Positions 1 to 64,000 of a DNA stretch of 64,000 bases are shown here, one piece after another. The DNA comes from Streptomyces marianii (lineage in GTDB: Bacteria; Actinomycetota; Actinomycetes; Streptomycetales; Streptomycetaceae). The DNA lies in the NCBI RefSeq assembly GCF_005795905.1, contig NZ_VAWE01000001.1, positions 5,321,001-5,385,000 of the forward strand, given 5' to 3'. Every line of letters starts with the position of its first letter. The stretch's first letter is position 1. The position numbers were made by a program, and so were the translations under genes. Below the pieces are notes generated by a model, which worked only from the letters and a program-made list of their open reading frames with translations, ran no database searches and was not told the origin of the DNA.

Positions 1-1
1 C

Positions 2-1735
2 TCCAACTACTGCGGCCAGTCCAACTGCAACAACGTGTGGGACGCGGTCCGTGACGGCGTCACCGCCTGGACCGCCGACCAGAAGGCCAAGGGCCGTACC
101 GACGCCCAGATCAAGGCGGACCTGGCGCAGTACGACCAGTGGGACCGCTACGACTTCGACGGCGACGGCGACTTCAACGAGGCCGACGGCTACATCGACC
201 ACTTCCAGATCGTCCACGCGGGCGAGGACGAGTCGGCCGGTGGCGGCGCCGAGGGTGCGAACGCCCTGTGGGCCCACCGCTGGTACGCCTACGGCACCGA
301 CGCCGGCAAGACCGGCCCGGCGAACAACAAGGCCGGCGGCACCCAGATCGGCAGCACCGGCATCTGGGTCGGCGACTACACCATGCAGCCGGAGAACGGC
401 GGCCTCGGTGTCTTCGCTCACGAGTACGGTCACGACCTCGGTCTTCCCGACCTGTACGACACCTCCGGCGGCGGCGAGAACTCCACCGGCTTCTGGTCCC
501 TGATGTCGTCCGGCTCCTGGCTCGGCACGGGCCAGGACGCCATCGGCGACCTGCCCGGCGACATGAACGCCTGGGACAAGCTGCAGCTCGGCTGGCTCAA
601 CTACACGAAGGCCAAGGCGGCGACGAAGTCCAAGCACAAGCTGGGTGTCGCGGAGTACAACACCAGGAACCCGCAGGCCCTCGTCGTCGAGCTGCCGAAG
701 AAGAAGGTCACCACCAGCATCGTGAAGCCCGCCGAGGGCTCCATGCAGTGGTGGAGCGACATGGGTGACGACCTCAAGAACACCCTCTCCCGCTCCGTCG
801 ACCTCACCGGCAAGTCCACGGCGTCCCTGGAGCTCACCGGCTGGTGGGACATCGAGGCCGACTACGACTACCTCTACACCGAGGTGTCGACGGACGGCGG
901 CGCCAGCTGGACCGCCGTGGACGGCACCGCCGACGGCGCGCCGATCACCCGTGACGCCTCCGACGCACCGGCGCTGACCGGTCCGTCGGGCGCGCACAAG
1001 AAGCTCGTCTACTCGCTCGACGCCTACGCCGGCAAGAAGGTCGACGTCCGCTTCCGCTACCAGACGGACGGCGGCGTGGCGGGCATGGGCTTCGCGGCGG
1101 ACGGCATCGTGGTCTCCGCCGACGGCGCCCCGGTCTTCAGCGACAACGCCGAGACCGAGGTGGCCGGCTGGACCGCCAAGGGCTTCTCCCGCATCGGCGA
1201 GTCCTTCACGGACGAGTACGAGCAGTACTACCTCGCCGAGAACCGCCAGTACGTCTCGTACGACCAGACCCTCAAGGTCGGCCCGTACAACTTCGGCTTC
1301 AAGGCGCCGAAGGACGGCTGGGTGGAGCACTACCCGTACCAGAACGGCCTGCTCGTCTGGCTGTGGGACACCTCGCAGAAGGACAACAACACCAGCCAGC
1401 ACCCCGGCAAGGGGCTGATCCTCCCGGTCGACGCCAACCCCAAGGCCCTCAAGTGGGCCGACGGCACGCTGATGCGCAACCGCATCCAGTCGTTCGACTC
1501 GACCTTCAGCACCTTCCGCTCGGACGCCCTCACCCTGCACAAGGCGGACGTCCCCGCGCGGATCGCCGCCCACAAGGGCAACCCGGTCTTCGATGACCGC
1601 AAGGGTGTCTACTGGTTCGAGGAGAACCCCACCGCTGGTGTTCAGGTCCCGGACACCAACACCAGGATCTCGATCGTCAAGGAGCCGAGGAACGGCCAGA
1701 CGATCACGGTCAAGGTCGGTCCTTCGGTCAAGTAG
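2..1735 (+). CDS. Immune inhibitor A-like M6 family secreted metalloprotease (5' end outside window)
   Basis: The reading frame is open from the window edge, so the signal peptide and propeptide lie outside. The zinc-binding HEYGHDLGLPDLYD motif at 419-460 gives the HExxH of M6 peptidases. It is preceded by a Ca-binding-like DFDGDGDFNEADG stretch (about 158-196) and followed by a WSLMSSGSW segment usual in this family. The second half (about 720-1730) has the repeated Gly/Asp-rich beta-sandwich pattern that follows the catalytic domain in immune inhibitor A proteins. The family consists of extracellular proteases that degrade host or environmental proteins. The gene ends in TAG just before a strong hairpin. 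The M6 assignment is firm; the natural substrate is unknown. Confidence 0.9.
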   Translation, partial: SNYCGQSNCNNVWDAVRDGVTAWTADQKAKGRTDAQIKADLAQYDQWDRYDFDGDGDFNEADGYIDHFQIVHAGEDESAGGGAEGANALWAHRWYAYGTDAGKTGPANNKAGGTQIGSTGIWVGDYTMQPENGGLGVFAHEYGHDLGLPDLYDTSGGGENSTGFWSLMSSGSWLGTGQDAIGDLPGDMNAWDKLQLGWLNYTKAKAATKSKHKLGVAEYNTRNPQALVVELPKKKVTTSIVKPAEGSMQWWSDMGDDLKNTLSRSVDLTGKSTASLELTGWWDIEADYDYLYTEVSTDGGASWTAVDGTADGAPITRDASDAPALTGPSGAHKKLVYSLDAYAGKKVDVRFRYQTDGGVAGMGFAADGIVVSADGAPVFSDNAETEVAGWTAKGFSRIGESFTDEYEQYYLAENRQYVSYDQTLKVGPYNFGFKAPKDGWVEHYPYQNGLLVWLWDTSQKDNNTSQHPGKGLILPVDANPKALKWADGTLMRNRIQSFDSTFSTFRSDALTLHKADVPARIAAHKGNPVFDDRKGVYWFEENPTAGVQVPDTNTRISIVKEPRNGQTITVKVGPSVK

Positions 1736-1751
1736 GACGTAGCACCGCACA

Positions 1752-1794
1752 GGAGCGGGGTGTCCGCGCGCTCGTCGCGCGGGCACCCCGCTCC
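1752..1794 (+). terminator. Hairpin terminator after the M6 protease gene
   Basis: Arms 1752-1770 and 1776-1794 pair over 19 bp with one G-U, loop 1771-1775. It lies 17 bp after the protease stop codon. There is no long U-run, as usual for Streptomyces terminators. Confidence 0.75.
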
Positions 1795-2000
1795 GTCGTG
1801 TCGGGCGCGTACCGCCGGAGCGGCCCGCCGGCCGGGTGATCATCCGCGGCGACGGTCTCCGGCCGTCCGGGGACCGGGTCGCGCCATGGCGTCCGTTTGT
1901 TGACGCTCGGGTGACTCCAAGGGTGGGCGAGATGTCCGCAAGGAGCGTTCGGTGGCGCGTCCTCTTGCTGATCAATCATTGAAATCGCAGGTCAGAGCAT

Positions 2001-2036
2001 GATCGGCCATTGCCCTCTAGCGGGCGACGGCCGATC
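2001..2036. repeat. Imperfect inverted repeat in the intergenic region upstream of the 104-residue gene
   Basis: Arms 2001-2015 and 2022-2036 (GATCGGCC...TGCCC against GGGCG...GGCCGATC) form a 13-15 bp stem. A separate 10-bp palindrome GTGAGCTCAC is at 2072-2081, directly after a TTGACA-like hexamer at 2066-2071. The rest of 1795-2097 shows no gene. These could be terminator or regulator sites for the next gene; nothing decides between the two. Confidence 0.35.
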
Positions 2037-2097
2037 GTGTTTAGGTGCGTCTGGCGAAGTTCTTATTGACAGTGAGCTCACGGGGGAGTGATGCGAT

Positions 2098-2412
2098 GTG
2101 CCCGGCGGAGGTTTCTGCAAGCTGCCAGGAGGCAGTGTCGTGGTCGCGATAGGTCTGCCCGACCCGGCAGGCGGCGGCCGTACGGTGCGTGTTCTGGTGC
2201 ACGCGGCGAACCGTGCGCGCGCCCTGACGCGGCTGCGCAACCTGGGGCTGCGGGCGGTGTATCTGCGCGGTAACACGGAGCCGCCGACGCCGGACGAGAT
2301 CACGGCGGTGCTGCACCATCCGGACGGACTGCTCTGGCGCACCCATGAGCCGCTCGCCCAGGAGCTCTGGCATCCCATCCGGGCCCTGCTGCACCCCGCG
2401 CGCGGCGCGTAG
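2098..2412 (+). CDS. Small conserved-type hypothetical protein, 104 aa
   Basis: I do not recognise a named family. The protein is basic and soluble with no membrane segment. Its core (VRVLVHAANRARALTRLRNL, about residues 30-49) reads like a small alpha/beta domain, and it ends in a HEPLAQELWHPIR helix. The start is taken as GTG at 2098, because a GGGGGAG ribosome site lies about 10 bases upstream at 2082-2088; overlapping ATGs in other frames give arginine-rich shadows only. It stands alone between the protease gene and the NAD-salvage genes, and a hairpin follows directly. It is probably a real gene because codon use is Streptomyces-like and the terminator fits its end. Confidence 0.55.
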   Translation: MPGGGFCKLPGGSVVVAIGLPDPAGGGRTVRVLVHAANRARALTRLRNLGLRAVYLRGNTEPPTPDEITAVLHHPDGLLWRTHEPLAQELWHPIRALLHPARGA

Positions 2413-2413
2413 G

Positions 2414-2453
2414 GGCCTCCGCCGTACCCGGAGCGGGCGGGGCGGCGGAGGCC
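2414..2453 (+). terminator. Hairpin terminator
   Basis: GGCCTCCGCCG at 2414-2424 pairs perfectly with 2443-2453. It starts 2 bases after the stop codon of the 104-residue gene and may also stop pncA read-through from the opposite strand. Confidence 0.65.
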
Positions 2454-2652
2454 GCCCTCCTGTGTGCCTCCCCGCTCCGCGTGCCGCAAGCCGGCGGGCG
2501 TCCCACCCCGGCGCGCACCGGGGTGCCAGGGGCGGGCGTCGTAGTCGCCTTCGTCGACGACGACGGTCACGCCGTGGGCGAGCGGGGCGCGGCGGCCCGG
2601 TGCGCGGGAGGCCGGGCCCGGCCCGCCGGCGGCGGCCAGTCCCGGACGCCCG

Positions 2653-3237
2653 TCAGACCACCGGCTTGCCGGAGAGCTCCACGCCCGCCTGCCGCATCTC
2701 CTCCAGGGCCCGGTCCGTCGTCTCCTCGGAGACCCCGGCCGTGAGATCGAGTAGCACATGTGTGCGGAAACCCTCGCGCGCGGCGTCCAGCGAGGTGGCT
2801 CGGACGCAGTGGTCGGTGGCGATGCCCACGACGTCGACCTCGGTCACGTCGCGGGAGCGCAGCCACTCGGCCAGCGTCACGCCGTTCTCGTCGGCGCCCT
2901 CGAAGCCGCTGTACGCCGCCTCGTACGCGCCCTTGTCGAAGACGGCGTCGACGGAGCCGCAGGCGACCGCGGGCGCGAAGTTCGGGTGGAAGCCCACGCC
3001 CTCCGTCCCGGCGACGCAGTGCGCCGGCCAGGAGTCCACGTAGTCCGGCCGCTCGGAGAAGTGGTCGCCCGGGTCGATGTGATGGTCGCGGGTGGCCACC
3101 ACGTGGCGGTAGCCGGCCTGGGACTGGCCGATGTAGTCGGTGATGGCGGCGGCGACGTCCGCGCCCCCGGACACCGCGAGGCTGCCCCCCTCGCAGAAGT
3201 CGTTCTGAACGTCGACGACGATCAATGCGCGGTGCAT
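2653..3237 (-). CDS. pncA: Nicotinamidase
   Basis: The enzyme hydrolyses nicotinamide to nicotinate and ammonia in the pyridine nucleotide salvage pathway. It is 194 aa, the usual size. The N-terminus MHRALIVVDVQNDF carries the catalytic Asp (D9). RDHHIDPGDHF holds the metal-binding His/Asp cluster, FDKGAYEAAYSGF the catalytic Lys, and GIATDHCVRAT the nucleophilic Cys (about C144). The start at 3237 is preferred over an upstream in-frame ATG because GAAGGA lies about 8 bases before it and the family begins exactly here. The gene sits downstream of pncB on the same strand, which uses its product; about 150 bp separate them, so co-transcription is possible. Confidence 0.93.
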   Translation of the reverse strand: MHRALIVVDVQNDFCEGGSLAVSGGADVAAAITDYIGQSQAGYRHVVATRDHHIDPGDHFSERPDYVDSWPAHCVAGTEGVGFHPNFAPAVACGSVDAVFDKGAYEAAYSGFEGADENGVTLAEWLRSRDVTEVDVVGIATDHCVRATSLDAAREGFRTHVLLDLTAGVSEETTDRALEEMRQAGVELSGKPVV

Positions 3238-3386
3238 GGCGGGTGTCCTTCGGTGGGTGCGGCGGGTGGGGGGTCGGGAGGGCGGGGGACGTTTCGAGGG
3301 TAGAGACTCCAACCGCCTTGCGGGAGGGGGCCTTTCCCTGCTAACGGGGCTGACTTCGTCTCTCGGTCATCCGGTGTCCATCCGGG

Positions 3387-4718
3387 TCACATGAGGTACT
3401 CCGTGGGGATCACCGGTTCACCGCGGGACAACTGCGTCGCGGAGATCGGCAGCGCCGTGCGCGCCGCGACGTGCCGTTCCCGGGCCGCGTCCAGAGGCTC
3501 ACGGGCGACGACCTCACCGCCCTTGACCAGCTGCGTCAGCAGCTGCCGGTCCACGAGGGACTTCGGTACCGGGCCGGTGCCGAGCACCTCGGCCTCGGCG
3601 ACGCCCTGCTCGTCCCGACGGCGGGCGGCCCACTTGCACCCGCCCACGGACTGCTTCCCGCCCGTCGACTTCTTCGCCACCGGCACCAGCGGTGCGTCCC
3701 GGGCTGCCGACCCGGCGCGGGCGACCAGTTTGTAGACCATGGAGCAGGTCGGGTGGCCGCTGCCGGTCACCAACTGCGTGCCCACGCCGTAGGCGTCCAC
3801 CGGTGCGGCGGCCAGTGACGCGATCGCGTACTCGTCCAGGTCGGACGTCACGACGATCTTCGTGTCGCGGGCGCCGAGGTCGTCGAGCTGCCGGCGCACC
3901 CGATGGGCGACCATCAGCAGGTCCCCGGAGTCGATGCGCACGGCCCCGAGGCCGGTGCCGGCGATCTCCACGGCCGTGCGGACGGCCTCGGTGACGTCGT
4001 ACGTGTCGACGAGCAGGGTCGTGCCGCGCCCGAGCGAGTCGACCTGGGCCCGGAAGGCGTCCCGCTCGGTGTCATGCAGAAGGGTGAACGCGTGGGCGCT
4101 GGTACCCACCGTGGGGATGCCGTACCGGAAGCCCGCGGCGAGGTCCGAGGTGGCGTGGAAGCCCCCGACGTACGCCGCTCGCGCGGCGGCGACGGCGGCG
4201 AGCTCGTGGGTGCGCCGGGCGCCCATCTCGATGAGCCGGCGGCCCGCGGCGGCCGCCGACATCCGGGAGGCGGCGGCCGCGATCGCCGAGTCGTGGTTGA
4301 GGACCGACAGGATCACGGTCTCCAGCAGCACGCACTCCGCGAAGGAGCCCTCCACGCGCAGGACCGGCGAGCCGGGGAAGTAGACCTCGCCCTCCGGGTA
4401 GCCGTGGATGTCGCCGCCGAAGCGGTAGCCGGCCAGCCACCGGAGCGTCGGTTCGTCCACGATGCCCTGGTCCCGGAGGTAGCCGAGCACGCCCTCGTCG
4501 AAGCGGAAGTTCTCCACGGCGTCCAGGACGCGTCCGGTGCCGGCGACGACGCCGTAGCGGCGGCCCTCGGGCAGCCGGCGGGTGAAGACCTCGAAGACCG
4601 ACCGGCGGTCCGCGGTGCCCGCCTTCAGGGCCGCCTGCAGCATCGTGAACTCGTACTGGTCGGTGAAGAGCGCGGTCGACGGCACGGAGACCGGCAGACC
4701 CAGATCCGCAGTGTTCAT
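3387..4718 (-). CDS. pncB: Nicotinate phosphoribosyltransferase
   Basis: The enzyme converts nicotinate and PRPP to nicotinate mononucleotide, using the product of PncA. The 443-aa length and the motifs TDQYEFTMLQAAL near residue 20, the HATSDL histidine region, VRIDSGDLL and TSDLDEYAI are diagnostic of the family. The start ATG lies at the edge of a TAGCAT -10-like hexamer (4726-4731) with only 7 bases between and no Shine-Dalgarno site, so the mRNA may be leaderless. It is divergent from clpS with about 90 bp between. pncB and pncA together give NAD salvage from nicotinamide. Confidence 0.95.
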   Translation of the reverse strand: MNTADLGLPVSVPSTALFTDQYEFTMLQAALKAGTADRRSVFEVFTRRLPEGRRYGVVAGTGRVLDAVENFRFDEGVLGYLRDQGIVDEPTLRWLAGYRFGGDIHGYPEGEVYFPGSPVLRVEGSFAECVLLETVILSVLNHDSAIAAAASRMSAAAAGRRLIEMGARRTHELAAVAAARAAYVGGFHATSDLAAGFRYGIPTVGTSAHAFTLLHDTERDAFRAQVDSLGRGTTLLVDTYDVTEAVRTAVEIAGTGLGAVRIDSGDLLMVAHRVRRQLDDLGARDTKIVVTSDLDEYAIASLAAAPVDAYGVGTQLVTGSGHPTCSMVYKLVARAGSAARDAPLVPVAKKSTGGKQSVGGCKWAARRRDEQGVAEAEVLGTGPVPKSLVDRQLLTQLVKGGEVVAREPLDAARERHVAARTALPISATQLSRGEPVIPTEYLM

Positions 4719-4810
4719 GTGTGCGATGCTAGCGCAGATTTCGTCAAAGTGACGAGATGTCGTCGGATCGGCCGGGGGCGTTTGTGCGACCGGGCCCCCC
4801 GGGTGGCAGC

Positions 4811-5122
4811 ATGGGTGGAGTGACTGTGCCCCTAGAGATCGAGCAGACCCAGTCGGCCGAGGAGACGTTCGCCGTACCCGAACCCGACGTTCCCTGGGTG
4901 ACGATCGTCCACAACGATCCGGTCAATCTGATGAGCTACGTCACCTACGTCTTCCAGGCGTACTTCGGCTACTCCAAGGACAAGGCCCACAAACTGATGC
5001 TCGACGTCCATCACAAGGGACGCGCCGTCGTCTCCAGCGGCACCCGCGAGGAAATGGAGCGCGACGTGCAGGCGATGCACGGCTACGGACTGTGGGCGAC
5101 GCTCTCTCAGGAACGTCAGTGA
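4811..5122 (+). CDS. clpS: ClpS adaptor of the Clp protease
   Basis: ClpS binds the N-domain of a Clp ATPase and delivers N-degron substrates to ClpP. The core [17 protein letters not shown] is the ClpS signature, including the residues that contact the substrate N-terminus; [19 protein letters not shown] and the terminal HGYGLWATL complete the fold. Length is about 103 aa. The start is uncertain: ATG 4811 is chosen, but GTG 4826 has a better GGTGGAG site 5 bases upstream, and an open frame extends back to 4757. It overlaps the next gene by one base (TGATG), indicating translational coupling with the DUF2017 gene. Confidence 0.93.
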
Positions 5123-5718
5123 TGGCAGGTCAGTTCGAGGCGCTGCCCGGCGGTGGCGCGGCCGTCGCGCTCGACGAGGTCGAGATCTCCATCCTGCGCT
5201 CCCTCGCCGTCCAGCTCCTGGAGCTGATCGGTCCCGGCGAAGAACCCGCCGAGGACGCGGATCCGCTCGCCGCGCTGTTCGCGGAGGGGCCGAGCGAGCC
5301 GCCGTCCGACCCCGCGCTCGCGCGGCTCTTCCCGGACGCGTACGCCAAACCCGAGACCGAACAGGGCGAGGACGAGGAACTCCGCGAGTTCTCGGCCGAG
5401 TTCCGCCGCTTCACGGAGAACGACCTGCGCGCCCGCAAGCGCGACGACGCCCTCGCCGTCGTCCGCAACCTCGACGCGCTCACCGTGACGGGCGAGGGCG
5501 GGGCGATCCTCAAGCTCACCGCCGAGGACTCGCTGCACTGGCTCGGGGCGCTCAACGACCTGCGGCTGACCATCGGCACCCGGCTCGAGGTCACCGACGA
5601 CGACGAGAGCGGCGACCTGTACCGGCTGCCCGACTCCGACCCGCGCAAGCCCATGGTGATGGCGTACCTCTGGCTCGGGGCGCTCCAGGAGACGCTGGTC
5701 GAGACGCTGATGCCGTAA
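5122..5718 (+). CDS. DUF2017 family protein, coupled to ClpS
   Basis: This is the conserved acidic protein that follows clpS in many actinomycetes (DUF2017). It is 198 aa with no signal or membrane segment. It contains EVEISILRSLAVQLLELIG near the start and FRRFTENDLRARKRDDA in the middle, and ends in a helical MVMAYLWLGALQETLV segment. The function is unknown; the coupling suggests a role with the ClpS/Clp protease system. The start at 5122 overlaps the clpS stop by one base and fits the family start MAGQFE. The TAA stop codon is immediately followed by a MITE-like element. Confidence 0.85.
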   Translation: MAGQFEALPGGGAAVALDEVEISILRSLAVQLLELIGPGEEPAEDADPLAALFAEGPSEPPSDPALARLFPDAYAKPETEQGEDEELREFSAEFRRFTENDLRARKRDDALAVVRNLDALTVTGEGGAILKLTAEDSLHWLGALNDLRLTIGTRLEVTDDDESGDLYRLPDSDPRKPMVMAYLWLGALQETLVETLMP

Positions 5719-5885
5719 GGGCTGTCCCGTAATCCCCAGCGGGCGCACGACGACAGCTGCGGCACCTCGCTGCGTTGCCGGATCGCCCGAATACGCCCAG
5801 TATGAGGACGACCGACGACCCTCCGCCTTGCGATGCACCGCATCTGACGCCGCGCGCTGATCCACCGGTGATGAAGGGACAGCCC
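5719..5885. mobile_element. MITE-like element A (167 bp)
   Basis: The terminal inverted repeats GGGCTGTCCC (5719-5728) and GGGACAGCCC (5876-5885) are perfect over 10 bp and 17 of 20 match when extended. Flanks are TAA on the left, which is the stop codon of the preceding gene, and TCA on the right, which fits a degenerate TNA target. The inside (about 5771-5855) has a core shared with elements at 46121 and 59903 (CGCCTTGCGATGCACCGCA). There is no coding capacity. A non-autonomous element moved by an IS5-type transposase is the likely origin. Confidence 0.7.
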
Positions 5886-6023
5886 TCAGCCGCGCCCGCC
5901 CCCGGCGCGGTGCCGGTGGTCGCCGCGCCGGACGACGGGCACCGCGGGATCTCCGTGCGCCGGAGGCGCCGGATCGTCACGGCCCGCGGCGGACGTGCGC
6001 GACGGGACGCGGAACGCGTCGCC

Positions 6024-6056
6024 GGCCGTGCCGGGCGACCTCCGCCCGGCACGGCC
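6024..6056. terminator. Hairpin terminator between convergent genes
   Basis: Perfect 14-bp stem, arms 6024-6037 and 6043-6056, 5-base loop. It lies between the DUF2017 gene plus MITE A and the convergent LmeA-like gene. I see no gene in 5886-6206. Confidence 0.6.
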
Positions 6057-6206
6057 CGGTGCCGTTCGCGGACGCCGACGAGCGGCACGGGCGGCGCGAC
6101 CCGCCCCGGTGGGCACGCTGCCGACGGCCGGCCGTCGGTCCCCTGGCCTGCCCCCCGCCTCCCCGTCCCCCGTCCTCCGCCCAAGGGTCTCCACCCGCCC
6201 CGGGGT

Positions 6207-6896
6207 TCACGTGAGCCGGACGTCGTGGCCCCGGGCGTGCAGCGTCACCCCGGCCTCGCCGACCGACACCCGCGTCGGCGCGAGGCCCGCGGGCAGCTCC
6301 GGTACGACGAGTTCCCTGCCGGCGAAGGCCGCCGAGATCCGGGGGCCTGCCGGGTCGACCGGCCGGCCCGCGAACGACGCGGCGACGGGCACGACGGTGA
6401 TCGTGCGCCCGGTCAGCCGCGGCTCGGCCACCACGGTCAACGGAAGGCCCAGGACCTCGCGGTCCACACGCAGCCGGCCGGCCCCGTCCGCCGAGAGCGT
6501 GGCGCCCGCCCCGAGACCCGCCCCCAGGGAATCGAACGGCGCGGTGAAGCGGGCGTCCGCGGCCGCGGCCGTGTACCCGTCACCCGTCTCGGTGACCTCG
6601 CGCAAATCCACCGACGCCCGCACCGCCCTACCCTCCCTGGTCACCGCGTCCGCCCGTACGGCCACCTCCGGAAAGGACCCCCGCGCCGCGCTCAGCAGAA
6701 AGGGGAAACCGCCGATGCTGACCCGTGGGGCGCCGACCAGCGCCCCCTGCCGTGCGGCGATCCGCTCCGCGAGTCGCTTCTCGGCCACGGTCGCGCAGAC
6801 GCGGTCGACGGCCGGCAGCGCCAGGAGCAGCACCGCCGTCACGAGGGCGGTCCACAGCAGAAGCCGCCGCCGGCCGTTCGCCGGACGCCGCGTCAT
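6207..6896 (-). CDS. LmeA-like (DUF2993) phospholipid-binding envelope protein
   Basis: 229 aa with an N-terminal signal or anchor (RRRLLLWTALVTAVLLLALP), then the DUF2993 fold. The fold shows GALVGAPRVSIGGFPFLL and a series of amphipathic beta strands ending in VGEAGVTLHARGHDV. DUF2993 includes mycobacterial LmeA, a periplasmic lipid-binding protein needed for mannan/lipomannan maturation. The start ATG overlaps the stop of the MmpL gene by 4 bases (ATGA), so the two are co-translated. That suggests a shared role in exporting or carrying an envelope lipid. The substrate in this organism is not known. Confidence 0.8.
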   Translation of the reverse strand: MTRRPANGRRRLLLWTALVTAVLLLALPAVDRVCATVAEKRLAERIAARQGALVGAPRVSIGGFPFLLSAARGSFPEVAVRADAVTREGRAVRASVDLREVTETGDGYTAAAADARFTAPFDSLGAGLGAGATLSADGAGRLRVDREVLGLPLTVVAEPRLTGRTITVVPVAASFAGRPVDPAGPRISAAFAGRELVVPELPAGLAPTRVSVGEAGVTLHARGHDVRLT

Positions 6897-9340
6897 GACG
6901 CGCTCCGGGCGTCCGCGAGGGGTGTACCGCCGGCCGGGGCGGAGGGCGGCGGCACGGCGTCGGCGTGGCCGTCGTCCTCGATCGCCAGCCGCGGCAGCAG
7001 CCGGTCCAGGGCGCCGGGCAGCCACCAGTTCGCCCGGCCGAGCAGCACCATCGTGGACGGTACGAGCACGCCGCGCACCACGGTGGCGTCGAGCGCGACC
7101 GCCGTGGCCAGGCCGATGCCGAACATCTTCACGACGGGGTCGTCGGACAGCAGATAGCCGAGGAAGACGCTGACCATGATGAGCGCCGCGGAGGTGATGA
7201 TCCGGCCGGTACCGGACAGCCCGGAGATCACCGCGCTCCGGTTGTCCCCGTCGCGCAGATAGGCGGCGCGCACGGCACTCAGCAGGAAGACCTCGTAGTC
7301 CATCGCCAGTCCGAACAGTACGGCGAACATCAGCAGCGGGACGTAGCCCGGGATCGGCACCGGACCTTCGAGCCCGACCGGCGTCGCGCCCCACCCCCAC
7401 TGGAAGATCGCGGTGAGCACCCCGTAGGCCGCGGCGACCGAGACCAGGTTCATCAGCGCGGCCTTCACCGCGACCACCGGGGAGCGGAAGGCCACGAGCA
7501 GGAGCAGCGCGGCGACGGCGAGCACGAAGCCGACGACCAGCGGCATCCGTGCGGTCAGCCGTTCGTTCAGATCGGCCTGGGCGGCCGTGACCCCGCCCAC
7601 ATGGGTCACCAGCCCGGTGCCCCCGGTGGAACCGGGCAGGGTCTCGTCGCGGAGCCGGTGCACGAGAGCGACCGTGTCCGGGTCGGCCGGCGCGGTGGTG
7701 GGCGTGACCTGCCAGCGCACCCGAGTGCCGCTCGCGTCCAGTTGCGCGGGCCCGACGGACGCGACACCGCGGGTCGCGCGCAGGGCGGAGGACACGGCCG
7801 TGATCCGGGCGTCGTCGGTGCCGGAGGCGGGCGAGGGCAGTGAGGACACGACCTGGAGCGGCCCGTTGGCACCGGGACCGAAGGCATCGGCCAGCCGGTC
7901 GTAGGCGGTACGGCTCGCAGTGCCGACGGCCTTGTCACCCGCGTCCAGCTGACCGAGCGTCAACTGACTGGCCGGGGCCGCGAGTACGCCGGTCAGCAGC
8001 AACGCGCCCAGCAGGCAGCGCCACGGCCGGGACGCGACGAACGCGGCTATCCGGCCCCAGCCGGCCGGAGCGCCCCCGGCGCCGGGGTGCGCCTCCGCCG
8101 GCCGCGAGCGGGCCGCGTGGGTTTCGGGGTGCTCCCCGTCGGGCCCGGCCGCGGTGACTTCGGTGCCTGCCTCGCCGGCCCCGCAGCCCGCTGAACGCTC
8201 CTTCCGCGCGTCCCGCCGCTCCCGTGCGTTTCCTGACGCCCGGACGGCTCCGTCCTCCCGTTCCTCCCGTTCCTCCCGTGCGTCCTGCTTGTCCCGCGCC
8301 CGGAATCCGCCCCGTGCCTTCCGTCCGTTCCGCGCCCGGGGGGTGAGACGAGGCCCGAGCAGCGACAGCACGGCGGGCAGCAGGGTGAGCGTCGCCGCCA
8401 TGGCGACCAGCACGGCGATGCCCGGCGCGAGCGCCAGCGCGTGCAGCAGGGGAAGCCCGCCCAGCGCGAGCCCGGCGAGCGCGGCGACGACCGCACTGCC
8501 CGCGAACACGACCGCCCTGCCGGAGCCGGCCGTGGTGCGCGCCGCCGCGTCCTCGACGCCCACCCCGGCCGCGAGCAGTTCACGGAACCGGGTCAGACAG
8601 AAGAGCGTGTAGTCGATGCCGACACCGAGGCCGATCATCGCCGCGATGGTCGCCCCGGAGGACGGCATGTCCATCAGATGGCCGGCCAGACCGATCAGAC
8701 AGAGGGACGCGCCGAGCGCGACCGCTCCCGTGAGCAGCGGGACCCCGGCCGCGACCAGGCTCCCGAAACCCAGCGCCAGGACGACGAACGCGGCCGCGAG
8801 GCCGATGACCTCGCTGTGCCCGGTGGAGCCCTTGTCGGCAGCCGCCGCGAGGTCTCCCCCGGCCGTGACCTCGATCCCCGCGCGCGCCGCGGGCGCGGCG
8901 GCCTCCGTGACGGCGCGGGTGGTCTCCGGGGTGATGTCCCGGCCGCCGACGTCGAGTTCGACCGTCAGGCGGCCCGTGCGGCCGTCGGCGGCGAGACCGC
9001 CGCCGACCGGTTCGTACGGGGTGGTCACGGCCACGACGTGGTCGACGCCCTCGATGGCCCGCGCCGCCTCCTCGACGGCTCTGCGCTGCCCGGAGGAGGT
9101 GAGCGGCGCGACGTCGGCCGGTGCGTACAGGACCACGGGCTGCCGGCCCGAGGCCGCGTCGGCGAAGGCTCCGGCCGTGTCGCGTGCCGCCTGGCTGTCG
9201 CTGCCAGGGATGGTCACGGCCTCACTGGTGACCCTTCCGAAGGTGCCGACGGCGGCGGCCAGGGCGACGAGCAGCAGCAGCCAGGCGGCCACGGTCCGTT
9301 TCGGTCTGCGGGCGCACCAGCGCCCGGTGGCCAGGAGCAT
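6893..9340 (-). CDS. MmpL/RND-family transporter
   Basis: 815 aa with the two-fold MmpL layout. Each half begins with one membrane helix, a large extracellular domain, and then five helices (for example VIGLAAAFVVLALGFGSLVAAG and GLGVGIDYTLFC in half one; MPLVVGFVLAVAALLLLVAF and GLAMDYEVFLLS in half two). The GxGxDY motif appears in both halves and carries the proton-relay Asp-Tyr pair. An unusual Lys/Arg/Glu-rich linker of about 90 residues (8110-8340 in DNA) joins the halves. The family exports lipids or hydrophobic compounds. The gene is divergent from a TetR regulator, with two matched operators between them, so it is probably induced by the ligand of that regulator. Confidence 0.93.
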   Translation of the reverse strand: MLLATGRWCARRPKRTVAAWLLLLVALAAAVGTFGRVTSEAVTIPGSDSQAARDTAGAFADAASGRQPVVLYAPADVAPLTSSGQRRAVEEAARAIEGVDHVVAVTTPYEPVGGGLAADGRTGRLTVELDVGGRDITPETTRAVTEAAAPAARAGIEVTAGGDLAAAADKGSTGHSEVIGLAAAFVVLALGFGSLVAAGVPLLTGAVALGASLCLIGLAGHLMDMPSSGATIAAMIGLGVGIDYTLFCLTRFRELLAAGVGVEDAAARTTAGSGRAVVFAGSAVVAALAGLALGGLPLLHALALAPGIAVLVAMAATLTLLPAVLSLLGPRLTPRARNGRKARGGFRARDKQDAREEREEREDGAVRASGNARERRDARKERSAGCGAGEAGTEVTAAGPDGEHPETHAARSRPAEAHPGAGGAPAGWGRIAAFVASRPWRCLLGALLLTGVLAAPASQLTLGQLDAGDKAVGTASRTAYDRLADAFGPGANGPLQVVSSLPSPASGTDDARITAVSSALRATRGVASVGPAQLDASGTRVRWQVTPTTAPADPDTVALVHRLRDETLPGSTGGTGLVTHVGGVTAAQADLNERLTARMPLVVGFVLAVAALLLLVAFRSPVVAVKAALMNLVSVAAAYGVLTAIFQWGWGATPVGLEGPVPIPGYVPLLMFAVLFGLAMDYEVFLLSAVRAAYLRDGDNRSAVISGLSGTGRIITSAALIMVSVFLGYLLSDDPVVKMFGIGLATAVALDATVVRGVLVPSTMVLLGRANWWLPGALDRLLPRLAIEDDGHADAVPPPSAPAGGTPLADARSAS

Positions 9341-9414
9341 CAGGAAGCCGTCCCTCTCGTGCGGCGGGCCGGCGGGGCCCTCTCGTGCGGCGGCCCGGGA
9401 TGGGCTCGGAGTTG

Positions 9415-9431
9415 TTGCACTCGGTGTGCAA
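9415..9431. promoter_or_regulatory. TetR operator copy 1
   Basis: TTGCAC-N5-GTGCAA, a perfect 17-bp inverted repeat in the divergent mmpL/tetR promoter region. Confidence 0.7.
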
Positions 9432-9440
9432 GCGGCACGG

Positions 9441-9457
9441 TTGCATCACGAGTGCAA
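9441..9457. promoter_or_regulatory. TetR operator copy 2
   Basis: TTGCAT-N5-GTGCAA, the same 17-bp pattern as copy 1, centre to centre 26 bp. The outer arms of the two copies (9412-9423 and 9449-9460) also form a 12-bp perfect inverted repeat. It lies 32 bp upstream of the regulator start. Confidence 0.7.
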
Positions 9458-9488
9458 CAATGTCAACGCAGGGATGGGAGGAACCGAG

Positions 9489-10268
9489 GTGAACCAGTCG
9501 GACCGGCGGGCGCCGGATCGCGCCGGGGCAGGTGGAGGCGCACACCCCGGGGGCGGCGGACCGGTGCGGGACGGTCGCACCGAGCGCGGTCGCCGGACCC
9601 GGGAGAAGATCGCCGACGCGATGCTCTCGCTGCTCGACGACGGGGAGACGCAGTTCCCCGCGGACCGGGTGGCCGAGCGGGCCGGAGTGTCACGGCGCCT
9701 GGTGTTCCACCACTTCGCCGACATGGGTCAGCTCCAGGACACCGCCATCGCCCGGCGGCTGGACCAGCTGGCCGCGCGGATCGGCCCCCTGCCGGGCGAG
9801 GGGCCGAGGGAGGTGAGGGTGGCCGCGCTCGTCGAGCAGCGCGCACGGATCCTGGAGTGGATCACGCCGGCACGGCTGACGATGATGCGGCTGGAGAATC
9901 CGTCCGAGCGGGTCGGGTTCGCCACCCGCCAGGTGCTCGACTTCGCCCGCAGCCGGCTGGCCGAGGTCTTCGCCGAGGAACTGGACCGGCTGCCCGGGGA
10001 ACCCCGGGCCGACCTGCTCAACGGGCTTGACGCGGTGTCCACATGGGGCGCCTGGTACCACTGGCGCAGCAGCGGGCTCGACCCGGATGCCGCCCGCCGC
10101 ACGATGGAGGCCACGGTGCACGCGCTGCTCGCCGTGACCGACCGGACACCCGCGCCGGACCGGGCCGGCCCGCCGGGCACCGCTGACGACCGAGCGCCCG
10201 CACCCGGCCCGGCGGCGGACGACGTACCGTCCTCGCCTGAGGCCGAGGTCCCGCCCTCTGCCTCCTGA
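9489..10268 (+). CDS. TetR/AcrR-family repressor, divergent from the MmpL gene
   Basis: 259 aa. After a disordered Gly/Arg-rich leader the HTH domain runs from RTREKIADAMLSLL to VAERAGVSRRLVFHHFADM (about residues 35-85), the TetR pattern. A ligand-binding helical domain and a Pro/Ala-rich tail follow. GTG 9489 is taken as start because GGGAGGA (9476-9482) is placed correctly for it; ATG 9474 has no ribosome site. The frame is open upstream through the MmpL gene, which is only a shadow. It very probably represses the MmpL/LmeA-like operon and itself through the two identical operators in the intergenic region. Confidence 0.9.
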   Translation: MNQSDRRAPDRAGAGGGAHPGGGGPVRDGRTERGRRTREKIADAMLSLLDDGETQFPADRVAERAGVSRRLVFHHFADMGQLQDTAIARRLDQLAARIGPLPGEGPREVRVAALVEQRARILEWITPARLTMMRLENPSERVGFATRQVLDFARSRLAEVFAEELDRLPGEPRADLLNGLDAVSTWGAWYHWRSSGLDPDAARRTMEATVHALLAVTDRTPAPDRAGPPGTADDRAPAPGPAADDVPSSPEAEVPPSAS

Positions 10269-10326
10269 TCTCAATCACTGGTCCCCGGATCTCAGATCCG
10301 GGAACCGTCCGCCTATTCTCGTCCTC

Positions 10327-10749
10327 ATGCTGACCATCACCCAGGCCCTCTACGACCGGATCGTCGCCCACGCCCGCGAGGACCACCCCGACGAGGCGTG
10401 CGGCGTGGTCGCGGGGCCCGTCGGGAAGGGGCGGCCCGAGCGCTTCGTCCCCATGCTCAACGCCGCCCGTTCGCCCACGTTCTACGAGTTCGACTCGTCG
10501 GACCTGCTGAAGCTCTATCGGGAGATGGACGACCGGGACGAGGAGCCGGTGGTCATCTACCACTCCCACACGGCGACCGAGGCGTACCCGTCCCGGACGG
10601 ACATCTCGTACGCCAACGAGCCCGGCGCCCACTACGTGCTCGTCTCCACGGCGGACGCCGACGACGCCGGCCCGTTCCAGTTCCGCTCCTTCCGGATCCT
10701 CGACGGCGAGGTCGCCGAGGAGGAGGTCCGGGTCGTCGACGCGTACTGA
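10327..10749 (+). CDS. mec: Mec-type JAMM/M67 metallopeptidase of the CysO cysteine pathway
   Basis: Mec proteins release cysteine from the C-terminus of the sulfur carrier CysO. The JAMM zinc motif is intact: E23 in HPDEACG, then H79-S-H81-x7-S89-x2-D92 in HSHTATEAYPSRTD. The 140-aa length is usual. It stands just upstream of a leader peptide, cysO and cysM on the same strand, giving the full pathway. About 90 bp with a separate promoter-like region lie between it and the leader peptide, so mec and cysO-cysM can be controlled separately. Because CysO here ends in two residues after Gly-Gly, this peptidase may also trim that tail. Confidence 0.9.
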   Translation: MLTITQALYDRIVAHAREDHPDEACGVVAGPVGKGRPERFVPMLNAARSPTFYEFDSSDLLKLYREMDDRDEEPVVIYHSHTATEAYPSRTDISYANEPGAHYVLVSTADADDAGPFQFRSFRILDGEVAEEEVRVVDAY

Positions 10750-10786
10750 GGTCGATATTCCACCAGGCGAACAGATCAGGTCCATG

Positions 10787-10800
10787 ATGTGAGATCACAT
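10787..10800. promoter_or_regulatory. 14-bp palindrome upstream of the cysteine leader, candidate activator site
   Basis: ATGTGA-GA-TCACAT is a perfect palindrome. Its centre lies 43 bp upstream of the leader ATG, which is also the predicted transcript start. The -35 position has no consensus hexamer, so an activator bound here is plausible. Confidence 0.45.
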
Positions 10801-10824
10801 GCCGGGGGCCGGATCGGGAATCGT

Positions 10825-10830
10825 TACGAT
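10825..10830 (+). promoter_or_regulatory. -10 element for a leaderless transcript
   Basis: TACGAT with 6 bases to the ATG of the leader peptide. This is the geometry of actinobacterial leaderless mRNAs. Confidence 0.45.
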
Positions 10831-10836
10831 GACCGC

Positions 10837-10962
10837 ATGGTTCCCCACGACGTGAGTGAGAAGACGCCGGGCACGCCGCTGCTCGTGGCGCGACTGCACG
10901 TCGACCTGTGCCGCCTGGCCAGCGCCATCTGTACGCGCCGCGCGGACAGCGGTACGGCCTGA
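10837..10962 (+). CDS. Cysteine-type attenuation leader peptide, 41 aa
   Basis: The short ORF reads MVPHDVSEKT at its start and then RLHVDLCRLASAICTRR. This is the RxHxDLxRxxSAIC pattern of the putative leader peptides found in front of sulfur-assimilation genes in Streptomyces. It carries two Cys codons, one of them the rare TGT, within eight residues. Ribosome stalling there would sense charged tRNA-Cys. A 16-nt palindrome (10996-11011) between its stop and cysO is a candidate attenuator stem. It has no Shine-Dalgarno site but sits directly at the expected transcript start. It probably couples cysO-cysM expression to cysteine supply; the mechanism is inferred from related polycysteine leaders. 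Confidence 0.75.
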   Translation: MVPHDVSEKTPGTPLLVARLHVDLCRLASAICTRRADSGTA

Positions 10963-10995
10963 GCCCACGGCCCACGAACGCAGCAGCCCGCACCA

Positions 10996-11011
10996 GCCCC
11001 CGCGCGGGGGC
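10996..11011 (+). promoter_or_regulatory. Candidate attenuator hairpin between leader peptide and cysO
   Basis: GCCCCCG/CGGGGGC self-complementary 16-mer, 33 bases after the leader stop codon and 57 bases before the cysO start. Confidence 0.4.
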
Positions 11012-11068
11012 CCAGCCGCGCGCCCTTACGCAACGCCCCTTACGCCACTCCCGACAGGAGCCCATGCC

Positions 11069-12323
<1,255 letters not shown>

Positions 12324-12476
12324 CGCCGTGCCCCCGGCATGCCTCCTGGTGCCGTCGGGCACCTGCCCGGGCGCGCGGAGGGCCCGGTCGCACGCCTGGA
12401 CGCCGCGGGGTGTCGGCGCCCGCCGTGGCCGGGCGCCGGCCCGGACACGCGGAGGTGTTCAGGTGCCCGGACGGCG

Positions 12477-12983
12477 TCACAGGTGGCGCAGCTGGTCCCA
12501 CAGCAGCGGATCCACCACACCCACCCGCCGGCGGAAGTCCCGTACCCGGACCTCGCGCAGTTCGTCGGTCTCCAGGAAGCTCGGGCGCCCGTGGGTGTCG
12601 CCGACCGTGCCCGGCGGGAGCGGGATCACGCCCGGACGCTCGTCGTGATAACGACTGGTGATCTTGGCGACGCGTGCCGCGCCGCCGTGCACGGCGAGGA
12701 CCAGGCAGGGCCGGTCCTTGGAGCCGGGCCCGTCCTCGAACGGGACGTCCGCCCACCAGATCTCGCCCGGCTGCGGCCGCCGCTCCGGTCCCGGACGCGC
12801 GGCACCCTCCGCCAGCCTGCCGGGCCGTTCGCCCGGGGCACGGCCGCGCGGCCTCGTCGGCGGACGGCCCGGCGGTCTTCCGCCGGGCCTCCCCGCGCGG
12901 CCGCCCGGCCTCACCCGCGTCACGGCCGCCAGCAGCGCGACCGCCACCACCGCGCCCAGCGCGAGCCACCATGACGTGTCCAT
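12477..12983 (-). CDS. Membrane-anchored PemK/MazF-like protein without a visible antitoxin
   Basis: 168 aa. Residues 5-24 form one membrane helix (WWLALGAVVAVALLAAVTRV) followed by a Pro/Gly/Arg-rich linker. The C-terminal part from PQPGEIWWADVPFEDG through KDRPCLVLAV is the PemK/MazF beta-barrel. That family includes sequence-specific endoribonuclease toxins, and G-E-I-W-W plus the RPCLVL strand are its typical landmarks. No small antitoxin ORF is found beside it: cysM is convergent and the MBL gene is divergent. A membrane anchor is unusual for a toxin, so a non-toxic or regulatory RNase role is as likely. Confidence 0.75.
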   Translation of the reverse strand: MDTSWWLALGAVVAVALLAAVTRVRPGGRAGRPGGRPPGRPPTRPRGRAPGERPGRLAEGAARPGPERRPQPGEIWWADVPFEDGPGSKDRPCLVLAVHGGAARVAKITSRYHDERPGVIPLPPGTVGDTHGRPSFLETDELREVRVRDFRRRVGVVDPLLWDQLRHL

Positions 12984-13225
12984 ACCTCAGACGGTACCGG
13001 CGCGCATCCCGGGCCGCGCGCGCCGCTCGCCCGCCGTCACGCGTCGTCCTATCCGGTGACAGGGCAGGTGAGTTCCCCCACAACGGGTACCTGCGAAGGA
13101 GCGCCCGACCCTTTCGCGCCTTACGCTCGACGCACCGCACGACCTCCCCTGCGCACGCCTCGGCACCCCGCCACCCGCCCACGTTCCCCGTCCACCGGAC
13201 GTCCGTCCACGGAGGTTCAAGCTCC

Positions 13226-13978
13226 ATGAAGCTCACCGTCGTCGGCTGCTCGGGGTCGTTCCCGTCCGCGGAATCGGCCTGCTCGAGCTACCTCGTAGAG
13301 GCCGACGGCTTCCGGCTGCTCCTCGACATGGGCAACGGCGCCCTCGGTGAGCTGCAGCGCCACATCGGTCTCTACGACCTCGACGCCGTCTTCCTGAGCC
13401 ATCTGCACGCGGACCACTGCATCGACATGTGCGCGTACTTCGTGGCCCGCTACTACCGCCACGACGGCGGCCGCTGCGACGCCATCCCGGTGTACGCGCC
13501 GGAGGGCGCGGAGCAGCGGCTCACCACCGCGTACGCCGACACCCCCTCCGACACGTCGATGAGCGAGGTCTTCGACTTCCACACCCTCAAGCCGGGCGCC
13601 TTCGAGATCGGGCCGTTCTCCGTGCGCACCGAGAAGGTCGCGCACCCCGTCGACACCTTCGCCATCCGGATCGAGCACGGCGGCCGCTCCCTGACGTACT
13701 CCGGCGACACGGGTGTCTGCGACCCCCTGGCCGACCTCGCCGACGGCACGGACCTCTTCCTCTGCGAGGCGGCCTTCACCCACGGCAAGGAGGACATCCC
13801 GGACCTCCACCTCAACGGCCGCGAGGCGGGCGCCCACGCCGCCCGCGCGCGGGTCGGCCGCCTCGTGCTCACCCACATCCCGCCGTGGACGGACGCCGAG
13901 CGCAATCTCGCGGACGCGCGGGAGGTCTTCCGGGGCCCCGTGGAACTGGCGGCCCCGGGCGCGGTCTACGAGTTGTGA
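13226..13978 (+). CDS. MBL-fold metallo-hydrolase
   Basis: 250 aa metallo-beta-lactamase fold protein, RNase Z/arylsulfatase-like subgroup. The metal motif is S-H59-L-H61-A-D63-H64; additional ligands are in EKVAHPVDTF, TYSGDTGVCD and LTHIPPW. There is no signal peptide, so it acts in the cytoplasm. The start is the ATG at 13226 with GGAGG at 13211-13215; the longer open frame upstream is GC-rich noise. In Streptomyces this gene normally sits near rph and rdgB as here. The substrate is unknown; phosphodiesterase activity is the common guess. Confidence 0.88.
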   Translation: MKLTVVGCSGSFPSAESACSSYLVEADGFRLLLDMGNGALGELQRHIGLYDLDAVFLSHLHADHCIDMCAYFVARYYRHDGGRCDAIPVYAPEGAEQRLTTAYADTPSDTSMSEVFDFHTLKPGAFEIGPFSVRTEKVAHPVDTFAIRIEHGGRSLTYSGDTGVCDPLADLADGTDLFLCEAAFTHGKEDIPDLHLNGREAGAHAARARVGRLVLTHIPPWTDAERNLADAREVFRGPVELAAPGAVYEL

Positions 13979-14103
13979 GGCGGTCGGGCCGCGGGGCGCG
14001 TCCGTCCTGCCGCCCGACGCGGAGATCCACTCCGCAGGCCAGGAGCGGCACCTCCCGTTAAACTCGCATAGAAGCGACACATCGTCCTGATCTGCGAGGA
14101 AAC

Positions 14104-15696
14104 ATGGCCGATGACGTCAAGGACACCCTCCCTCCACCGCCCAGCTCGCACAGCCGGGAAGGGCCCGGAGAGCTGAAGCACAACGCGATCGGCTTTCTCG
14201 ACGCGCTCGTCATCGGCATCAACTCGACCTCGCCCGCGTACTCGCTGGCCGCGGTCATCGGCGCGGTGGTGGCTCTCGTCGGCGTCTACGCGCCCGGCGT
14301 GGTGCTCGCCTCCTTCGTGCCGATGCTGCTGATCGCATCGGCCTTCTTCTACCTCAACCGGGTCGACCAGGACTGCGGCACGACCTTCTCCTGGGTCACC
14401 CGCGCCATGGGGCCCTGGGCCGGCTGGTTCGGCGGCTGGGCGATCATGATGACCGGCGTGCTCGTCGTCGGTTCGCTCGCCGACGTGGCCGTCGGCTTCG
14501 GGCTGCTCACCGTGGGACTCGACAGCTGGGCCGCCAACGACCTCGTACGCCAGCTGCTCGCCGTGCTGCTCATCCTCGTCATGACCGCCATCTGCGTCGT
14601 CGGCACCGAGGCCTCGGCACACGTCCAGAACGTGCTCATCCTCGCCCAGGTCGCGTCGCTCTTCGCGTTCGCCGTCGTGGCCGTCTACCGCGTGTACGCG
14701 GGTACCAGCTCGCTCGGCGCCGTCGAGCCGCAGATGACCTGGCTGAATCCCCTCGGGGCGGGCGGCGCGGCGCTGACCGCCGGTCTGCTGCTCGGCGTCT
14801 TCATGTACTGGGGCTGGGAGTCGGCGGTCAACCTCACCGAGGAGGTCAAGAACTCCGCCAGCGCCCCCGGACGGGCCGGCATCTGGTCGACGGTCGTCCT
14901 GCTCGGCACGTACCTCTCGGTCACCATCGCGGTCGTCGCCTTCGCCGGACCCGCCTACCTCGCCGAGAACGCCGCCGAGGAGGAGTTCGTCTTCGCCTCC
15001 CTCGCCCGGCAGGTCCTGGGCGGGTGGGACTGGCTCGTCCTGCTGGCCGTCTCCACGTCCGCGCTCGCCTCGACCCAGACGACGATCATCCCGGCATCCC
15101 GGACGGGGCTCTCCATGGCCAGGCGCGGCGCGCTGCCCGCCGCCCTCGCCCGGATCCACCCCCGCTTCCGCACGCCCCACGTCAGCACCTGGGCCGTCGC
15201 GGCCGTCGCGATCGTCTGGTACCTCGTCGTCAGCCAGATCAGCGAGAACGCCCTGCTCGACTCGCTCACGGCCCTCTCGCTGCTCATCGCGTTCTACTAC
15301 GCTCTCACCGGCATCGCCTGTGCCGTCTACTACCGCCGCCATCTCACCGAGAGCGTGCGCAACTTCCTGCTCATCGGCCTCGGACCGGTGGTCGGCGCCG
15401 TGCTGCTGCTGTGGCTGCTGGTGGAGTCCGTCATCGACATGTCCAACCCGGCCAACTCCTACAGTGGGGTCTCGTGGTTCGGGATCGGACCGCCGCTCGT
15501 CATCGGCATCTTCATCGTCGTGGTGGGACTGTTGATCATGGTTGGCCGCCGGCTGACGAGCGACCGCTTCTGGCACGAGCGCCCGAGCGTCTGCGACCCC
15601 GACCTCGCACGCGGCACCACCGGCACCGGCAGCGGCACTGGTGCGGGCAGTGGTACCGGCAGTGGCGGCGGCGGGGACGGATCCGGAGGGCCGTGA
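14104..15696 (+). CDS. APC-superfamily amino acid permease
   Basis: 530 aa with about 12 membrane helices. The first is preceded by ELKHNAIGFLDALVIGINSTSPAYSLA, the start of the APC fold with the substrate-binding unwound helix. Later helices include GWFGGWAIMMTGVLVV and GLLLGVFMYWGWESAVNLTEE. The C-terminal tail after RRLTSDRFWHERP is a Gly/Ser/Thr low-complexity stretch of about 25 residues. The substrate cannot be told from sequence. A universal stress protein gene follows after one base and is likely co-transcribed, an arrangement often seen for permeases whose activity a Usp protein modulates. Confidence 0.9.
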   Translation: MADDVKDTLPPPPSSHSREGPGELKHNAIGFLDALVIGINSTSPAYSLAAVIGAVVALVGVYAPGVVLASFVPMLLIASAFFYLNRVDQDCGTTFSWVTRAMGPWAGWFGGWAIMMTGVLVVGSLADVAVGFGLLTVGLDSWAANDLVRQLLAVLLILVMTAICVVGTEASAHVQNVLILAQVASLFAFAVVAVYRVYAGTSSLGAVEPQMTWLNPLGAGGAALTAGLLLGVFMYWGWESAVNLTEEVKNSASAPGRAGIWSTVVLLGTYLSVTIAVVAFAGPAYLAENAAEEEFVFASLARQVLGGWDWLVLLAVSTSALASTQTTIIPASRTGLSMARRGALPAALARIHPRFRTPHVSTWAVAAVAIVWYLVVSQISENALLDSLTALSLLIAFYYALTGIACAVYYRRHLTESVRNFLLIGLGPVVGAVLLLWLLVESVIDMSNPANSYSGVSWFGIGPPLVIGIFIVVVGLLIMVGRRLTSDRFWHERPSVCDPDLARGTTGTGSGTGAGSGTGSGGGGDGSGGP

Positions 15697-15697
15697 G

Positions 15698-16117
15698 ATG
15701 GCCGTCGTCCTCGGATACGACGAGTCGCCCGGCTCCGTGCGTGCGCTGCGGGTGGCCGTCGAGGTCGCCGCCGCCTTCCGCGAGCCGCTCGTCCTGGTCT
15801 TCGGCGCGGCGCCCCCGGGCACGCTCGGCGAGGAGTACCGGAGCCATCTGGAGGCCATACGCCAGTCCGGCAGGACCGCCCTCGCCCACGCCGTCGCCGC
15901 GGCCGACGACGCGGGCGTACCCACGGCGGTCGAGATCCTCGACCAGGGGCCGGCCGAGGCGCTGCTCGACGCCGCCGACCGCCACGACGCCCGCGTCATC
16001 GTCGTCGGCAGCTACGGGGAGAGCCCACTGCGCGGCGCCCTCCTGGGCTCGACCCCGCACAAGCTGCTGCACATCTCGCGGGTCCCGGTGCTGTGCGTCC
16101 CGGCCGCGGAGGCCTGA
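15698..16117 (+). CDS. Universal stress protein (UspA family)
   Basis: 139 aa, single Usp domain. VVLGYDESPGSVRALRVAV is the N-terminal strand-helix, and VVGSYGESPLRGALLGSTPHKLLHISRVPVLCV is the nucleotide-binding C-terminal part with the G-x2-G-x9-G-(S/T) type loop (here SYGESPLRGALLGST), so ATP binding is likely. The start ATG at 15698 follows the permease stop by one base, with GGAGGG in front. It probably regulates or reports on the permease upstream. The identification is firm; the partner is inferred. Confidence 0.88.
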   Translation: MAVVLGYDESPGSVRALRVAVEVAAAFREPLVLVFGAAPPGTLGEEYRSHLEAIRQSGRTALAHAVAAADDAGVPTAVEILDQGPAEALLDAADRHDARVIVVGSYGESPLRGALLGSTPHKLLHISRVPVLCVPAAEA

Positions 16118-16294
16118 GCGAGCGGACGAGCGAGCGGACGAGCGCGCGGACGGGGCGGGGAAACGGCCGGTGGGCCGACGTCGGAGCGGACCCGGGGCGC
16201 ACGGGCGGGCCCCCGCGCTCCGGAGGGGAGTGCCGGGGGCCCGCGTGCCGTCCGCGACCGCCATGTGGACCGGCTGCCATGGTCTACATCAGTC

Positions 16295-16310
16295 AGAGGT
16301 GTAGACCAGT
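16295..16310. promoter_or_regulatory. Orphan DasR-site-like sequence inside an inverted repeat
   Basis: AGAGGTGTAGACCAGT matches 13 of 16 positions of the DasR (dre) consensus. Its TGTAGACCA half also pairs perfectly with TGGTCTACA at 16280-16288. The 313-bp gap 16118-16430 lies between two convergent gene ends and holds no other gene, so no promoter is expected here. It may be a remnant of a lost promoter or a transcription roadblock. Confidence 0.45.
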
Positions 16311-16430
16311 TGTGGCGTGTGACGGAAGACAAGGAACCTGCGATCCCCGGGCGCCCGGTCATTCGCCCGCAGCCCTCGCCGCCCCTGCCGGCGCCCGTGG
16401 GCGCCGCTCGCGGTCGTGCGCGGCCTCCCG

Positions 16431-17726
16431 CTACTTGGTGACCTCGCGCTCCATCTCGTCGCCGATCTCGTCCGGCTCGCGCCCCGGCGTCCTGATGTCG
16501 AACTTGGTGATCGCGAAGCGGAAGATCGCGTAGTACACCGCCGCGAAGCCCAGGCCGATCGGGACGATCAGCCACGGTTTCGTCGCCAGGCCCCAGTTGA
16601 TCACGTAGTCGATGAAGCCCGCCGAGAAGGAGAAGCCGTCCTTGGCGCCCAGCGCCCAGGTGACGGCCATCGAGACGCCCGTGAGCACCGCGTGGATCGC
16701 GTACAGCACCGGCGCGACGAACATGAACGAGTACTCCAGTGGCTCCGTGATGCCTGTGACGAACGACGTCAGCGCCGCCGACATCATCAGCCCGCCCACC
16801 TCGGCCCGCCGGTGCGGCTTCGCGCAGTGCGTGATCGCCAGTGCCGCCGCCGGCAGGGCGAACATCATGATCGGGAAGAAGCCCGTGGTGAACAGGCCCG
16901 CGTCCGGGTCCCCGTTCAGGAACATGTTGATGTCGCCGTGCACCACCGTGCCGTCGGGCTTGGTGTACGAGCCGAACTGGAACCACAGCGGTACGTTCAG
17001 GAACTGGTGCAGCCCCACCACCAGCAGTGCGCGGTTCGCCACGCCGAAGATGCCGGCGCCCCACGAGCCCAGGCCCTGCAGCCAGTTGCTGAAGCTCTCC
17101 AGCGCTCCGCCGACCGGCGGCCAGACCCACAGGCACAGCGCCGCGAACGCGATCGCGACGAACGACATGATGATCGGCACGAGTCGGCGCCCGTTGAAGA
17201 AGCCGAGCCAGTCCACCAGCCTGGTGCGGTGGTAGCGCTGCCAGATGTACGCGGTCATCAGGCCCATCACGATCCCGCCGAAGACACCCGGGTTCTGGTA
17301 TGTGAAGGCCGTGACCGAACCGTCCAGGGCCCGGCAGCCGGTGGCCGCCGGGGTCGCGGGGTCGACGCACTCCTCGGGGAACTCCCGGATCACGCCGTAG
17401 TACACGAGGAAACCCGCCACCGCGGCCAGCGCCGTCGAGCCGTCCGCCTTCTTCGCCATGCCGATGGCGACACCCACGCAGAAGAGCATCGGCAGTCCCA
17501 GGCCCGAGTCCAGCAGCGCACCGCCGGCCCCGTCCATCACCTTGGCGAGGTTCGTCCAGCCGAGGCCCTGGTCGCCGAAGACGTCCGGCTGGCCGAGGCG
17601 GTTGAGGATGCCGGCCGCGGGCAGCACGGCGATGGGGAGCTGCAGGCTGCGCCCCATCTTCTGGAGCCCCTGGAACGACCTGTGCCGCCACGGCTGCCGC
17701 GGTACGGCCGCGCTCTCGGTGCTCAT
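16431..17726 (-). CDS. nagE2: N-acetylglucosamine PTS permease, EIIC
   Basis: 431 aa, EIIC of the glucose/GlcNAc PTS family, taking up and phosphorylating GlcNAc. LQKMGRSLQLPIAVLPAAGILNRLG opens the transport domain, and ITEPLEYSFMFVAPVLY is the conserved GITEP substrate loop. No IIA or IIB domain is fused; the IIB protein is encoded divergently next door. The start is ATG 17726 with GGGAGGA 6 bases upstream. The frame runs open to 17921 but those codons overlap the promoter. A DasR-type operator lies 43 bp upstream, so expression should be released by glucosamine-6-phosphate. S. coelicolor has a second IIC copy (nagE1) here; only one is present in this window. Confidence 0.93.
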   Translation of the reverse strand: MSTESAAVPRQPWRHRSFQGLQKMGRSLQLPIAVLPAAGILNRLGQPDVFGDQGLGWTNLAKVMDGAGGALLDSGLGLPMLFCVGVAIGMAKKADGSTALAAVAGFLVYYGVIREFPEECVDPATPAATGCRALDGSVTAFTYQNPGVFGGIVMGLMTAYIWQRYHRTRLVDWLGFFNGRRLVPIIMSFVAIAFAALCLWVWPPVGGALESFSNWLQGLGSWGAGIFGVANRALLVVGLHQFLNVPLWFQFGSYTKPDGTVVHGDINMFLNGDPDAGLFTTGFFPIMMFALPAAALAITHCAKPHRRAEVGGLMMSAALTSFVTGITEPLEYSFMFVAPVLYAIHAVLTGVSMAVTWALGAKDGFSFSAGFIDYVINWGLATKPWLIVPIGLGFAAVYYAIFRFAITKFDIRTPGREPDEIGDEMEREVTK

Positions 17727-17768
17727 CGGCGTCCTCCCGGAAGTCGCCTGGTTTGGCAGGTGTTGCAG

Positions 17769-17784
17769 ACTGGTGTAGACCAGT
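17769..17784. promoter_or_regulatory. DasR-responsive element (dre) upstream of nagE2
   Basis: ACTGGTGTAGACCAGT matches 15 of 16 positions of the known dre consensus. It lies 43 bp upstream of the nagE2 start. DasR is the GntR-family repressor of GlcNAc/chitin use in Streptomyces. Confidence 0.85.
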
Positions 17785-17789
17785 TCTCG

Positions 17790-17826
17790 TCCGGCCCCGG
17801 TCCGGCCCCGGTCCGGCCCCGGTCTT
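17790..17826. repeat. Short GC tandem repeat
   Basis: Three copies of a 12-bp unit (CCGGTCCGGCCC type) between nagE2 and the IIB gene. A second simple C/G/T repeat lies at about 18307-18370, after the IIB gene. No function is apparent. Confidence 0.5.
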
Positions 17827-17902
17827 CCCCGCGGTCCGATCGAGGTCCGTGCCGGAAGCGGGTCGCCGGTGATCGTCATCATTCGATAGGTGACGGTCAA
17901 TC

Positions 17903-17918
17903 GCCCATGAAGATGGGC
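17903..17918. repeat. Inverted repeat in the divergent PTS promoter region
   Basis: GCCCAT-GAAG-ATGGGC, a perfect 6-bp arm hairpin about 90 bp upstream of the IIB gene. A regulator site is possible, but the identity is unknown. Confidence 0.35.
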
Positions 17919-18010
17919 CAACCGTGCATTAACGTGACGAAACGGACCGATGGTGGGTCGAGGTAGCGCTGAGCGCCCCGAACGGGCCTCTCGAACGCAG
18001 GGAGAAGGAC

Positions 18011-18244
18011 ATGGCCAGCAAGGCTGAGAAGATCGTCGCCGGGCTCGGCGGTATCGACAACATCGAAGAGGTCGAGGGCTGCATCACGCGCCTCCGCACC
18101 GAGGTCGTGGACCCGGGCAAGGTCGATGAGGCCGCGCTGAAGGCCGCCGGCGCCCACGGCGTCGTCAAGATGGGCACCGCCATCCAGGTCGTCATCGGCA
18201 CCGACGCCGACCCCATCGCCGCGGACATCGAAGACATGATGTGA
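18011..18244 (+). CDS. nagF: GlcNAc PTS EIIB protein
   Basis: 77 aa, stand-alone IIB domain. The phosphorylated cysteine is C24 in VEGCITRLR, the family signature, and VKMGTAIQVVIG is the C-terminal half. It passes phosphate from IIA(Crr) to the sugar carried by the IIC protein encoded divergently. A good GGAGAAGG site precedes the ATG. I use the S. coelicolor name nagF from memory of that locus; ptsB is an older synonym. A strong hairpin ends the transcript at 18401-18439. Confidence 0.9.
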   Translation: MASKAEKIVAGLGGIDNIEEVEGCITRLRTEVVDPGKVDEAALKAAGAHGVVKMGTAIQVVIGTDADPIAADIEDMM

Positions 18245-18400
18245 CCCCCGCGCGAGCCGCCTCCCCGCTCGCCCGTGCGAGACCGCACCACTGACGGCGC
18301 ACCCCTGTCCGCCCCGTTCCGCCCCGTTCCGCCCCGTTCCGTTCCGTTCCGGTCCGGTCCGTTCCGGTCCGCCCCCGGTCGACCCCGGCGAGGTCTCACC

Positions 18401-18439
18401 CGTGAGGGGTCCGTTCCCCACCGGAACGGGCCCCTCACG
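18401..18439 (+). terminator. Hairpin terminator after the EIIB gene
   Basis: 17-bp stem with one G-U, arms 18401-18417 and 18423-18439, 5-base loop. It lies directly upstream of the rph promoter. Confidence 0.7.
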
Positions 18440-18461
18440 CGCGTACGGATAGGCTCACCAC

Positions 18462-19199
<738 letters not shown>

Positions 19200-19399
19200 A
19201 CACGGCTCTGAGCGAGCGACCCGCGCCCACGGGCCGGTGACCCGAGGTGTCGTCCGGACGAACCCGACGTCCCGCGCCGGCCCCCCGACTCGCCCCCGGC
19301 CCGTCACCCGAGCCGCTCGTCGGCCGGCACCCCGGGCAGGGCGGCCCTCCGAAGAGTAAAGAAGCAACCAAGAACGCCACTGCCGGCGTCACAGCAGGT

Positions 19400-19429
19400 A
19401 CGGGCGTACGGGCCGAACCGTACGCCCGT
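19400..19429 (+). terminator. Hairpin between rph and the lipoprotein gene
   Basis: Perfect 12-bp arms ACGGGCGTACGG/CCGTACGCCCGT with a 6-base loop, 26 bp before the next start. It is either the rph terminator or a leader structure of the lipoprotein gene. Confidence 0.5.
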
Positions 19430-19455
19430 CCGGGAACCAGGGGAGGGACTGCACC

Positions 19456-19833
19456 ATGCGCAGCCGCCGTATCGCACTCGCCGTCGTCACCGCCGTCGCG
19501 CTCACCGGAGCCGTCGGCTGCGGTGCCGTCGACAAGGCCCTCGACTGCGTCAAGACCGCCGACGCCGTAGCCACCAGCGTCGACGGGCTCTCCCAGGCCG
19601 TCTCCACCGCCTCCGAGGACCCGACACAGCTGACCGAAGCCCTCAACGACATCGACAGGGAACTCGGCAACCTCAAGGACACCACCGACAACGCCGACCT
19701 CTCCAAGGCCGTCGACGACCTCTCCAAGGGAGTCGAGAACGTCCGCACGTCCGTGGAGAACGGCGACGCCACCCCGGACATCACGCCGGTCACCGACGCC
19801 GCCACCGAACTCGGCAAGGTCTGCACCTCCTGA
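19456..19833 (+). CDS. Small putative lipoprotein, 125 aa
   Basis: The N-terminus MRSRRIALAVVTAVALTGAVGC is a type II signal peptide ending in a lipobox-like TGAVGC with the lipid-accepting Cys at about residue 22. The mature part is acidic and helical with heptad-like spacing (LTEALNDIDRELGNLKDT) and ends in a Cys (KVCTS). I recognise no enzymatic family. A GGGGAGGGAC ribosome site precedes the ATG. It lies between rph and rdgB in the same direction but with hairpins between, so it probably has its own promoter. Its role at the membrane surface is unknown. Confidence 0.75.
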   Translation: MRSRRIALAVVTAVALTGAVGCGAVDKALDCVKTADAVATSVDGLSQAVSTASEDPTQLTEALNDIDRELGNLKDTTDNADLSKAVDDLSKGVENVRTSVENGDATPDITPVTDAATELGKVCTS

Positions 19834-19906
19834 ACCCCGGCCCGCCGGGCGCCGCGGACCCCACCCGCGGCGCCCGCGGCCCGACCGCCGCGGAGATACT
19901 GGGCGC

Positions 19907-20509
19907 ATGACCCGCCTGATCCTCGCCACCCGCAACCCCGGAAAGATCACCGAGCTCCGCGCGATCCTCGCCGACGCCGGACTCAGCCACGAACTCGTCG
20001 GCGCCGACGCCTACCCCGACCTCCCCGACGTCAAGGAAACCGGCGTCACCTTCGCCGAGAACGCCCTGCTCAAGGCCCACGCGCTGGCCCAGGCCACCGG
20101 CCTCCCCGCCGTCGCCGACGACTCCGGCCTCTGCGTCGACGTCCTCGGCGGCGCCCCGGGCATCTTCTCCGCCCGCTGGTCCGGCACCCACGGCGACGAC
20201 ACGGCCAACCTCGAACTGCTGCTCGCGCAGCTCTCCGACATCACCGAGGAGCACCGCGCCGCCCACTTCGCCTGCGCGGCCGCCCTCGCCCTCCCCGACG
20301 GCACGGAACGCGTGGTCGAGGGCCGCCTGCGCGGCACCCTGCGCCACGTCCCGTCCGGCGCGAACGGCTTCGGCTACGACCCGATCCTCCAGCCGGACGG
20401 CGAGACGCGGACCTGCGCGCAGCTGAGCCCGGAGGAGAAGAACGCGATCAGCCACCGGGGGAAGGCGTTCCGGGCGCTGGTGCCGGTGGTGCGGGAGATG
20501 CTGGGCTGA
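19907..20509 (+). CDS. rdgB: RdgB/HAM1 non-canonical purine NTP pyrophosphatase
   Basis: 200 aa. It hydrolyses dITP, dXTP and XTP to the monophosphates, keeping them out of nucleic acids. The N-terminal (S/T)xNxxK motif is T8-R-N-P-G-K13; VADDSGLCVDVLGGAPGIFSARW carries the metal-binding and catalytic Asp, and FGYDPILQPDG and ISHRGKA are the C-terminal nucleotide-binding motifs. The gene ends just before a perfect bidirectional hairpin that separates it from tRNA-Leu. Confidence 0.96.
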   Translation: MTRLILATRNPGKITELRAILADAGLSHELVGADAYPDLPDVKETGVTFAENALLKAHALAQATGLPAVADDSGLCVDVLGGAPGIFSARWSGTHGDDTANLELLLAQLSDITEEHRAAHFACAAALALPDGTERVVEGRLRGTLRHVPSGANGFGYDPILQPDGETRTCAQLSPEEKNAISHRGKAFRALVPVVREMLG

Positions 20510-20520
20510 GCCAGTACGGC

Positions 20521-20556
20521 GAAGGCCAGGCGCACCAGCGTGTGAGCCTGGCCTTC
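20521..20556. terminator. Bidirectional terminator between rdgB and tRNA-Leu
   Basis: GAAGGCCAGGC (20521-20531) pairs perfectly with GCCTGGCCTTC (20546-20556). It serves rdgB on the plus strand and the tRNA on the minus strand. Confidence 0.75.
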
Positions 20557-20569
20557 GATTGCGTAGGTG

Positions 20570-20653
20570 TGCGGCCGGTGGGACTCGAACCCACATGGGA
20601 TTGCTCCCAGGTGCCCCTAAAACACCCGCTTATGCCAATTCAGCAACGACCGC
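20570..20653 (-). tRNA. tRNA-Leu(UAG)
   Basis: Reading the minus strand, the 7-bp acceptor GCGGTCG/CGGCCGC, D-arm, anticodon stem with loop TTTAGGG (anticodon TAG), long class II variable arm, and T-arm GTGGG-TTCGAGT-CCCAC all fold. The length is 84 nt and CCA is not encoded. It decodes the rare CUA codon. Confidence 0.92.
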
Positions 20654-20702
20654 TCGCGCCAGTCATCGTAGCGGTCCGGCCGTATCCGTGGCACGGGTGG
20701 CC

Positions 20703-21203
20703 TCAGGCTTCGGACCGGCGGTGGCCTCCTCTGCACCAGGTACGGGTGACGGCGTGGCAATTGGGGCATAGGAGCCGGAGATTCCGGGCTCGGTCGTCGC
20801 CCCAGTCCCCGTTTATGTGATCGACCTCAAGGGTCATGGGTAGGCCGCGCCATTCCGCACGGATTCCGCATGCGGCGCACTCCCGGGCTCTCCCGGTCTC
20901 CGCAAGGGCGCGACGTAGGTGCTCCGCCTTTCTGCGGCGCTTGCCGTCGTGTTTCACCAGCACGTCCTCGGCGCGCAGCGGAGGTGTGGTGCCAGGCTTG
21001 CCCCTCTGGTGGGCCTGGCCCAGGAAATGGCCGGTGTCGAGGTGGGCCTCTGCGATCCAGCGCTTCAGCAGCACGCGCTGACCGCCGTTGTCCGGGCGGC
21101 CCAGGCCCCTGAGAACGGCCGCCAGGGACTCAGCCGCGGCGACGGCCGCGACCAGCTCGGCTACGGTGGGCCGGCCGGCTCTGGGATGGACCGCGCGGCT
21201 CAC
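20703..21203 (-). CDS. HNH endonuclease, second of a tandem pair
   Basis: 166 aa. The C-terminal half is an HNH nuclease: CAACG and CPNCH are the zinc-binding Cys pairs, and LEVDHINGDWGDDRARNLRLLC carries the catalytic H-N-H residues. The N-terminal half is a helical DNA-binding-like region (TVAELVAAVAAAESLAAVLRGLG). The start is GTG at 21203, overlapping the stop of the upstream HNH gene by 4 bases (GTGA); the frame is open much further but those codons are a shadow of that gene. The two proteins are clear paralogues (see 21200-21856). It lies next to tRNA-Leu, a usual place for integrated elements. Homing or defence roles are possible. Confidence 0.82.
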   Translation of the reverse strand: MSRAVHPRAGRPTVAELVAAVAAAESLAAVLRGLGRPDNGGQRVLLKRWIAEAHLDTGHFLGQAHQRGKPGTTPPLRAEDVLVKHDGKRRRKAEHLRRALAETGRARECAACGIRAEWRGLPMTLEVDHINGDWGDDRARNLRLLCPNCHAVTRTWCRGGHRRSEA

Positions 21204-21856
21204 GAGGACACTCGCTGGTGCCGAGCCCTGGCGCGCCCACGGTAGGTGTCCGTGGTCGAGTGGCAGTTGGGACAGAGGAACCGGAGGTTCTCGGCGCGGT
21301 TGTTGCGCCAGTTGCCGTCGATGTGGTCGATCTCGAGGGGGAGCCGACAGCCCCGCCATACGGGATCCAGTCCGCAGAGTGCACAGCGCTCGCTGAAGCC
21401 CCGTTCCAACAGCGCCCTCCGCAGCCTGCCGTTGGGCGTGCGCCCGCCGTGCACGGTGTTGTTCTCGACCAGGACTTCCTCGGCCGTGAGCCGGCGGTGG
21501 TTTCGGCGGGCCCGCTCCGTAGGGGGCGGGGCGGTGAAGTGCGAGATGTCGATCCCCAGCGCGCGAACGCGGCGGGCGATGTGCGTGTGCTGACCACCTA
21601 CCACGTCGACACTCAGATGACGCAACACCTCGCACAGGTTCGTGGACGCCGCGACGGCAGCTTCCAGAGTCTCCCGGGACCAGCGTGTCCCTTCCCGCTC
21701 GGAGTGCGAGGTGTCCACGCCCAGTTTCTTCATGCGGGCTCGGATGTACGACCGCGAAGCCGCCCCCGCCCCCAGTTTCCCCAGCGCCTCCGACAGCGTC
21801 CGCGACGTGCTCGCCGCCTCCGACAGGCGTTCTCGTGTGTACGGGCTCACCGGCAT
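21200..21856 (-). CDS. HNH endonuclease, first of a tandem pair
   Basis: 218 aa. Two repeated N-terminal modules of about 50 residues (SEAASTSRTLSEALGKLG and LEAAVAASTNLCEVLRHL, each followed by a RARMKKLGVD/RRVRALGID strand-helix) look like two copies of a small HTH-type unit. The paralogue downstream keeps only one. The C-terminal HNH domain has CALCG, LEIDHIDGNWRNNRAENLRFLC and CPNCH. The stop overlaps the second HNH gene, so they are co-translated. No methylase or recognition subunit is nearby, so a classic restriction system is not indicated; a solitary HNH pair of homing or defence type fits better. Confidence 0.82.
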   Translation of the reverse strand: MPVSPYTRERLSEAASTSRTLSEALGKLGAGAASRSYIRARMKKLGVDTSHSEREGTRWSRETLEAAVAASTNLCEVLRHLSVDVVGGQHTHIARRVRALGIDISHFTAPPPTERARRNHRRLTAEEVLVENNTVHGGRTPNGRLRRALLERGFSERCALCGLDPVWRGCRLPLEIDHIDGNWRNNRAENLRFLCPNCHSTTDTYRGRARARHQRVSS

Positions 21857-21945
21857 GTGCTGCGTCCCCCTCCGTATCGGCCGCGTGTTCGCGCCCTCGC
21901 ACGGAGTAACGAACCGGTCGTCGGATGGTCACGTGGGACCCGTCT

Positions 21946-21971
21946 CCCGAAGGCGGGCGCCCGCCTTCGGG
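21946..21971. terminator. 26-bp perfect palindrome, probable terminator
   Basis: CCCGAAGGCGGGC followed by its exact complement. The inner CGCCCG-CCTT-CGGGCG can fold as an alternative hairpin. It lies after the DUF1707 gene end (minus strand) and before the HNH pair. Confidence 0.5.
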
Positions 21972-22021
21972 CGGGGGAACCGCCGTAGGGTCGGCGCCCG
22001 CCCTCGGAGGCGGGGCACGGC

Positions 22022-22729
22022 TTACTCCAGCTCGCCCCGCGCCCCGCCGTCCTCGCGCTTGTCGAGGCGTTCCCGACGGCGGGCCTCCTTCAGGCGCTGC
22101 TTGTCCGCCTTGCGGAGCTTGCGTTCGACGCCGACGCCCCCCATGAGGGCGAAGCCGGTGACGGTCACACGAGGTGAGCCGGGGGCGATGTCGTCCGGGT
22201 CGCCGCCGGAGCCGGCCTCGCCGAAGCCGCCCATGAAGCCGAAGCCCCTGACGTCGACGCGCATGTCCGGGGGCACGGTGACCTGGATGCCGCCCATGAC
22301 CGTGAAGCAGCGGATGACGACGTCCCGGTCCTCGAAGTCGGCGTCGCGCAGGTCGATCTCGCCGCCGCCCTGCAGGACGACGGCGGTGAACCTGCGGGCG
22401 ACGGTCCAGGTGCCCTTGCGGCCGAAGCCGCTCCAGAACGCGAACGCGCCCCTGGAGGTGGGAGGGTGGCCGGTGCGCCGGGCGTAGTCCACGGCGCCGG
22501 TCGCGGGGGCCGGCGGGGCGGAGAGCGGTGCCGGGGCTCCGCCCCGGGCCGGGAGGTCCCGTACGAGGGGTTCCAGTTCCCCGTGCGTACGCGCCTTGTA
22601 GGCGGCGTCGAGCCGTTCCCCGAATTCGTCCATGTCGAGGCGGCCCTCGGCGACGGCGTCCCGCAGCCGTTCGGCGATCCGCTCCCGCTCGGAGTCGGAG
22701 GCCCGCATGTCCGGAAGGTCGCTCGTCAT
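22022..22729 (-). CDS. DUF1707 protein with LiaF-like C-terminal domain
   Basis: 235 aa. Residues 1-60 are the DUF1707 SHOCT-like module (MRASDSERERIAERLRDAVAEGRLDMDEFGERLDAAY). The C-terminal part (ARRFTAVVLQGGGEIDLRDADF to FGFMGGFG) is the beta-helix-like repeat domain of LiaF/DUF2154 proteins, in which the FxGG turns recur. Such proteins act at the inner membrane face in envelope-stress signalling; this one has no clear membrane helix. It is transcribed with the ABC transporter genes upstream (26 bp from the ATPase end), so it may belong to that operon. Confidence 0.85.
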   Translation of the reverse strand: MTSDLPDMRASDSERERIAERLRDAVAEGRLDMDEFGERLDAAYKARTHGELEPLVRDLPARGGAPAPLSAPPAPATGAVDYARRTGHPPTSRGAFAFWSGFGRKGTWTVARRFTAVVLQGGGEIDLRDADFEDRDVVIRCFTVMGGIQVTVPPDMRVDVRGFGFMGGFGEAGSGGDPDDIAPGSPRVTVTGFALMGGVGVERKLRKADKQRLKEARRRERLDKREDGGARGELE

Positions 22730-22755
22730 GCTTTCAGCCTAGTCAATCGGGGCGC

Positions 22756-23760
22756 TCACGGCGCCGTCGAACGCTCCGCGTACATCTTCGCGATCACCGA
22801 CTCGATGTCGGGCTCCCGCACCGACAGGTCGACCAGTGGATAGTCGGCGGCGAGGGCGGCGACGATCGGTGCCGCCGATGCCGAGGCGGGGAAGGCGAGC
22901 CACTGGCGCGGGCCCTCGACCCGTACCGGCCGCGCGCCCGCGACCTCGATGGGCGGGAGCCGGCGCTCGAGGTCCACGACGAGGGTGCGTTCGCCCGGCG
23001 CGACCGCGTGGAGTCCGGCGAGGGTGCCGTCGTAGACGAGCCGCCCGTGGTCGATGACCATGACGCGCTTGCACAGTTGCTCGATGTCGGTGAGGTCGTG
23101 GGTGGTGAGGAGGACGGTCGTCGCGCGTTCGGCGTTGAGGTCGCGCAGGAACTCGCGCACCTTGGCCTTGGAGACGACGTCGAGGCCGATGGTGGGTTCG
23201 TCGAGGTAGAGCACCTCGGGGTCGTGCAGCAGGGCCGCGGCGATGTCGCCGCGCATGCGCTGTCCGAGGGAGAGCTGCCGTACGGGTACGTCCAGCAGGG
23301 CGCCGAGGTCCAGCAGTTCGACGCAGCGCTCCAGGTTCTGCCGGTAGCGGGCGTCCGGAATCCGGTACATGCGGTGCACCAGGCGGTACGAGTCGATGAG
23401 CGGCAGGTCCCACCAGAGTGTCGTGCGCTGCCCGAAGACCACGCCGATGCGCCGGGCGAGCCGGGTGCGTTCGCGTGACGGGTCGATCCCGGCGACGCGC
23501 AGCCGTCCGCCGCTGGGGGTCAGAATGCCCGTCAGCATCTTGATGGTGGTGGACTTCCCGGCGCCGTTGGGACCGATGTAGCCGACCATCTCGCCGCGCG
23601 GCACGGTGAAGCTGATGCCGTCGACGGCGCGCACCCGCGTCTTCTCGCGGCGCAGCAGGCCCGATCGACGGCGTACGTCGAAGGCCTTCTCCACGCCTTC
23701 CAGTTCGATCAGGTCGCCGGTCCGGACGGGGTCCGGGGTGCGGATGGCTTCCTCGGTCAC
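22756..23760 (-). CDS. ABC transporter ATP-binding protein (ABC-2 exporter)
   Basis: 334 aa. Walker A is GPNGAGKST (about residues 63-71), the signature loop LSLGQRMRG, Walker B VLYLDEPTIGLD, and the H-loop TTHDLTD. The C-terminal 90 residues form the accessory domain seen in NatA-type and drug/polysaccharide exporters. It follows two membrane proteins after 3 bp and completes one heterodimeric ABC-2 exporter. The substrate is unknown. Confidence 0.92.
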   Translation of the reverse strand: MTEEAIRTPDPVRTGDLIELEGVEKAFDVRRRSGLLRREKTRVRAVDGISFTVPRGEMVGYIGPNGAGKSTTIKMLTGILTPSGGRLRVAGIDPSRERTRLARRIGVVFGQRTTLWWDLPLIDSYRLVHRMYRIPDARYRQNLERCVELLDLGALLDVPVRQLSLGQRMRGDIAAALLHDPEVLYLDEPTIGLDVVSKAKVREFLRDLNAERATTVLLTTHDLTDIEQLCKRVMVIDHGRLVYDGTLAGLHAVAPGERTLVVDLERRLPPIEVAGARPVRVEGPRQWLAFPASASAAPIVAALAADYPLVDLSVREPDIESVIAKMYAERSTAP

Positions 23761-23763
23761 GGT

Positions 23764-24633
23764 TCAGCTCCCGGTGCTGCGGTAGGTACGGAGTCCCGCC
23801 CGCCACGCGGCTCCGGCGAGCGCGCAGCACGCGGCGGCGACGAGCGGTGGGGTGAAGGCGAGCCAGCGGGGCAGGTCGAGCGGATAGGGCCGCCCGAGGA
23901 CGTAGAGTGCGGGCAGCCAATTGACGAAGGCGAGCGGTACGACGAAGGTGACGCCCCGCACGAGGTCCTTCGCGAAGACGGTGGGCGGGTACTGGAGCAG
24001 GGTGTTGCCGCCGTAGGTGAGGGAGTTCTGCACTTCGGCGGCGTCCTGGGCGACGAACTGGAAGGCCGCGCCGGCGACGAACACGGCGGCGAAGATCGCC
24101 GCCCCGCTGAGCAGCATCATCGGCACCACGGCGGCCTTGAGCGGGGTCCAGGCGATGTCGAGGGCGAGGAGTGCGTAGCCGAGGACCAGCAGGCCCTGGG
24201 TGATGCGGCCGAGGCGGCGGAGGGCGAAGCGGTCGGCGGCGACCTGGGCGAGTACGGGGGCGGGCCGCACGAGGAGGGTGTCGAGCGTGCCGTCGCGCAC
24301 GCGTCGTCCGAGCCGGTCCATGGAGCCCATCGCGAGGTCGGCGAGGCCGAAGGCGGTTCCGGCCGATCCGTAGAGGAGGGCGATCTCCGGCAGGCCGTAG
24401 CCGGCGAGGGTGTCGACGTGCGCGAACATCAGCAGGATGACGACGAAGTCGAAGGACGTGGCGGCGAGGTTGGCGAGCGCGGTCATGGCGAAGGACGCGC
24501 GGTAGGTCATGGTGGAGCGCATCCACATGGCGGCGATGAGCCCGTAGGCGCGCAGTCCGGACCGCAGGGTGTGCAGGTGTGCGGCGGGCCGCGGGTGTCC
24601 GGCCGTCCGCGGCAGCCGCTGTCGTTCAGCCAC
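23764..24633 (-). CDS. ABC-2 family permease, second subunit
   Basis: 289 aa with about six membrane helices, for example FDFVVILLMFAHVDTLAGYG, AAVVPMMLLSGAAIFAAVFVAGA and LAFTPPLVAAACCALAGAAW. RRVRDGTLDTLLVRP in the middle is the coupling-helix region typical of DUF990/ABC-2 permeases. The start is taken as GTG 24633, which overlaps the end of the first permease by 8 bases; the open frame continues further upstream as a shadow. It pairs with the upstream permease and the downstream ATPase. Confidence 0.87.
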   Translation of the reverse strand: MAERQRLPRTAGHPRPAAHLHTLRSGLRAYGLIAAMWMRSTMTYRASFAMTALANLAATSFDFVVILLMFAHVDTLAGYGLPEIALLYGSAGTAFGLADLAMGSMDRLGRRVRDGTLDTLLVRPAPVLAQVAADRFALRRLGRITQGLLVLGYALLALDIAWTPLKAAVVPMMLLSGAAIFAAVFVAGAAFQFVAQDAAEVQNSLTYGGNTLLQYPPTVFAKDLVRGVTFVVPLAFVNWLPALYVLGRPYPLDLPRWLAFTPPLVAAACCALAGAAWRAGLRTYRSTGS

Positions 24634-25426
24634 CCTGGACCACCACCCTCCTCGTGGCCGCCGACTGGAGGAGCCGGCCCGCGGCCAGGAGGGCGGCCGC
24701 CCAGCCCAGCTGGAAGGCGTAGGCGTGGACGAGCCCCCAGCCCGTGCGTTTGCCGAGGAGGACGTCGGCGGGGATCTGGAGCAGTGAGGACCAGGGCAGG
24801 AGCCGGGCGAGTTCACCGAGGGCGCCGGGGAAGAGGGTGAGCGGCAGCAGCATGCCGGAGAAGAACAGGCCGGCCAGCCAGGTGACCTGGAGGACGCCGG
24901 CGCCGTCCATCAGCCAGAACGCCGACAGGGCCGCGAGGTAGCGGAGGGCGAAGCTGACGACGACGCCGAGGAGCACGGCGGTGAGGAAGGCCAGCCAGGG
25001 CAGCGGGGACGCGGGCAGCGCGAGGTCGAAGGCGAGGGCGCCGAGCAGCAGGGGGACGACGCCGCGGCCGAGGAGGTGGAAGGCCGCGCGGCCCAGGTCT
25101 CCGGCGAGCCACCACAGTTGGAGGTCGGCGGGGCGGTAGAGGTCGATGGCGATGTCGCCGGTGCGGATGCGTTCGATGAGTTCGTCCTCGAAGCCGCCGC
25201 CCATCATGGCGCAGGTCATCAGGAGGGCCTGGCCCAGCCACACGAAGGTGACGGCCTGGGAGAGGTCGTAGCCGCCGAGCTGCGGGCGTTCGTCCCAGAG
25301 GGCGATATAGGCGTAGGCCATGATGAAGCCGAAGACGGTGTTGGTGAAGACGCCCGCCGCCGTCGCCACCCGGTATGTCGCATAGCGCCGGAAGCCACCT
25401 GCCGCGACGACCGCGTAGAGCCGCAC
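24626..25426 (-). CDS. ABC-2 family permease, first subunit
   Basis: 266 aa, about six membrane helices (TNTVFGFIMAYAYIALW, VVPLLLGALAFDLAL, WLAFLTAVLLGVVVSFALRY, LAGLFFSGMLLPLTLF). The segment IRTGDIAIDLYRPADLQ corresponds to the RxGxIxxxLxRP coupling motif of the second permease, so both belong to the same family. GTG 25426 fits the predicted start of the first helix and has a G-rich ribosome site; the frame is open 52 codons further upstream. This is the first gene of the exporter operon. Confidence 0.86.
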   Translation of the reverse strand: MRLYAVVAAGGFRRYATYRVATAAGVFTNTVFGFIMAYAYIALWDERPQLGGYDLSQAVTFVWLGQALLMTCAMMGGGFEDELIERIRTGDIAIDLYRPADLQLWWLAGDLGRAAFHLLGRGVVPLLLGALAFDLALPASPLPWLAFLTAVLLGVVVSFALRYLAALSAFWLMDGAGVLQVTWLAGLFFSGMLLPLTLFPGALGELARLLPWSSLLQIPADVLLGKRTGWGLVHAYAFQLGWAAALLAAGRLLQSAATRRVVVQGG

Positions 25427-25657
25427 CGGACACCCCCTTCGGTGGGAATCGTCGCAAGGACGCCGCGTCCGGCACGGACGCGCCAAAGCGCATGACCCTA
25501 GCTCAGCGGATGCGGCCGCCGCGACCGTATTCCGGGCGGGGGTCCTGGGGGTGAGGGGGTGGGAAGTGCAGTATGGGCGCACAGCGAATCGCCCGAAATG
25601 TCAGCTTCCGGCTCGGAGGTGTTCCTCCGGGCAGGGGCCCGAGGAGTCTTCACGGAC

Positions 25658-28207
25658 ATGAGTCACGAGCCACAGCAGCGCCGGGACCCGAGGGATCCGA
25701 CCGCCGTCGGCCGCCCGGTGCCCGGCTCGCCGCGCGAGGAGGGTGGGGAGGGGTGGTACGGCGGGCCCGGCCGGGATGGCCCGGACGCGCGCGCGGACCG
25801 GGAGGACCGGCAGGCCCGCGCGGAGCCGCCGGACGACGGCGCCCGTCCGGGCCGCGACCGGACCCGCCCGCGGCGCACCGGTCTGCGGCGTGCCGTCCCC
25901 ACCTGGCGGACGGTCCTCGGCGCCTCCCTGCTGTTCGCGCTCCTGCTCATCGGCGGTTTCGTCACCGGTTATCTGCTGGTCGGTATCCCGCCGGCCAACT
26001 CCGCGGCCACGGCCCAGTCGAACGTGTACCTCTACAAGGACGGCACGCAGATCGCCCGCGACGGCGAGGTCAACCGGCAGAGCGTCCGGCTCTCCCAGAT
26101 TCCCCTCTCCGTCCAGCGCGCGGTGCTCGCCGCCGAGGACCGCGACTTCTACTCCGGACGGGCCGTCGACCCCCAGGCGATGGTCCGTGCCGCGTGGAAC
26201 ACCGTCACCGGCAAGGGGAAGCAGTCCGGCTCCACCATCACCCAGCAGTACGTCAAGAACTACTACCTGGGCCAGGAGCAGACGGTCACCCGCAAGGTGA
26301 AGGAGTTCTTCATCGCGATCAAGCTCGACCGGGAGGAGAGCAAGGCCGACATCCTGGAGGGCTATCTCAACACCAGCTACTTCGGCCGCAACGCGTACGG
26401 CATCCAGGCCGCCGCCCACGCCTACTACGGCAAGGACATCGGTGCGGTCGACACCGCCGAGGGCGCCTACCTCGCCTCGCTGCTCAACGCCCCCAGCGCG
26501 TACGACGTGGCCGCCCATCCCGAGAACCGGCCCCGGGCGCTGGCCCGCTGGAACTACACGCTCGACGGCATGGTGACGGAGAAATGGCTGCCCCTCTCCG
26601 ACCGGGCCACGATGATCTTCCCGATGCCGCAGACGGCGGGTCCCGCCACGGGGCTCTCCGGACAGCGCGGCTACGTCGTCCAGGCCGTCGAGGACTGGAT
26701 CACCGGCAACGGGATCGTCGACGAGAAGACCCTGGCGCGCGGCGGCTACCGCATCACCACCACCCTGGAGCGGAAGAAGCAGGACGCCTTCGTCGCCGCC
26801 GTCGACCGGCACGTGATGTCCCGGCGCGATCCCGGCCGTGCCGCCGACCGCAACGTCCGCGTGGGCGGGGCGTCGATCGACCCCGCGAGCGGCAAGGTCG
26901 TCGCCATGTACGGCGGCGTCGACTACACCAAGCAGTACGTCAACAACGCGACCCGCCGCGACTACCAGGTCGGTTCGACGTTCAAGCCGTTCGTCCTCGC
27001 CGCGGCCGTCGAGAACGGCTCCATGACCCAGGACGGCCGGCGGATCACCCCCGACACGCTCTACGACGGCACGGACCGGCGCCAGGTACAGGGCCGCCAC
27101 GGCCCGACCGGCTACGCGCCGGAGAACGAGGACAACGTCTCCTACGGCCCGCTGAGCCTGCGGATGGCCACGGACCACTCGGTCAACTCGGTGTACGCGC
27201 AGCTCGCCCAGGACGTCGGACCGCGCAGGGTGCGGGAGACCGCCATCGCCCTCGGCGTCCCGGAGAGCACTCCGGACCTGACGGCGACGCCGTCCATCGC
27301 GCTCGGTGTGGCCACCGCGAGCGTCCTGGACATGGCCGAGGCGTATGCGACGCTCGCCAACCACGGCCGCCACGGCACGTATACGCTGGTCGAGCGCATC
27401 ACCAAAGGCGGCGTGGAACTGGATCTGCCGGCCGCGCCGCACAGACAGGCCATCAGCCGCGAGGCGGCGGACACCACGACGTCCGTGCTGATGGGCGTGG
27501 TGCGGCAGGGGTCGGGCACGGCGGCGCTGTCCTCCGGACGGCCCGCGGCGGGCAAGACGGGCACGGCGGAGGGCGACAGGGCCGCCTGGTTTGCCGGTTA
27601 CACCCCCGATCTGGCGACCGTCGTCGCCGTCATGGGGCAGGATCCCGACACCGGTGCCCAGAAGTCGCTCTACGGGGCGCTGGGCCTGCCGCGGATCAAC
27701 GGCGGCGGGGCGCCCGCGGCGATCTGGGGCGAGTTCACGGCGGCCGCGCTGGCCGGCCGCGAGGCGGAGGGCTTCGACCTGACGGTCGCCGACGGCGCGG
27801 AGGAGGAGTTCTTCCCGTTCGACGAGCCGGGCCTGCCCGGCGACGACGCCTTCGGGCCGGTCGGGAACGAGGACCCCACCGGCGACCGCCGGTTCGCAAC
27901 CGGCACGCCGCCACCGTCGGACTGGCCGGACACCGGCGGTGCCGCGGAAGGCGGCATCCCGCGCGACGGTGGCATCCCGCGCGACGGCGGCACTCTGCCG
28001 GCGGGCGGAACCACGGGCGGCCGCCCGCCCACGGCGGGCCGGGGCACCGTCGGCCCGGCGACCGGCGGGCCGGACGGCGGCACCGAGCAGGGCGGTGAGG
28101 TACAGGGCGGGGTCACCCGGGGCACCACCGGCGGCGGAGGCGACGGCAGCGGCCCGCAGGGGACGGACGGCACCGACGGCTGGGGCGCGGTCCCCGACCG
28201 GCCGTGA
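25658..28207 (+). CDS. Class A penicillin-binding protein (transglycosylase/transpeptidase)
   Basis: 849 aa. The cytoplasmic N-terminus of about 80 residues is disordered and basic, followed by one anchor helix (VLGASLLFALLLIGGFVTGY). The GT51 domain shows EDRDF with its catalytic Glu, GSTITQQYVKN and RKVKEF. The transpeptidase has S-T-F-K (SxxK), SVN (SxN) and KTGTAE (KTG). It polymerises and crosslinks peptidoglycan outside the membrane. The last 130 residues are a Gly/Thr-rich tail with short repeats (GGIPRDGGIPRDGG). The start is the ATG at 25658 with GAGGAG 11 bases before; upstream codons are not coding-like. Multiple PBPs of this class are normal in Streptomyces. Confidence 0.95.
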   Translation: MSHEPQQRRDPRDPTAVGRPVPGSPREEGGEGWYGGPGRDGPDARADREDRQARAEPPDDGARPGRDRTRPRRTGLRRAVPTWRTVLGASLLFALLLIGGFVTGYLLVGIPPANSAATAQSNVYLYKDGTQIARDGEVNRQSVRLSQIPLSVQRAVLAAEDRDFYSGRAVDPQAMVRAAWNTVTGKGKQSGSTITQQYVKNYYLGQEQTVTRKVKEFFIAIKLDREESKADILEGYLNTSYFGRNAYGIQAAAHAYYGKDIGAVDTAEGAYLASLLNAPSAYDVAAHPENRPRALARWNYTLDGMVTEKWLPLSDRATMIFPMPQTAGPATGLSGQRGYVVQAVEDWITGNGIVDEKTLARGGYRITTTLERKKQDAFVAAVDRHVMSRRDPGRAADRNVRVGGASIDPASGKVVAMYGGVDYTKQYVNNATRRDYQVGSTFKPFVLAAAVENGSMTQDGRRITPDTLYDGTDRRQVQGRHGPTGYAPENEDNVSYGPLSLRMATDHSVNSVYAQLAQDVGPRRVRETAIALGVPESTPDLTATPSIALGVATASVLDMAEAYATLANHGRHGTYTLVERITKGGVELDLPAAPHRQAISREAADTTTSVLMGVVRQGSGTAALSSGRPAAGKTGTAEGDRAAWFAGYTPDLATVVAVMGQDPDTGAQKSLYGALGLPRINGGGAPAAIWGEFTAAALAGREAEGFDLTVADGAEEEFFPFDEPGLPGDDAFGPVGNEDPTGDRRFATGTPPPSDWPDTGGAAEGGIPRDGGIPRDGGTLPAGGTTGGRPPTAGRGTVGPATGGPDGGTEQGGEVQGGVTRGTTGGGGDGSGPQGTDGTDGWGAVPDRP

Positions 28208-28323
28208 GCCGTGTCGCCGGGGCCGTGCCGGCGTGGGCCGTGCCGCCGGGTGCCCGACCGGCCGCAGGCCCTGTCGCCGAGGGAGGGGACGGCTGGTGGT
28301 GGGACGCGCCGCCGTGGACGGGA

Positions 28324-28644
28324 TCAGCGGCCCGAGGTCGCCTTCAGGCCGATCACGGCGACGAGGAGCAGGACGACGAAGAAGATCCGGGCGGCGGTCG
28401 CCGGCTCGCCGAGGACGGCCATCCCCACGATCGCGGCACCGGCCGCCCCGATGCCGACCCAGACGCCGTACGCGGTGCCGATGGGCAGCGTCCTGGCGGC
28501 GCGGGACAGCAGCAGCATGCTGGCGACGATCCCGGCGGCGGTGAACACACTCGGCCAGAACCGGGTGAAGCCCTCCGTGAACTTCATGCCGATCGACCAG
28601 CCGACCTCGAGCAGACCGGCGAGAAGGAGCAGGACCCAGGCCAC
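28324..28644 (-). CDS. SMR-family guanidinium exporter (SugE/Gdx type)
   Basis: 106 aa with four membrane helices. LAGLLEVGWSIGMKFTEGFTRFWPS contains the essential proton/substrate Glu of SMR proteins. The Trp in E-V-G-W and the GFTR turn are of the Gdx (SugE) subtype, which exports guanidinium against protons, rather than the EmrE drug-efflux subtype. GTG 28644 is chosen because GGAGG (28653-28657) sits 8 bases before it and the family starts with MAW; GTG 28653 is a weaker choice. The guanidine-III riboswitch just upstream (28681-28720) independently supports this function and implies induction by guanidine. Confidence 0.92.
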   Translation of the reverse strand: MAWVLLLLAGLLEVGWSIGMKFTEGFTRFWPSVFTAAGIVASMLLLSRAARTLPIGTAYGVWVGIGAAGAAIVGMAVLGEPATAARIFFVVLLLVAVIGLKATSGR

Positions 28645-28680
28645 GACAGGCACCTCCGAGACGCGGACTTCGTGCGGGGT

Positions 28681-28720
28681 GCGTCGTCTTTGCCTGCCCG
28701 GTACGGCGCGTCTCGTCGGG
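28681..28720 (-). promoter_or_regulatory. Guanidine-III (ykkC-III) riboswitch
   Basis: On the minus strand the 40-nt aptamer reads CCCGACGAG at its 5' end, CGCCGUACCGGG in the middle and AAAGACGACGC at the 3' end. This is the same pseudoknot architecture and nearly the same sequence as the crystallised Thermobifida fusca aptamer, including the conserved ACGAG and GCCGUACC elements. It lies 24 bases upstream of the ribosome site of the SMR exporter gene. Guanidine binding should free that site and switch on export. This is recognised from memory of the published aptamer; a covariance-model scan would settle it. Confidence 0.87.
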
Positions 28721-28738
28721 TCGGCCCCACCGTAGCAG

Positions 28739-28789
28739 AGGGCATGCGGAAGGCCTGGTGACACCGTCACCAGGCCTTCCGCATGCCCT
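28739..28789. terminator. 24-bp perfect hairpin after the GroES-like gene
   Basis: Arms 28739-28762 and 28766-28789 are exact complements with a 3-base loop. On the minus strand it lies between the GroES-like gene stop and the guanidine riboswitch, so it insulates the riboswitch from upstream transcription. A TACGGT -10-like hexamer (28729-28734) lies between hairpin and aptamer. Confidence 0.7.
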
Positions 28790-28891
28790 GAGGGCGCTGC
28801 CGCGGCCAGGGCCGCGAGGTTCGTGGGGCGCGCGCCGGACTGCGCGCACCGGCACCGGGCCGGGCGGCTCCCCGGGCGGTCCGCTACACCG

Positions 28892-29239
28892 CTACAGGTA
28901 CAGCCCGGTCGAGTCCTCGGCGCCCTCGAAGCGGTCCGCGGCGACGGCGTGCAGATCGCGCTCTCGCATCAGTACGTACGCCACGCCGCGCACCTCGACC
29001 TCCGCGCGGTCCTCCGGGTCGTACAGCACACGGTCGCCGGACTCGACCGTCCGGACGTTCTGCCCGACGGCGACCACCTCCGCCCAGGCCAGACGCCGAC
29101 CGACCGCCGCGGTCGCCGGGATCAGGATGCCGCCGCCGGACCGCCGCTCGCCCTCGGGGGCGTCCGACCGGACCAGCACCCGGTCGTGCAGCATCTTGAT
29201 GGGCAGCTTGTCGTGCTTGTCGAGGGTGTTGTCGCTCAC
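28892..29239 (-). CDS. GroES-like co-chaperonin paralogue
   Basis: 115 aa, Cpn10 fold: KMLHDRVLVRSDAPEGERRSGGGILIP is the N-terminal strand plus the start of the mobile loop. VVAVGQNVRTVESGDRVLYDPEDRAEVEVRGVAYVLMRERDLHAV covers the rest. The mobile-loop segment differs from the canonical IVIPDTA pattern. No groEL gene is next to it, and the main groES-groEL locus of Streptomyces lies elsewhere, so this is an accessory copy. It is followed by a strong hairpin and preceded by the DUF3618 gene on the same strand. Confidence 0.82.
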   Translation of the reverse strand: MSDNTLDKHDKLPIKMLHDRVLVRSDAPEGERRSGGGILIPATAAVGRRLAWAEVVAVGQNVRTVESGDRVLYDPEDRAEVEVRGVAYVLMRERDLHAVAADRFEGAEDSTGLYL

Positions 29240-29294
29240 GACACCGAACCTACCTGCCGAACGCCGGTGGGGCCGCTTCCGGGGTGGATCGGGG

Positions 29295-29615
29295 TCACGC
29301 CTTCCGCTTCCTGGCGGCCAGGGCCAGCAGACCGACCAGGCCCACGACGGCCAGCGCCACCGGCACCGCGCGCTCCAGCCTGGGCGCGCCGTCCGGGTGC
29401 ACGAATCGGTTCTTCACATCGATCACCACACGATTCGCGGCCACGAACGCCCGCCCCGCGGTCTGGTCCACGGTCGAGGCGACCTTGGCCTTCGCGTCCC
29501 CGATGATCGTCTTGGGGTGCATCCGCACCCCGATCTCGTCGAGCGTCTCGGCGAGCTGCTCGCGCCGGCGGACGATGTCCGCCTCGATCTGCGCAGGGGT
29601 CCTGGCGTCCGACAC
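29295..29615 (-). CDS. DUF3618 small membrane protein
   Basis: 106 aa. The N-terminus TPAQIEADIVRRREQLAETLDEI is the DUF3618 signature helix, followed by a basic middle and one C-terminal membrane helix (AVPVALAVVGLVGLLALAARKRK). GTG 29615 has a correctly placed GGAGG; the open frame continues upstream without a ribosome site. Proteins of this family are small inner-membrane proteins of unknown role, often near stress or cell-envelope genes. It is divergent from bcp. Confidence 0.85.
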   Translation of the reverse strand: MSDARTPAQIEADIVRRREQLAETLDEIGVRMHPKTIIGDAKAKVASTVDQTAGRAFVAANRVVIDVKNRFVHPDGAPRLERAVPVALAVVGLVGLLALAARKRKA

Positions 29616-29742
29616 CGCGCCGCCTCCGTCGTCGTTTCCGGTAATCCTTCCTCGACAGTCTGTCAGCTCGACGCCGACCGCACCCAACGGCACCCCTACT
29701 ACGCTCGGTGCCGTACGCCCACATCCCTGAGGAGAACCGAGA

Positions 29743-30210
29743 ATGAGCGAGCGACTCCAGCCCGGCGACACCGCCCCGGACTTCACCCTGCCCGATGCGG
29801 ACGGCAACGAGGTCTCGCTCGCCGACCACAAGGGCCGCAAGGTCATCGTGTACTTCTACCCGGCGGCCCTGACCCCGGGCTGCACCAAGCAGGCCTGCGA
29901 CTTCACCGACAACCTGGACCTGCTGGCGGGCGCCGGCTACGACGTCATCGGCGTGTCCCCGGACAAGCCCGAGAAGCTCGCGAAGTTCCGCGAGAAGGAG
30001 GAGCTCAAGGTCACGCTCGTCGGCGACCCGTCGAAGGCGGTCCTGGAGGCGTACGGCGCGTTCGGCGAGAAGAAGCTCTACGGCAAGACGGTGACGGGAG
30101 TCATCCGGTCGACGGTCGTCGTGGACGAGGACGGCAAGGTCGAGCGGGCGCTGTACAACGTGAAGGCCACCGGCCACGTCGCGAAGATCATCAAGGATCT
30201 GGGCCTCTGA
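29743..30210 (+). CDS. bcp: Thioredoxin-dependent thiol peroxidase (Bcp/PrxQ)
   Basis: 155 aa. The peroxidatic Cys is C47 in ALTPGCTKQACDF, with the resolving Cys C52 five residues on, as in PrxQ enzymes; the family Thr and the later Arg (GVIRSTVVVDEDG) of the active site are present. It reduces hydrogen peroxide and organic hydroperoxides using thioredoxin. GAGGAGAACC precedes the ATG. A stem-loop at 30217-30261 follows. Confidence 0.95.
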   Translation: MSERLQPGDTAPDFTLPDADGNEVSLADHKGRKVIVYFYPAALTPGCTKQACDFTDNLDLLAGAGYDVIGVSPDKPEKLAKFREKEELKVTLVGDPSKAVLEAYGAFGEKKLYGKTVTGVIRSTVVVDEDGKVERALYNVKATGHVAKIIKDLGL

Positions 30211-30216
30211 GGCCAC

Positions 30217-30261
30217 GCCGCCGGCCGGAGTCCCCTCACGCGCCGGGCCCCGGCCGGCGGC
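30217..30261 (+). terminator. Hairpin after bcp
   Basis: GCCGCCGGCCGG (30217-30228) is exactly complementary to 30250-30261, with a 21-base loop. A second GC-rich stem is possible inside the loop region. Confidence 0.45.
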
Positions 30262-30422
30262 CCCGCGACGGCTGCTCCCCGGCCGCCCCCGGGGCAGCTG
30301 CTCCCCGGACTCCGTACGGGGCAGTAGGGCGGAGCCGGACTCCGTAACCGCGCGCCGAGGCGGTCCGGCCCATGGCGCATGGCGGGGCGGCCCGGTTCCC
30401 ACCGCGCCGACCCGCTCCCGTG

Positions 30423-31727
30423 TCAGAGGCGGGCCGCCGCCCGTTCGCCTATCAGCACGGGGAGATCCACGCTGCGCGCCATCCGCGCGTACCCCGCGTC
30501 GTTGGGGTGCAGATGGTCCCCGGAGTCGTATGCCGGGTGCAGCTGCTCCGGGGCGTACGGATCCCTCAGCGCGCGGTCGAAGTCGACGACGGCGTCGAAG
30601 ACGGTGCCCGCGCGGACGGCCTCGTTGATCTCCTGCCGGGCGGCCTCCAGCGCCGGGCTGTAGCGGGGGTGCCCCTCGAACGGCATGAGCGTCGCCCCGA
30701 CCACCCGAAGTCCGCGTGCCCGCGCCCGGTCCGCGAGGTTCCGCAGCCCGGCCGTGATCCCCGCCGGGTCCGCCGTGCCGGCCGGGCGGAGGAGGTCGTT
30801 GACCCCCAGGGCGATCACGACGACCCGGGCGCCCGGCCGGTCGAGCACATCACGGTCGAGACGGGACAGCCCGCTCGGGCCGATGCCGTCCCGGAGGAGC
30901 CGGTTGCCGCTGATGCCCTGGTTGACGACGCCGTACCCCCATCGACCCGAGCGCAGTCGGTCGGCCAGGTGGTCGGTCCAGCGGCGGTCGGTGTCGGGCG
31001 TGGAGCCCGCTCCGTCGGTGAGCGAGTCGCCGAGGGCGACCACCGTGCCGCGCGCGGCCGGATTGCGGACGTCGACGGCCGTCAGGTAGTGCCAGGAGGA
31101 GGTGCGCAGGGTGTAGTGCGCCGCGCCGGCGTCGCGGGTGCGGTCGCCCTCGGCCAGGTACGACGTCTGGCGCGCCCGCGCGTGCAGGGTGACCGTGCCC
31201 CCGCCGGGCGCCGGGACGAAGAGGGTGACGAGGAGATGCCCGTCCTCGGGGACGGCGAGGAGGGCCGGGTCGCCGACGACGTGCCCGCCCGGGGGCACCG
31301 TGACGGACCGGTGTCCGCCGAAGAGCACCGGCCGAAGGCTGCCCGGGACGGCGGCCGCGCCCCCGGCGGCGACGGCTACGGAAGCGCGGCCTATGTGCAG
31401 GGGCTCGGTCCCGTAGAGGTTCGACAGGGTGATCCTGGCCTCGCCGCCGCCCATGCTGGTGTGGACGACGTTCCGTACGGAATGCCCGCCTGCCGGGGCG
31501 ACTCCGGCCTTTCCCGGTGCGGCGGACCAGGTTCCGGTCCAGCCACCCGTGCCCACGGCCTGCGCCGTCGTGTTGTCCGGCCGGCCGGCGGTCTTGGTGC
31601 CGGGAGCGGCCTGCCGCCGGTCGTCCGGGCCGACGAGGGAGAAGGTCGTGATGATCGCGCCGGAGATCAGCAGGGTCAGGGCGACGAGTGCGGCGAACAG
31701 GCCGTACCCGGCCCGCTGGTTTTTCAT
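30423..31727 (-). CDS. Secreted SGNH/GDSL hydrolase
   Basis: 434 aa. A signal anchor (YGLFAALVALTLLISGAIITT) is followed by an N-terminal beta-sandwich domain (TWSAAPGKAGVAP to TSYLAEGDRTRDAG). The SGNH esterase domain then shows VVALGDSLTDGAGS (nucleophile Ser), VVNQGISGNRLL (block II Gly), VVVIALGVNDLL (Asn) and DHLHPNDAGY (catalytic Asp-His). Two starts are possible, GTG 31733 and ATG 31727; GGATGAT suits the second slightly better. The family includes lipases and carbohydrate esterases; the substrate is not predictable. It is divergent from the DUF445 gene. Confidence 0.9.
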   Translation of the reverse strand: MKNQRAGYGLFAALVALTLLISGAIITTFSLVGPDDRRQAAPGTKTAGRPDNTTAQAVGTGGWTGTWSAAPGKAGVAPAGGHSVRNVVHTSMGGGEARITLSNLYGTEPLHIGRASVAVAAGGAAAVPGSLRPVLFGGHRSVTVPPGGHVVGDPALLAVPEDGHLLVTLFVPAPGGGTVTLHARARQTSYLAEGDRTRDAGAAHYTLRTSSWHYLTAVDVRNPAARGTVVALGDSLTDGAGSTPDTDRRWTDHLADRLRSGRWGYGVVNQGISGNRLLRDGIGPSGLSRLDRDVLDRPGARVVVIALGVNDLLRPAGTADPAGITAGLRNLADRARARGLRVVGATLMPFEGHPRYSPALEAARQEINEAVRAGTVFDAVVDFDRALRDPYAPEQLHPAYDSGDHLHPNDAGYARMARSVDLPVLIGERAAARL

Positions 31728-31844
31728 GAGCACATCATCCGATATAGCCGTGGGAACTCGACGTGCGCCCCGGGAGTACCACAGGTAGGGAGAAGGCGTA
31801 CGGCCGTTGGGTAGGAGCGTCGCGTACGCGGACGGGTGGAGTCG

Positions 31845-33545
31845 ATGAAGCGAACTGAACGACCTGAGCGCGAGGATCCGGCCGCCGGTCGTCCGGGCCC
31901 CACTCCGGATGCGCCGGACGGGTACGGCCCGGCCGCCCGCGCCCCCGCGCCGCCGTCGGCGGGCGGGAGCCCGGACGGCGGCGCGGAGGGTGCCGCGTCC
32001 GCTCGGGGCCGCTCCGGGGACGGCGTCGCCGGACGTGAGGGGGCGCTGGGCCGAGCGGGTGACGAGGGGCGCGACGGGGGCGGCCGTGACGACGCCGACG
32101 GTGCGCGGCGCCGCCCCGCGGCGACCGGCGAGGCGGTGCGCGACGGGTCCCGGCCGGGACCCCGCGGCGGAAGCGGCGACGGACCGGGATCCGACGAGCC
32201 GGGCGGGGGCGGCCGGTCAGGGGCCGCGCCCGACGGGACCGCGACCGGCCGCGCCCGTCGGCCGCGGCCGGCACCGCTCGCCTCCTTCGCGTACACCGCC
32301 GCCGACGAGGAGAAGCGCCGCGGGGTGCGCCGGATGAAGGCCACGGCCACGGGTCTGCTGCTCCTCGTGGCGGTGATCTTCACGCTCGCCACCTGGGCCC
32401 GGAACTCCGGCATCGAGGGCTGGCCCGGCTATGTGGCCGCGGCAGCCGAGGCCGGGATGGTCGGCGCCCTGGCCGACTGGTTCGCGGTCACCGCACTGTT
32501 CCGGCACCCCCTGGGCATCCCCATCCCGCACACCGCGATCATTCCCAACAAGAAGGACCAGCTCGGCGCCTCCCTCGGGACCTTCGTCGGGGAGAACTTC
32601 CTCTCCGAGGACGTCGTACGGGCCAGACTGCGCGGCCTCTCCCTGGGCGGCCGGCTCGGCACCTGGCTCGCCGAGCCCGCACACGCCGACCGCGTCACCG
32701 CCGAACTGTCCACCGCCCTGCGCGGGGCGCTCGCCGTCCTGCGGGACTCCGACGTCCAGGCCGTCGTCGGCGAGGCCATCACCCGGCGAGCGGAGACCGT
32801 CGAGATCGCGCCGGGCATCGGCAAGACCCTCGACAAGATCGTCGCCGACGGTGCCCACCACCGTGCCGTGGACCTGGTCTGTGCCAGCGCCCAGAGCTGG
32901 CTGATCACCCACGGGGATTCCGTCATGGACGCCGTCCAGGGCGGAGCACCGGGCTGGACGCCGCGCTTCGTCGACCGGAAGGTCGGCGAGCGGGTCTACA
33001 AGGAACTGGTCCGGTTCGTCACCGAGATGCGTGACGCACCCAACCACCCCGCGCGCGCCGCGATCGACCGGTTCCTCGCCGACTTCGCCTCCGACCTCCA
33101 GGCGGACACGGACACCCGCACGCGGGTGGAGCGCATGAAGTCCGACTTGCTCTCCCGTCCCGAGGTGCAGGACATCATCGCGTCGGCATGGGCGTCCGTG
33201 CGCGCCATGATCATCTCCGCGGCGGAGGACGAGCGCAGCGAACTGCGGCTGCGGGCCCGTGCCTCCCTGATGTCTTTCGGCGCCCGGCTGGCGACGGACG
33301 GCAGACTTCAGCACAAGCTGGAGGGCTGGATCGAGAACACCGCGGTGTACGTGGTGACGACGTACCGCGAGGAGATCACGTCCCTGATCAGCGACACGGT
33401 CGCGAGCTGGGACGCCGAGCACACCTCGCGCAAGATCGAGGCACACATCGGTCGTGACCTGCAGTTCATCCGGATCAACGGCACGGTCGTCGGTGCGCTC
33501 GCCGGTCTGCTGATCTACACGGTGGCGCACACGCTCGGCGGATGA
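31845..33545 (+). CDS. DUF445 membrane protein with long disordered N-terminus
   Basis: 566 aa. Residues 1-150 are an Arg/Gly/Asp/Ala-rich disordered region. The DUF445 domain begins with KRRGVRRMKATATGLLLLVAVIFTLATWA (helix 1) and GWPGYVAAAAEAGMVGALADWFAVTALFRHPLGIPIPHTAIIPNKK, the family signature. A long cytoplasmic or periplasmic helical part follows, and the C-terminal helix NGTVVGALAGLLIYTVAHTL closes the protein. The function of DUF445 (YjiN-like) is unknown. ATG 31845 with GGTGGAG in front is preferred to GTG 31836. Confidence 0.87.
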   Translation: MKRTERPEREDPAAGRPGPTPDAPDGYGPAARAPAPPSAGGSPDGGAEGAASARGRSGDGVAGREGALGRAGDEGRDGGGRDDADGARRRPAATGEAVRDGSRPGPRGGSGDGPGSDEPGGGGRSGAAPDGTATGRARRPRPAPLASFAYTAADEEKRRGVRRMKATATGLLLLVAVIFTLATWARNSGIEGWPGYVAAAAEAGMVGALADWFAVTALFRHPLGIPIPHTAIIPNKKDQLGASLGTFVGENFLSEDVVRARLRGLSLGGRLGTWLAEPAHADRVTAELSTALRGALAVLRDSDVQAVVGEAITRRAETVEIAPGIGKTLDKIVADGAHHRAVDLVCASAQSWLITHGDSVMDAVQGGAPGWTPRFVDRKVGERVYKELVRFVTEMRDAPNHPARAAIDRFLADFASDLQADTDTRTRVERMKSDLLSRPEVQDIIASAWASVRAMIISAAEDERSELRLRARASLMSFGARLATDGRLQHKLEGWIENTAVYVVTTYREEITSLISDTVASWDAEHTSRKIEAHIGRDLQFIRINGTVVGALAGLLIYTVAHTLGG

Positions 33546-33635
33546 GCCGGCGCCGGGCGCGAGCGTGCGACGCGGCGCCCCGCGCCGCACACCCGGGGGA
33601 AGGCCGCGGGGGAGGGTCGTGTGTGTGGGGGAAGT

Positions 33636-33679
33636 GCTGGGTGCGCAACCGGACTCCGTCCGCCGGTTGCGCACCCAGC
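33636..33679 (+). terminator. Hairpin terminator after the DUF445 gene
   Basis: Perfect 17-bp arms 33636-33652 and 33663-33679, 10-base loop, 90 bp after the stop codon. Confidence 0.7.
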
Positions 33680-33819
33680 CACCATGGGGGAGTTGCCTAT
33701 GAGTACGGACGGGCCGCCGCCCCCGTTCAACGTTCTTCGGGGCCGCTTTCGGCCATGTCCTCCGGGCTGCTTCCGGCCTGTCCCCGGTTCCGGGCGGCCG
33801 GGTCTCCCCGAACGCGCCC

Positions 33820-33963
33820 TCAGCCGGCCCGGCGGGTGACGGCCCAGGACACCAGCGCCATGCCGCCGGCCGCGGTGAACACCGCGGGCCAGGCGCCCGC
33901 CTTCCCGGCGGTGCGAGGACCGGCGTACGCGCGGCCGCCGCCGTCGAAGACCCCGTTCCCCAC
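33820..33963 (-). CDS. Possible small membrane protein, 47 aa
   Basis: A short frame starting at GTG 33963 ends in one hydrophobic helix with a basic end (WPAVFTAAGGMALVSWAVTRR). The composition is convincing for a single-span protein, but there is no clear ribosome site and I recognise no family. The rest of the 541-bp gap 33546-34086 contains only the terminator at 33636 and GC-rich sequence. Confidence 0.3.
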   Translation of the reverse strand: MGNGVFDGGGRAYAGPRTAGKAGAWPAVFTAAGGMALVSWAVTRRAG

Positions 33964-34086
33964 CGGCCGGTTGGCCGCCCACGGGCGGGTGGGGGAGACG
34001 CCCCCGGCCGGCCCGCGCACCGCGCCGGATCCGTTGCGGTGAGGCGCCACGGAACGCACCCTGGAGGGGAGAGGCAGGAGACCGTC

Positions 34087-34530
34087 ATGCCCACTCTCGA
34101 GGAACAGATCGACATCACGGCGCCCGGTGACGTGGTCTGGAACCACCTGCACCAGGTCGAGGACTATCCGCAGTTCGTCGGAGGCGTGCGGGAGGCCCGG
34201 CGGGAGGGAGCCTCCGGCGTCCACATGGATGTGGAGACCGAGGCGGGACGGGCCTTCGGGCTCGACGCCGCCACGGACGATCTCCGTCCGAATCAGACGA
34301 TGACCTGGAGGACGACGGAGACCCCGCACCTCAGCGGCTCCGTCTCGCTCCTCCCGATCGACGCGACCCACACGAGGATGCAGCTACGCATGGAGTACGA
34401 CCCCGCGGAGGCGCACGACGCGTTCGGGGGGCCCCGGGGATTTGCCCAGTCGTCCGCGATCGAAAGGACCGTCCGGGCGGACCTCCACCAGTTCAAGGAG
34501 CTGGTGGAACGGGCACACCCCCGCACCTGA
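34087..34530 (+). CDS. SRPBCC (START/cyclase-like) protein
   Basis: 147 aa. It starts MPTLEEQIDITAPGDVVWNHLHQVEDYPQFVGGV, the usual opening of SRPBCC ligand-binding proteins (ITAPxxxVWxxLxDxxxxPxF). SVSLLPIDATHTRMQLRMEYDP is the central sheet and ERTVRADLHQFKELVE the C-terminal lid helix. Members bind hydrophobic ligands or help polyketide cyclisation; here there is no polyketide context, so a general lipid or stress role is more likely. The start is ATG 34087 with AGGAG; an upstream in-frame GTG/ATG shadow is ignored. Confidence 0.85.
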   Translation: MPTLEEQIDITAPGDVVWNHLHQVEDYPQFVGGVREARREGASGVHMDVETEAGRAFGLDAATDDLRPNQTMTWRTTETPHLSGSVSLLPIDATHTRMQLRMEYDPAEAHDAFGGPRGFAQSSAIERTVRADLHQFKELVERAHPRT

Positions 34531-34592
34531 CCAGCACAGTGCCCCGCGGTGGACGGGGCACCGACGGAACCGTACGGCGAAGGTGACCCGTC

Positions 34593-34859
34593 ATGACGAC
34601 GCAGCACTGGAACATCGACTTGTCGTTCGAGGAGGACGGGACGCGGACGGCCTGCAAGGCCTCCCTCAGCGGTCCCAACGCTCCCGGCGTCGAGGGCAAG
34701 GGCATAGCGCGACGCAATCCGGGCGACAGCCCGGACGCGAGGATCGGCGAGGAACTGGCGGCGGCCCGCGCCTGCTCCGAACTGGCTCATGAACTCGTCG
34801 GCCGTGCGGCGGCCGACGTCGAGAGCCACACCCACCGGCCGGCGAACATCGGCATGTGA
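34593..34859 (+). CDS. DUF1876 (dsRBD-like) small protein
   Basis: 88 aa. MTTQHWNIDLSFEEDGTRTACKASL and the GKGIARRNPGD(S)PDARIGEELAAARACSELAHEL segment define DUF1876, a small actinobacterial family with a double-stranded-RNA-binding-like alpha/beta fold. The function is unknown. AAGGTGACCC precedes the ATG. It lies 62 bp after the SRPBCC gene on the same strand and is followed by a strong terminator, so the two may share a transcript. Confidence 0.85.
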   Translation: MTTQHWNIDLSFEEDGTRTACKASLSGPNAPGVEGKGIARRNPGDSPDARIGEELAAARACSELAHELVGRAAADVESHTHRPANIGM

Positions 34860-34906
34860 CGGCGGGCGATCCGCACCGGCCCCGCAGGCCGGCGGCGGGC
34901 CGACAC

Positions 34907-34951
34907 CACGCGCCGGTGGCCGGGGAGCGACTCTCCGGCCACCGGCGCGTG
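34907..34951 (+). terminator. Hairpin terminator after the DUF1876 gene
   Basis: Arms 34907-34923 and 34935-34951 are perfectly complementary, and the inner GGAG/CTCT extends the stem to about 21 bp with a CGA loop. Confidence 0.75.
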
Positions 34952-35061
34952 ACGCGACCGCCGGGTAGGGATCCGCCTCGCGGTACCCCCGGGAAGTCCC
35001 CGGTGGCGGCCGGGCGGGGACGCGGTAGCGGCCCCGTCGGGAGGGCCAGGGCCGGGGAGGG

Positions 35062-35349
35062 TCAGGCGCCGCCGCTGGAGCTGTGCCGTACCTCGAACCC
35101 CACGAGCCCCTCGGATTCCTCGTCGCTCACCTCCACCGCGCGCACATCGGCGGACGGCGGCCCTACCCGCGCCCACCGCAGGAGCGTCTCGACGGCGTCG
35201 GGACCTCCCTCGAACACGGCCTCGACCCTTCCGTCGGTCAGGTTCCGCACCCAGCCGGACACCCCGTGCTCCTCGGCGACCCGCCTGCACGTGTCCCGGT
35301 AGAAGACGCCCTGGACCACCCCGGAGACCACTACGCGCTTTCGCACCAT
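35062..35349 (-). CDS. Acylphosphatase
   Basis: 95 aa. RKRVVVSGVVQGVFYRDTCRRVAEEHGVSGWVRNLTDGRVEAVFEG contains the catalytic Arg (FYRDT) and Asn (VRNLTDG) of the acylphosphatase fold. It hydrolyses carboxyl-phosphate bonds such as those of acetyl phosphate. Compared with common AcyP proteins the G-F-R loop reads G-V-F-Y-R, which is frequent in actinomycetes. It is a single gene, opposite in direction to the DUF1876 gene. Confidence 0.92.
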   Translation of the reverse strand: MVRKRVVVSGVVQGVFYRDTCRRVAEEHGVSGWVRNLTDGRVEAVFEGGPDAVETLLRWARVGPPSADVRAVEVSDEESEGLVGFEVRHSSSGGA

Positions 35350-35459
35350 GCCTCCGGATCGTACGAGCCGGTGGGCCGCGTCCGGCGGTGACGCGTCGCG
35401 CGCGGCGGCACGGATGCGGCCAGGCGGTCAGGCCCGTCGGGAGCGGGTCCCGGTGACCG

Positions 35460-35912
35460 TCAGTCCCACAGCTTGTACGTCACCTCGGGCGACAGGTGCT
35501 CGGGCCTGCTGCCGGGGAAGCTGAGGTGGAGCTGCCCGTAACGCTGCTGATCGGGGTTCTTCTCCCATGCCTCCGGGCGCTCGAACCTGACGTTCACCGG
35601 GTACGAGTGGAACGTGCCCGCGGCGCAGTAGGGCTTGCAGTCGTTGACCACGTTCAGCCCCGTGCCCACGGCGGACGTCGGACCCCACGACGACCACTTG
35701 AGCTCGGTCAGCCCGCTGTTGCCGTCCCCGCAGGCGATCAGGAACTCGCTCGGTCGCACCTGCGCCTTCATGAAGCAGTCCACGACCACGACCTCGTCAC
35801 CGGGCTGCGCCGCCGCGGAGGGGGACGCCGAGGCGGTCGCCGGTACAAGGCCTACTGCGAGCGGCATCGCGGCGAGGATCATGGCCGCGGTCCTCAGCTT
35901 GTGTGTCTGCAT
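35460..35912 (-). CDS. Small secreted protein, 150 aa
   Basis: The N-terminal 30 residues form a classical signal peptide (AAMILAAMPLAVGLVPATASASP). The mature part has four cysteines (VVDCFMK, IACGDGN, NDCKPYCAAG), suggesting disulfides, and ends in VTYKLWD. I recognise the type as a small secreted Streptomyces protein but know no function. ATG 35912 has GGGAGC 5 bases upstream. It is expressed towards the acylphosphatase gene. Confidence 0.8.
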   Translation of the reverse strand: MQTHKLRTAAMILAAMPLAVGLVPATASASPSAAAQPGDEVVVVDCFMKAQVRPSEFLIACGDGNSGLTELKWSSWGPTSAVGTGLNVVNDCKPYCAAGTFHSYPVNVRFERPEAWEKNPDQQRYGQLHLSFPGSRPEHLSPEVTYKLWD

Positions 35913-36225
35913 GTGTGCTCCCAGCCGTCTCTCCCCGAGCCACCCGGCCCACCGTCCCCACGAACCCCTACCACGCAGCGCGGCCCCGCACCCCGCAGGG
36001 CATCCCGACAGGCGCTCCCGACCTCCTTCGAACGGTTGCTCCTGTATCGACGCTACGGCCGCACCGGGAGACCCACCACTTACGGCGGACGTGACAACCG
36101 CACAGAGCGGAACGCGCACCCGCCGCTCTCGGCTGGTCGAGGGGCGGGGAGGCGCCGGGGGGCCGGCGGGCTGCCATGAGCGCCCCCGGAAGGCGCCTGC
36201 CGCGCGCAGCGCTGGCCGCGGGTCG

Positions 36226-37048
36226 GTTCGCGGCGATGGCCGAGTAGGTCCAGACGTCGGCGGGCATCTGATGCCGAAGCCTCCACGTGATGCCCATCGG
36301 CCTGCTTCCCTTGTGCGTCACGTAGTCCGCGGGGCCGAGGAGCAGCCGGGGCTGAGGTCCGCCGATATCCGTCTTCTTGTAGCGGCGGACGAAGAGGAGG
36401 ACGTGGCTTCCCAGCTCCTTGTGCGTCCGATAGCGAATGCCGGTGGGGGAGGTGTCCGAGGTCTGGTGCCTGGCCGAGGTCGTCAAGCTCGTCGTACGGC
36501 GGGGCGTCGTCCCCGAGGAGGCTCGTCAGGGAGCGCTCGATGACGCGAAGTCCGTGCCACTTCACGAAGGCGCAGAGCAGGTCGACGCCGTCAGCAGTCG
36601 CCAGCTCGGCCCGCAACTCGAAACCGAGGCTCGGGTCTTCGGGGGAGTTGGTGATGAGTGCCGTGTCGGACAGGGGCGTCGCCGGGCGGACGGTGTACAC
36701 CCCCTGGGCTTCCCTCTCGGCGATCGCGAGCAACTGCCGGGGGCCGTCGGCGACGAGGTCGACCCACTCGCGAGCCCCGTCCACGGTGTTCATCGCTTCG
36801 AGGATGTGGTTCGCCGCGTGCACCCGATCTGCTGCGGGTGGCCGTTCCAGCACCAGCCTGGTCGTCTCCGCCACGTGACGAGCGATGACGTGGGGGGATG
36901 ACTCGGGCCCCACGACGTCGTCCATCGCGTGCCATCGGCCGTCCGCTTCCAGGTCCTTGAGCCGGTTCTCCAGCCTCAAGGTGATCAACTGCTCGTAGAG
37001 CCCGGCAACCGGCTGCTCGGCGTTCACCGGCCTCGTCACCCGTCCCAC
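36226..37048 (-). pseudogene. Remnant of a DUF3427-type helicase with its middle deleted
   Basis: From 37048 down to about 36490 one frame encodes the N-terminal PLD-nuclease-like region (AGLYEQLITLRLENRLKDLE ... LGFELRAELATADGVDLLCAFVKWHGLR). A different frame from about 36460 to 36226 encodes the C-terminal DUF3427 region (HVLLFVRRYKKTD, GPADYVTHKGSRPMGITWRL). Intact members are about 1000 aa with a DEAD/DEAH helicase between these parts. That whole helicase (about 700 codons) is missing, the frame shifts at the junction, and the 3' stop is lost. Such helicase-PLD proteins are linked to defence islands. The evidence for decay is direct; the ancestral identity comes from memory of the family. 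Confidence 0.72.
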
Positions 37049-37087
37049 TCCCCTGCGACCACTTCCCGGAGATACCGCCGACAGCGA

Positions 37088-38092
37088 TCAGGGCCTGGCC
37101 ACCCCGTGGCACCCCCCGTACGCCGCCCTCGACCCGCACCAGCACAGTGCCCCCTTCGTCGGGGGCCATGGCGTCGCCTTGCCGCGGGCAGCCAGTGTCG
37201 TGGCGTACTGGGGGAGGAGCGAGGCGTCCGCGGGGGAGGTGGCCTCCGAAGCGGCGAAGGCCTCGTAGGAGGGGACCGTGCCGGTGACGATGCCGAGGTT
37301 GCCCGTGCCCGTTGCCGCGAGGTCGCGCAGGGCGGACTCGATGGCGGTGAGATGGGCGTCGTGGGTCGGGTACTCCGAGGCCAGCGAGGGGTACGTGCCG
37401 AGGAGTTCGGTCAGTTCGGGGGCCGGCCAGTGGAGGACCGCGACCGGGAAGGGGCGGGACAGGGCGGCCCGGTAGGTGCCCAGTTCGGAGCGGAGACGGT
37501 CGATCTCGGCGCGGAGCTCCGCGGGGTCCGAGGAGCCGAGGGCCCACAGGCGCTTGGGGTCGTGGAGTTCGTCCAGGGGGACGGCCGCTGCGTGGAGGCG
37601 GTCGGCGAGGGTGTCCCAGTCGTCGTGCGGCAGCGCCAGGAGGCGGCGCACGCGGTGGCGGCCCGTCAGGAGGGACTGGGTCGAGTAGGAGGTCTCCTCG
37701 TCCGGGGCGATGAGCCGGGTGACCGCCTCGGTGAAGGTGGAGTGGGCCGCCTCGAGTTCGTCGTGGGCCTCCAGCGTCTCGGCGACGATCTCCCACGGTG
37801 CCGCGTCGTCCGGTGCCGCCGTGCGGATGCCGTCGATGAGCGTGCGTGCCTCCGCCTCGTGGCCGTACTCCCACAGGTTGGCCGCCTGGAGCGCCTTGAT
37901 CAGGTGCGAGTTGTCCGGATCGTCGGCGAGGAGGCTGTCGTACAGGCCGCTCGCACGGGCCCGGTCGCCGGAGAGCTCCAGGTGTGCCGCGGCCTGGAGC
38001 AGCAGCGGCTCACGGTCCTCCGGGTACTGCTCCGCTGTGCGCAGCAGGCGCTCGGCTTCGGCGGTGTGGTCGGCAGGCGTGTCGGGGCGCAT
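37088..38092 (-). CDS. SEC-C motif protein with N-terminal TPR-like repeats
   Basis: 334 aa. The first 120 residues are tetratricopeptide-like helices (AERLLRTAEQYPEDREPLLLQAAAHLELSGDRARASGLYDSLL). The C-terminus carries the SEC-C zinc motif C-W-C-G-S-R-A-A-Y-G-G-C-H, as found at the end of SecA. The middle is uncharacterised. The SEC-C motif usually mediates protein-protein contacts. The start is ATG 38092; the much longer open frame upstream is a shadow of the sortase gene. It is divergent from a class E sortase. Confidence 0.85.
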   Translation of the reverse strand: MRPDTPADHTAEAERLLRTAEQYPEDREPLLLQAAAHLELSGDRARASGLYDSLLADDPDNSHLIKALQAANLWEYGHEAEARTLIDGIRTAAPDDAAPWEIVAETLEAHDELEAAHSTFTEAVTRLIAPDEETSYSTQSLLTGRHRVRRLLALPHDDWDTLADRLHAAAVPLDELHDPKRLWALGSSDPAELRAEIDRLRSELGTYRAALSRPFPVAVLHWPAPELTELLGTYPSLASEYPTHDAHLTAIESALRDLAATGTGNLGIVTGTVPSYEAFAASEATSPADASLLPQYATTLAARGKATPWPPTKGALCWCGSRAAYGGCHGVARP

Positions 38093-38158
38093 GCAGCACA
38101 CCGTACTGCTGTACGGGGCTTCGCAGGGGCCTGGTGACTTGGAGGGGCTGCCCCTATC

Positions 38159-39001
38159 GTGCGCCCCGTGCGGGAGCGGAGGCCGCGGCGGGGAGCCGGG
38201 CGGATACCTGTGGTCGTACAGGGGCGGCGGACACGGGCGTGCCGGGTGGGTGCCCGGGCCGGGCTCGCCCGCGCGCTCTGGGCCGGTGCCGAGATGACCG
38301 TGACCCTGGGCGTCGTGGTGCTCCTGCTTGTCGTGCACCAGCTCTGGTGGACCAACCAGCAGGCCAAGGAGGGCGCCGCACGGCAGGTCGAGGCGCTGGA
38401 GCGGGAGTGGGTACGGACGCCCGGGCCGGATGCCGGGGCCGGGTCGGGCGACGGCACGGGCCCGGCTGCGGGTGCGGGGCAGGGCGCACCGGACCGGGGT
38501 GCACCGAGCGCCGGAGCTGGGAGGGGTTCCGTGGAGGCGGCGCCCCGCCGGGACCAGGCGTACGCCGTGCTGCGCATCCCGCGGCTCGGCGTCGTCGCGC
38601 CCGTCGCGCGGGGCGTCGCCAGGCGGGGCGTGCTGGACGAGGGGTACGTCGGGCACTATCCGCGGACGGCGGAGCCCGGGCAGGCGGGAAACTTCGCGGT
38701 CGCGGGGCACCGCAACACCCATGGCGAGCCGTTCCGCTACATCAACCGGCTGCGCAAGGGCGACCGGATCGAGGTGGAGACCCGCACCGGCGTCTTCACC
38801 TACGTCGTGGACAAGCAACTGCCGCAGACGTCCGCGAGTGACGGCGGGGTGATCGCGGCCGTGCCGCGGAGCGCGGTCCGGCCCGGTTACGGGTACGGCG
38901 AGCCCGGCCGTTACGTGACGCTGACGACGTGCACGCCCGAGTACACGTCCGAGTACCGGCTGGTGGTGTGGGGAAAGCTCGCCGCCGTGCGGCCCCGGTG
39001 A
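38159..39001 (+). CDS. Class E sortase
   Basis: 280 aa. A basic N-terminus, one membrane anchor (EMTVTLGVVVLLLVVHQLWW), a Gly/Ala-rich linker, and the sortase barrel follow in order. The barrel has VLRIPRLGVVAPV, the catalytic His in FAVAGHRNTHG, the Cys in TLTTCTPEYTSEYRLVVWG and the Arg in the same strand. Class E sortases of Streptomyces attach LAxTG proteins, including long chaplins, to the wall. An LAxTG substrate lies 5.6 kb further on (44568-45719). GTG 38159 is a probable start; GTG 38168 is possible. Confidence 0.9.
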   Translation: MRPVRERRPRRGAGRIPVVVQGRRTRACRVGARAGLARALWAGAEMTVTLGVVVLLLVVHQLWWTNQQAKEGAARQVEALEREWVRTPGPDAGAGSGDGTGPAAGAGQGAPDRGAPSAGAGRGSVEAAPRRDQAYAVLRIPRLGVVAPVARGVARRGVLDEGYVGHYPRTAEPGQAGNFAVAGHRNTHGEPFRYINRLRKGDRIEVETRTGVFTYVVDKQLPQTSASDGGVIAAVPRSAVRPGYGYGEPGRYVTLTTCTPEYTSEYRLVVWGKLAAVRPR

Positions 39002-39173
39002 GCCACGCGCCGCGCCTGGCGGCCCGGCGCGGGCGGCCGCGGGCGCTCGGGGAGGGCCCGTGCCCGTCGCCGGTCTTTCCGCGGGCCGGGCATGAGGTGC
39101 GTCGTCGAGGTTTTCCACAGGGAACCCGGAGGACATTCCGCTCGTGTATAACGAGTGGAGGTTCGCATCACTC

Positions 39174-39239
39174 GTAGGGCCGCACAGCCATCGCCGTAGG
39201 GCCGCACAGCCATCGCCGTAGGGCCGCACGGCCACCGCG
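39174..39239. repeat. 22-bp tandem repeat, three copies
   Basis: Units begin at 39174, 39196 and 39218 (GTAGGGCCGCACAGCCATCG). The first two are identical and the third diverges. They lie just upstream of the small membrane protein gene at 39274. Confidence 0.75.
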
Positions 39240-39273
39240 GCGAGCGGGGCGGGGACGCAAGGGAGGGGCACGC

Positions 39274-39585
39274 ATGGCCGGTCAGACCTGGCGTGTGCTG
39301 AGGCCGCTCGCGCTGCTGCTCTTCATCCTCGTCGAGGTCTTCGTCGCCGAGGGCATCGGACTCTCCACCGCCGTGGCCCTCGCCGCCACCGCGGCGGCCG
39401 GTGCCGCGCTCGTCGCCTGTGCGCTGATCCTCTCGCGGTCGGTGCCGCGGGTGCCGCCCACCCGCATACGTACCGCGCTGCGTGATCGCGAGCAGCGCAC
39501 GGCGTTCCTGCCGCAGCGCGATCCCGACTCCGCGGGCCGCTGTCGGCCCAGGGCTCCCGGTCGTCCCTCGACGACGGCCGCGTAG
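39274..39585 (+). CDS. Small membrane protein upstream of a YidC paralogue (DUF6412-like)
   Basis: 103 aa with two membrane helices (LRPLALLLFILVEVFVAEG and AVALAATAAAGAALVACALIL) and a basic, disordered C-terminus. GGGAGGGG precedes the ATG. I believe this belongs to the small family that regularly sits in front of actinobacterial YidC-like genes (DUF6412), but that is from memory and not certain. The pairing suggests a helper of membrane insertion. Confidence 0.7.
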   Translation: MAGQTWRVLRPLALLLFILVEVFVAEGIGLSTAVALAATAAAGAALVACALILSRSVPRVPPTRIRTALRDREQRTAFLPQRDPDSAGRCRPRAPGRPSTTAA

Positions 39586-39703
39586 GGACGCCACCTCGCC
39601 CTGATCCTTCTCACGCGTGCCCCCTCGGGAGCGTGTGTCCCTTCGCGGGTCGTCATGCCGACATATCCGTTCTTCCCGGCACGACGAGACCCGGAGGGCC
39701 TCC

Positions 39704-40459
39704 ATGTCCGCACTCACGTCCCTGTTCGCTTCTCTGGTCGGCTGCCTCGCCGACCTGGTCCAGCCGCTGTTCCACACTTCCGCCGCCGCCGCGGCGATAG
39801 TCCTGTTCACCGTGCTGGTTCGGCTGGCCGTCCACCCGCTGTCCCGCGCGGCGGCTCGGGGGCAGAAAGAACGGGCCCGGCTCGCGCCGCAGATGGCCGA
39901 GCTGCGCAGGAAGCACGGCGAGGACGCGGAGCGGTTGCGGCGTGCCGTCCTGGAACTGCACACGAGGGAGAGGGTCTCGCCGCTGGCGGGCTGCCTGCCC
40001 GGACTGCTGCAGCTGCCCGCGTTCTTCCTCATGTACCACCTGTTCTCCAGCTCCGGGATCGGCGGGGAGGCGAACGAGCTGCTCGGGCACAGCCTGTTCG
40101 GTGCCGAGCTGGGCGGCCGGTGGGCCGACGCGCTCGCGCAGGGCGGGGTGTTCGGGCCGGCCGGGTCGGTGTACCTCGTGCTGTTCGGGATCGTCGCCGT
40201 CGTGGCCACGTTCACGTACGTGCGGACCGGGCGGCAGCTCGCGGCCGCCGGTCCGGCCCGGCCGGAGCAGGCGCTGCCGGGGATGGGTGCGATGACGAAG
40301 GTGCTGCCGCTGATGTCGTTCGCGACGCTGATCACCGTCGCCGTGGTGCCGCTGGCGGCGGCGCTCTATGTGGTGACCAGCGCGACGTGGAGCGCGGTGG
40401 AAAGGGTGTTCCTGTACCGGGACGCACCGGCTGCGGGGGCGCTGACTACCGTCGGGTAA
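39704..40459 (+). CDS. YidC/Oxa1-type membrane insertase paralogue
   Basis: 251 aa. Five membrane segments can be recognised: ADLVQPLFHTSAAAAAIVLFTVLVRLAVHPLSRAAARGQ with the conserved groove Arg, the cytoplasmic coiled-coil (RKHGEDAERLRRAVLELH), then PLAGCLPGLLQLPAFFLMYHLF, VYLVLFGIVAVVATFTYV and LPLMSFATLITVAVVPLAAALYVVTSATWSAVE. It inserts small membrane proteins. It is shorter than the main YidC of the oriC region and lacks its C-terminal basic tail, so it is an accessory insertase. ATG 39704 with GGAGGGCC is the start. Confidence 0.87.
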   Translation: MSALTSLFASLVGCLADLVQPLFHTSAAAAAIVLFTVLVRLAVHPLSRAAARGQKERARLAPQMAELRRKHGEDAERLRRAVLELHTRERVSPLAGCLPGLLQLPAFFLMYHLFSSSGIGGEANELLGHSLFGAELGGRWADALAQGGVFGPAGSVYLVLFGIVAVVATFTYVRTGRQLAAAGPARPEQALPGMGAMTKVLPLMSFATLITVAVVPLAAALYVVTSATWSAVERVFLYRDAPAAGALTTVG

Positions 40460-40610
40460 CGGTCCAGGTTGTGAACAGGGTCTTGTGGGCTGTCCTGTTC
40501 TCTTGGAGGATCAGCCAAACCTCCGAAGAAGCCGCACCTTCCCCTCCGCCGCACGCGGGGACTCCTCAAGCGGGGCCACCTCGACGACAGGGACCACAGG
40601 GAGAACAGAG

Positions 40611-41471
40611 ATGAAGCTGCTGCGTGTCGGTGAAGCGGGTTCGGAACGCCCCGCGCTGCTCGACCGGGACGGGACGACGCTGCGAGACCTGTCCGGACTG
40701 GTGCCGGACATCGACGGGGCGCTGCTCGCCGACGAGGAGGCGCTCGACCGGATCCGGTCGGCCGCGGAGGCCGGGGAGCTCCCGGTGCTCGACGCCGCCG
40801 GGGAGCGGATCGGCCCGCCGGTCGCCCGTGTCGGCAAGGTCGTGTGCATCGGGCTGAACTACCACGACCATGCGGCGGAGACCGGCGCGGCGCCCCCGGC
40901 CGAGCCCGTCGTCTTCCTCAAGGCGTCAGACACGGTCGTCGGACCCGACGACACCGTCCTCGTGCCGCGCAACAGCGAGAAGACGGACTGGGAGGTCGAG
41001 CTCGCGGTGGTCGTCGGGCGTACCGCGCGCTGTCTGGAGTCCCACGAGGAGGCGCTGGCCCACATCGCCGGCTACGCCGTCGCGCACGACGTCTCGGAGC
41101 GGGAGTTCCAGATCGAGCGCGGCGGCACCTGGGACAAGGGCAAGAACTGCGAGACGTTCAACCCGCTGGGACCCTGGCTGGTGACCCGGGACGAGGTGCC
41201 GGACCCGCAGGCGCTGCCGCTGAAGCTCTGGGTCAACGGTGAGCTGAAGCAGAACGGCTCCACCGCCGACCAGATCTTCCCCGTCGCCGAAGTGGTCCGG
41301 TACGTCAGCCAGTTCATGACCCTGTACCCGGGGGACGTCATCAACACCGGTACGCCCGCCGGTGTGGCGATGGGGCAGCCGGAGCCCAAGCCGTATCTGC
41401 GGGCCGGTGACGTCGTCGAGCTGGAGATCGAAGGGCTCGGACGCCAGCGCCAGGTGCTGAAGGACGCGTAG
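40611..41471 (+). CDS. Fumarylacetoacetate hydrolase family protein
   Basis: 286 aa. FAH fold: VGKVVCIGLNYHDHAAETG, SEKTDWEVELAVVVG with the two metal-binding Glu, and IAGYAVAHDVSER with the metal Asp. GGTWDKGKNCETFNPLGPWLV forms the lid and substrate loop, and GDVINTGTPAGVAMG the C-terminal motif. Members cleave C-C bonds of beta-diketo acids or act as hydratases; the sequence resembles the ureidoglycolate lyase/2-hydroxyhepta-diene-dioate isomerase group. A good AGGGAGAA site precedes ATG 40611. Confidence 0.92.
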   Translation: MKLLRVGEAGSERPALLDRDGTTLRDLSGLVPDIDGALLADEEALDRIRSAAEAGELPVLDAAGERIGPPVARVGKVVCIGLNYHDHAAETGAAPPAEPVVFLKASDTVVGPDDTVLVPRNSEKTDWEVELAVVVGRTARCLESHEEALAHIAGYAVAHDVSEREFQIERGGTWDKGKNCETFNPLGPWLVTRDEVPDPQALPLKLWVNGELKQNGSTADQIFPVAEVVRYVSQFMTLYPGDVINTGTPAGVAMGQPEPKPYLRAGDVVELEIEGLGRQRQVLKDA

Positions 41472-41556
41472 GCCGCACGGTCGGGGAGCCGTCCGGGGAG
41501 GCGCCGCACGGGCGGGGGCGAGGAGGAGGGAAGAGCGGGGCGAGGAGGAGAAGGGT

Positions 41557-41591
41557 CGCGGAGGGGGTGCGGGGGATTCACCCCCTCCGCG
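41557..41591. terminator. Bidirectional terminator
   Basis: CGCGGAGGGGGTG (41557-41569) pairs perfectly with 41579-41591 between the convergent FAH and heme-degrading-type genes. Confidence 0.75.
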
Positions 41592-41596
41592 GGTCC

Positions 41597-42082
41597 TCAG
41601 GAGGCGAGGAGGCGCTCCAGTGCCTCCACCACCATCGCGTGGTCCTCGACCTGCGGAAGGCCGGAGACCGTGACCGTGCCGATGACGCCGGCGCCCTCGA
41701 CGCGGACCGGGAACGATCCGCCGTGCGCCGCGTACCGGTCGGGATCGAGCCGGGACGACTCCTCGAACGTCGTGCCCTTGGCGCGGAACCTGCTGCCGAC
41801 GAGGAGCGAGCTCTCGCCGTAGCGCTCGACGACCCGCCGCTTGCGGTCGATCCAGGCGTCGTTGTCCGCCGACGACCCGGGGAGGGCGCAGTGGAACAGC
41901 TGCTGGCCGCCGCGACGGATGTCGATCGCGACCGGAGCCTGCCGCTCGCGCGCCAGTTCGGCCAGCGCCGAGCCGAGGGCCCAGGCGTCGTCGTGGGTGA
42001 ACCGGCGCAGTGTCAGACGCTCCTCCTGTGCCTCGAGCACGGCTATCCCGGGGAGGCCGGGCTGTGCACCGCCGCCGCTCAC
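41597..42082 (-). CDS. UPF0303/heme-degrading-domain family protein
   Basis: 161 aa. The segments LRRFTHDDAWALGSALAELARERQ, PVAIDIRRGGQQLFHCALPGSSADNDAWIDRK and GGSFPVRVEGAGVIGTVTVSGLPQVEDHAMVVEAL define the HbpS/UPF0303-like fold. That fold includes heme-interacting proteins of Streptomyces. Enzyme activity is unproven. GTG 42082 overlaps the stop of the oxidoreductase by 4 bases, so both are co-translated; the remaining open frame upstream is a shadow. Confidence 0.85.
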   Translation of the reverse strand: MSGGGAQPGLPGIAVLEAQEERLTLRRFTHDDAWALGSALAELARERQAPVAIDIRRGGQQLFHCALPGSSADNDAWIDRKRRVVERYGESSLLVGSRFRAKGTTFEESSRLDPDRYAAHGGSFPVRVEGAGVIGTVTVSGLPQVEDHAMVVEALERLLAS

Positions 42083-43203
42083 GCGCCGAGTTCCACGGTG
42101 ACGCCGTCGCGGGCGGAGCGGCGGGCCGCCTCCAGTACGTCGAGGGCGTCGGCCGCCTCGTACGCGGTGACCGGCGGGGCGGTGCCGTCGCGCAGGGCGG
42201 CGGCGACGCCGGCGTAGTACGCCGGGTAGTCGCCGGGCAGGGTCTCGACGGGGTGCCCGCCACCCGTCAGCGGCGACTCGCCGGAGCCCAGGCGCCCCCA
42301 CCGCTCCTGCGGCTCCCGGCCCCACGGCCGGCCCGGTTCCGGCCGGTCGCCGTCGCGCAGCGCGGCCTCCTGCGGGTCGAGGCCGTACTTCACATAGCCG
42401 GCGGCCGAGCCCAGGACCCGGAAGCGGGGGCCGAGCTGGGCGGTGGTGGCGCTCACGTAGAGGTGCGAGCGGACGCCTCCGGCGTGCGTGACGGCGATGA
42501 ACGTGTCGTCGTCGGTCTCGGCGCCCGGGCGGCGTACGTCGGACTCCGCGTACACGCGCACCGCCGGCCCGAAGAGGGTGAGGGCCTGGTCGACGACGTG
42601 GCTGCCCAGGTCGTACAGGAGGCCGCCGATCTCCTCGGGGGCGCCCGACTCGCGCCAGCCGCCCTTGAGCTGTGGGCGCCAGCGCTCGAACCGGGACTCG
42701 AAGCGCCGGACCTCGCCGAGCTCGCCGTCCTCGAGCAGACGGCGGAGGGTGAGGAAGTCGTTGTCCCAGCGGCGGTTCTGGAAGACGGACAGCAGCAGGC
42801 CGCTCTTCTCCGCGAGGTCGGCGAGCGCCCGGGCCCCGGCGGCGGTCCCGGCGATCGGCTTGTCCACGACGACGGGGAGTCCGGCGTCGAGGGCGGCGGT
42901 GGCGACCGGGACATGCGTCTTGTTGGGAGACGCGACGACGACCAGATCGAGCTCGTCCGCGCGCTCCCACAGCCCGTCGGCCGTGGCCGCGAAGCGGACG
43001 TCGGGGAACTCGGCACGTGCCTGGTCCCGGCGCTCCTCGCTCGACGTCACGACCGTGTCGAGGACGAGGCCCTCGGTGGCCGCGATGAGCGGGGCGTGGA
43101 AGACGGAACCCGCCAGGCCGTAGCCGACGAGTCCGACACGGAAGGGCGTCCCGGCCGGGGTGGGATTCCCGGTCGCGGCGCCGATGCCAGTGCTGCCAGT
43201 CAT
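42079..43203 (-). CDS. Gfo/Idh/MocA family oxidoreductase
   Basis: 374 aa. The Rossmann motif is FRVGLVGYGLAGSVFHAPLI, followed by VVVASPNKTHVPVATAALDAGLPVVVDKPIAG with the catalytic Lys of the DKP (usually EKP) motif. The C-terminal beta-sheet domain has EIGGLLYDLGSHVVDQAL with its catalytic Asp and His. It uses NAD(P) to oxidise or reduce a sugar or inositol-like substrate. It is divergent from a ROK regulator only about 60 bp away, so its operon is probably controlled by that protein. Either GTG 43212 or ATG 43203 may be the start. Confidence 0.92.
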   Translation of the reverse strand: MTGSTGIGAATGNPTPAGTPFRVGLVGYGLAGSVFHAPLIAATEGLVLDTVVTSSEERRDQARAEFPDVRFAATADGLWERADELDLVVVASPNKTHVPVATAALDAGLPVVVDKPIAGTAAGARALADLAEKSGLLLSVFQNRRWDNDFLTLRRLLEDGELGEVRRFESRFERWRPQLKGGWRESGAPEEIGGLLYDLGSHVVDQALTLFGPAVRVYAESDVRRPGAETDDDTFIAVTHAGGVRSHLYVSATTAQLGPRFRVLGSAAGYVKYGLDPQEAALRDGDRPEPGRPWGREPQERWGRLGSGESPLTGGGHPVETLPGDYPAYYAGVAAALRDGTAPPVTAYEAADALDVLEAARRSARDGVTVELGA

Positions 43204-43259
43204 GGGCCCCACTTAAGCAACGCTGTTTCCAAAGTGCAAGCGCACCGCACAATGGCGGG

Positions 43260-44459
43260 GTGAAGTGGAGCAACGCGGGTGCGAATCTTCCGGTACTGCG
43301 CAGCCACAACGCGGCGCTGGTGCTGGATCTGCTGAGGGCGGCCGACGAGGACGGGATCAGCCGGCTGGAGCTGGCCGAGCGCACCGGACTCACGCCCCAG
43401 GCCGTCAGCAAGATCACGGCGAGGCTGCGGGCGGACGGGCTGGCGACCGAGGCGGGCCGTCGTGCGTCCACCGGCGGCAAGCCCCGTACGGTCCTGCGCC
43501 TCGTCCCGTCCGCCGCGCACGCCGTGGGGCTCCACCTCGACCGCGACGAGCTGACGGCCGTCCTCGTGGACCTCGCCGGCACGGTGGTCGCGTCCGGTAC
43601 CCGGGCGCTGGACCTCGCTGGTGCGGTGCCCGACGTCATGTCGGCGGCGACCGGCGAGGTGCGGGCGCTGCTGGCGGGCGAGCCGGAGCGGGTGCTCGGC
43701 GTCGGGGTCGGCATGCCGGGTCCGCTGGACCACTGGAACGGGGTCCCGGGCCGAGTGACCGGCGCGCCGGGGTGGGCGGGCGTCCCGCTCCGCGACGAGC
43801 TCGCGGAACGGCTCGGCCTGCCGGTCGTCCTGGACAAGGACACCAACGCGGTTGCACTGGCACTCGCGTTGCGGGGGCGACCGGAGGCGGGGTCCGGGGG
43901 TTCCGGTCCGGCGCCCGGGCCGATGGGCGGTGGCCCCGTCTCCGCCGCCGGCGGCTCCGCCCCCTCCGCATCCGCTACCGGCGCCACGGCCGCGCCGGGG
44001 TCGTTCGCCTATCTCCACCTCGGTACGGGACTGGGCGCCGGGCTCGTGATCGGCGGTGTGGTGCACCGGGGGGCGCGCACCGGCGCCGGCGAGTTCGGGC
44101 ACCAGGTCGTGCGGCTCGACGGCCCGGTCTGTCCCTGCGGCAACCGCGGCTGCATCGAGGCCCTGTGCCTCGCGGCCGTCGCCCGCGGTGAGCTCGGTGA
44201 AGCGGCCAGGATCCTGGGCACCGGGGCGGCGAACCTCGTACGGCTGCTCGACGTCGACCAGGTGCTGCTCGGTGGGCGTACGGTCCTCGCCGACGTGGAG
44301 ACGTTCGTCCGGGGCGTCCGCGCGGTGGTCGGCGACGGGGCCGTCCACGTCGCGCGGGCCGAGACCGGCGCCCACCCCGTGGCGGAGGGGGCGGCACAGC
44401 TCGTGCTGGCCCCGCTGTTCGGGCGTGCGGAGGCGACGGGTTCCGCCAACCGGGCGTAA
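43260..44459 (+). CDS. ROK-family transcriptional regulator
   Basis: 399 aa. The winged HTH covers residues 10-65 (NAALVLDLLRAADEDGISRLELAERTGLTPQAVSKITARL). The ROK domain shows the DxGxT-like VGLHLDRDE, GVGVGMPGPLD, DKDTNAVALA, LGTGLGAGLVIGG and the zinc motif CPCGNRGCIEAL. An Ala/Gly/Pro-rich insertion of about 40 residues breaks the domain. The sugar-kinase catalytic Asp is kept (DKDTNA), but the protein is regulator-type. The target is probably the divergent oxidoreductase operon, with a sugar as effector. Confidence 0.9.
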   Translation: MKWSNAGANLPVLRSHNAALVLDLLRAADEDGISRLELAERTGLTPQAVSKITARLRADGLATEAGRRASTGGKPRTVLRLVPSAAHAVGLHLDRDELTAVLVDLAGTVVASGTRALDLAGAVPDVMSAATGEVRALLAGEPERVLGVGVGMPGPLDHWNGVPGRVTGAPGWAGVPLRDELAERLGLPVVLDKDTNAVALALALRGRPEAGSGGSGPAPGPMGGGPVSAAGGSAPSASATGATAAPGSFAYLHLGTGLGAGLVIGGVVHRGARTGAGEFGHQVVRLDGPVCPCGNRGCIEALCLAAVARGELGEAARILGTGAANLVRLLDVDQVLLGGRTVLADVETFVRGVRAVVGDGAVHVARAETGAHPVAEGAAQLVLAPLFGRAEATGSANRA

Positions 44460-44567
44460 TGGTGTGATTTTCAGGTCGCGAGGTGGCGTCGGTACCCGGC
44501 GGGCGGGCGCGCGCGTGGCAGCGTCGCTGCCGACGCCGCCCACGCTCGCGATCTGCTGAGGTTCCCC

Positions 44568-45719
44568 ATGTGCCTGCGCACCGCCCTCGCCGCCGGAGCC
44601 GTCACGGCCGCCCTCGTCCCGGTCGTCCTGGCGGGACCGGCCCCAGCGCACCCCCCGCAGACCCCGGGGCCCGTACCGTCGGCGCCGGGGACGGCCGCAC
44701 CACCTCCCGCACCGCCCCGTACGGGCGCTTCCCAGTCCGTACCGCCCCGCACCGGCCGGCAGCAACCCGCCCCGCCGGGGTCCGCTCCGGCCGTCCGGCG
44801 TACCCCGCCCCGGCGCCTCCCACCCCAGCCCGTGCCGCCCGCGTCCACCGTGCCGCAGCCCCTCGTGCCCCAGCCCCCGGCACCCCAGCAACCCCCGGCG
44901 GCGCCCGTGCCACCGGTTCCGCAGCCCGCCGTCCCCCAGCCCAACGCGCCGCAGTCCGGTGCGCCGAACGTCGCATCGCCCGCGGCACCCGGCGGAGCGC
45001 CCCTCCAGCAGCAGCCGTCCTGCGGCGATCTGAACGCGGTCGAGTTCCCGGTCGCCACCCGCATCGTGCGGGGCCCGGAGGAGTACCGGGCCGGCGGCGG
45101 CGCCCAAGAGTTCTCCGTCGAACTGTCCAACACCACGGCCCAGCCGTGTCTGAACATCCACCCCGTGGTCGTGCTCGCCGGCCAGGGCCGGGCCATCCAG
45201 CCGGACCGGGTCCGGCTGGAGTTCTTCGACGGCGCCGCGCGGATGTGGCGGACCGTCACCATCGAGAACACGGACCAGGGGGAGGCCGTCGGCGCCTTCG
45301 GCGCGGGCTCGGGCGGGTTCGCGGGCCTGTCGCTGCCGGCCGGCGGCACGTTCTCCGTACGGGTACGGCTCGCCTTCCCCGACCGCACCACGACCCCCGA
45401 CACCGTCGTCGCGAACGCCGCCGTCGTCCAGCGCCGGGGGGCGGACGGGGACTGGGTGGGGGAGTCCAACGACTACCGTTTCGCCATCGTCGCGCCCGAG
45501 CCCACCGGCCGGCCCTCGGAGTCCACCGCCGAACCGGAGGCGGCCCGGCCCCGAACCCCCGGCGACGGGTCCGGCGAGGACGGCACCGCCCGGCGGGAGG
45601 CGCACGAACTCGCCGCGACCGGTACCCGTCCCTGGCACTCGGTGGGTATGGCCACGGCCGGTGGTGTGCTCCTGGCCGGAGCGGTGGTGCTCCTCATGCT
45701 CCGGCGCCGGTCCCGGTAG
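44568..45719 (+). CDS. Secreted LAxTG cell-wall-anchored protein
   Basis: 383 aa. A signal peptide (TALAAGAVTAALVPVVLAGPAPAHP) is followed by about 120 residues of Pro/Gln-rich repeats (LVPQPPAPQQPPAAP). A folded domain begins near SCGDLNAVEFPVATRIV with two Cys, and the sorting signal reads ELAATG with a membrane helix (MATAGGVLLAGAVVLLML) and RRRSR. LAxTG is the class E sortase signal in Streptomyces. The Pro-rich stalk would hold the domain outside the wall. Its biological role is unknown; a matching class E sortase is encoded at 38159-39001. Confidence 0.88.
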   Translation: MCLRTALAAGAVTAALVPVVLAGPAPAHPPQTPGPVPSAPGTAAPPPAPPRTGASQSVPPRTGRQQPAPPGSAPAVRRTPPRRLPPQPVPPASTVPQPLVPQPPAPQQPPAAPVPPVPQPAVPQPNAPQSGAPNVASPAAPGGAPLQQQPSCGDLNAVEFPVATRIVRGPEEYRAGGGAQEFSVELSNTTAQPCLNIHPVVVLAGQGRAIQPDRVRLEFFDGAARMWRTVTIENTDQGEAVGAFGAGSGGFAGLSLPAGGTFSVRVRLAFPDRTTTPDTVVANAAVVQRRGADGDWVGESNDYRFAIVAPEPTGRPSESTAEPEAARPRTPGDGSGEDGTARREAHELAATGTRPWHSVGMATAGGVLLAGAVVLLMLRRRSR

Positions 45720-45949
45720 AAGAGCGCTTTCACTCGATGCCGGCTCCTCTCGCTCGTGATCACCATCTACGGCTGGAGTAGTAGCCCCGAGGCATTCCAC
45801 GGCAAGGCAGGTGTGCAACTGCCGAATCTGGGGCTGCTTCGCGACGCGGACGCGCCTGGACTGCTCAGCCTCAGAAGCGGCTGGTGCGCGGCTGCGTGCG
45901 GGGCCGAATCACCCCGCATGTCGGCATCGGTCAGAGAAGAGTCCCTTGA

Positions 45950-46116
45950 AGCGGCCCCAGCCGGCGGTGGCGATTCCGACTGTGGAGCGGCACGCGCCGG
46001 TGCCGGTGTTGCGCAACAGCCGCCCCCTGCGCTTTCCGGGAGATCAGAGCAGGCTGTCCGTCGGGGCCGACAACTGGTACTGGGGGATCGACGGGGTCAG
46101 GGTCACGGCTTCCTGA
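45950..46116 (+). pseudogene. 3' fragment of a secreted-protein gene (MAM/lectin-like C-terminus)
   Basis: One frame ends RFPGDQSRLSVGADNWYWGIDGVRVTAS-stop. The DNWYWxIDxVRVT ending is common at the C-terminus of secreted metallophosphoesterases and lectin-like domains. Upstream of about 45950 no matching sequence, start or signal peptide is visible, and the neighbouring frames are shadows. The stop codon TGA abuts MITE B. It is therefore read as a truncated remnant. Nothing else is recognisable in 45720-45950. Confidence 0.4.
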
Positions 46117-46284
46117 CTAGTGCCGCATCAGGCAACGTTCGCCCCGTCGCGGCGCCCGGCACGGCGACTCGCGGCGTTGCCGAATCAACGGAGTAGGCCC
46201 ACTACGAGGTCGATCCGGCGCCTTGCGATTCACCGCACCGGACGCCGCTCCTTGACGGGCAAACCTTGCCTGACGCGGCACTAG
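46117..46284. mobile_element. MITE-like element B (168 bp including CTAG duplications)
   Basis: The 23-bp ends (starting CTAGTGCCGCATCAGGCAAC) match the reverse complement of 46262-46284 at 21 of 23 positions. CTAG at both ends fits the target duplication of IS5-type elements. Inside, GCGTTGCCG near 46175, CTACGAGG and GCGCCTTGCGATTCACCGCA (about 46219-46238) align with elements A and C. It has no gene of its own. It starts directly after a TGA stop codon. Confidence 0.72.
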
Positions 46285-46368
46285 GCTGGAGGGCGCCGGT
46301 ACATCGTCGTGGCGGCGCCCCGTCAGCACACCGCACCTCGCACTACGCGTACGGCAGGAGTCCGCCTC

Positions 46369-47148
46369 ATGGCAGAGCGCAAGCCGATCGAATCCTGGCT
46401 CACCGACATGGACGGTGTCCTCATCCACGAGGGAGTGCCGATTCCGGGCGCCGACTCCTTCATCAAGAAGCTCCGGGAGAGCGACAAACCGTTCCTCGTC
46501 CTCACCAACAACTCCATCTACACCCCTCGGGACCTGCACGCCAGGCTGGCGCGGATGGGTCTGGACGTCCCGATCGAGAACATCTGGACGTCAGCGCTGG
46601 CCACCGCCAAGTTCCTGGACGACCAGCGCCCCGGCGGTACGGCGTACGCCATCGGCGAGGCGGGGCTGACCACCGCCCTCCACGAGATCGGGTACGTCCT
46701 CACCGACCAGGATCCCGACTACGTGGTCCTCGGCGAGACCCGTACGTACAGCTTCGAGGCGCTGACGAAGGCGATCCGGCTGATCAACGGCGGAGCCCGC
46801 TTCATCAGCACCAACCCGGACGAGACCGGGCCCTCCGCCGAGGGCCCGCTGCCCGCGACCGGATCGGTCGCCGCACTGATCACCAAGGCCACCGGCAAGG
46901 ACCCGTACTTCGTGGGCAAGCCGAATCCGCTGATGATGCGGGCCGGGCTGAACGCCATCGGGGCCCACTCCGAGTCCAGCGCGATGATCGGCGACCGGAT
47001 GGACACCGATGTGCTGGCGGGGCTCGAGGCGGGTATGGAGACCTTCCTCGTACTGACCGGTCTGACGGCGCCCGCGGACATCGACCGCCACCCCTTCCGG
47101 CCCTCCACGGTGGTCGACTCCATCGCGGACCTCGTGGACCGGATCTGA
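46369..47148 (+). CDS. HAD-superfamily IIA phosphatase (NagD-like)
   Basis: 259 aa. Motif I is SWLTDMDGVLIHEG with the nucleophile Asp, motif II VLTNNSIYT, the conserved Lys in VGKPNPLMM, and motif III AMIGDRMDTDVLAGLEAGMETFLVLTG. The cap is of the IIA (NagD/PNPase) type. NagD-like enzymes dephosphorylate nucleotides or sugar phosphates. GGCAGGAG 8 bases before ATG 46369 decides the start. It lies just right of MITE B, so its promoter must lie in or next to the element. Confidence 0.92.
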   Translation: MAERKPIESWLTDMDGVLIHEGVPIPGADSFIKKLRESDKPFLVLTNNSIYTPRDLHARLARMGLDVPIENIWTSALATAKFLDDQRPGGTAYAIGEAGLTTALHEIGYVLTDQDPDYVVLGETRTYSFEALTKAIRLINGGARFISTNPDETGPSAEGPLPATGSVAALITKATGKDPYFVGKPNPLMMRAGLNAIGAHSESSAMIGDRMDTDVLAGLEAGMETFLVLTGLTAPADIDRHPFRPSTVVDSIADLVDRI

Positions 47149-47158
47149 CCCGGTCAAA

Positions 47159-47196
47159 GGCCCGGACGGCCTCGTGGCACTGACCCGTCCGGGGCC
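47159..47196 (+). terminator. Hairpin after the HAD gene
   Basis: GGCCCGGACGG (47159-47169) pairs with CCGTCCG-GGGCC (47185-47196) with a one-base bulge. It starts 10 bp after the stop codon. Confidence 0.5.
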
Positions 47197-47253
47197 CCTG
47201 GAGATGCGGAACTGGGCGGAACGCGTGAATCTCTTTACACCAGGAGGTTCACA

Positions 47254-47988
47254 ATGCGTTCAGTTCCGATTGCTCTCCGTGTCGTAGGGGCGGCCGCCGG
47301 ATTCCTGATTCTGGCGCCCGTCCCGGGTACCGCGCACGCGGAGGAAGGTGCCCGGCCCCCGGACACGGTCCACCCCGTCAGAGCGGAACCCGGGAGCGAG
47401 GTGCAGGACGGCCGGGAGAGCGGTGCCGTGGACCGGCTCCAGATCGTCACGCTCACGCCGCCCTCCCGCTTCCAGCCCGACGACAAGCAGGGCGAGGAGG
47501 AGAACGGCAAGCAGGACCGTGAGGGCCGGGACGGGAAGAAGGACGAGGGGTCCCGGGACGGGAAGAAGGACGACGGGAAGAAGGACGAGGGTTCCCGCGA
47601 CGGGAAGAAGGACGACGGGAAGAAGGACGAGGGTTCCCGCGACGGGAAGAAGGACGACGGGAAGAAGGACGAGGGTTCCCGCGACGGCAGGAAGGACGAC
47701 GGGTCCCGGGATCACGGGGACGGCTCCGACGACGGCTCCCACGAGGGAGACGGCCCGGAGGACCTGGTCGAGGACCCCGACCCGGCCGAGAGCCCCGTCG
47801 CCCCCGTCCGCGCCGGTGGCGGCGGCGCCGCCGAACGACTGGCCGCGCAGAGCGCCAAGTCCGCCGACACCCAGGGCCCCGGCACGCCGCACACGGTGAT
47901 CGGGCTGCTCCTGGCCGGAGCGGCGGCCGTCGCCGTGGCCTTCCGCAGCGCCCGCCGCCGGCGCGTCGGCCCCCCGGACCGGGACTGA
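47254..47988 (+). CDS. Repeat-rich secreted, membrane-tethered protein next to a class F sortase
   Basis: 244 aa. It has a signal peptide (VVGAAAGFLILAPVPGTAHA), then a highly charged region with 14-residue repeats DGKKDDGKKDEGSR (about residues 93-147), an Asp/Glu-rich part, and a C-terminal membrane helix (VIGLLLAGAAAVAVAF) followed by RSARRRR. No LPxTG or LAxTG motif is visible. The layout is that of a surface-exposed stalk tied to the membrane. CACCAGGAGG precedes the ATG. Seven bases after its stop a class F sortase gene begins, so the pair is one unit. The repeats are almost identical at DNA level. Confidence 0.8.
   Translation: MRSVPIALRVVGAAAGFLILAPVPGTAHAEEGARPPDTVHPVRAEPGSEVQDGRESGAVDRLQIVTLTPPSRFQPDDKQGEEENGKQDREGRDGKKDEGSRDGKKDDGKKDEGSRDGKKDDGKKDEGSRDGKKDDGKKDEGSRDGRKDDGSRDHGDGSDDGSHEGDGPEDLVEDPDPAESPVAPVRAGGGGAAERLAAQSAKSADTQGPGTPHTVIGLLLAGAAAVAVAFRSARRRRVGPPDRD
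47557..47682. repeat. 42-bp in-frame tandem repeat, three identical copies
   Basis: Units 47557-47598, 47599-47640 and 47641-47682 appear identical base for base. Partial units flank them at 47530 and 47683. They encode 14 residues each and keep the frame. Confidence 0.9.
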
Positions 47989-47994
47989 CCTGCC

Positions 47995-48666
47995 GTGCCT
48001 TCCGGCGACGAGGCGCCTCCGGGCAGCGGCCGGCTGCTCACCGGCGTGGCCTGGGCGGTCCTGCTGATGGGCCTGTGGTTCTGGGGCCGTGAGGCCAGCG
48101 ACGGTGCCGGTGGCTCCTCGGCCCCCACGACGGGGGACGTGGCGGCGGTGGGCCGTCCGCTCGGCGTGCCACTGCCGCCCGCCCGGGAGCCGCTGGCACC
48201 GGCCGGGCCCACCAGGGTGGACATTCCCTCGATAGGGGTCTCGGCCCCCGTCGTCGCCCGCGGCCTGGACACGACGGGCGCGGTCGAACCGCCGCCGTTC
48301 GCCACCCCGGACGCCGTCGGCTGGTTCGGCACCGGAACCCGGCCCGGTGCCGAGGGCGCGGCGCTGTTCGTCGGCCACGTCGACACCAGGACCGAGCCGG
48401 CGGTCTTCTACGGCCTCAGCGCGGCCCGCCCGGGCGAGTCGGTCAAGGTGACCCGGACCGACGGTTCGGTCGCCGTCTTCACCATCGAGGACGTCCAGGT
48501 CGTCAGCCGGGACCGGTTCGACGCCCGGAAGGTGTACGGGGCGCACCACCCGGGCCGGGCCGAGCTCCGGCTCATCACCTGCGGTGGCACCTACGACAAG
48601 AAGACCGCTTCGTACACGGCGAACGTCGTGGTGTCCGCGTACCTCACGGACGCGCGCGGCATCTGA
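47995..48666 (+). CDS. Class F sortase
   Basis: 223 aa. One N-terminal helix (GVAWAVLLMGLWFWG) is followed by the sortase barrel: VDIPSIGVSAPVVARG, catalytic His in ALFVGHVDTRTE, Cys in LRLITCGGTYDKKTASYTANVVV. The TCGGxYD and the spacing are of class F, which is widespread in actinobacteria and has poorly known substrates. It follows the repeat-rich protein gene by 7 bases. That protein lacks a standard sorting signal, so the substrate may lie elsewhere, or the motif may be non-canonical. Confidence 0.88.
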   Translation: MPSGDEAPPGSGRLLTGVAWAVLLMGLWFWGREASDGAGGSSAPTTGDVAAVGRPLGVPLPPAREPLAPAGPTRVDIPSIGVSAPVVARGLDTTGAVEPPPFATPDAVGWFGTGTRPGAEGAALFVGHVDTRTEPAVFYGLSAARPGESVKVTRTDGSVAVFTIEDVQVVSRDRFDARKVYGAHHPGRAELRLITCGGTYDKKTASYTANVVVSAYLTDARGI

Positions 48667-48905
48667 GGCCCGCTGGAAGCGGCGTTCGGGGCCGCCGGGG
48701 CCGCGCCGCCGGTCGCGGTCCGGGACATCACGCACGAGAGCGCACCTGCCGCCCCCGGCCGTGTCCGGCGGGGAGGCACCGCGGCCTCGGTTGCCTCGTG
48801 GTCGGCGGACCGCGTGTGTCAGGATGGAGCCGGCCGGGCTCGTTCCGGCAGCGGGGCGCCTGGGGGGTGGTCCGGCATGTACCACAGTGCACCAAGGGGG
48901 AGCGG

Positions 48906-49907
48906 ATGTACGGCAGTCGAGTCGGGCGCGCCCGATGGACGGCGGCCGCGATGGGGGCCGTTCTGCTGGTGGCGGGATGCTCCTCCTCGGACGGCGACGG
49001 CGACAAGCCCGCGGCGCAGCAGCCCAAGGCTACGGATCCGTACTGGGTGAACCCCGAAGGGAACGCGGCGAAGCAGGTGGCGTCGTACCTCGATGACGGC
49101 GACAGCTCGAACGCCGAGCTGATCAGGAAGATCGCGGCCCAGCCGGTGGGGGAGTGGATCGGCCCCGACGACCCGGAGGGCGAGGCGCGGGGGTACACGG
49201 AGGCCGCCGCGAAGGCGGATCGCGACGCCCTGCTGGTCCTCTACAACATCCCGCACCGGGACTGCGGTCAGTTCTCCAAGGGCGGTGCCTCGGACGGCGA
49301 CGCCTACCGCGCCTGGGTCGACAAGGTCGCCGAGGGCATCGGCGACCGCCGGGCCACCGTCGTCCTCGAACCGGACGCCGTGCTGCACCTGGTGGACGGC
49401 TGCACCCCGCAGGAGTACCACCAGGAGCGGTACGACCTGCTGAAGGGGGCCATCGAACGGCTCGGGCGACTCCCGGCGACCAAGGTCTATCTGGACGCGG
49501 GCAACGCGGGCTGGGCGGACCCGGGCTCCCTCCCGGATCCGTTGCGCCGGGCCGGCATCGACCGGGCCGACGGCTTCGCGGTCAACGTCTCCAACTTCCA
49601 GACGACCGAGGCCAGCAAGGACTTCGGCCGCAAGCTCTCCGCCAAGGTCGGTGGGAAGCACTTCGTGGTCGACACCAGCCGCAACGGCAACGGGCCGTAC
49701 ACGCAGGGCGATCCGAAGGAGAACTGGTGCAACCCGCCGGGCCGCGCCCTGGGCGAGGAGCCCACGACGAAGACCGGTGATCCGCTCGTCGACGCCTATC
49801 TGTGGGTGAAGCGGCCGGGTGAGTCCGACGGTGACTGCAAGGGCGGTCCCAAGGCAGGCGACTGGTACCCGGAGTACGCGCTCGAACTGGCCCGCAACAG
49901 CGAGTAG
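48906..49907 (+). CDS. cslZ: GH6-family endoglucanase-like lipoprotein (CslZ-type)
   Basis: 333 aa. A lipoprotein signal ends in LLVAGC (Cys about 25). The GH6 domain shows LVLYNIPHRDCGQFSKGG, the catalytic acid Asp in VVLEPDAVLH, YLDAGNAGW, and VNVSNFQTTE. GH6 enzymes cleave beta-1,4-glucans with inversion. In S. coelicolor the GH6 gene cslZ belongs to the cslA-glxA locus and trims or releases the tip glycan. Here it is convergent with glxA. ATG 48906 with GGGGGAG is the start; the longer frame to 48798 overlaps the sortase 3' region. Confidence 0.88.
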   Translation: MYGSRVGRARWTAAAMGAVLLVAGCSSSDGDGDKPAAQQPKATDPYWVNPEGNAAKQVASYLDDGDSSNAELIRKIAAQPVGEWIGPDDPEGEARGYTEAAAKADRDALLVLYNIPHRDCGQFSKGGASDGDAYRAWVDKVAEGIGDRRATVVLEPDAVLHLVDGCTPQEYHQERYDLLKGAIERLGRLPATKVYLDAGNAGWADPGSLPDPLRRAGIDRADGFAVNVSNFQTTEASKDFGRKLSAKVGGKHFVVDTSRNGNGPYTQGDPKENWCNPPGRALGEEPTTKTGDPLVDAYLWVKRPGESDGDCKGGPKAGDWYPEYALELARNSE

Positions 49908-49913
49908 CCCTAC

Positions 49914-49964
49914 ACACGACGGCGAAGGGGGCTCCCACCGCGGGAGCCCCCTTCGCCGTCGTGT
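49914..49964. terminator. Bidirectional terminator between cslZ and glxA
   Basis: Perfect 23-bp arms 49914-49936 and 49942-49964 with a 5-base loop. Confidence 0.85.
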
Positions 49965-49981
49965 CCGTTCGCCGTCCCGTC

Positions 49982-51934
49982 CTACGGGACCTCGACCCAG
50001 ACGGCCTCCGACGGGGTGCCCTTGTCGTCCGTCACGAACAGCATGTACCAGCCGGACGGGACCAGGGAGCGGTTCTCGGGCACGGTGACCTCGAAACCGC
50101 CCGCCGTCTTCGTCATCTCCAGCGCGATGGACCGCTGGTCGACATCGGTCACATGCGTCACCGCGCTGGGCCGCATCAGCTTCGCCGACTTCAGCTTCGC
50201 CGCGTCCGGACTCTTGAAGGTCGCCGAGCCACCGCGCGCGATCTTCTTCGGGCCGGCGCCGATCTCCGGCCGGGAGTCCCGGAAGAGGTAGGGCGGGGTG
50301 TAGATCTCGATCCGCTGCTCGAAGACGCCGGGCTTGGTGTTGGCGTCGTCGCCGAAGAGCGAGTCGGAGCCGAAGATCATCACCCGGCCGTCGGGCAGCA
50401 GCACCGAACCCGAGTGGTAGTTGCGGCCGACCCGGGGGTCGGCGATCCGTGTGTACTCGCCCGTCTTCGGGTCGTAGGTGCGCGCCTGGAGGATGTTGGA
50501 GCCGCTGCGGCCCCGATAGTCCTCGGAGCCGCCGGTGACCAGGACGCTGTCGTCCGGCATCAGCGAGGCGCTCGGGTAGCGCGTGCCCTTGTCGAGGGAG
50601 GCGCCGTCCTTGAAGCGGGGCTGCGGGTCCTTCAGATCGACCAGCCGGGACTTCTCGCTGGACTTCTCGGACTCGCCGACCCCGCCGCCGCCGATGACCA
50701 TGAACCGCTGGTCCTGGGCGGGCGGCAGCATCACGGTCGCCGAGGTCTCCATCAGGTCCGGGTCGCTCAGCCCGGGCACCTTGGTGAACTTGTTGGTGTC
50801 CAGGTCCCAGATCCCGGGGTCACGGCCGACGTCCGCGGGACCGTATCCGGCGTTGGAACCGGAGTAGAAGAGCTTCCCGTTGTCCATCAGGAAGATCGCC
50901 GGGTAGGTCGGGAAGCGCCGCTCGAAGCCGGTGTACTCCCACTTCTTCGTCTTCGGGTCGTAGATCTCGTCCTTGCCCGGGACGATCTGGCCGATCTCGT
51001 CCAGGCCGGACAGGGACAGGACCCTGCCGTCCTCGAGCGTGGTGAGCGTGGGATACCAGCGGGCCTCGTTCATCGGGTCGACGGTGATGTACTTCTCCGC
51101 GACCGGGTCGAACTCGTAGGCCTCCTTGATGCCCTGGAAGTCCTTCTTGTCGAGGGCGAGCTTCTGCGCGATGCCGTAGACGTTCCGGTTGTCCGAGCCC
51201 TTGAGCCCGTGCACCCGGTAGTTGTCCTCGGTGCCGGTCTCGTACGACCTCCCGGACTTCGAGGCCTCGACGTAGATCCGGCCGAGACCCGCCTCGGTGC
51301 GCAGGAACCGCCCGGTCTCCTTGTCGAAGACCTTCTTCGCCTTCTCGACGAGGACCGGGTCCTTGGAGACGAACGTCTTGCCGTTCTTCTTGCCGGTGAA
51401 CTTGGTGCCCGCGGGCAGGGTGATCGGCTTGTCCGGATCCTCGTTGTGGACGATCATCAGGCCGCCGGCCTTGGTGACGTCACCCTGGAGCTTCTCGTAC
51501 CGCTTGGTGCCGCCCGCGACCAGCAGCTTGCCGTCGGGCAGCTGGGTGTGCCCGGCGCAGAACATGTCCTTGGGCGTGGGTATGTGCTTGAAGTCGTTCG
51601 TCTTCGGATCCCACAGCACCGACTCGAACTTCTTGGCGTCGAAGTTCTTCTGGTTGTTGCCGGAGCCGGCGATCAGCAGCACCTTGCCGGTGTGGAGCAG
51701 GGCGGCGTGGATCGTGTTGATCTTGTACTTCTCCGGGACGTCGAGGAAGTCCCAGTGGCCGTTCGCCGCCTTGTACTCGGGCCGGTTGATCTTGTACTCG
51801 TGGTACTGCTCCGAGCCGTACCGGTACATCGCCGGTCCGTTGAACCCGGCGATCGCCGCCACGACCGCCGCGCCGATCAGGATCCGTCGGGCCCGGTTCT
51901 TCCGGTGGTTCGGCCGGACGGGAAGTGTGCTCAT
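49982..51934 (-). CDS. glxA: GlxA, galactose-oxidase-like copper radical oxidase
   Basis: 650 aa. One N-terminal membrane anchor (RILIGAAVVAAIAGFNGPA) is followed by a kelch-type beta-propeller. The Tyr-Cys cofactor pair is C126 in DMFCAGHT and the Tyr of NEARWYPTLTT (about 275). Copper ligands are the Tyr-His of VGRNYHSGS and the His of AVTHVTDVDQRS in the C-terminal domain. In Streptomyces GlxA oxidises the product of CslA at the hyphal tip and is needed for aerial growth and pellet formation. Its ATG overlaps the cslA stop by 4 bases, so both are co-translated. Confidence 0.95.
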   Translation of the reverse strand: MSTLPVRPNHRKNRARRILIGAAVVAAIAGFNGPAMYRYGSEQYHEYKINRPEYKAANGHWDFLDVPEKYKINTIHAALLHTGKVLLIAGSGNNQKNFDAKKFESVLWDPKTNDFKHIPTPKDMFCAGHTQLPDGKLLVAGGTKRYEKLQGDVTKAGGLMIVHNEDPDKPITLPAGTKFTGKKNGKTFVSKDPVLVEKAKKVFDKETGRFLRTEAGLGRIYVEASKSGRSYETGTEDNYRVHGLKGSDNRNVYGIAQKLALDKKDFQGIKEAYEFDPVAEKYITVDPMNEARWYPTLTTLEDGRVLSLSGLDEIGQIVPGKDEIYDPKTKKWEYTGFERRFPTYPAIFLMDNGKLFYSGSNAGYGPADVGRDPGIWDLDTNKFTKVPGLSDPDLMETSATVMLPPAQDQRFMVIGGGGVGESEKSSEKSRLVDLKDPQPRFKDGASLDKGTRYPSASLMPDDSVLVTGGSEDYRGRSGSNILQARTYDPKTGEYTRIADPRVGRNYHSGSVLLPDGRVMIFGSDSLFGDDANTKPGVFEQRIEIYTPPYLFRDSRPEIGAGPKKIARGGSATFKSPDAAKLKSAKLMRPSAVTHVTDVDQRSIALEMTKTAGGFEVTVPENRSLVPSGWYMLFVTDDKGTPSEAVWVEVP

Positions 51935-53865
51935 TTCTTACGTCCCCCAAGGGCGATCTGCATGGTCTGGTCCGCGGGGGCCCACTGCTGCTCATGGGCG
52001 GCAGGGGGCACGGCCTCGGAGGCCCCGCCGCCCGTCCCCGGCTTCGCACGGCGCCGCCCCCTCCGCTTCCTCTTCTCCTCGCGGATCGCGTACCGCCAGG
52101 CGAAGACGGGCGCCGCGGTGATCAGCAGGGCCAGGCCGGCCCAGGTGATCATCGCCGGGTGGTCGTGCCCGAACCAGAACGAGGAGACGAGCGAGCCGCC
52201 GAAGACCAGGATGAAGAAGAGGTGGATCCGGAACGTGCCGAAGAGCGTGTCCGGGCTGGAGGAGTCGCCCTTGGGCGTCACCACGAACTTGCTCTTGCGG
52301 CGCAGCGCGGCGTCCATCAGGGAGCGGGCATAGATCGGCGCGGAGAGCGCGGACATCACCATGCCGGCCAGGCCGCCGGAGCCCTCGGGCTCGTGGGGCG
52401 ACACGTTGTGGCGGCGGTTCCAGATGTAGAGGCCGATCTGCAGGGCCGAGGCGTTGCCGTACAGCATCATCCAGATGGCCGGGTCGATCTGCACGCCCGA
52501 GGCGCCCATGCCCAGGAACAGCGCACAGCTGAGGGCCGCCAGGATCCAGTTGAGGGCGGACATCGGGTAGAAGATGATCATCATCGTGTAGTTGAAGAGC
52601 TTTCCGGCCGGCAGTGTGCCGAAGCCCTTCCAGTACTGCTTGAGGATCGTCTCGTACGTGCCGCGGGACCAGCGCAGCTGCTGGGTGAAGAAGTCGGTCC
52701 AGGCGGACGGGCCCTCACCGACGGCCAGGACGTCCGGGGTGTACACGGACCGCCACTTGTTGCCGGTGCCCGGATTCTTGGCCCGGTGCATCTCGAAGCC
52801 GGTGGCCATGTCCTCGGTGATCGAGTCGTACAGGCCGCCGATCTGCTTGATGGCGCTGATGCGCACGGCGTTGGAGGTGCCGACGAACATGGGGGCGCCG
52901 TAGCGGTTGCCGGCGCGCTGGATCAGGGCGTGGAAGAGGAACTGCTGGGACTCCGCGGCCTTGGTGACGAAGGTGTCGTAGTTGCCGTAGACCTGCGGGC
53001 CGATGACGAATCCGACGTCCGGGTCGCGGAAGTACCCGAGCATCCGCTCCAGGTAGTTCGGCAGCGGTACATGGTCGGTGTCGACGGACGCGAAGAAGTC
53101 GTAGTCCCCGCCGTGCGCCTCGAGCCAGGCGTTGTAGTTGCCGTGCTTGGTCTTGGCCCGGTGGGCGCCCTTCTCCTGGTTCCACTTGGCTACGCCCTTG
53201 CGGGAGAAGTGGTGGACGCCGAGCCGTTCGCAGACCTCCTTCACGGCCGGGTCGTCGCCCTCGTCGAGCAGCCAGACGTGCATCAGCCCGCGGTGGCGGA
53301 TCTTCACGGCCGCCTCGAGCGTCTTGGTCACCATCTCCAGGGGCTCCTTGCCCGGCACGAAGGAGGTGAGGAAGGCGACGCGGGTGCCGGACTCCGGCAC
53401 GACGGGTATCGGATCGCGGGCGACGAGTGTCGCGTGTGCGTTCGACAGGACGTTCATCGTGCGGAAGAGCTCGATCAGGCCGATCGAGACGAGCATGACG
53501 ACGTCGAGCCACAGCAGCAGCTCGTTGTCCAGATTGGGGTCGCGCTCCGTCCAGTGCTGCGGCTGCATCAGCCAGGCGAACAGACCCAGCGAGACCAGCG
53601 GCGCGGCCCCGAGGAGCAGAGCGGCGCGGACGCGGTGCGGCTCCTGCGACAGCAGCGAGCGGTACTGCACCTTGTACGGTTTCGACGGGTTCGGCTGGGT
53701 CAGGGGACCGGCCAGCCGGCTGTAATGCTCGTAGTCGTACCTCGGCAGCGCCTTCCTGGGGCGCAACCGGTGGCCTCCCGTCCTGAGCTGCGGGGGAACC
53801 CGAAGCTGCGTGGTCCGGGAAGGGTCGTCGTCCTGCTGCCGGGCGCCGTTCGGCGTCGACGTCAT
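51931..53865 (-). CDS. cslA: Cellulose synthase-like glycosyltransferase CslA
   Basis: 644 aa, GT2 family. Two N-terminal helices (VRAALLLGAAPLVSLGLFAWL, LLLWLDVVMLVSIGLIELF) are followed by the catalytic domain. That domain has VAFLTSFVPGKEPLEMVTKTL, the UDP-binding VWLLDEGDD, the DTDHVP metal motif, ITEDMATGFEMH (TED) and QQLRWSRGTYE (QxxRW). C-terminal helices complete the pore. It makes a beta-linked glycan at the hyphal tip together with GlxA. The gene is first in the operon with glxA. The assignment rests on both family motifs and the well-known gene pair. Confidence 0.95.
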   Translation of the reverse strand: MTSTPNGARQQDDDPSRTTQLRVPPQLRTGGHRLRPRKALPRYDYEHYSRLAGPLTQPNPSKPYKVQYRSLLSQEPHRVRAALLLGAAPLVSLGLFAWLMQPQHWTERDPNLDNELLLWLDVVMLVSIGLIELFRTMNVLSNAHATLVARDPIPVVPESGTRVAFLTSFVPGKEPLEMVTKTLEAAVKIRHRGLMHVWLLDEGDDPAVKEVCERLGVHHFSRKGVAKWNQEKGAHRAKTKHGNYNAWLEAHGGDYDFFASVDTDHVPLPNYLERMLGYFRDPDVGFVIGPQVYGNYDTFVTKAAESQQFLFHALIQRAGNRYGAPMFVGTSNAVRISAIKQIGGLYDSITEDMATGFEMHRAKNPGTGNKWRSVYTPDVLAVGEGPSAWTDFFTQQLRWSRGTYETILKQYWKGFGTLPAGKLFNYTMMIIFYPMSALNWILAALSCALFLGMGASGVQIDPAIWMMLYGNASALQIGLYIWNRRHNVSPHEPEGSGGLAGMVMSALSAPIYARSLMDAALRRKSKFVVTPKGDSSSPDTLFGTFRIHLFFILVFGGSLVSSFWFGHDHPAMITWAGLALLITAAPVFAWRYAIREEKRKRRGRRRAKPGTGGGASEAVPPAAHEQQWAPADQTMQIALGGRKK

Positions 53866-54131
53866 CTTTCATCCCCCCGCACGCCTGCTGGCTGCGTGAT
53901 CGATCGGTGGTGTCCGGACCGGGGCTCCCCTGGGCCAGCCGGCACCGGACGCATCACTGGCAGGCCACCGTATCCGTAGACATAAGACGATGGTCTTCCG
54001 GTTGCATGATAGGCGTGCCGAGTGTTTGTCCCATCGCTCCGGCTGAGATGTCCGATTACATTGGACGCCCGTCTCTCGGTCGCCTCCCCGTGTAGTCGTT
54101 GACGGCGGTTTGGCCAACCGGTGTCTCAGCG

Positions 54132-54647
54132 GGAAGAATCCCCCGCGTGGCCAACGCACTGCAGGAATTGGTGAAGATCCGGCTGGAGCAGCAGGGCTGG
54201 TCCTACGGCGACGTGGCCCGGCGCGGCGGCATTCCGCGTTCCACCGTGCACCACCTGGCCACCGCCGAACGCGTCACCCGTATGCCGCAGCAGGCCACGC
54301 TCGAGGGCCTGGCCAGAGGACTGGAACTGCCCCTGGACTCCGTCCGCAGGGCCGCGGCCGAAGCCTGCGGAATCCACCTGTACTTCGAGGAGACCCCCGG
54401 CACACCCGCCGACCCCGAGGTCGCCACCCTCATCGCCAGCGTCCAGCAGCTCTCCCCGGCCGACCGCCGGCACGTCACCGCACTCGTCGAATCCCTCCTG
54501 CGCAACACCGGCGCAGACACCGGCGCAGACACCGGCACACGCACAGGCACCCCCACGGGCCACGACACCGACCCCCACCCCGGCACGAACCCCCACCCCG
54601 ACACCGACTGAACCGGGCCCCGGCGACAACCGTCCCCACCGCAGGGC
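54132..54647. repeat. Left arm of a roughly 0.5-kb inverted duplication (XRE gene copy 1)
   Basis: This 516-bp stretch is repeated in inverted orientation at 61223-61726 (504 bp). The only large difference I see is one extra 12-bp unit near the 3' end of the gene here. Similarity begins 15 bases upstream of the gene start and ends about 36 bases after its stop. Confidence 0.85.
54147..54611 (+). CDS. XRE-family regulator, copy 1
   Basis: 154 aa. The HTH occupies residues 5-60 (LVKIRLEQQGWSYGDVARRGGIPRSTVHHLATAERVTRMP), followed by a short helical region (TPADPEVATLIASVQQLSPADRRHVTALVESLLRN) and a Thr/Asp/His/Pro-rich tail made of TG(A)DTG units. GTG 54147 is the start by comparison with the second copy. 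An almost identical inverted copy is at 61259-61711. The two frame the peptide locus and may control it, but no operator has been identified. Confidence 0.85.
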   Translation: MANALQELVKIRLEQQGWSYGDVARRGGIPRSTVHHLATAERVTRMPQQATLEGLARGLELPLDSVRRAAAEACGIHLYFEETPGTPADPEVATLIASVQQLSPADRRHVTALVESLLRNTGADTGADTGTRTGTPTGHDTDPHPGTNPHPDTD

Positions 54648-54833
54648 GTCGACGGGCCGGGTGTCCGGATTCCGGTGCGCGCCGGCGAGGTGCGGGCGGA
54701 CGTGTCCTTTCGACGGGGATCGTCGTCTTCGGTCCGGTAGCGCGTACGGCGCACCGGTTGATGCATTTGCTGGTGAAGTATCAGATAGCCCGGAAATGCG
54801 CGTGATTGGGGGTCTATTCTCACCCCGCGGGGT

Positions 54834-55124
54834 GGGTGAACCGCCCGAAGCCTCCGTGAGAGGGGTGGACGTGCTTGTCGTTCCGGGAGCGCTCGCGACC
54901 GCCGTCGTCCGCGACAGGACGGGAGAGCCGGTGGTGCTGCTGTCCGGTGAACTCCCCTCCGCCCTCACCCCGTCCGGTGTGGACGAGCTGCTCAACCTGG
55001 CCGCCGCCGTACTCGGGGCGGAGGAACTGGAACTCTTCCGGCGCTGCCTCGCGGCACTCCGCTGCGGCGAGAGACTCCGGGAAGTCCGTATCGAGGTGAG
55101 CGGAGCGGCACTGACCATCTACCG
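54834..55124. repeat. Left arm of a second inverted duplication (86-aa gene copy 1)
   Basis: About 290 bp are repeated inverted at 55931-56223. The coding part is nearly identical; the 5' 40 bp carry several substitutions. Similarity starts upstream of the start codon and ends in the last codons. Confidence 0.85.
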
Positions 55125-55131
55125 CGCCTGA
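54871..55131 (+). CDS. Small protein of unknown family, copy 1 (86 aa)
   Basis: No named family is recognised. The protein starts MLVVPGALATAVVRDRTGEPVVLLSGELP, has a helical middle (SGVDELLNLAAAVLGAEELELFRRCLAALRCGE) and a C-terminal strand (VRIEVSGAALTIYRA). There is no signal peptide, and it looks cytoplasmic. GTG 54871 has an AGGGG site 5 bases upstream; GTG 54865 and 54856 are alternatives, of which 54856 is absent from the second copy. Its nearly identical twin lies inverted at 55926-56186. Neighbourhood suggests a partner of the XRE regulator next to it. Confidence 0.65.
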   Translation: MLVVPGALATAVVRDRTGEPVVLLSGELPSALTPSGVDELLNLAAAVLGAEELELFRRCLAALRCGERLREVRIEVSGAALTIYRA

Positions 55132-55216
55132 CCCGCGAACGGCAGCGGGCTCCCGGGAGCCGTCTCCGGGAGCCCACGCCGACCGCCCGTCGGATAGGGC
55201 GGCGCATCAGACCGAA

Positions 55217-55534
55217 TCAGAACCGGCGACCGCAATCCCAGCCGTATCCGGCGTGGTTGCGGTACCGCCCGTAGGCGTCGTACCGGTGCGCCCTGTGTGC
55301 GGGGCGGCGCTCCCACAGGCGGCGGCAGTCGCGGTCCCACCGGTTCCGGTGGCGGTCACGGACGTGGTGCCTGACGTGCCGCTGACCGAGGTCGGTGCAG
55401 CGGTCCACGCCGCGGAACTGCTGTGCGGCGACGGGTGAATGGGCCGGCGCGGCGGTGGCCGTGCCCGTCAGGGGAATGGCGGCCGCGGTCGCGGTCAAGA
55501 CCGCCGTCGCAAAGACACGTGCGAATGTTCTCAC
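55217..55534 (-). CDS. Small secreted Arg/His-rich protein, 105 aa
   Basis: GTG 55534 has AGGAG 7 bases before it. The first 30 residues form a signal peptide (VFATAVLTATAAAIPLTGTATAAP). The mature part has three Cys (DRCTDLG, RDCRRLW, WDCGRRF) and is rich in Arg, His and Tyr (RHVRHHVRDRHRNRWDRDC). The charge suggests binding to acidic wall polymers or DNA, but no family is recognised. It lies between the two inverted 86-aa gene copies. Confidence 0.7.
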   Translation of the reverse strand: MRTFARVFATAVLTATAAAIPLTGTATAAPAHSPVAAQQFRGVDRCTDLGQRHVRHHVRDRHRNRWDRDCRRLWERRPAHRAHRYDAYGRYRNHAGYGWDCGRRF

Positions 55535-55925
55535 CGTTTTTCTCCTGGTTCGAGGGATTTCTGGTGGCCCTCCGGACCATACGCGGATCCTTATCCGGGT
55601 TCATTCGTGCATGCGCGTCGAGAGGTCTTTTCGGCGCATTGCCGGCTCTGTCCGGCAGCCGGGCAAACCAGGTCTGAGCTCTGCTTGGCGAGGATTCCGT
55701 GAAATATGGCGGCGATGCCCGAGAACACTCGCGAGGGTGACTCAACTACGGCGTTTCGCCTGCGGTTTGGGTGTGGGCGGTAAATGGCGGGGATTGCAAT
55801 TCGGCTGCACCGGGTCCCGGGTTGAAGAATTCCTGCGCCCGATTCGGCCGGAATCGGGAGCTGCCGGAACGCTCCGCCGTCGCACGGAAATCCGCCCCGG
55901 GTTGCGTGCAGTCGCTGCCCGTTGT
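55535..55925. other. Gene-free stretch, 391 bp
   Basis: Between the start of the small secreted protein gene and the end of the inverted 86-aa gene copy 2. It seems to have lower G+C than the surroundings (for example the T-rich run at 55537-55552) and contains only short, poorly coding frames. I see no tRNA, repeat or terminator. Confidence 0.5.
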
Positions 55926-56186
55926 TCAGCTGCGGTAGATGGTCAGTGCCGCTCCGCTCACCTCGATACGGACTTCCCGGAGTCTCTCGCCGCAGCGGAG
56001 TGCCGCGAGGCAGCGCCGGAAGAGTTCCAGTTCCTCCGCCCCGAGTACGGCGGCGGCCAGGTTGAGCAGCTCGTCCACACCGGACGGGGTGAGGGCGGAG
56101 GGGAGTTCACCGGACAGCAGCACCACCGGCTCTCCCGTCCTGTCGCGGACGACGGCGGTCGCGGACGCCTTGGGGACGACAAGCAC
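55926..56186 (-). CDS. Small protein of unknown family, copy 2 (86 aa)
   Basis: Inverted twin of 54871-55131. The amino acid differences I see are at the N-terminus (VVPKASATAVV in place of VVPGALATAVV) and the last residue (Ser for Ala). The GTG at 56186 and its AGGGG site are conserved; the upstream GTG of copy 1 is GCG here. Strong conservation of the coding part compared with the upstream part suggests gene conversion or a recent duplication. It is divergent from the peptide genes, with about 340 bp between. Confidence 0.65.
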   Translation of the reverse strand: MLVVPKASATAVVRDRTGEPVVLLSGELPSALTPSGVDELLNLAAAVLGAEELELFRRCLAALRCGERLREVRIEVSGAALTIYRS

Positions 56187-56223
56187 GTGCACCCCTCTCG
56201 CGGAGGTTTCGGGCGGTTCACCC
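55931..56223. repeat. Right arm of the second inverted duplication
   Basis: Inverted counterpart of 54834-55124, about 800 bp apart. Together they could pair as a long hairpin or recombine to invert the segment that holds the small secreted protein gene. Confidence 0.85.
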
Positions 56224-56530
56224 GTCTTGAGGCACGAGAGGATAGCCATCAGGAGCCCTGCGGTTGTCGCCGGGATTCGGCCGGATTGAGCCGATCGGGT
56301 GAGGCTTCATGGGGGCGGTTGCCCGTTCCGCTCTCGCCCGTCACCTTTCCCACCAGCGGCTTTGGTGGGCATGGGCGGTCTTCGCCGTGGCGGGCGGGAT
56401 GTTCCCGTCCCTTGTCGGCGGCTCCGCGGAGTCCTACTGTCCAATCTCGTCAGACAGATCGTCCGGCATGGATGGACGCGTTCGGGAACGGGCGCACTTC
56501 GCCCATGCCCTTCGCGTAAAGGACCCACCC
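56224..56530. other. Promoter region of the precursor-peptide genes
   Basis: The 307 bp between the divergent 86-aa gene copy 2 and the first precursor gene. There is no convincing gene: the frame open from 56309 merely runs into the precursor frame. AAAGGA at 56517-56522 is the ribosome site of the first precursor. No clear sigma-factor hexamers can be named. Confidence 0.5.
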
Positions 56531-56749
56531 ATGCTTGGCATGCGAGAACTGGACGCCGAGGCAGCCGCAGAGCTGCTGCCCGGGCGTGAGGCCCTGGGCC
56601 GGCTGCGGTTCAACTTCGTCAGGACCACGAACGTGAGCGAGCGCATCGCCTACGTCAGTGCCCACAACGAGTCGCTCGCCGCCAACGTCTGCTCGCCGGA
56701 CGCCGTCGCGGCCTCCGACGCCTCCCAGTCCATCAGCGTCCGCCAGTAG
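56531..56749 (+). CDS. RiPP-type precursor peptide 1 (72 aa)
   Basis: First of three tandem, nearly identical small genes. Residues about 9-51 (AEAAAELLPGREALGRLRFN ... AHNESLA) are the same in all three; only the first few residues and the C-terminal 21 vary, ending SQSISVRQ here. The C-terminal part is rich in Ser, Ala, Asn and Val in an alternating pattern, and copy 1 alone has a Cys (NVCSPD). There is no signal peptide. AAAGGA lies 7 bases before the ATG; an in-frame ATG at 56540 is an alternative. A PqqD-like/M50 protease follows the array, the usual companion of processed peptides. The modification type is unknown. Confidence 0.72.
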   Translation: MLGMRELDAEAAAELLPGREALGRLRFNFVRTTNVSERIAYVSAHNESLAANVCSPDAVAASDASQSISVRQ

Positions 56750-56779
56750 CGGCGCTTCCTTCCCGAAGGGGTTTCCACC

Positions 56780-56995
56780 ATGAACGTCGAAGAGCTCGAG
56801 GCCGAGGCAGCCGCAGAGCTGCTGCCCGGGCGTGAGGCCCTGGGCCGGCTGCGGTTCAACTTCGTCAGGACCACGAACGTGAGCGAGCGCATCGCCTACG
56901 TCAGTGCCCACAACGAGTCGCTCGCGACCAACATCAACTCCCCGTACGCCGTCGCGGCCTCGTCCGCCGCCCAGTCCATCAGCGTCAGCCAGTAG
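56780..56995 (+). CDS. RiPP-type precursor peptide 2 (71 aa)
   Basis: Second copy. It starts MNVEELEAEAAAELLPGREA; the shared core is identical in protein to copies 1 and 3. The C-terminal part is TNINSPYAVAASSAAQSISV. The start is preceded by CCGAAGGGGTTTCC (56763-56776), repeated with small changes before copy 3, which probably serves as the ribosome site region. The gene-to-gene period is 247-249 bp with about 30 bp between stops and starts, so the three are one transcript. Silent sites are conserved too, pointing to recent duplication. Confidence 0.72.
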   Translation: MNVEELEAEAAAELLPGREALGRLRFNFVRTTNVSERIAYVSAHNESLATNINSPYAVAASSAAQSISVSQ

Positions 56996-57026
56996 CCGGC
57001 GCTCGCTTCCGAGAGGGGTTTCCACC

Positions 57027-57242
57027 ATGAACAACGACCAGCTCAACGCCGAGGCAGCCGCCGAACTGCTGCCCGGGCGTGAGGCCCTGGGCCGGCTGCG
57101 GTTCAACTTCGTCAGGACCACGAACGTGAGCGAGCGCATCGCCTACGTCAGTGCCCACAACGAGTCGCTCGCCGCCAACGTCGACTCCCCGGACGCCGTC
57201 GCGGCCTCCGAGGCGACCCAGTCCATCTCGATCAGCCAGTAA
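57027..57242 (+). CDS. RiPP-type precursor peptide 3 (71 aa)
   Basis: Third copy. It starts MNNDQLNAEAAAELLPGREA, keeps the invariant middle and ends ANVDSPDAVAASEATQSISI-SQ. The variable tail is the likely product region and the invariant part the leader or a common core. No double-Gly cleavage site is seen. The gene is followed after 66 bp by the PqqD-like/M50 protease. In all three, Asn, Ser, Ala and Gln at regular spacing in the tail would suit a beta-strand or surface-active peptide; this is speculation. Confidence 0.72.
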   Translation: MNNDQLNAEAAAELLPGREALGRLRFNFVRTTNVSERIAYVSAHNESLAANVDSPDAVAASEATQSISISQ

Positions 57243-57308
57243 CGAGCCCGGTCGTGTGCGGGCCGCGTGCTTGGGGGCGCGGCCCGTACCGGGAGGAAGA
57301 GCAGGACG

Positions 57309-59144
57309 GTGACCGAAAGCCAGAAGGTCCACCCCGGTCCCGTGGGGGCGGCCGCCTGCAAAACGGGCGACGTGGCTCACCCGTACGAATACACGGAGAC
57401 CCTGTTTCCCGTTCCGCGCCTGGGTGCGGGACTCCAGTTCCTCGGCGAGTACCAGGGATCCGGCTTCACGGAGCGCAAGTACCTGGTCCGCCGAGGGGAC
57501 GGGCAGGTGGTCCAGCTCTCCCGATTGCTCTACCTGGTGGCCGAAGCCATCGACGGCGTACGCGACACCGAGACCGTCTCGCACCGGGTCAGTGGGCGCT
57601 ACGGACGGGAGGTGAGCGCCGACAACATCGAGTACCTCATCGAGCAGAAACTCCAACCGCTCGGCATCACCGTCCCCTTCGGGCAGGAGGGCGACCAGGT
57701 CGCCGGCCCCACCACCGACCTCCTCCTGGTCCTCAAGGGTCATCGGGTGGTCTTCAGTGAGCGGCAGGTGGCCCGTATCGCCGCGGCGCTCGCCTGGCTG
57801 CACCGTCCACCGGTCGTGGTCCTGGTGCTGTCCGCGGCGCTCTGCGTGGACATCTGGCTGTTCGCCGTCCACGGAGCGATCGCGCCGGTGCTGCAGGTGC
57901 TGGAGCAGCCCGTCCTGATGCTCGCCGTCTTCGCACTGATCGTGGCATCGCTGGTCTTCCACGAGTTCGGCCACGCTTCGGCGTGCAGATACGGCGGTGC
58001 GCGCCCCGGGAGCATCGGCTGCGGCCTCTTCCTGATCTGGCCCTCGATGTACACCGAAGTCACCGACGTCTACCGCATCGGGCGGGCCGGCCGGATCCGG
58101 ACCGACCTGGGCGGGATCTACTTCAACGTGGTCTTCGTGCTGGGGCTCGCCCTGGCGTACCTCCTCACGGGCCAGCCCCTCTTCCTCGCCGCGATCTACC
58201 TCGTCCACTTCGAGATCCTGGAGCAGCTGCTGCCGGTGGTCCGGCTGGACGGCTACTACATTCTCGGGGACCTCGCGGGAATCCCCGACCTCTTCGGGAA
58301 GATCAAGCCCATCCTGCGGTCCGTGCTGCCGGGACGTTCGCCGTCCCCGGAGGTGGCCGGGCTGAAGCGGCCGGCGAGGATCATGGTCACCGCATGGGTC
58401 GCGACCATGGTGCCGCTGATCGTCGCCGAGCTCGGCTACGTCCTGTGGAACCTCCCCCGCCTGCTCACCACGAGCCTGCGCTCACTGGCGGAACAGGTGG
58501 CGGGGACCTGGTCGGCCTTCGCCGACGGCCAGATCTCCGCCGGCCTCGTCGGGGTCGTCGGAAGCTTCATGCTCATCTGCCCCCTGGCCGGTGCGACCTA
58601 CCTCGCCGTACGGCTGGTGGGGCGGCTCGTGAGGGGCATCGCCCGGGCCACGGAGGGCAACACCCGGCTGCGGGTGGCCGTCTGGGGCGGCGTACTGGTG
58701 GGATCGGGCGCGCTCTGCGCGGCGTGGCTGACCGGTATGACCCCGGAGCCGCTGCCGCGGCAGCCGCCCATCGCCCCCATCCTCCAGCCCGGTGTCCCGA
58801 CGGTCCGCCCGACGGCTGCGGTCCCCGTCGCGGAGCGGCCCACCCCCGCCACCCCGGACCCGACCCTCCTCACCGGCCCACCGCCCGAGGCCCCCGCGCC
58901 CACGGCGAGTTCCGGTGCCCGCCCCGTCGGCCCGAGCGCCACCACGAGCGGCTCCCCGTCCGCGAGCCCCGTCGCGAACGTGCCGACACCAGTGCCGTCG
59001 AGCCCGACGCCGAGTCTGAGCCCTACCTCGGCGTCGCCTTCGGCCGACCCCAGCGCCTCGCCGACGCCGAGCACCACGCCGTCCGGATCCCCTTCACCCT
59101 CGGTGACCCCCTCGGCGTCGCAGAGCGCGACGGAGGAGCCGTAG
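57309..59144 (+). CDS. PqqD-like/M50 membrane metalloprotease of the peptide locus
   Basis: 611 aa. Residues about 25-120 form a PqqD/RRE-like domain (YLVRRGDGQVVQLSRLLYLVAEAIDG and VSADNIEYLIEQKL), which in RiPP systems binds the leader peptide. Then come several membrane helices with the M50 zinc motif H218-E-F-G-H222 (VFHEFGHASACRYGG) and RLDGYYILGDL as the third-ligand region. A Pro/Ser/Thr-rich outer tail of about 120 residues ends the protein. Such putative peptide zinc metalloproteases (YydH/SkfC-like) cleave or export modified peptides. GTG 57309 is taken as start. It follows the three precursor genes, so leader removal is its likely job. Confidence 0.82.
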   Translation: MTESQKVHPGPVGAAACKTGDVAHPYEYTETLFPVPRLGAGLQFLGEYQGSGFTERKYLVRRGDGQVVQLSRLLYLVAEAIDGVRDTETVSHRVSGRYGREVSADNIEYLIEQKLQPLGITVPFGQEGDQVAGPTTDLLLVLKGHRVVFSERQVARIAAALAWLHRPPVVVLVLSAALCVDIWLFAVHGAIAPVLQVLEQPVLMLAVFALIVASLVFHEFGHASACRYGGARPGSIGCGLFLIWPSMYTEVTDVYRIGRAGRIRTDLGGIYFNVVFVLGLALAYLLTGQPLFLAAIYLVHFEILEQLLPVVRLDGYYILGDLAGIPDLFGKIKPILRSVLPGRSPSPEVAGLKRPARIMVTAWVATMVPLIVAELGYVLWNLPRLLTTSLRSLAEQVAGTWSAFADGQISAGLVGVVGSFMLICPLAGATYLAVRLVGRLVRGIARATEGNTRLRVAVWGGVLVGSGALCAAWLTGMTPEPLPRQPPIAPILQPGVPTVRPTAAVPVAERPTPATPDPTLLTGPPPEAPAPTASSGARPVGPSATTSGSPSASPVANVPTPVPSSPTPSLSPTSASPSADPSASPTPSTTPSGSPSPSVTPSASQSATEEP

Positions 59145-59219
59145 GCCCGACCGCACCTTCGGCCTCTCCGGCCCCGATCGCCACTGCCGATTCCTCGAAC
59201 ATCCGCAAAGGAGCAACCG

Positions 59220-59903
59220 ATGACGCACCGAAAACCACGCACCGGCCACGGTGGCCGCAGAGCCGCACGGTTCGGCATGCTCGTCGCCGCCTGTGCGGCC
59301 GGCTTTGCCACGGCGAGCCCGGCCGGGGCATCGTCCCTGTCGGCCGGCAACCGCTATGTCGGCATCGCGGTGGACGAAGCCCACGCGAACGCCGGACCCG
59401 GGCACCGCTTCGACTACGACGACGAGTTCGCGGTCCACGAGCTAGGAACGCGCCTCGGCGTCGGCGCGCGCAACAGGGCGGTCGCCCGTTCCGCGGGCTG
59501 CACGCTCGACAACCCGTGCCGCTCGGTCGCCCTGTCCTTCCAGGTCGTCACCGTCACCGGAACGATCACACGCCTCAACGCCGCGAACACCAGTCGTGCG
59601 GTCAACGACCACTGCGACGGCTGCCAGACGTTCGCGGGCGCGTACCAGTTCATCGTCTCCACCCCGTACTCGTTCACGTTGAGCCGCCCGGTCAGGAACG
59701 AACTCGCCCGGCTCGAAAGGCGACTGGGCGAACTGGAGCGCAGCCGCGAGCCGATCGCCACCGTCAGGAGCCGCGCCGACTCCCTGGCCGCCGAGGTCGT
59801 GAACCTGCTCAGGGGCGCGGTGGCGTCCGCACCCCGCGGCGAGGCCGTCAACCCGCTGCAGAGCTTCCGGCCCACCGTCACGATGCGGCGCCACATCGAC
59901 TAG
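59220..59903 (+). CDS. Secreted cysteine-containing protein of the peptide locus
   Basis: 227 aa. It begins with a signal peptide (RFGMLVAACAAGFATASPAGA). The mature part has two Cys pairs, AGCTLDNPCRSV (C-x5-C) and DHCDGCQT (C-x2-C). It also has the strands VALSFQVVTVTGTITRL and YQFIVSTPYSFTLS, and a helical part (LARLERRLGELERSREPIATV). No enzyme family is recognised. It follows the M50 gene by 75 bp in the same direction, so the two are probably expressed together. It may bind, protect from or display the peptides. Its TAG stop codon overlaps the first base of MITE C. Confidence 0.7.
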   Translation: MTHRKPRTGHGGRRAARFGMLVAACAAGFATASPAGASSLSAGNRYVGIAVDEAHANAGPGHRFDYDDEFAVHELGTRLGVGARNRAVARSAGCTLDNPCRSVALSFQVVTVTGTITRLNAANTSRAVNDHCDGCQTFAGAYQFIVSTPYSFTLSRPVRNELARLERRLGELERSREPIATVRSRADSLAAEVVNLLRGAVASAPRGEAVNPLQSFRPTVTMRRHID

Positions 59904-60216
59904 GGCGTGTTGCGCAAGTAGCTCCGTCCGCCCGCAGGGCGGGGCCTGCGGCGTCTGGTGCATGGAGTCTCCCCCGACCCTCCGGCCGAGGGGGTGGGGT
60001 CTCCTCCCTCGACCCTCCGGCCGAGGGGGTGGGGTCTCCCCCCTCGACCCTCCGGCCGAGGGGGTGGAGTCTCCCCCCGGGCCCTCCGGGCCGAGGGGAA
60101 GATCGCAAGGCGGCGGATCATCCTCGTACCGGACGTACTCGGATGACTCCGACGACGCAGCGGGCGTGCGTGCGTGCCAGGCGTCGCGGGCCAGGAGGGA
60201 CTTGCGCAACACGCCC
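59903..60216. mobile_element. MITE-like element C (314 bp) with internal tandem repeats
   Basis: Perfect 17-bp terminal inverted repeats: GGGCGTGTTGCGCAAGT at 59903-59919 and its complement at 60200-60216. The part 60101-60162 is the inverted counterpart of the core of elements A and B (ATCGCAAGGCGGCGGATCAT). A block of 35-bp repeats (59965-60100) makes it longer than its relatives. There is no target duplication. The stop codon of the upstream gene overlaps the left end. Confidence 0.75.
59965..60100. repeat. 35-bp tandem repeat inside MITE C, about four copies
   Basis: Units start at 59976, 60011, 60046 and 60081, exactly 35 bp apart. Each contains a near-palindrome (CCTCCGGCCGAGG). There are no unique spacers between units, so this is not a CRISPR array. 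Confidence 0.85.
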
Positions 60217-60340
60217 CAGCGCCGCGGCGGGCGGGGTCAGCCCGCCGCTCCACACCGAACCCACCCGCCTCCCGGCTCGGGGAACCCTCCCCGGGCCGGC
60301 AGGTGGACGTGTCTCCAGTCCTCCGGAGGACCACCATCCA

Positions 60341-60634
60341 ATGAGTTACCCACCCGAGGTGCGTCGTCAGGCCCTCGACCTGCTGGCCATGGGCGAGCCC
60401 GTGAAGAAGGTCGCGGTCGACCTCGGCCTCAGTGAGCGGACGCTCTACCAGTGGCGGCGCAGATACCTGCCGCAACTGCGGCACCAGCGGTACTTCCCCG
60501 ACGCAGGGACGGAACTCACGGCCGCGCGCAGGCGCATCACGGAACTGGAGACCGAGGTCGCCGTCCTCCGGCGTGCGACCGAACTGCTGCGGGACACGAT
60601 GTCCCCAAAAGGCGATTCGAGGCAGTACGCGTGA
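60341..60634 (+). CDS. IS3-family transposase OrfA (HTH protein)
   Basis: 97 aa. It starts MSYPPEVRRQALDLLAMGEP, with the HTH (VKKVAVDLGLSERTLYQWRRRYLP, about 21-44) and a leucine-zipper-like helix (ITELETEVAVLRRATELLRD). This is the small first protein of IS3 elements, normally joined to OrfB by frameshifting. CCGGAGGA precedes the ATG. OrfA itself looks intact, but its partner is cut short, so the element cannot move by itself. It stands between MITE C and the second XRE copy. Confidence 0.85.
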   Translation: MSYPPEVRRQALDLLAMGEPVKKVAVDLGLSERTLYQWRRRYLPQLRHQRYFPDAGTELTAARRRITELETEVAVLRRATELLRDTMSPKGDSRQYA

Positions 60635-60954
60635 TGGCTCACGAGGGCTTGCCCGTGCGGATCGCCACGAGCGTTCTGGGGGTGACCGAGTCCGGGTACT
60701 TCACCTGGCGTTCCCGTCCTCCCTCCGCACGTTCCGTCCGCCACTCCTGGCTCACCGAAGTCATCTCCGCCATCCATGCCGCTTCGCACGGGACCTATGG
60801 ATACCGGCGCATCCACGACGAACTGACCTCGCGCCACGGCATCGTGGTCAGTCACGGCACGGTGCAGCTCCTGATGCGCCGCGCCGGCCTCCAGGGTCTC
60901 TCCGCCGGCGAACGGCGCCGTACCCGGCCGACTCCGAAGGGGTTTCCGGCCTGA
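60634..60954 (+). pseudogene. IS3-family transposase OrfB, N-terminal fragment
   Basis: The fragment begins MAHEGLPVRIATSVLGVTES and continues through SWLTEVISAIHAASHGTYGYRRIHDELTSRHG to LLMRRAGLQGL, the HTH_21 region before the integrase core. Normal OrfB is about 280-300 aa with a DDE catalytic domain; here only about 106 codons remain before an unrelated ending. The start overlaps the OrfA stop by one base (TGATG). Just before the truncation lies CCGAAGGGGTTTCC (60934-60947), identical to the sequence upstream of precursor gene 2. Confidence 0.85.
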
Positions 60955-60973
60955 ACGAGAGAGCGATCCGACC

Positions 60974-61222
60974 ATGAGCATGGAATACCCGTCGTTCCCG
61001 ACTCCGCCGCTGCCCATCTCCACGTATTTGCGCCCTCATCTGCGGGTGGGGGAGGACCTGCCGGCGACCCAGGCCCACCAGGTGATGCTGCACTGCGCCC
61101 TGGACGCGGCATGCGTCCCCGTGCGGCTGACCGACACCCGTGCCGTCGCCCGGATCGCCGAACTCGACTTCCACACGGTGAACGCGGTGATCGGCTGGCT
61201 GCGAACGCTGAGCGAGCGCTGA
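60974..61222 (+). CDS. Small hypothetical protein, 82 aa
   Basis: It begins MSMEYPSFPTPPLPISTYLRPH and continues QAHQVMLHCALDAACVPVRLTDTRAVARIAELDFHTVNAVIGWLRTLSER. The helical C-terminal part looks folded; no family is recognised. There is no clear Shine-Dalgarno site. The stop codon TGA at 61220-61222 lies exactly at the edge of the inverted XRE duplication (61223), so the duplication ends there. It is convergent with XRE copy 2. It could be the regulator-linked partner on this side, as the 86-aa protein is on the other side. Confidence 0.6.
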   Translation: MSMEYPSFPTPPLPISTYLRPHLRVGEDLPATQAHQVMLHCALDAACVPVRLTDTRAVARIAELDFHTVNAVIGWLRTLSER

Positions 61223-61726
61223 GCCCTGCGGTGGGGACGGTTGTCGCCGGGGCCCGGTTCAGTCGGTGTCGGGGTGGGGGTTCGTGCCGGGGTGGGGGTC
61301 GGTGTCGTGGCCCGTGGGGGTGCCTGTGCGTGTGCCGGTGTCTGTGCCGGTGTTGCGCAGGAGGGATTCGACGAGTGCGGTGACGTGCCGGCGGTCGGCC
61401 GGGGAGAGCTGCTGGACGCTGGCGATGAGGGTGGCGACCTCGGGGTCGGCGGGTGTGCCGGGGGTCTCCTCGAAGTACAGGTGGATTCCGCAGGCTTCGG
61501 CCGCGGCCCTGCGGACGGAGTCCAGGGGCAGTTCCAGTCCTCTGGCCAGGCCCTCGAGCGTGGCCTGCTGCGGCATACGGGTGACGCGTTCGGCGGTGGC
61601 CAGGTGGTGCACGGTGGAACGCGGAATGCCGCCGCGCCGGGCCACGTCGCCGTAGGACCAGCCCTGCTGCTCCAGCCGGATCTTCACCAATTCCTGCAGT
61701 GCGTTGGCCACGCGGGGGATTCTTCC
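61223..61726. repeat. Right arm of the XRE inverted duplication
   Basis: Inverted counterpart of 54132-54647, 12 bp shorter. With it, it encloses about 6.6 kb containing the whole peptide locus. Confidence 0.85.
61259..61711 (-). CDS. XRE-family regulator, copy 2
   Basis: 150 aa. It is identical to copy 1 at 54147-54611 as far as I can read, except that the tail repeat TGADTGAD is shortened by four residues. The HTH is complete (SYGDVARRGGIPRSTVHHLA), so both copies should bind the same DNA site. GTG 61711 is the start, with the same upstream bases as copy 1. It points inward to the peptide locus, as copy 1 does from the other side. Confidence 0.85.
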   Translation of the reverse strand: MANALQELVKIRLEQQGWSYGDVARRGGIPRSTVHHLATAERVTRMPQQATLEGLARGLELPLDSVRRAAAEACGIHLYFEETPGTPADPEVATLIASVQQLSPADRRHVTALVESLLRNTGTDTGTRTGTPTGHDTDPHPGTNPHPDTD

Positions 61727-61865
61727 TGCCGTGGGACGGAGTGACGCGTACGGGTGAGTCCGAGTTTATGCGGCAGGCGGTGCGTCCTTCCCTCGCCGCC
61801 CGCCGTCCGGGGGATCTCGCGGGGACGGCCGCCCGGCTCCCGGCGGGCTTCGCCCGCATATGAAA

Positions 61866-61892
61866 GGGCGCCCTCGGAGGCCGAGGACGCCC
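61866..61892 (-). terminator. Terminator of tRNA-Lys
   Basis: 12-bp arms 61866-61877 and 61881-61892 with one mismatch or wobble. On the minus strand the stem is followed by a short T-run (61863-61865). Confidence 0.55.
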
Positions 61893-61914
61893 AGGTCAGC
61901 GAACTGATCGCTTG

Positions 61915-61988
61915 TGCGCCGCCAGGGACTCGAACCCCGGACCCGCTGATTAAGAGTCAGCTGCTCTAACCAACTGAGCTAGCGGCGC
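61915..61988 (-). tRNA. tRNA-Lys(CUU)
   Basis: On the minus strand the acceptor GCGCCGC/GCGGCGC, D-arm AGCTCAGTTGGTTAGAGC, anticodon stem GCTGA/TCAGC with loop CTCTTAA (anticodon CTT), and T-arm with TTCGAGT fold as a standard 74-nt class I tRNA. CCA is not encoded. Confidence 0.93.
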
Positions 61989-62140
61989 CTGCTGACCCGG
62001 AGAACTCTACCGGACCCCCGGGGTGCTCCTGACCATTTCCTTGCGCGTTCCGGCCTGTCGGATGGTCGTTTTTTCGCTTTGTTCCGTCAAAATGCCATTT
62101 GTCGTGATGGAAGAGCGTGGTGGATCTGGAGGGGTAAGGG

Positions 62141-64000
62141 ATGACCGTTCCGGTGTTCGAGGAGTACGAGCCGGCCGGCGACTGCGTCTGCCCCGGCTGC
62201 GCCCGGCAGCGGCGGGAACGGGCCCGTGCCCTGCCGGTGCGTGCCGGCGGCCACCCGGCCGCGCACGGCGCCCGCCGTGCTCTCGTACTGGTCACCGCGG
62301 CGGGAGCGGTACTGAGCGGCGGGAGCGCGGGGGCCCTGGCCGCTCCCGGAGCGGGGCGCCCCCCGGTGTCCGAGCCGGAGGCGGCGGCACCTCGGACCGC
62401 GTGGTCCGGGGCGCCCGTCGTCGAGGCGGACGTGGTGGCTCCGCCACGGCGACCGGTCGGGGAACGGGCGGCCGGTGCGCACCCCGCAGGGCCCGGGCGC
62501 GCCGGACTGGGGCACGACCTGCCGGGACGCGACCGGGCCCCCGCCCCGGCCCGGGCGCGGACGGAGCGCGCCGGAACGGACCGCGCCCCGGTGGGCCCCG
62601 CCGCCACGGACCCCTCCCGTGGCGATCGTGTCCGGGCGGGGGGCCCCGCCGGGCCCGGGCGTGCCCCCCGCCCCGACCCGGAGACCCCGCAGGGTGGCCA
62701 GGAACCGCTGCACGGCGGCCCGACCGCCGGCCCCGCCGGGACGGCCGGTCTGCGCAAGATGGCTCGTGCCGACATCATGAGCCGGGCGAAGCGCTGGGTG
62801 AACGCCAAGGTCCCGTACTCCATGAGCAGGTACTGGGTGGACGGCTACCGGCAGGACTGCTCCGGCTACGTCTCCATGGCCTGGCACCTCCCGGGCAACG
62901 AATGGACGGGCAGCCTGGCCCAGTTCGGCACGCGCATCGAGCGCGAGGACCTGCAGCCCGGCGACATCCTGCTCTTCCACAACCTGAGCAATCCGTCCAA
63001 GGGCTCCCACGTCACGATCTTCGGCGGTTGGGCGGACAGCGCGCGCACGAAGTACATCGCGTACGAGCAGGCCAGGCCGAACACCCGCAGACAGACCACG
63101 CCACTGGCCTACTGGAGCAACTCCGACCAGTACGTGGCCTACCGCTACAGAGCGCTGAAGGGCGTGGGCACCGCGGGCGAGATGATCGGGGGGATCGAGT
63201 TCCCCGGTGTGGGGGTCTTCGCGCCCGGCGCGGGCAACGCGTACGTCACCCGGCTCGCGGGGCTGCTGGCGGAGCAGGGCTTCGCAGGCAACGGCACCGC
63301 CGGTCCGGGGGCGCGCTGGGGGGAGGCGCACCGGCGTGCCACCCAGGCGTTCCAGTACGCCCAGGGCTGGAGGGGTGCGGAGGCGGACGGGGTGCCGGGG
63401 CCGGACACCTGGCGCCTGCTGGTGAACGGCACGGGAAGGAAGGCGGCGCCCGGCGCGGACGCGCCGAACGGGCCCGGGCGGGAGGCGGGTTCGGTGACGG
63501 GGGCACCCGCGCCGGCAGCGGCTCCGACCTCGACCGGTCTGGAACAGGCGCCGTCGTCCGCCGCGCAGGCCCCCGCCGCGTCGGCGTCCACGGCGGCGGG
63601 ATCCGCTTCCGCGGGGGCCCGGAAGGCGGCGCCCTCGCCCGCGGCGGCCCCGGTGACCGGGACTGTGTCCGGCGGCCGTGCCGCGGCCGCTCCGGTCCGG
63701 CGCGGTTCCGTCGTCCGATCCGCCCCTGCCGGAGCCCGCAGGCCACCGTCCGCCGCGGCCGCGCCCCGCCGGCCGGGCGTCGCGACGGCGACTCCGGCCG
63801 GATCCCGGAAGCCGGCGCCCGGAGCCGCCGCTTCCGCGCCGGGCTTCCCGGGTCACGGACACTTCCGCCCCGGCGGCTCCGGAAGGCATCTGGACACTCT
63901 CCGCCGGCAGTTGGCGAAGCGGGGCTTCGGCAGGCACTACTCCACCCGCCCCGGCCCTCGCTGGGGCGACGCGGACCGTCGCAGCGTCGAGGCCTTCCAG
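62141..64000 (+). CDS. NlpC/P60-like peptidoglycan-binding secreted protein (3' end outside window)
   Basis: Start ATG 62141 with GGAGGGG 7 bases upstream; the frame is open to the window end (620 codons). The N-terminus carries CVCPGCARQ, a zinc-ribbon-like Cys pair on the cytoplasmic side, and then a signal/anchor helix (LVLVTAAGAVLSGGSAGALA). After a Pro/Arg-rich linker, SRAKRWVNAKVPYS and YRQDCSGYVSMAW supply the NlpC/P60-type catalytic Cys, and GDILLFHN plus SHVTIFGGW the His. A peptidoglycan-binding domain follows (YVTRLAGLLAEQGF ... VPGPDTWRLL), then an Ala/Pro-rich linker, and a second such domain begins at RHLDTLRRQLAKRGF and is cut by the window edge. It is a probable wall hydrolase or binding protein. 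Confidence 0.85.
   Translation, partial: MTVPVFEEYEPAGDCVCPGCARQRRERARALPVRAGGHPAAHGARRALVLVTAAGAVLSGGSAGALAAPGAGRPPVSEPEAAAPRTAWSGAPVVEADVVAPPRRPVGERAAGAHPAGPGRAGLGHDLPGRDRAPAPARARTERAGTDRAPVGPAATDPSRGDRVRAGGPAGPGRAPRPDPETPQGGQEPLHGGPTAGPAGTAGLRKMARADIMSRAKRWVNAKVPYSMSRYWVDGYRQDCSGYVSMAWHLPGNEWTGSLAQFGTRIEREDLQPGDILLFHNLSNPSKGSHVTIFGGWADSARTKYIAYEQARPNTRRQTTPLAYWSNSDQYVAYRYRALKGVGTAGEMIGGIEFPGVGVFAPGAGNAYVTRLAGLLAEQGFAGNGTAGPGARWGEAHRRATQAFQYAQGWRGAEADGVPGPDTWRLLVNGTGRKAAPGADAPNGPGREAGSVTGAPAPAAAPTSTGLEQAPSSAAQAPAASASTAAGSASAGARKAAPSPAAAPVTGTVSGGRAAAAPVRRGSVVRSAPAGARRPPSAAAAPRRPGVATATPAGSRKPAPGAAASAPGFPGHGHFRPGGSGRHLDTLRRQLAKRGFGRHYSTRPGPRWGDADRRSVEAFQ

What the first reader, a model, noticed from the sequence alone, without database searches (positions are those of the whole stretch)
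56531..59903. Candidate undescribed RiPP-type system: three near-identical precursors, a PqqD-M50 protease and a secreted Cys protein
Seen: three tandem 71-72 residue ORFs with an invariant 40-residue block and variable C-terminal tails, 247-249 bp apart with about 30-bp gaps. They are followed by a protein that fuses a PqqD/RRE-like domain to an M50 membrane protease (HEFGH), then a signal-peptide protein with C-x5-C and C-x2-C pairs. Known: RRE domains bind RiPP leaders, and M50 enzymes such as YydH process peptides. Unusual: no radical SAM, lanthionine synthetase, YcaO or ABC exporter is present. The variable part is the tail, and the invariant block ends just before it. The peptides may be exported or released by the protease alone, or be modified by an enzyme encoded elsewhere.
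Basis: partly seen in the sequence, partly recalled or inferred. Interest (0 to 1): 0.82.

Follow-up and report, generated by a model that had tools for sequence, protein, structure and literature searches.

The report
Leader-carrying hairpin proteins with membrane protease
Three small tandem genes in this Streptomyces genome look less like modified antibiotic-type peptides and more like single building blocks of a secreted beta-sheet (perhaps amyloid-like) surface material, made with a membrane protease and a secreted partner built from the same repeat, in a gene set found in many actinobacteria.

Summary
In detail: three 71-72-residue ORFs, a PqqD-like/M50 membrane protease and a secreted four-cysteine protein (SEC) stand in one row. 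The reading changes. The "variable tail" is not free: in the last 33 residues alternate positions are conserved (mean 0.95 versus 0.46), and the same positions are conserved in a distant precursor family. This stretch is predicted as a beta-hairpin and aligns without gaps with the last of three predicted SEC hairpins (0-1 of 1000 column shuffles reach the score in four nulls). In a distant lineage, precursors match their own SEC, not ours. SEC is fused to the protease in 11 of 34 SEC-selected loci; in the 10 of these with a precursor it is one 214-276-residue multi-repeat protein (about 3,600 relatives). No RiPP-type enzyme recurs across lineages, though one syntenic Streptomyces group has an FAD monooxygenase and ABC genes nearby. 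I propose leader-guided, M50-processed extracellular beta-repeat subunits stacking with SEC, working like curli or Fap but made with RiPP-type machinery. Cleavage, export and fibres are inferred. Fold searches gave no significant match. A RiPP with a distant enzyme is not excluded. Pfam and NCBIfam gave no family for precursors or SEC.

The parts
56531..56749 (+). precursor 1 (72 aa): leader with LLPGREALG motif, then C-terminal beta-hairpin unit; carries one Cys near the turn
56780..56995 (+). precursor 2 (71 aa); modelled: helices 3-12 and 17-22, strands 40-50 and 60-70
57027..57242 (+). precursor 3 (71 aa)
57247..57293 (+). stable RNA hairpin between precursor 3 and the protease gene (-36.5 kcal/mol, z -2.4; 3 of 200 shuffles fold as well); possible attenuator, function not tested
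57309..59144 (+). PqqD-like domain (about residues 40-125) + M50 membrane protease (HEFGH 218-222, LDG 313-315, about 6 hydrophobic segments) + Pro/Ser/Thr-rich C-terminal tail; GTG start chosen because the relative L004 starts there
59220..59903 (+). SEC: signal-peptide-like N-terminus (not tested with a predictor), three predicted beta-hairpins (47-77, 80-113, 118-148) with C-x5-C and CxxC, then two long helices
55926..56249 (-). C3: conserved ~90-107 aa protein without a Pfam or NCBIfam match above cut-off, found in 23 of 24 loci
61259..61711 (-). HTH (XRE-like) protein found in 21 of 24 loci; possible regulator

Best explanation
The three ORFs are leader-bearing subunits of an extracellular beta-sheet material. 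The N-terminal helix with the LPxRE motif is bound by the PqqD-like domain of the M50 protein. The M50 site cuts at the membrane, and the protein perhaps also exports or releases the C-terminal ~35-45 residues. Outside, these residues fold into a hairpin whose inward Ala/Asn/Ser/Gln/Ile positions (the conserved alternate ones) stack against the same positions of other units and of the secreted repeat protein SEC, which acts as template, cap or anchor; the outward positions vary. Shown by computation: cassette, alternation, hairpin prediction, precursor-SEC repeat relation, M50-SEC fusion, long multi-repeat precursors, active-site and PqqD-like features. Inferred: leader binding, cleavage, export, stacking into a polymer, surface location of the product.
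For: Alternation: IN 0.95, OUT 0.46 over 77 sequences (classes set after seeing the alignment); the same positions on a distant family of 26 precursors: 0.95 and 0.57, p 1.5e-4. Hairpin in the precursor model (pLDDT 74) and three in SEC (pLDDT mostly above 90 in the beta part). Ungapped precursor-SEC match 24.6 bits against null means of 10-11; 0, 0, 1 and 0 of 1000 shuffles reach it. Among 439 ORFs of 24 loci the 29 highest are precursors and 11 of the next 12 are SEC. Lineage-specific match: P1-S1 0/1000 and P2-S2 1/1000, crosswise 123/1000 and 122/1000, same register. SEC in 24 of 24 and M50 in 22 of 24 loci. M50-SEC fusion in 11 of 34 SEC-selected loci; long multi-repeat precursor in 10 of 10 fused loci where a precursor was found. 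3624 relatives of one long precursor (only the 7997 best candidates were scored). Precedent: the M50 protease EpeP is thought to cleave and export its epipeptide (PMC10885120, passages).
Confidence: 0.48

Rival explanations
1. A genuine RiPP: the core is modified by an enzyme encoded elsewhere (or, in some species, by a neighbouring oxidoreductase), then released by the M50 protease; SEC is an accessory or immunity protein.
For: PqqD-like domain and M50 related to the daptide (83 bits, cut-off 300) and YydH/LiaK families; the genome holds 28 radical SAM and 7 YcaO matches elsewhere; an FAD monooxygenase lies downstream of SEC in 7 loci of one syntenic Streptomyces group, a P450 and a short-chain dehydrogenase recur in 3 loci each.
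Against: None of these enzymes recurs across lineages, and the Pfam-scanned genes at 50.0-61.7 kb of the window hold no such enzyme apart from the GlxA oxidase, which pairs with a glycosyltransferase. A similar leader occurs on 214-276-residue repeat proteins. Conserved positions alternate to the very C-terminus, as in a structural strand.
Confidence: 0.22
2. Unmodified secreted peptide messenger or antimicrobial; SEC is its receptor, carrier or self-protection protein built on the same fold.
For: Multiple paralogues with differing outward residues, HTH protein in 21 of 24 loci, lineage-specific precursor-SEC match.
Against: Long multi-repeat forms rich in Ala, Asn, Ser and Gln suit a structural polymer better; no toxin or signal family match above a curated cut-off was listed.
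Confidence: 0.17
3. The hairpin proteins stay in or at the membrane as substrates or regulators of the M50 protease (regulated intramembrane proteolysis of an envelope-stress pathway), with SEC as the outside sensor.
For: M50 enzymes commonly act in regulated proteolysis (recalled); SEC can be fused to the M50; an HTH gene is close.
Against: No strongly hydrophobic segment in the short precursors (maximum 15-residue hydropathy in the first 60 residues 1.19 over 77 sequences; the long ones reach a median of 1.54); several near-identical copies per operon.
Confidence: 0.08

Closest known systems
Daptide pathway (RRE-M50 protease MpaP; NCBIfam NF041824)
   Same: RRE domain N-terminally fused to an intramembrane protease, several precursors (PMC10036551, passages).
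   Different: Score 83 against cut-off 300; none of the daptide decarboxylase, aminotransferase or methyltransferase set among the scanned genes at 50.0-61.7 kb; core is a beta repeat shared with a secreted protein.
Epipeptide EpeX/EpeP (YydF/YydH) system
   Same: M50 protease as the likely cleaving and exporting factor (PMC10885120, passages).
   Different: The radical SAM epimerase of that pathway (recalled) has no counterpart in this window; 48 bits against cut-off 225.
Curli CsgA and Pseudomonas FapC functional amyloids
   Same: Imperfect repeats with conserved Asn/Gln and small residues and variable surface positions; three repeats per FapC (PMC12392863, passages; CsgA mostly recalled).
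   Different: No sequence match listed and no significant fold match; hairpin units made as separate genes with a RiPP-like leader and an M50 protease; no Csg or Fap transport genes seen among the recurring neighbours looked up.
Streptomyces chaplins and rodlins
   Same: Small multi-copy surface proteins of streptomycetes, amyloid-forming (PMC5314377 and PMC3079736, starts of abstracts in the listing).
   Different: No chaplin domain match; the short precursors lack a signal-peptide-like stretch.

Membership tests
RRE-dependent RiPP pathway | precursor peptide with conserved leader next to an RRE (PqqD-like) domain | tested here: met
   Leader LLPGREALG near invariant in 77 sequences; PqqD-like domain, hhalign 93.8%. 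Single-sequence scans of that domain found nothing for the window protein.
RRE-dependent RiPP pathway | post-translational modification by a cluster-encoded enzyme | tested here: inconclusive
   No radical SAM or YcaO in the window; no enzyme recurs across lineages, but FAD monooxygenase, P450 and SDR genes recur in subsets of loci; an enzyme elsewhere cannot be excluded.
RRE-dependent RiPP pathway | product is a modified peptide of low mass | not testable with these tools
   Needs mass spectrometry.
Daptides | M50 protease above the family cut-off (NF041824, 300 bits) | tested here: not met
   82.9 bits; relatives 100-106 bits.
Daptides | oxidative decarboxylase, aminotransferase and methyltransferase in the cluster | tested here: not met
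   None among the scanned genes at 50.0-61.7 kb of the window.
Epipeptides (YydH/LiaK) | protease above NF058609 cut-off (225 bits) plus radical SAM epimerase | tested here: not met
   47.8 bits; no radical SAM in the window.
Functional amyloid (curli/Fap-like) | imperfect repeats with conserved Asn/Gln and alternating conserved positions | tested here: met
Functional amyloid (curli/Fap-like) | sequence or fold relation to CsgA or FapC | tested here: inconclusive
Functional amyloid (curli/Fap-like) | cross-beta fibrils, ThT or Congo red binding, polymer at the cell surface | not testable with these tools
   Needs an experiment.
Chaplins | chaplin domain and Sec signal peptide | tested here: not met
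   No chaplin match at E up to 1; no signal-like hydrophobic stretch in the 77 short precursors (hydropathy only).

The most novel reading that the evidence does not exclude
A previously undescribed, phylum-wide secretion and assembly route of Actinomycetota: cytoplasmic beta-repeat subunits carry an LPx[RK]E leader read by a PqqD-M50 membrane protease that cuts and releases them, and they polymerise outside on a disulfide-bearing repeat protein (free or fused to the protease) into an amyloid-like surface material. This would join RiPP-type leader recognition to functional-amyloid biogenesis and could account for some of the extracellular amyloid reported for actinobacteria.
Probability: 0.32. 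Interest if true: 0.9.

Novelty: new variant of a known kind. Interest (0 to 1): 0.72.

Why it matters
[quoted passage not shown] Whether that species has this cassette was not tested. If the cassette makes such material, its genes, protease and partner become directly testable, and PqqD-M50 proteins would gain a role outside modified peptides. If it is instead a RiPP without a local enzyme, it is a large orphan class. Either way a widespread, unnamed gene set is now defined: SEC in 15 of 114 genera of the class sample (9 candidates scored in each listed genome, so a lower bound) and more than 3,600 long-precursor relatives, several labelled peptidoglycan-binding protein although no Pfam domain is recorded for them.

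Tried and rejected
Free variable core: rejected, since variation sits mainly at alternate positions. Membership in the daptide or epipeptide families: far below both cut-offs. Known anti-phage system: no match for precursor, M50, SEC or C3; the HTH protein gives weak HTH-type matches (capH E 2.9e-6). Fold relation to a solved structure: none significant for SEC in PDB or viral models, nor for the precursor. Pore-forming toxin stems appear in the precursor's Foldseek list at E of 2.5 and above; I read them as generic hairpins. Sequence search of PDB with SEC, precursor and PqqD-domain profiles: nothing significant. P1-S2 and P2-S1 comparisons are not significant and count against a simple universal homology score, though the register is the same. 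Prior description: the listings of paper searches and in-paper finds 58, 59, 89 and 90 showed nothing that I recognised as this gene set; the library holds open-licence papers only. The M50 was searched by pattern in genome contigs with 3 hits only; wider M50 searches failed on the server, so how often this M50 occurs without precursors is unknown.

Rows dropped or uneven: 26 of 30 LPDRE-type precursors were used; the 16 SEC rows there include one stray fragment from L101; L066 is the same contig as L006, so 24 loci are 23 distinct ones; L049-L068 were chosen by precursor hits and L099-L118 and L124-L137 by SEC hits, so co-occurrence with the searched gene is by selection. The IN/OUT classes were set after seeing the alignment and leave out S54; one search is the test on other data. 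One N-terminal alignment held two out-of-frame rows and was replaced. Recurring clusters c9, c10, c17, c19 and c30 were not looked up in Pfam. On rechecking I found the oxidoreductase and ABC genes of the syntenic group; because of them I lowered the best explanation from 0.50 to 0.48 and the novel case from 0.33 to 0.32, and raised the RiPP rival from 0.20 to 0.22.
Full report
What is there. Three ORFs of 72, 71 and 71 residues lie head to tail at 56531-57242 with 30- and 31-bp gaps, followed by a PqqD-like/M50 protein (57309-59144) and a signal-peptide-like protein, SEC (59220-59903). The search of the own genome finds no further copy. There are 369 database relatives at E<=0.01; most names among the 120 listed are Streptomyces, with Streptacidiphilus, Actinacidiphila and Phaeacidiphilus. 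Pfam and NCBIfam gave no match above a curated cut-off for the precursors or SEC tested.

The conserved cassette. In 24 stretches of up to 20 kb (window, three found through the M50, twenty through the precursors; L066 repeats L006) the same genes recur: SEC in 24 of 24, M50 in 22 of 24, a ~90-residue protein C3 in 23 of 24 and an HTH protein in 21 of 24. In a genus sample 14 of 150 genomes, the own one included, have the precursor, so the set is patchy.

Other neighbours. Across 56 loci, 32 gene clusters recur in three or more. Those that I looked up fall in subsets. Ten Streptomyces loci share one chromosomal neighbourhood: Bax-inhibitor-like (10), thiolase (10), GDSL lipase (9), an FAD monooxygenase downstream of SEC (7), an ABC ATPase (7), a cyclopropane-synthase-type methyltransferase (5), an FtsX-type permease (5) and a pyridine-nucleotide oxidoreductase (4). 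Three loci each have a P450, a short-chain dehydrogenase, an MFS transporter, a RecQ helicase, an HATPase and a LytR-type protein. None of these spans the lineages. I take them for neighbourhood, but they keep the RiPP rival alive.

The tail. Over 77 relatives the leader (LLPGREALG, then FxF) is strongly conserved. From residue 39 on, positions 39, 41, 43, 45, 47, 49, 51 and 57, 59... 71 are conserved (0.71-1.00, mean 0.95), with S54 invariant at the turn, while the positions between have mean 0.46. The classes were chosen by eye, so I tested them on 26 precursors of a distant family: 0.95 against 0.57, p 1.5e-4; shifting by one position reverses the sign. This is what a beta-strand with one buried face gives. 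The pattern is not uniform, since first copies of the two relatives are 98% alike.

Precursor and SEC share the repeat. Residues 40-67 of the precursor profile align without gaps with residues 118-145 of SEC: A.N.S.A.N..[SC]......A.Q.I. The score is 24.6 bits; four shuffling schemes give means of 10-11, and 0, 0, 1 and 0 of 1000 shuffles reach it. In a scan of 439 ORFs from the 24 loci with the precursor matrix, the 29 highest are precursor ORFs and 11 of the next 12 are SEC; three of 14 SEC ORFs score like background. hhalign was less convinced (26% and 13%). In the distant lineage precursors read APVNAAVALNVLSDNSTAYANAEQ and SEC reads APENVAIAVNENCTACETLASAYQ. There precursor and SEC match each other (1 of 1000), while cross-lineage pairs do not (122 and 123 of 1000), though the register is the same. 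So unit and partner seem to have changed together.

Breadth and long forms. A SEC profile finds relatives in 27 of 296 genomes of the class (15 of 114 genera) and 9 of 198 of the phylum sample (8 of 147 genera). Among 34 loci fetched around SEC hits, M50 was found in 28, a precursor in 25, and SEC is fused to the C-terminus of the M50 in 11. In the 10 fused loci with a precursor (the eleventh is cut by the contig end) it is a single protein of 214-276 residues, depending on the start chosen: leader LP.KEV followed by several blocks such as AAPIDLAVAANANVAAPINAAVGANVLS...INQGI...QDSSIDQ. One such protein has 3624 relatives at E<=0.001. In the 120 best, a Q(1-2 any)[STAGD]x[IVL]xQ motif is in 120, a [LV]PDKE leader in 117, a cysteine in 3, and aromatic residues make up about 0.1%. 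These are not small modified peptides.

Protease. HEFGH and LDG are conserved in at least 20 of 21 family members, with about six hydrophobic segments and a Pro/Ser/Thr-rich tail. The N-terminal domain matches PqqD by hhalign (93.8%, E 1.8e-7), while single-sequence NCBIfam scans of that domain found nothing for the window and only weak matches for relatives and PDB gave none. The protein is a distant relative of the daptide and epipeptide proteases. A review says the epipeptide protease EpeP is thought to do both cleavage and export (PMC10885120, passages); that is my only precedent for release without a transporter.

Reading. I think the cassette makes leader-guided, protease-released hairpin units that stack outside the cell with SEC. 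The curli and Fap comparison rests on repeat logic: in FapC, conserved Asn and Gln networks hold imperfect stacked repeats while surface residues vary (PMC12392863, passages). It does not rest on sequence or fold relation. Membership in the RiPP classes is open: leader and PqqD domain are met, modification is not shown, and the daptide and epipeptide family tests fail. What is missing is any experiment and any explanation of transport that goes beyond the M50 itself.

Noticed in passing
window 60341-60954 with 60974-61222 and 61259-61711: Two short transposase-derived ORFs (HTH_Tnp_1; HTH_21, no DDE domain listed) followed by an 82-residue protein and the HTH gene; the second ORF and the 82-residue protein recur together in L004, L005, L051, L053 and L062, as if domesticated.
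   Followed up: partly
window 54147-54608 (+), 54814-55128 (+) versus 61259-61711 (-), 55926-56249 (-): Inverted second copies of the HTH gene (96%) and C3 (88%) lie upstream of the cassette.
   Followed up: no
L052, L057, L058, L059, L060, L129, L131: An FAD monooxygenase gene lies downstream of SEC in these syntenic Streptomyces loci, with an ABC ATPase in seven loci of the group and an FtsX-type permease in five; absent near the window's cassette as far as scanned.
   Followed up: partly
window 49982-53865 (-): GlxA-type oxidase and cellulose-synthase-like glycosyltransferase pair just upstream; recalled as a hyphal-tip glycan locus.
   Followed up: no
L065 870-2121; L128 5577-7239: Precursors stand directly beside SEC without an M50 match between them.
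   Followed up: no
precursors of window, L004, L005, L049, L050: The first precursor of the set has one Cys near residue 53 where its siblings have other residues, close to the CxxC position of SEC; a mixed disulfide is conceivable.
   Followed up: partly
window 61914-61988 (-): tRNA-Lys(CTT) downstream of the cassette.
   Followed up: no
L099, L102, L124, L126: A ~265-residue protein without a Pfam match recurs right after SEC in these loci.
   Followed up: no
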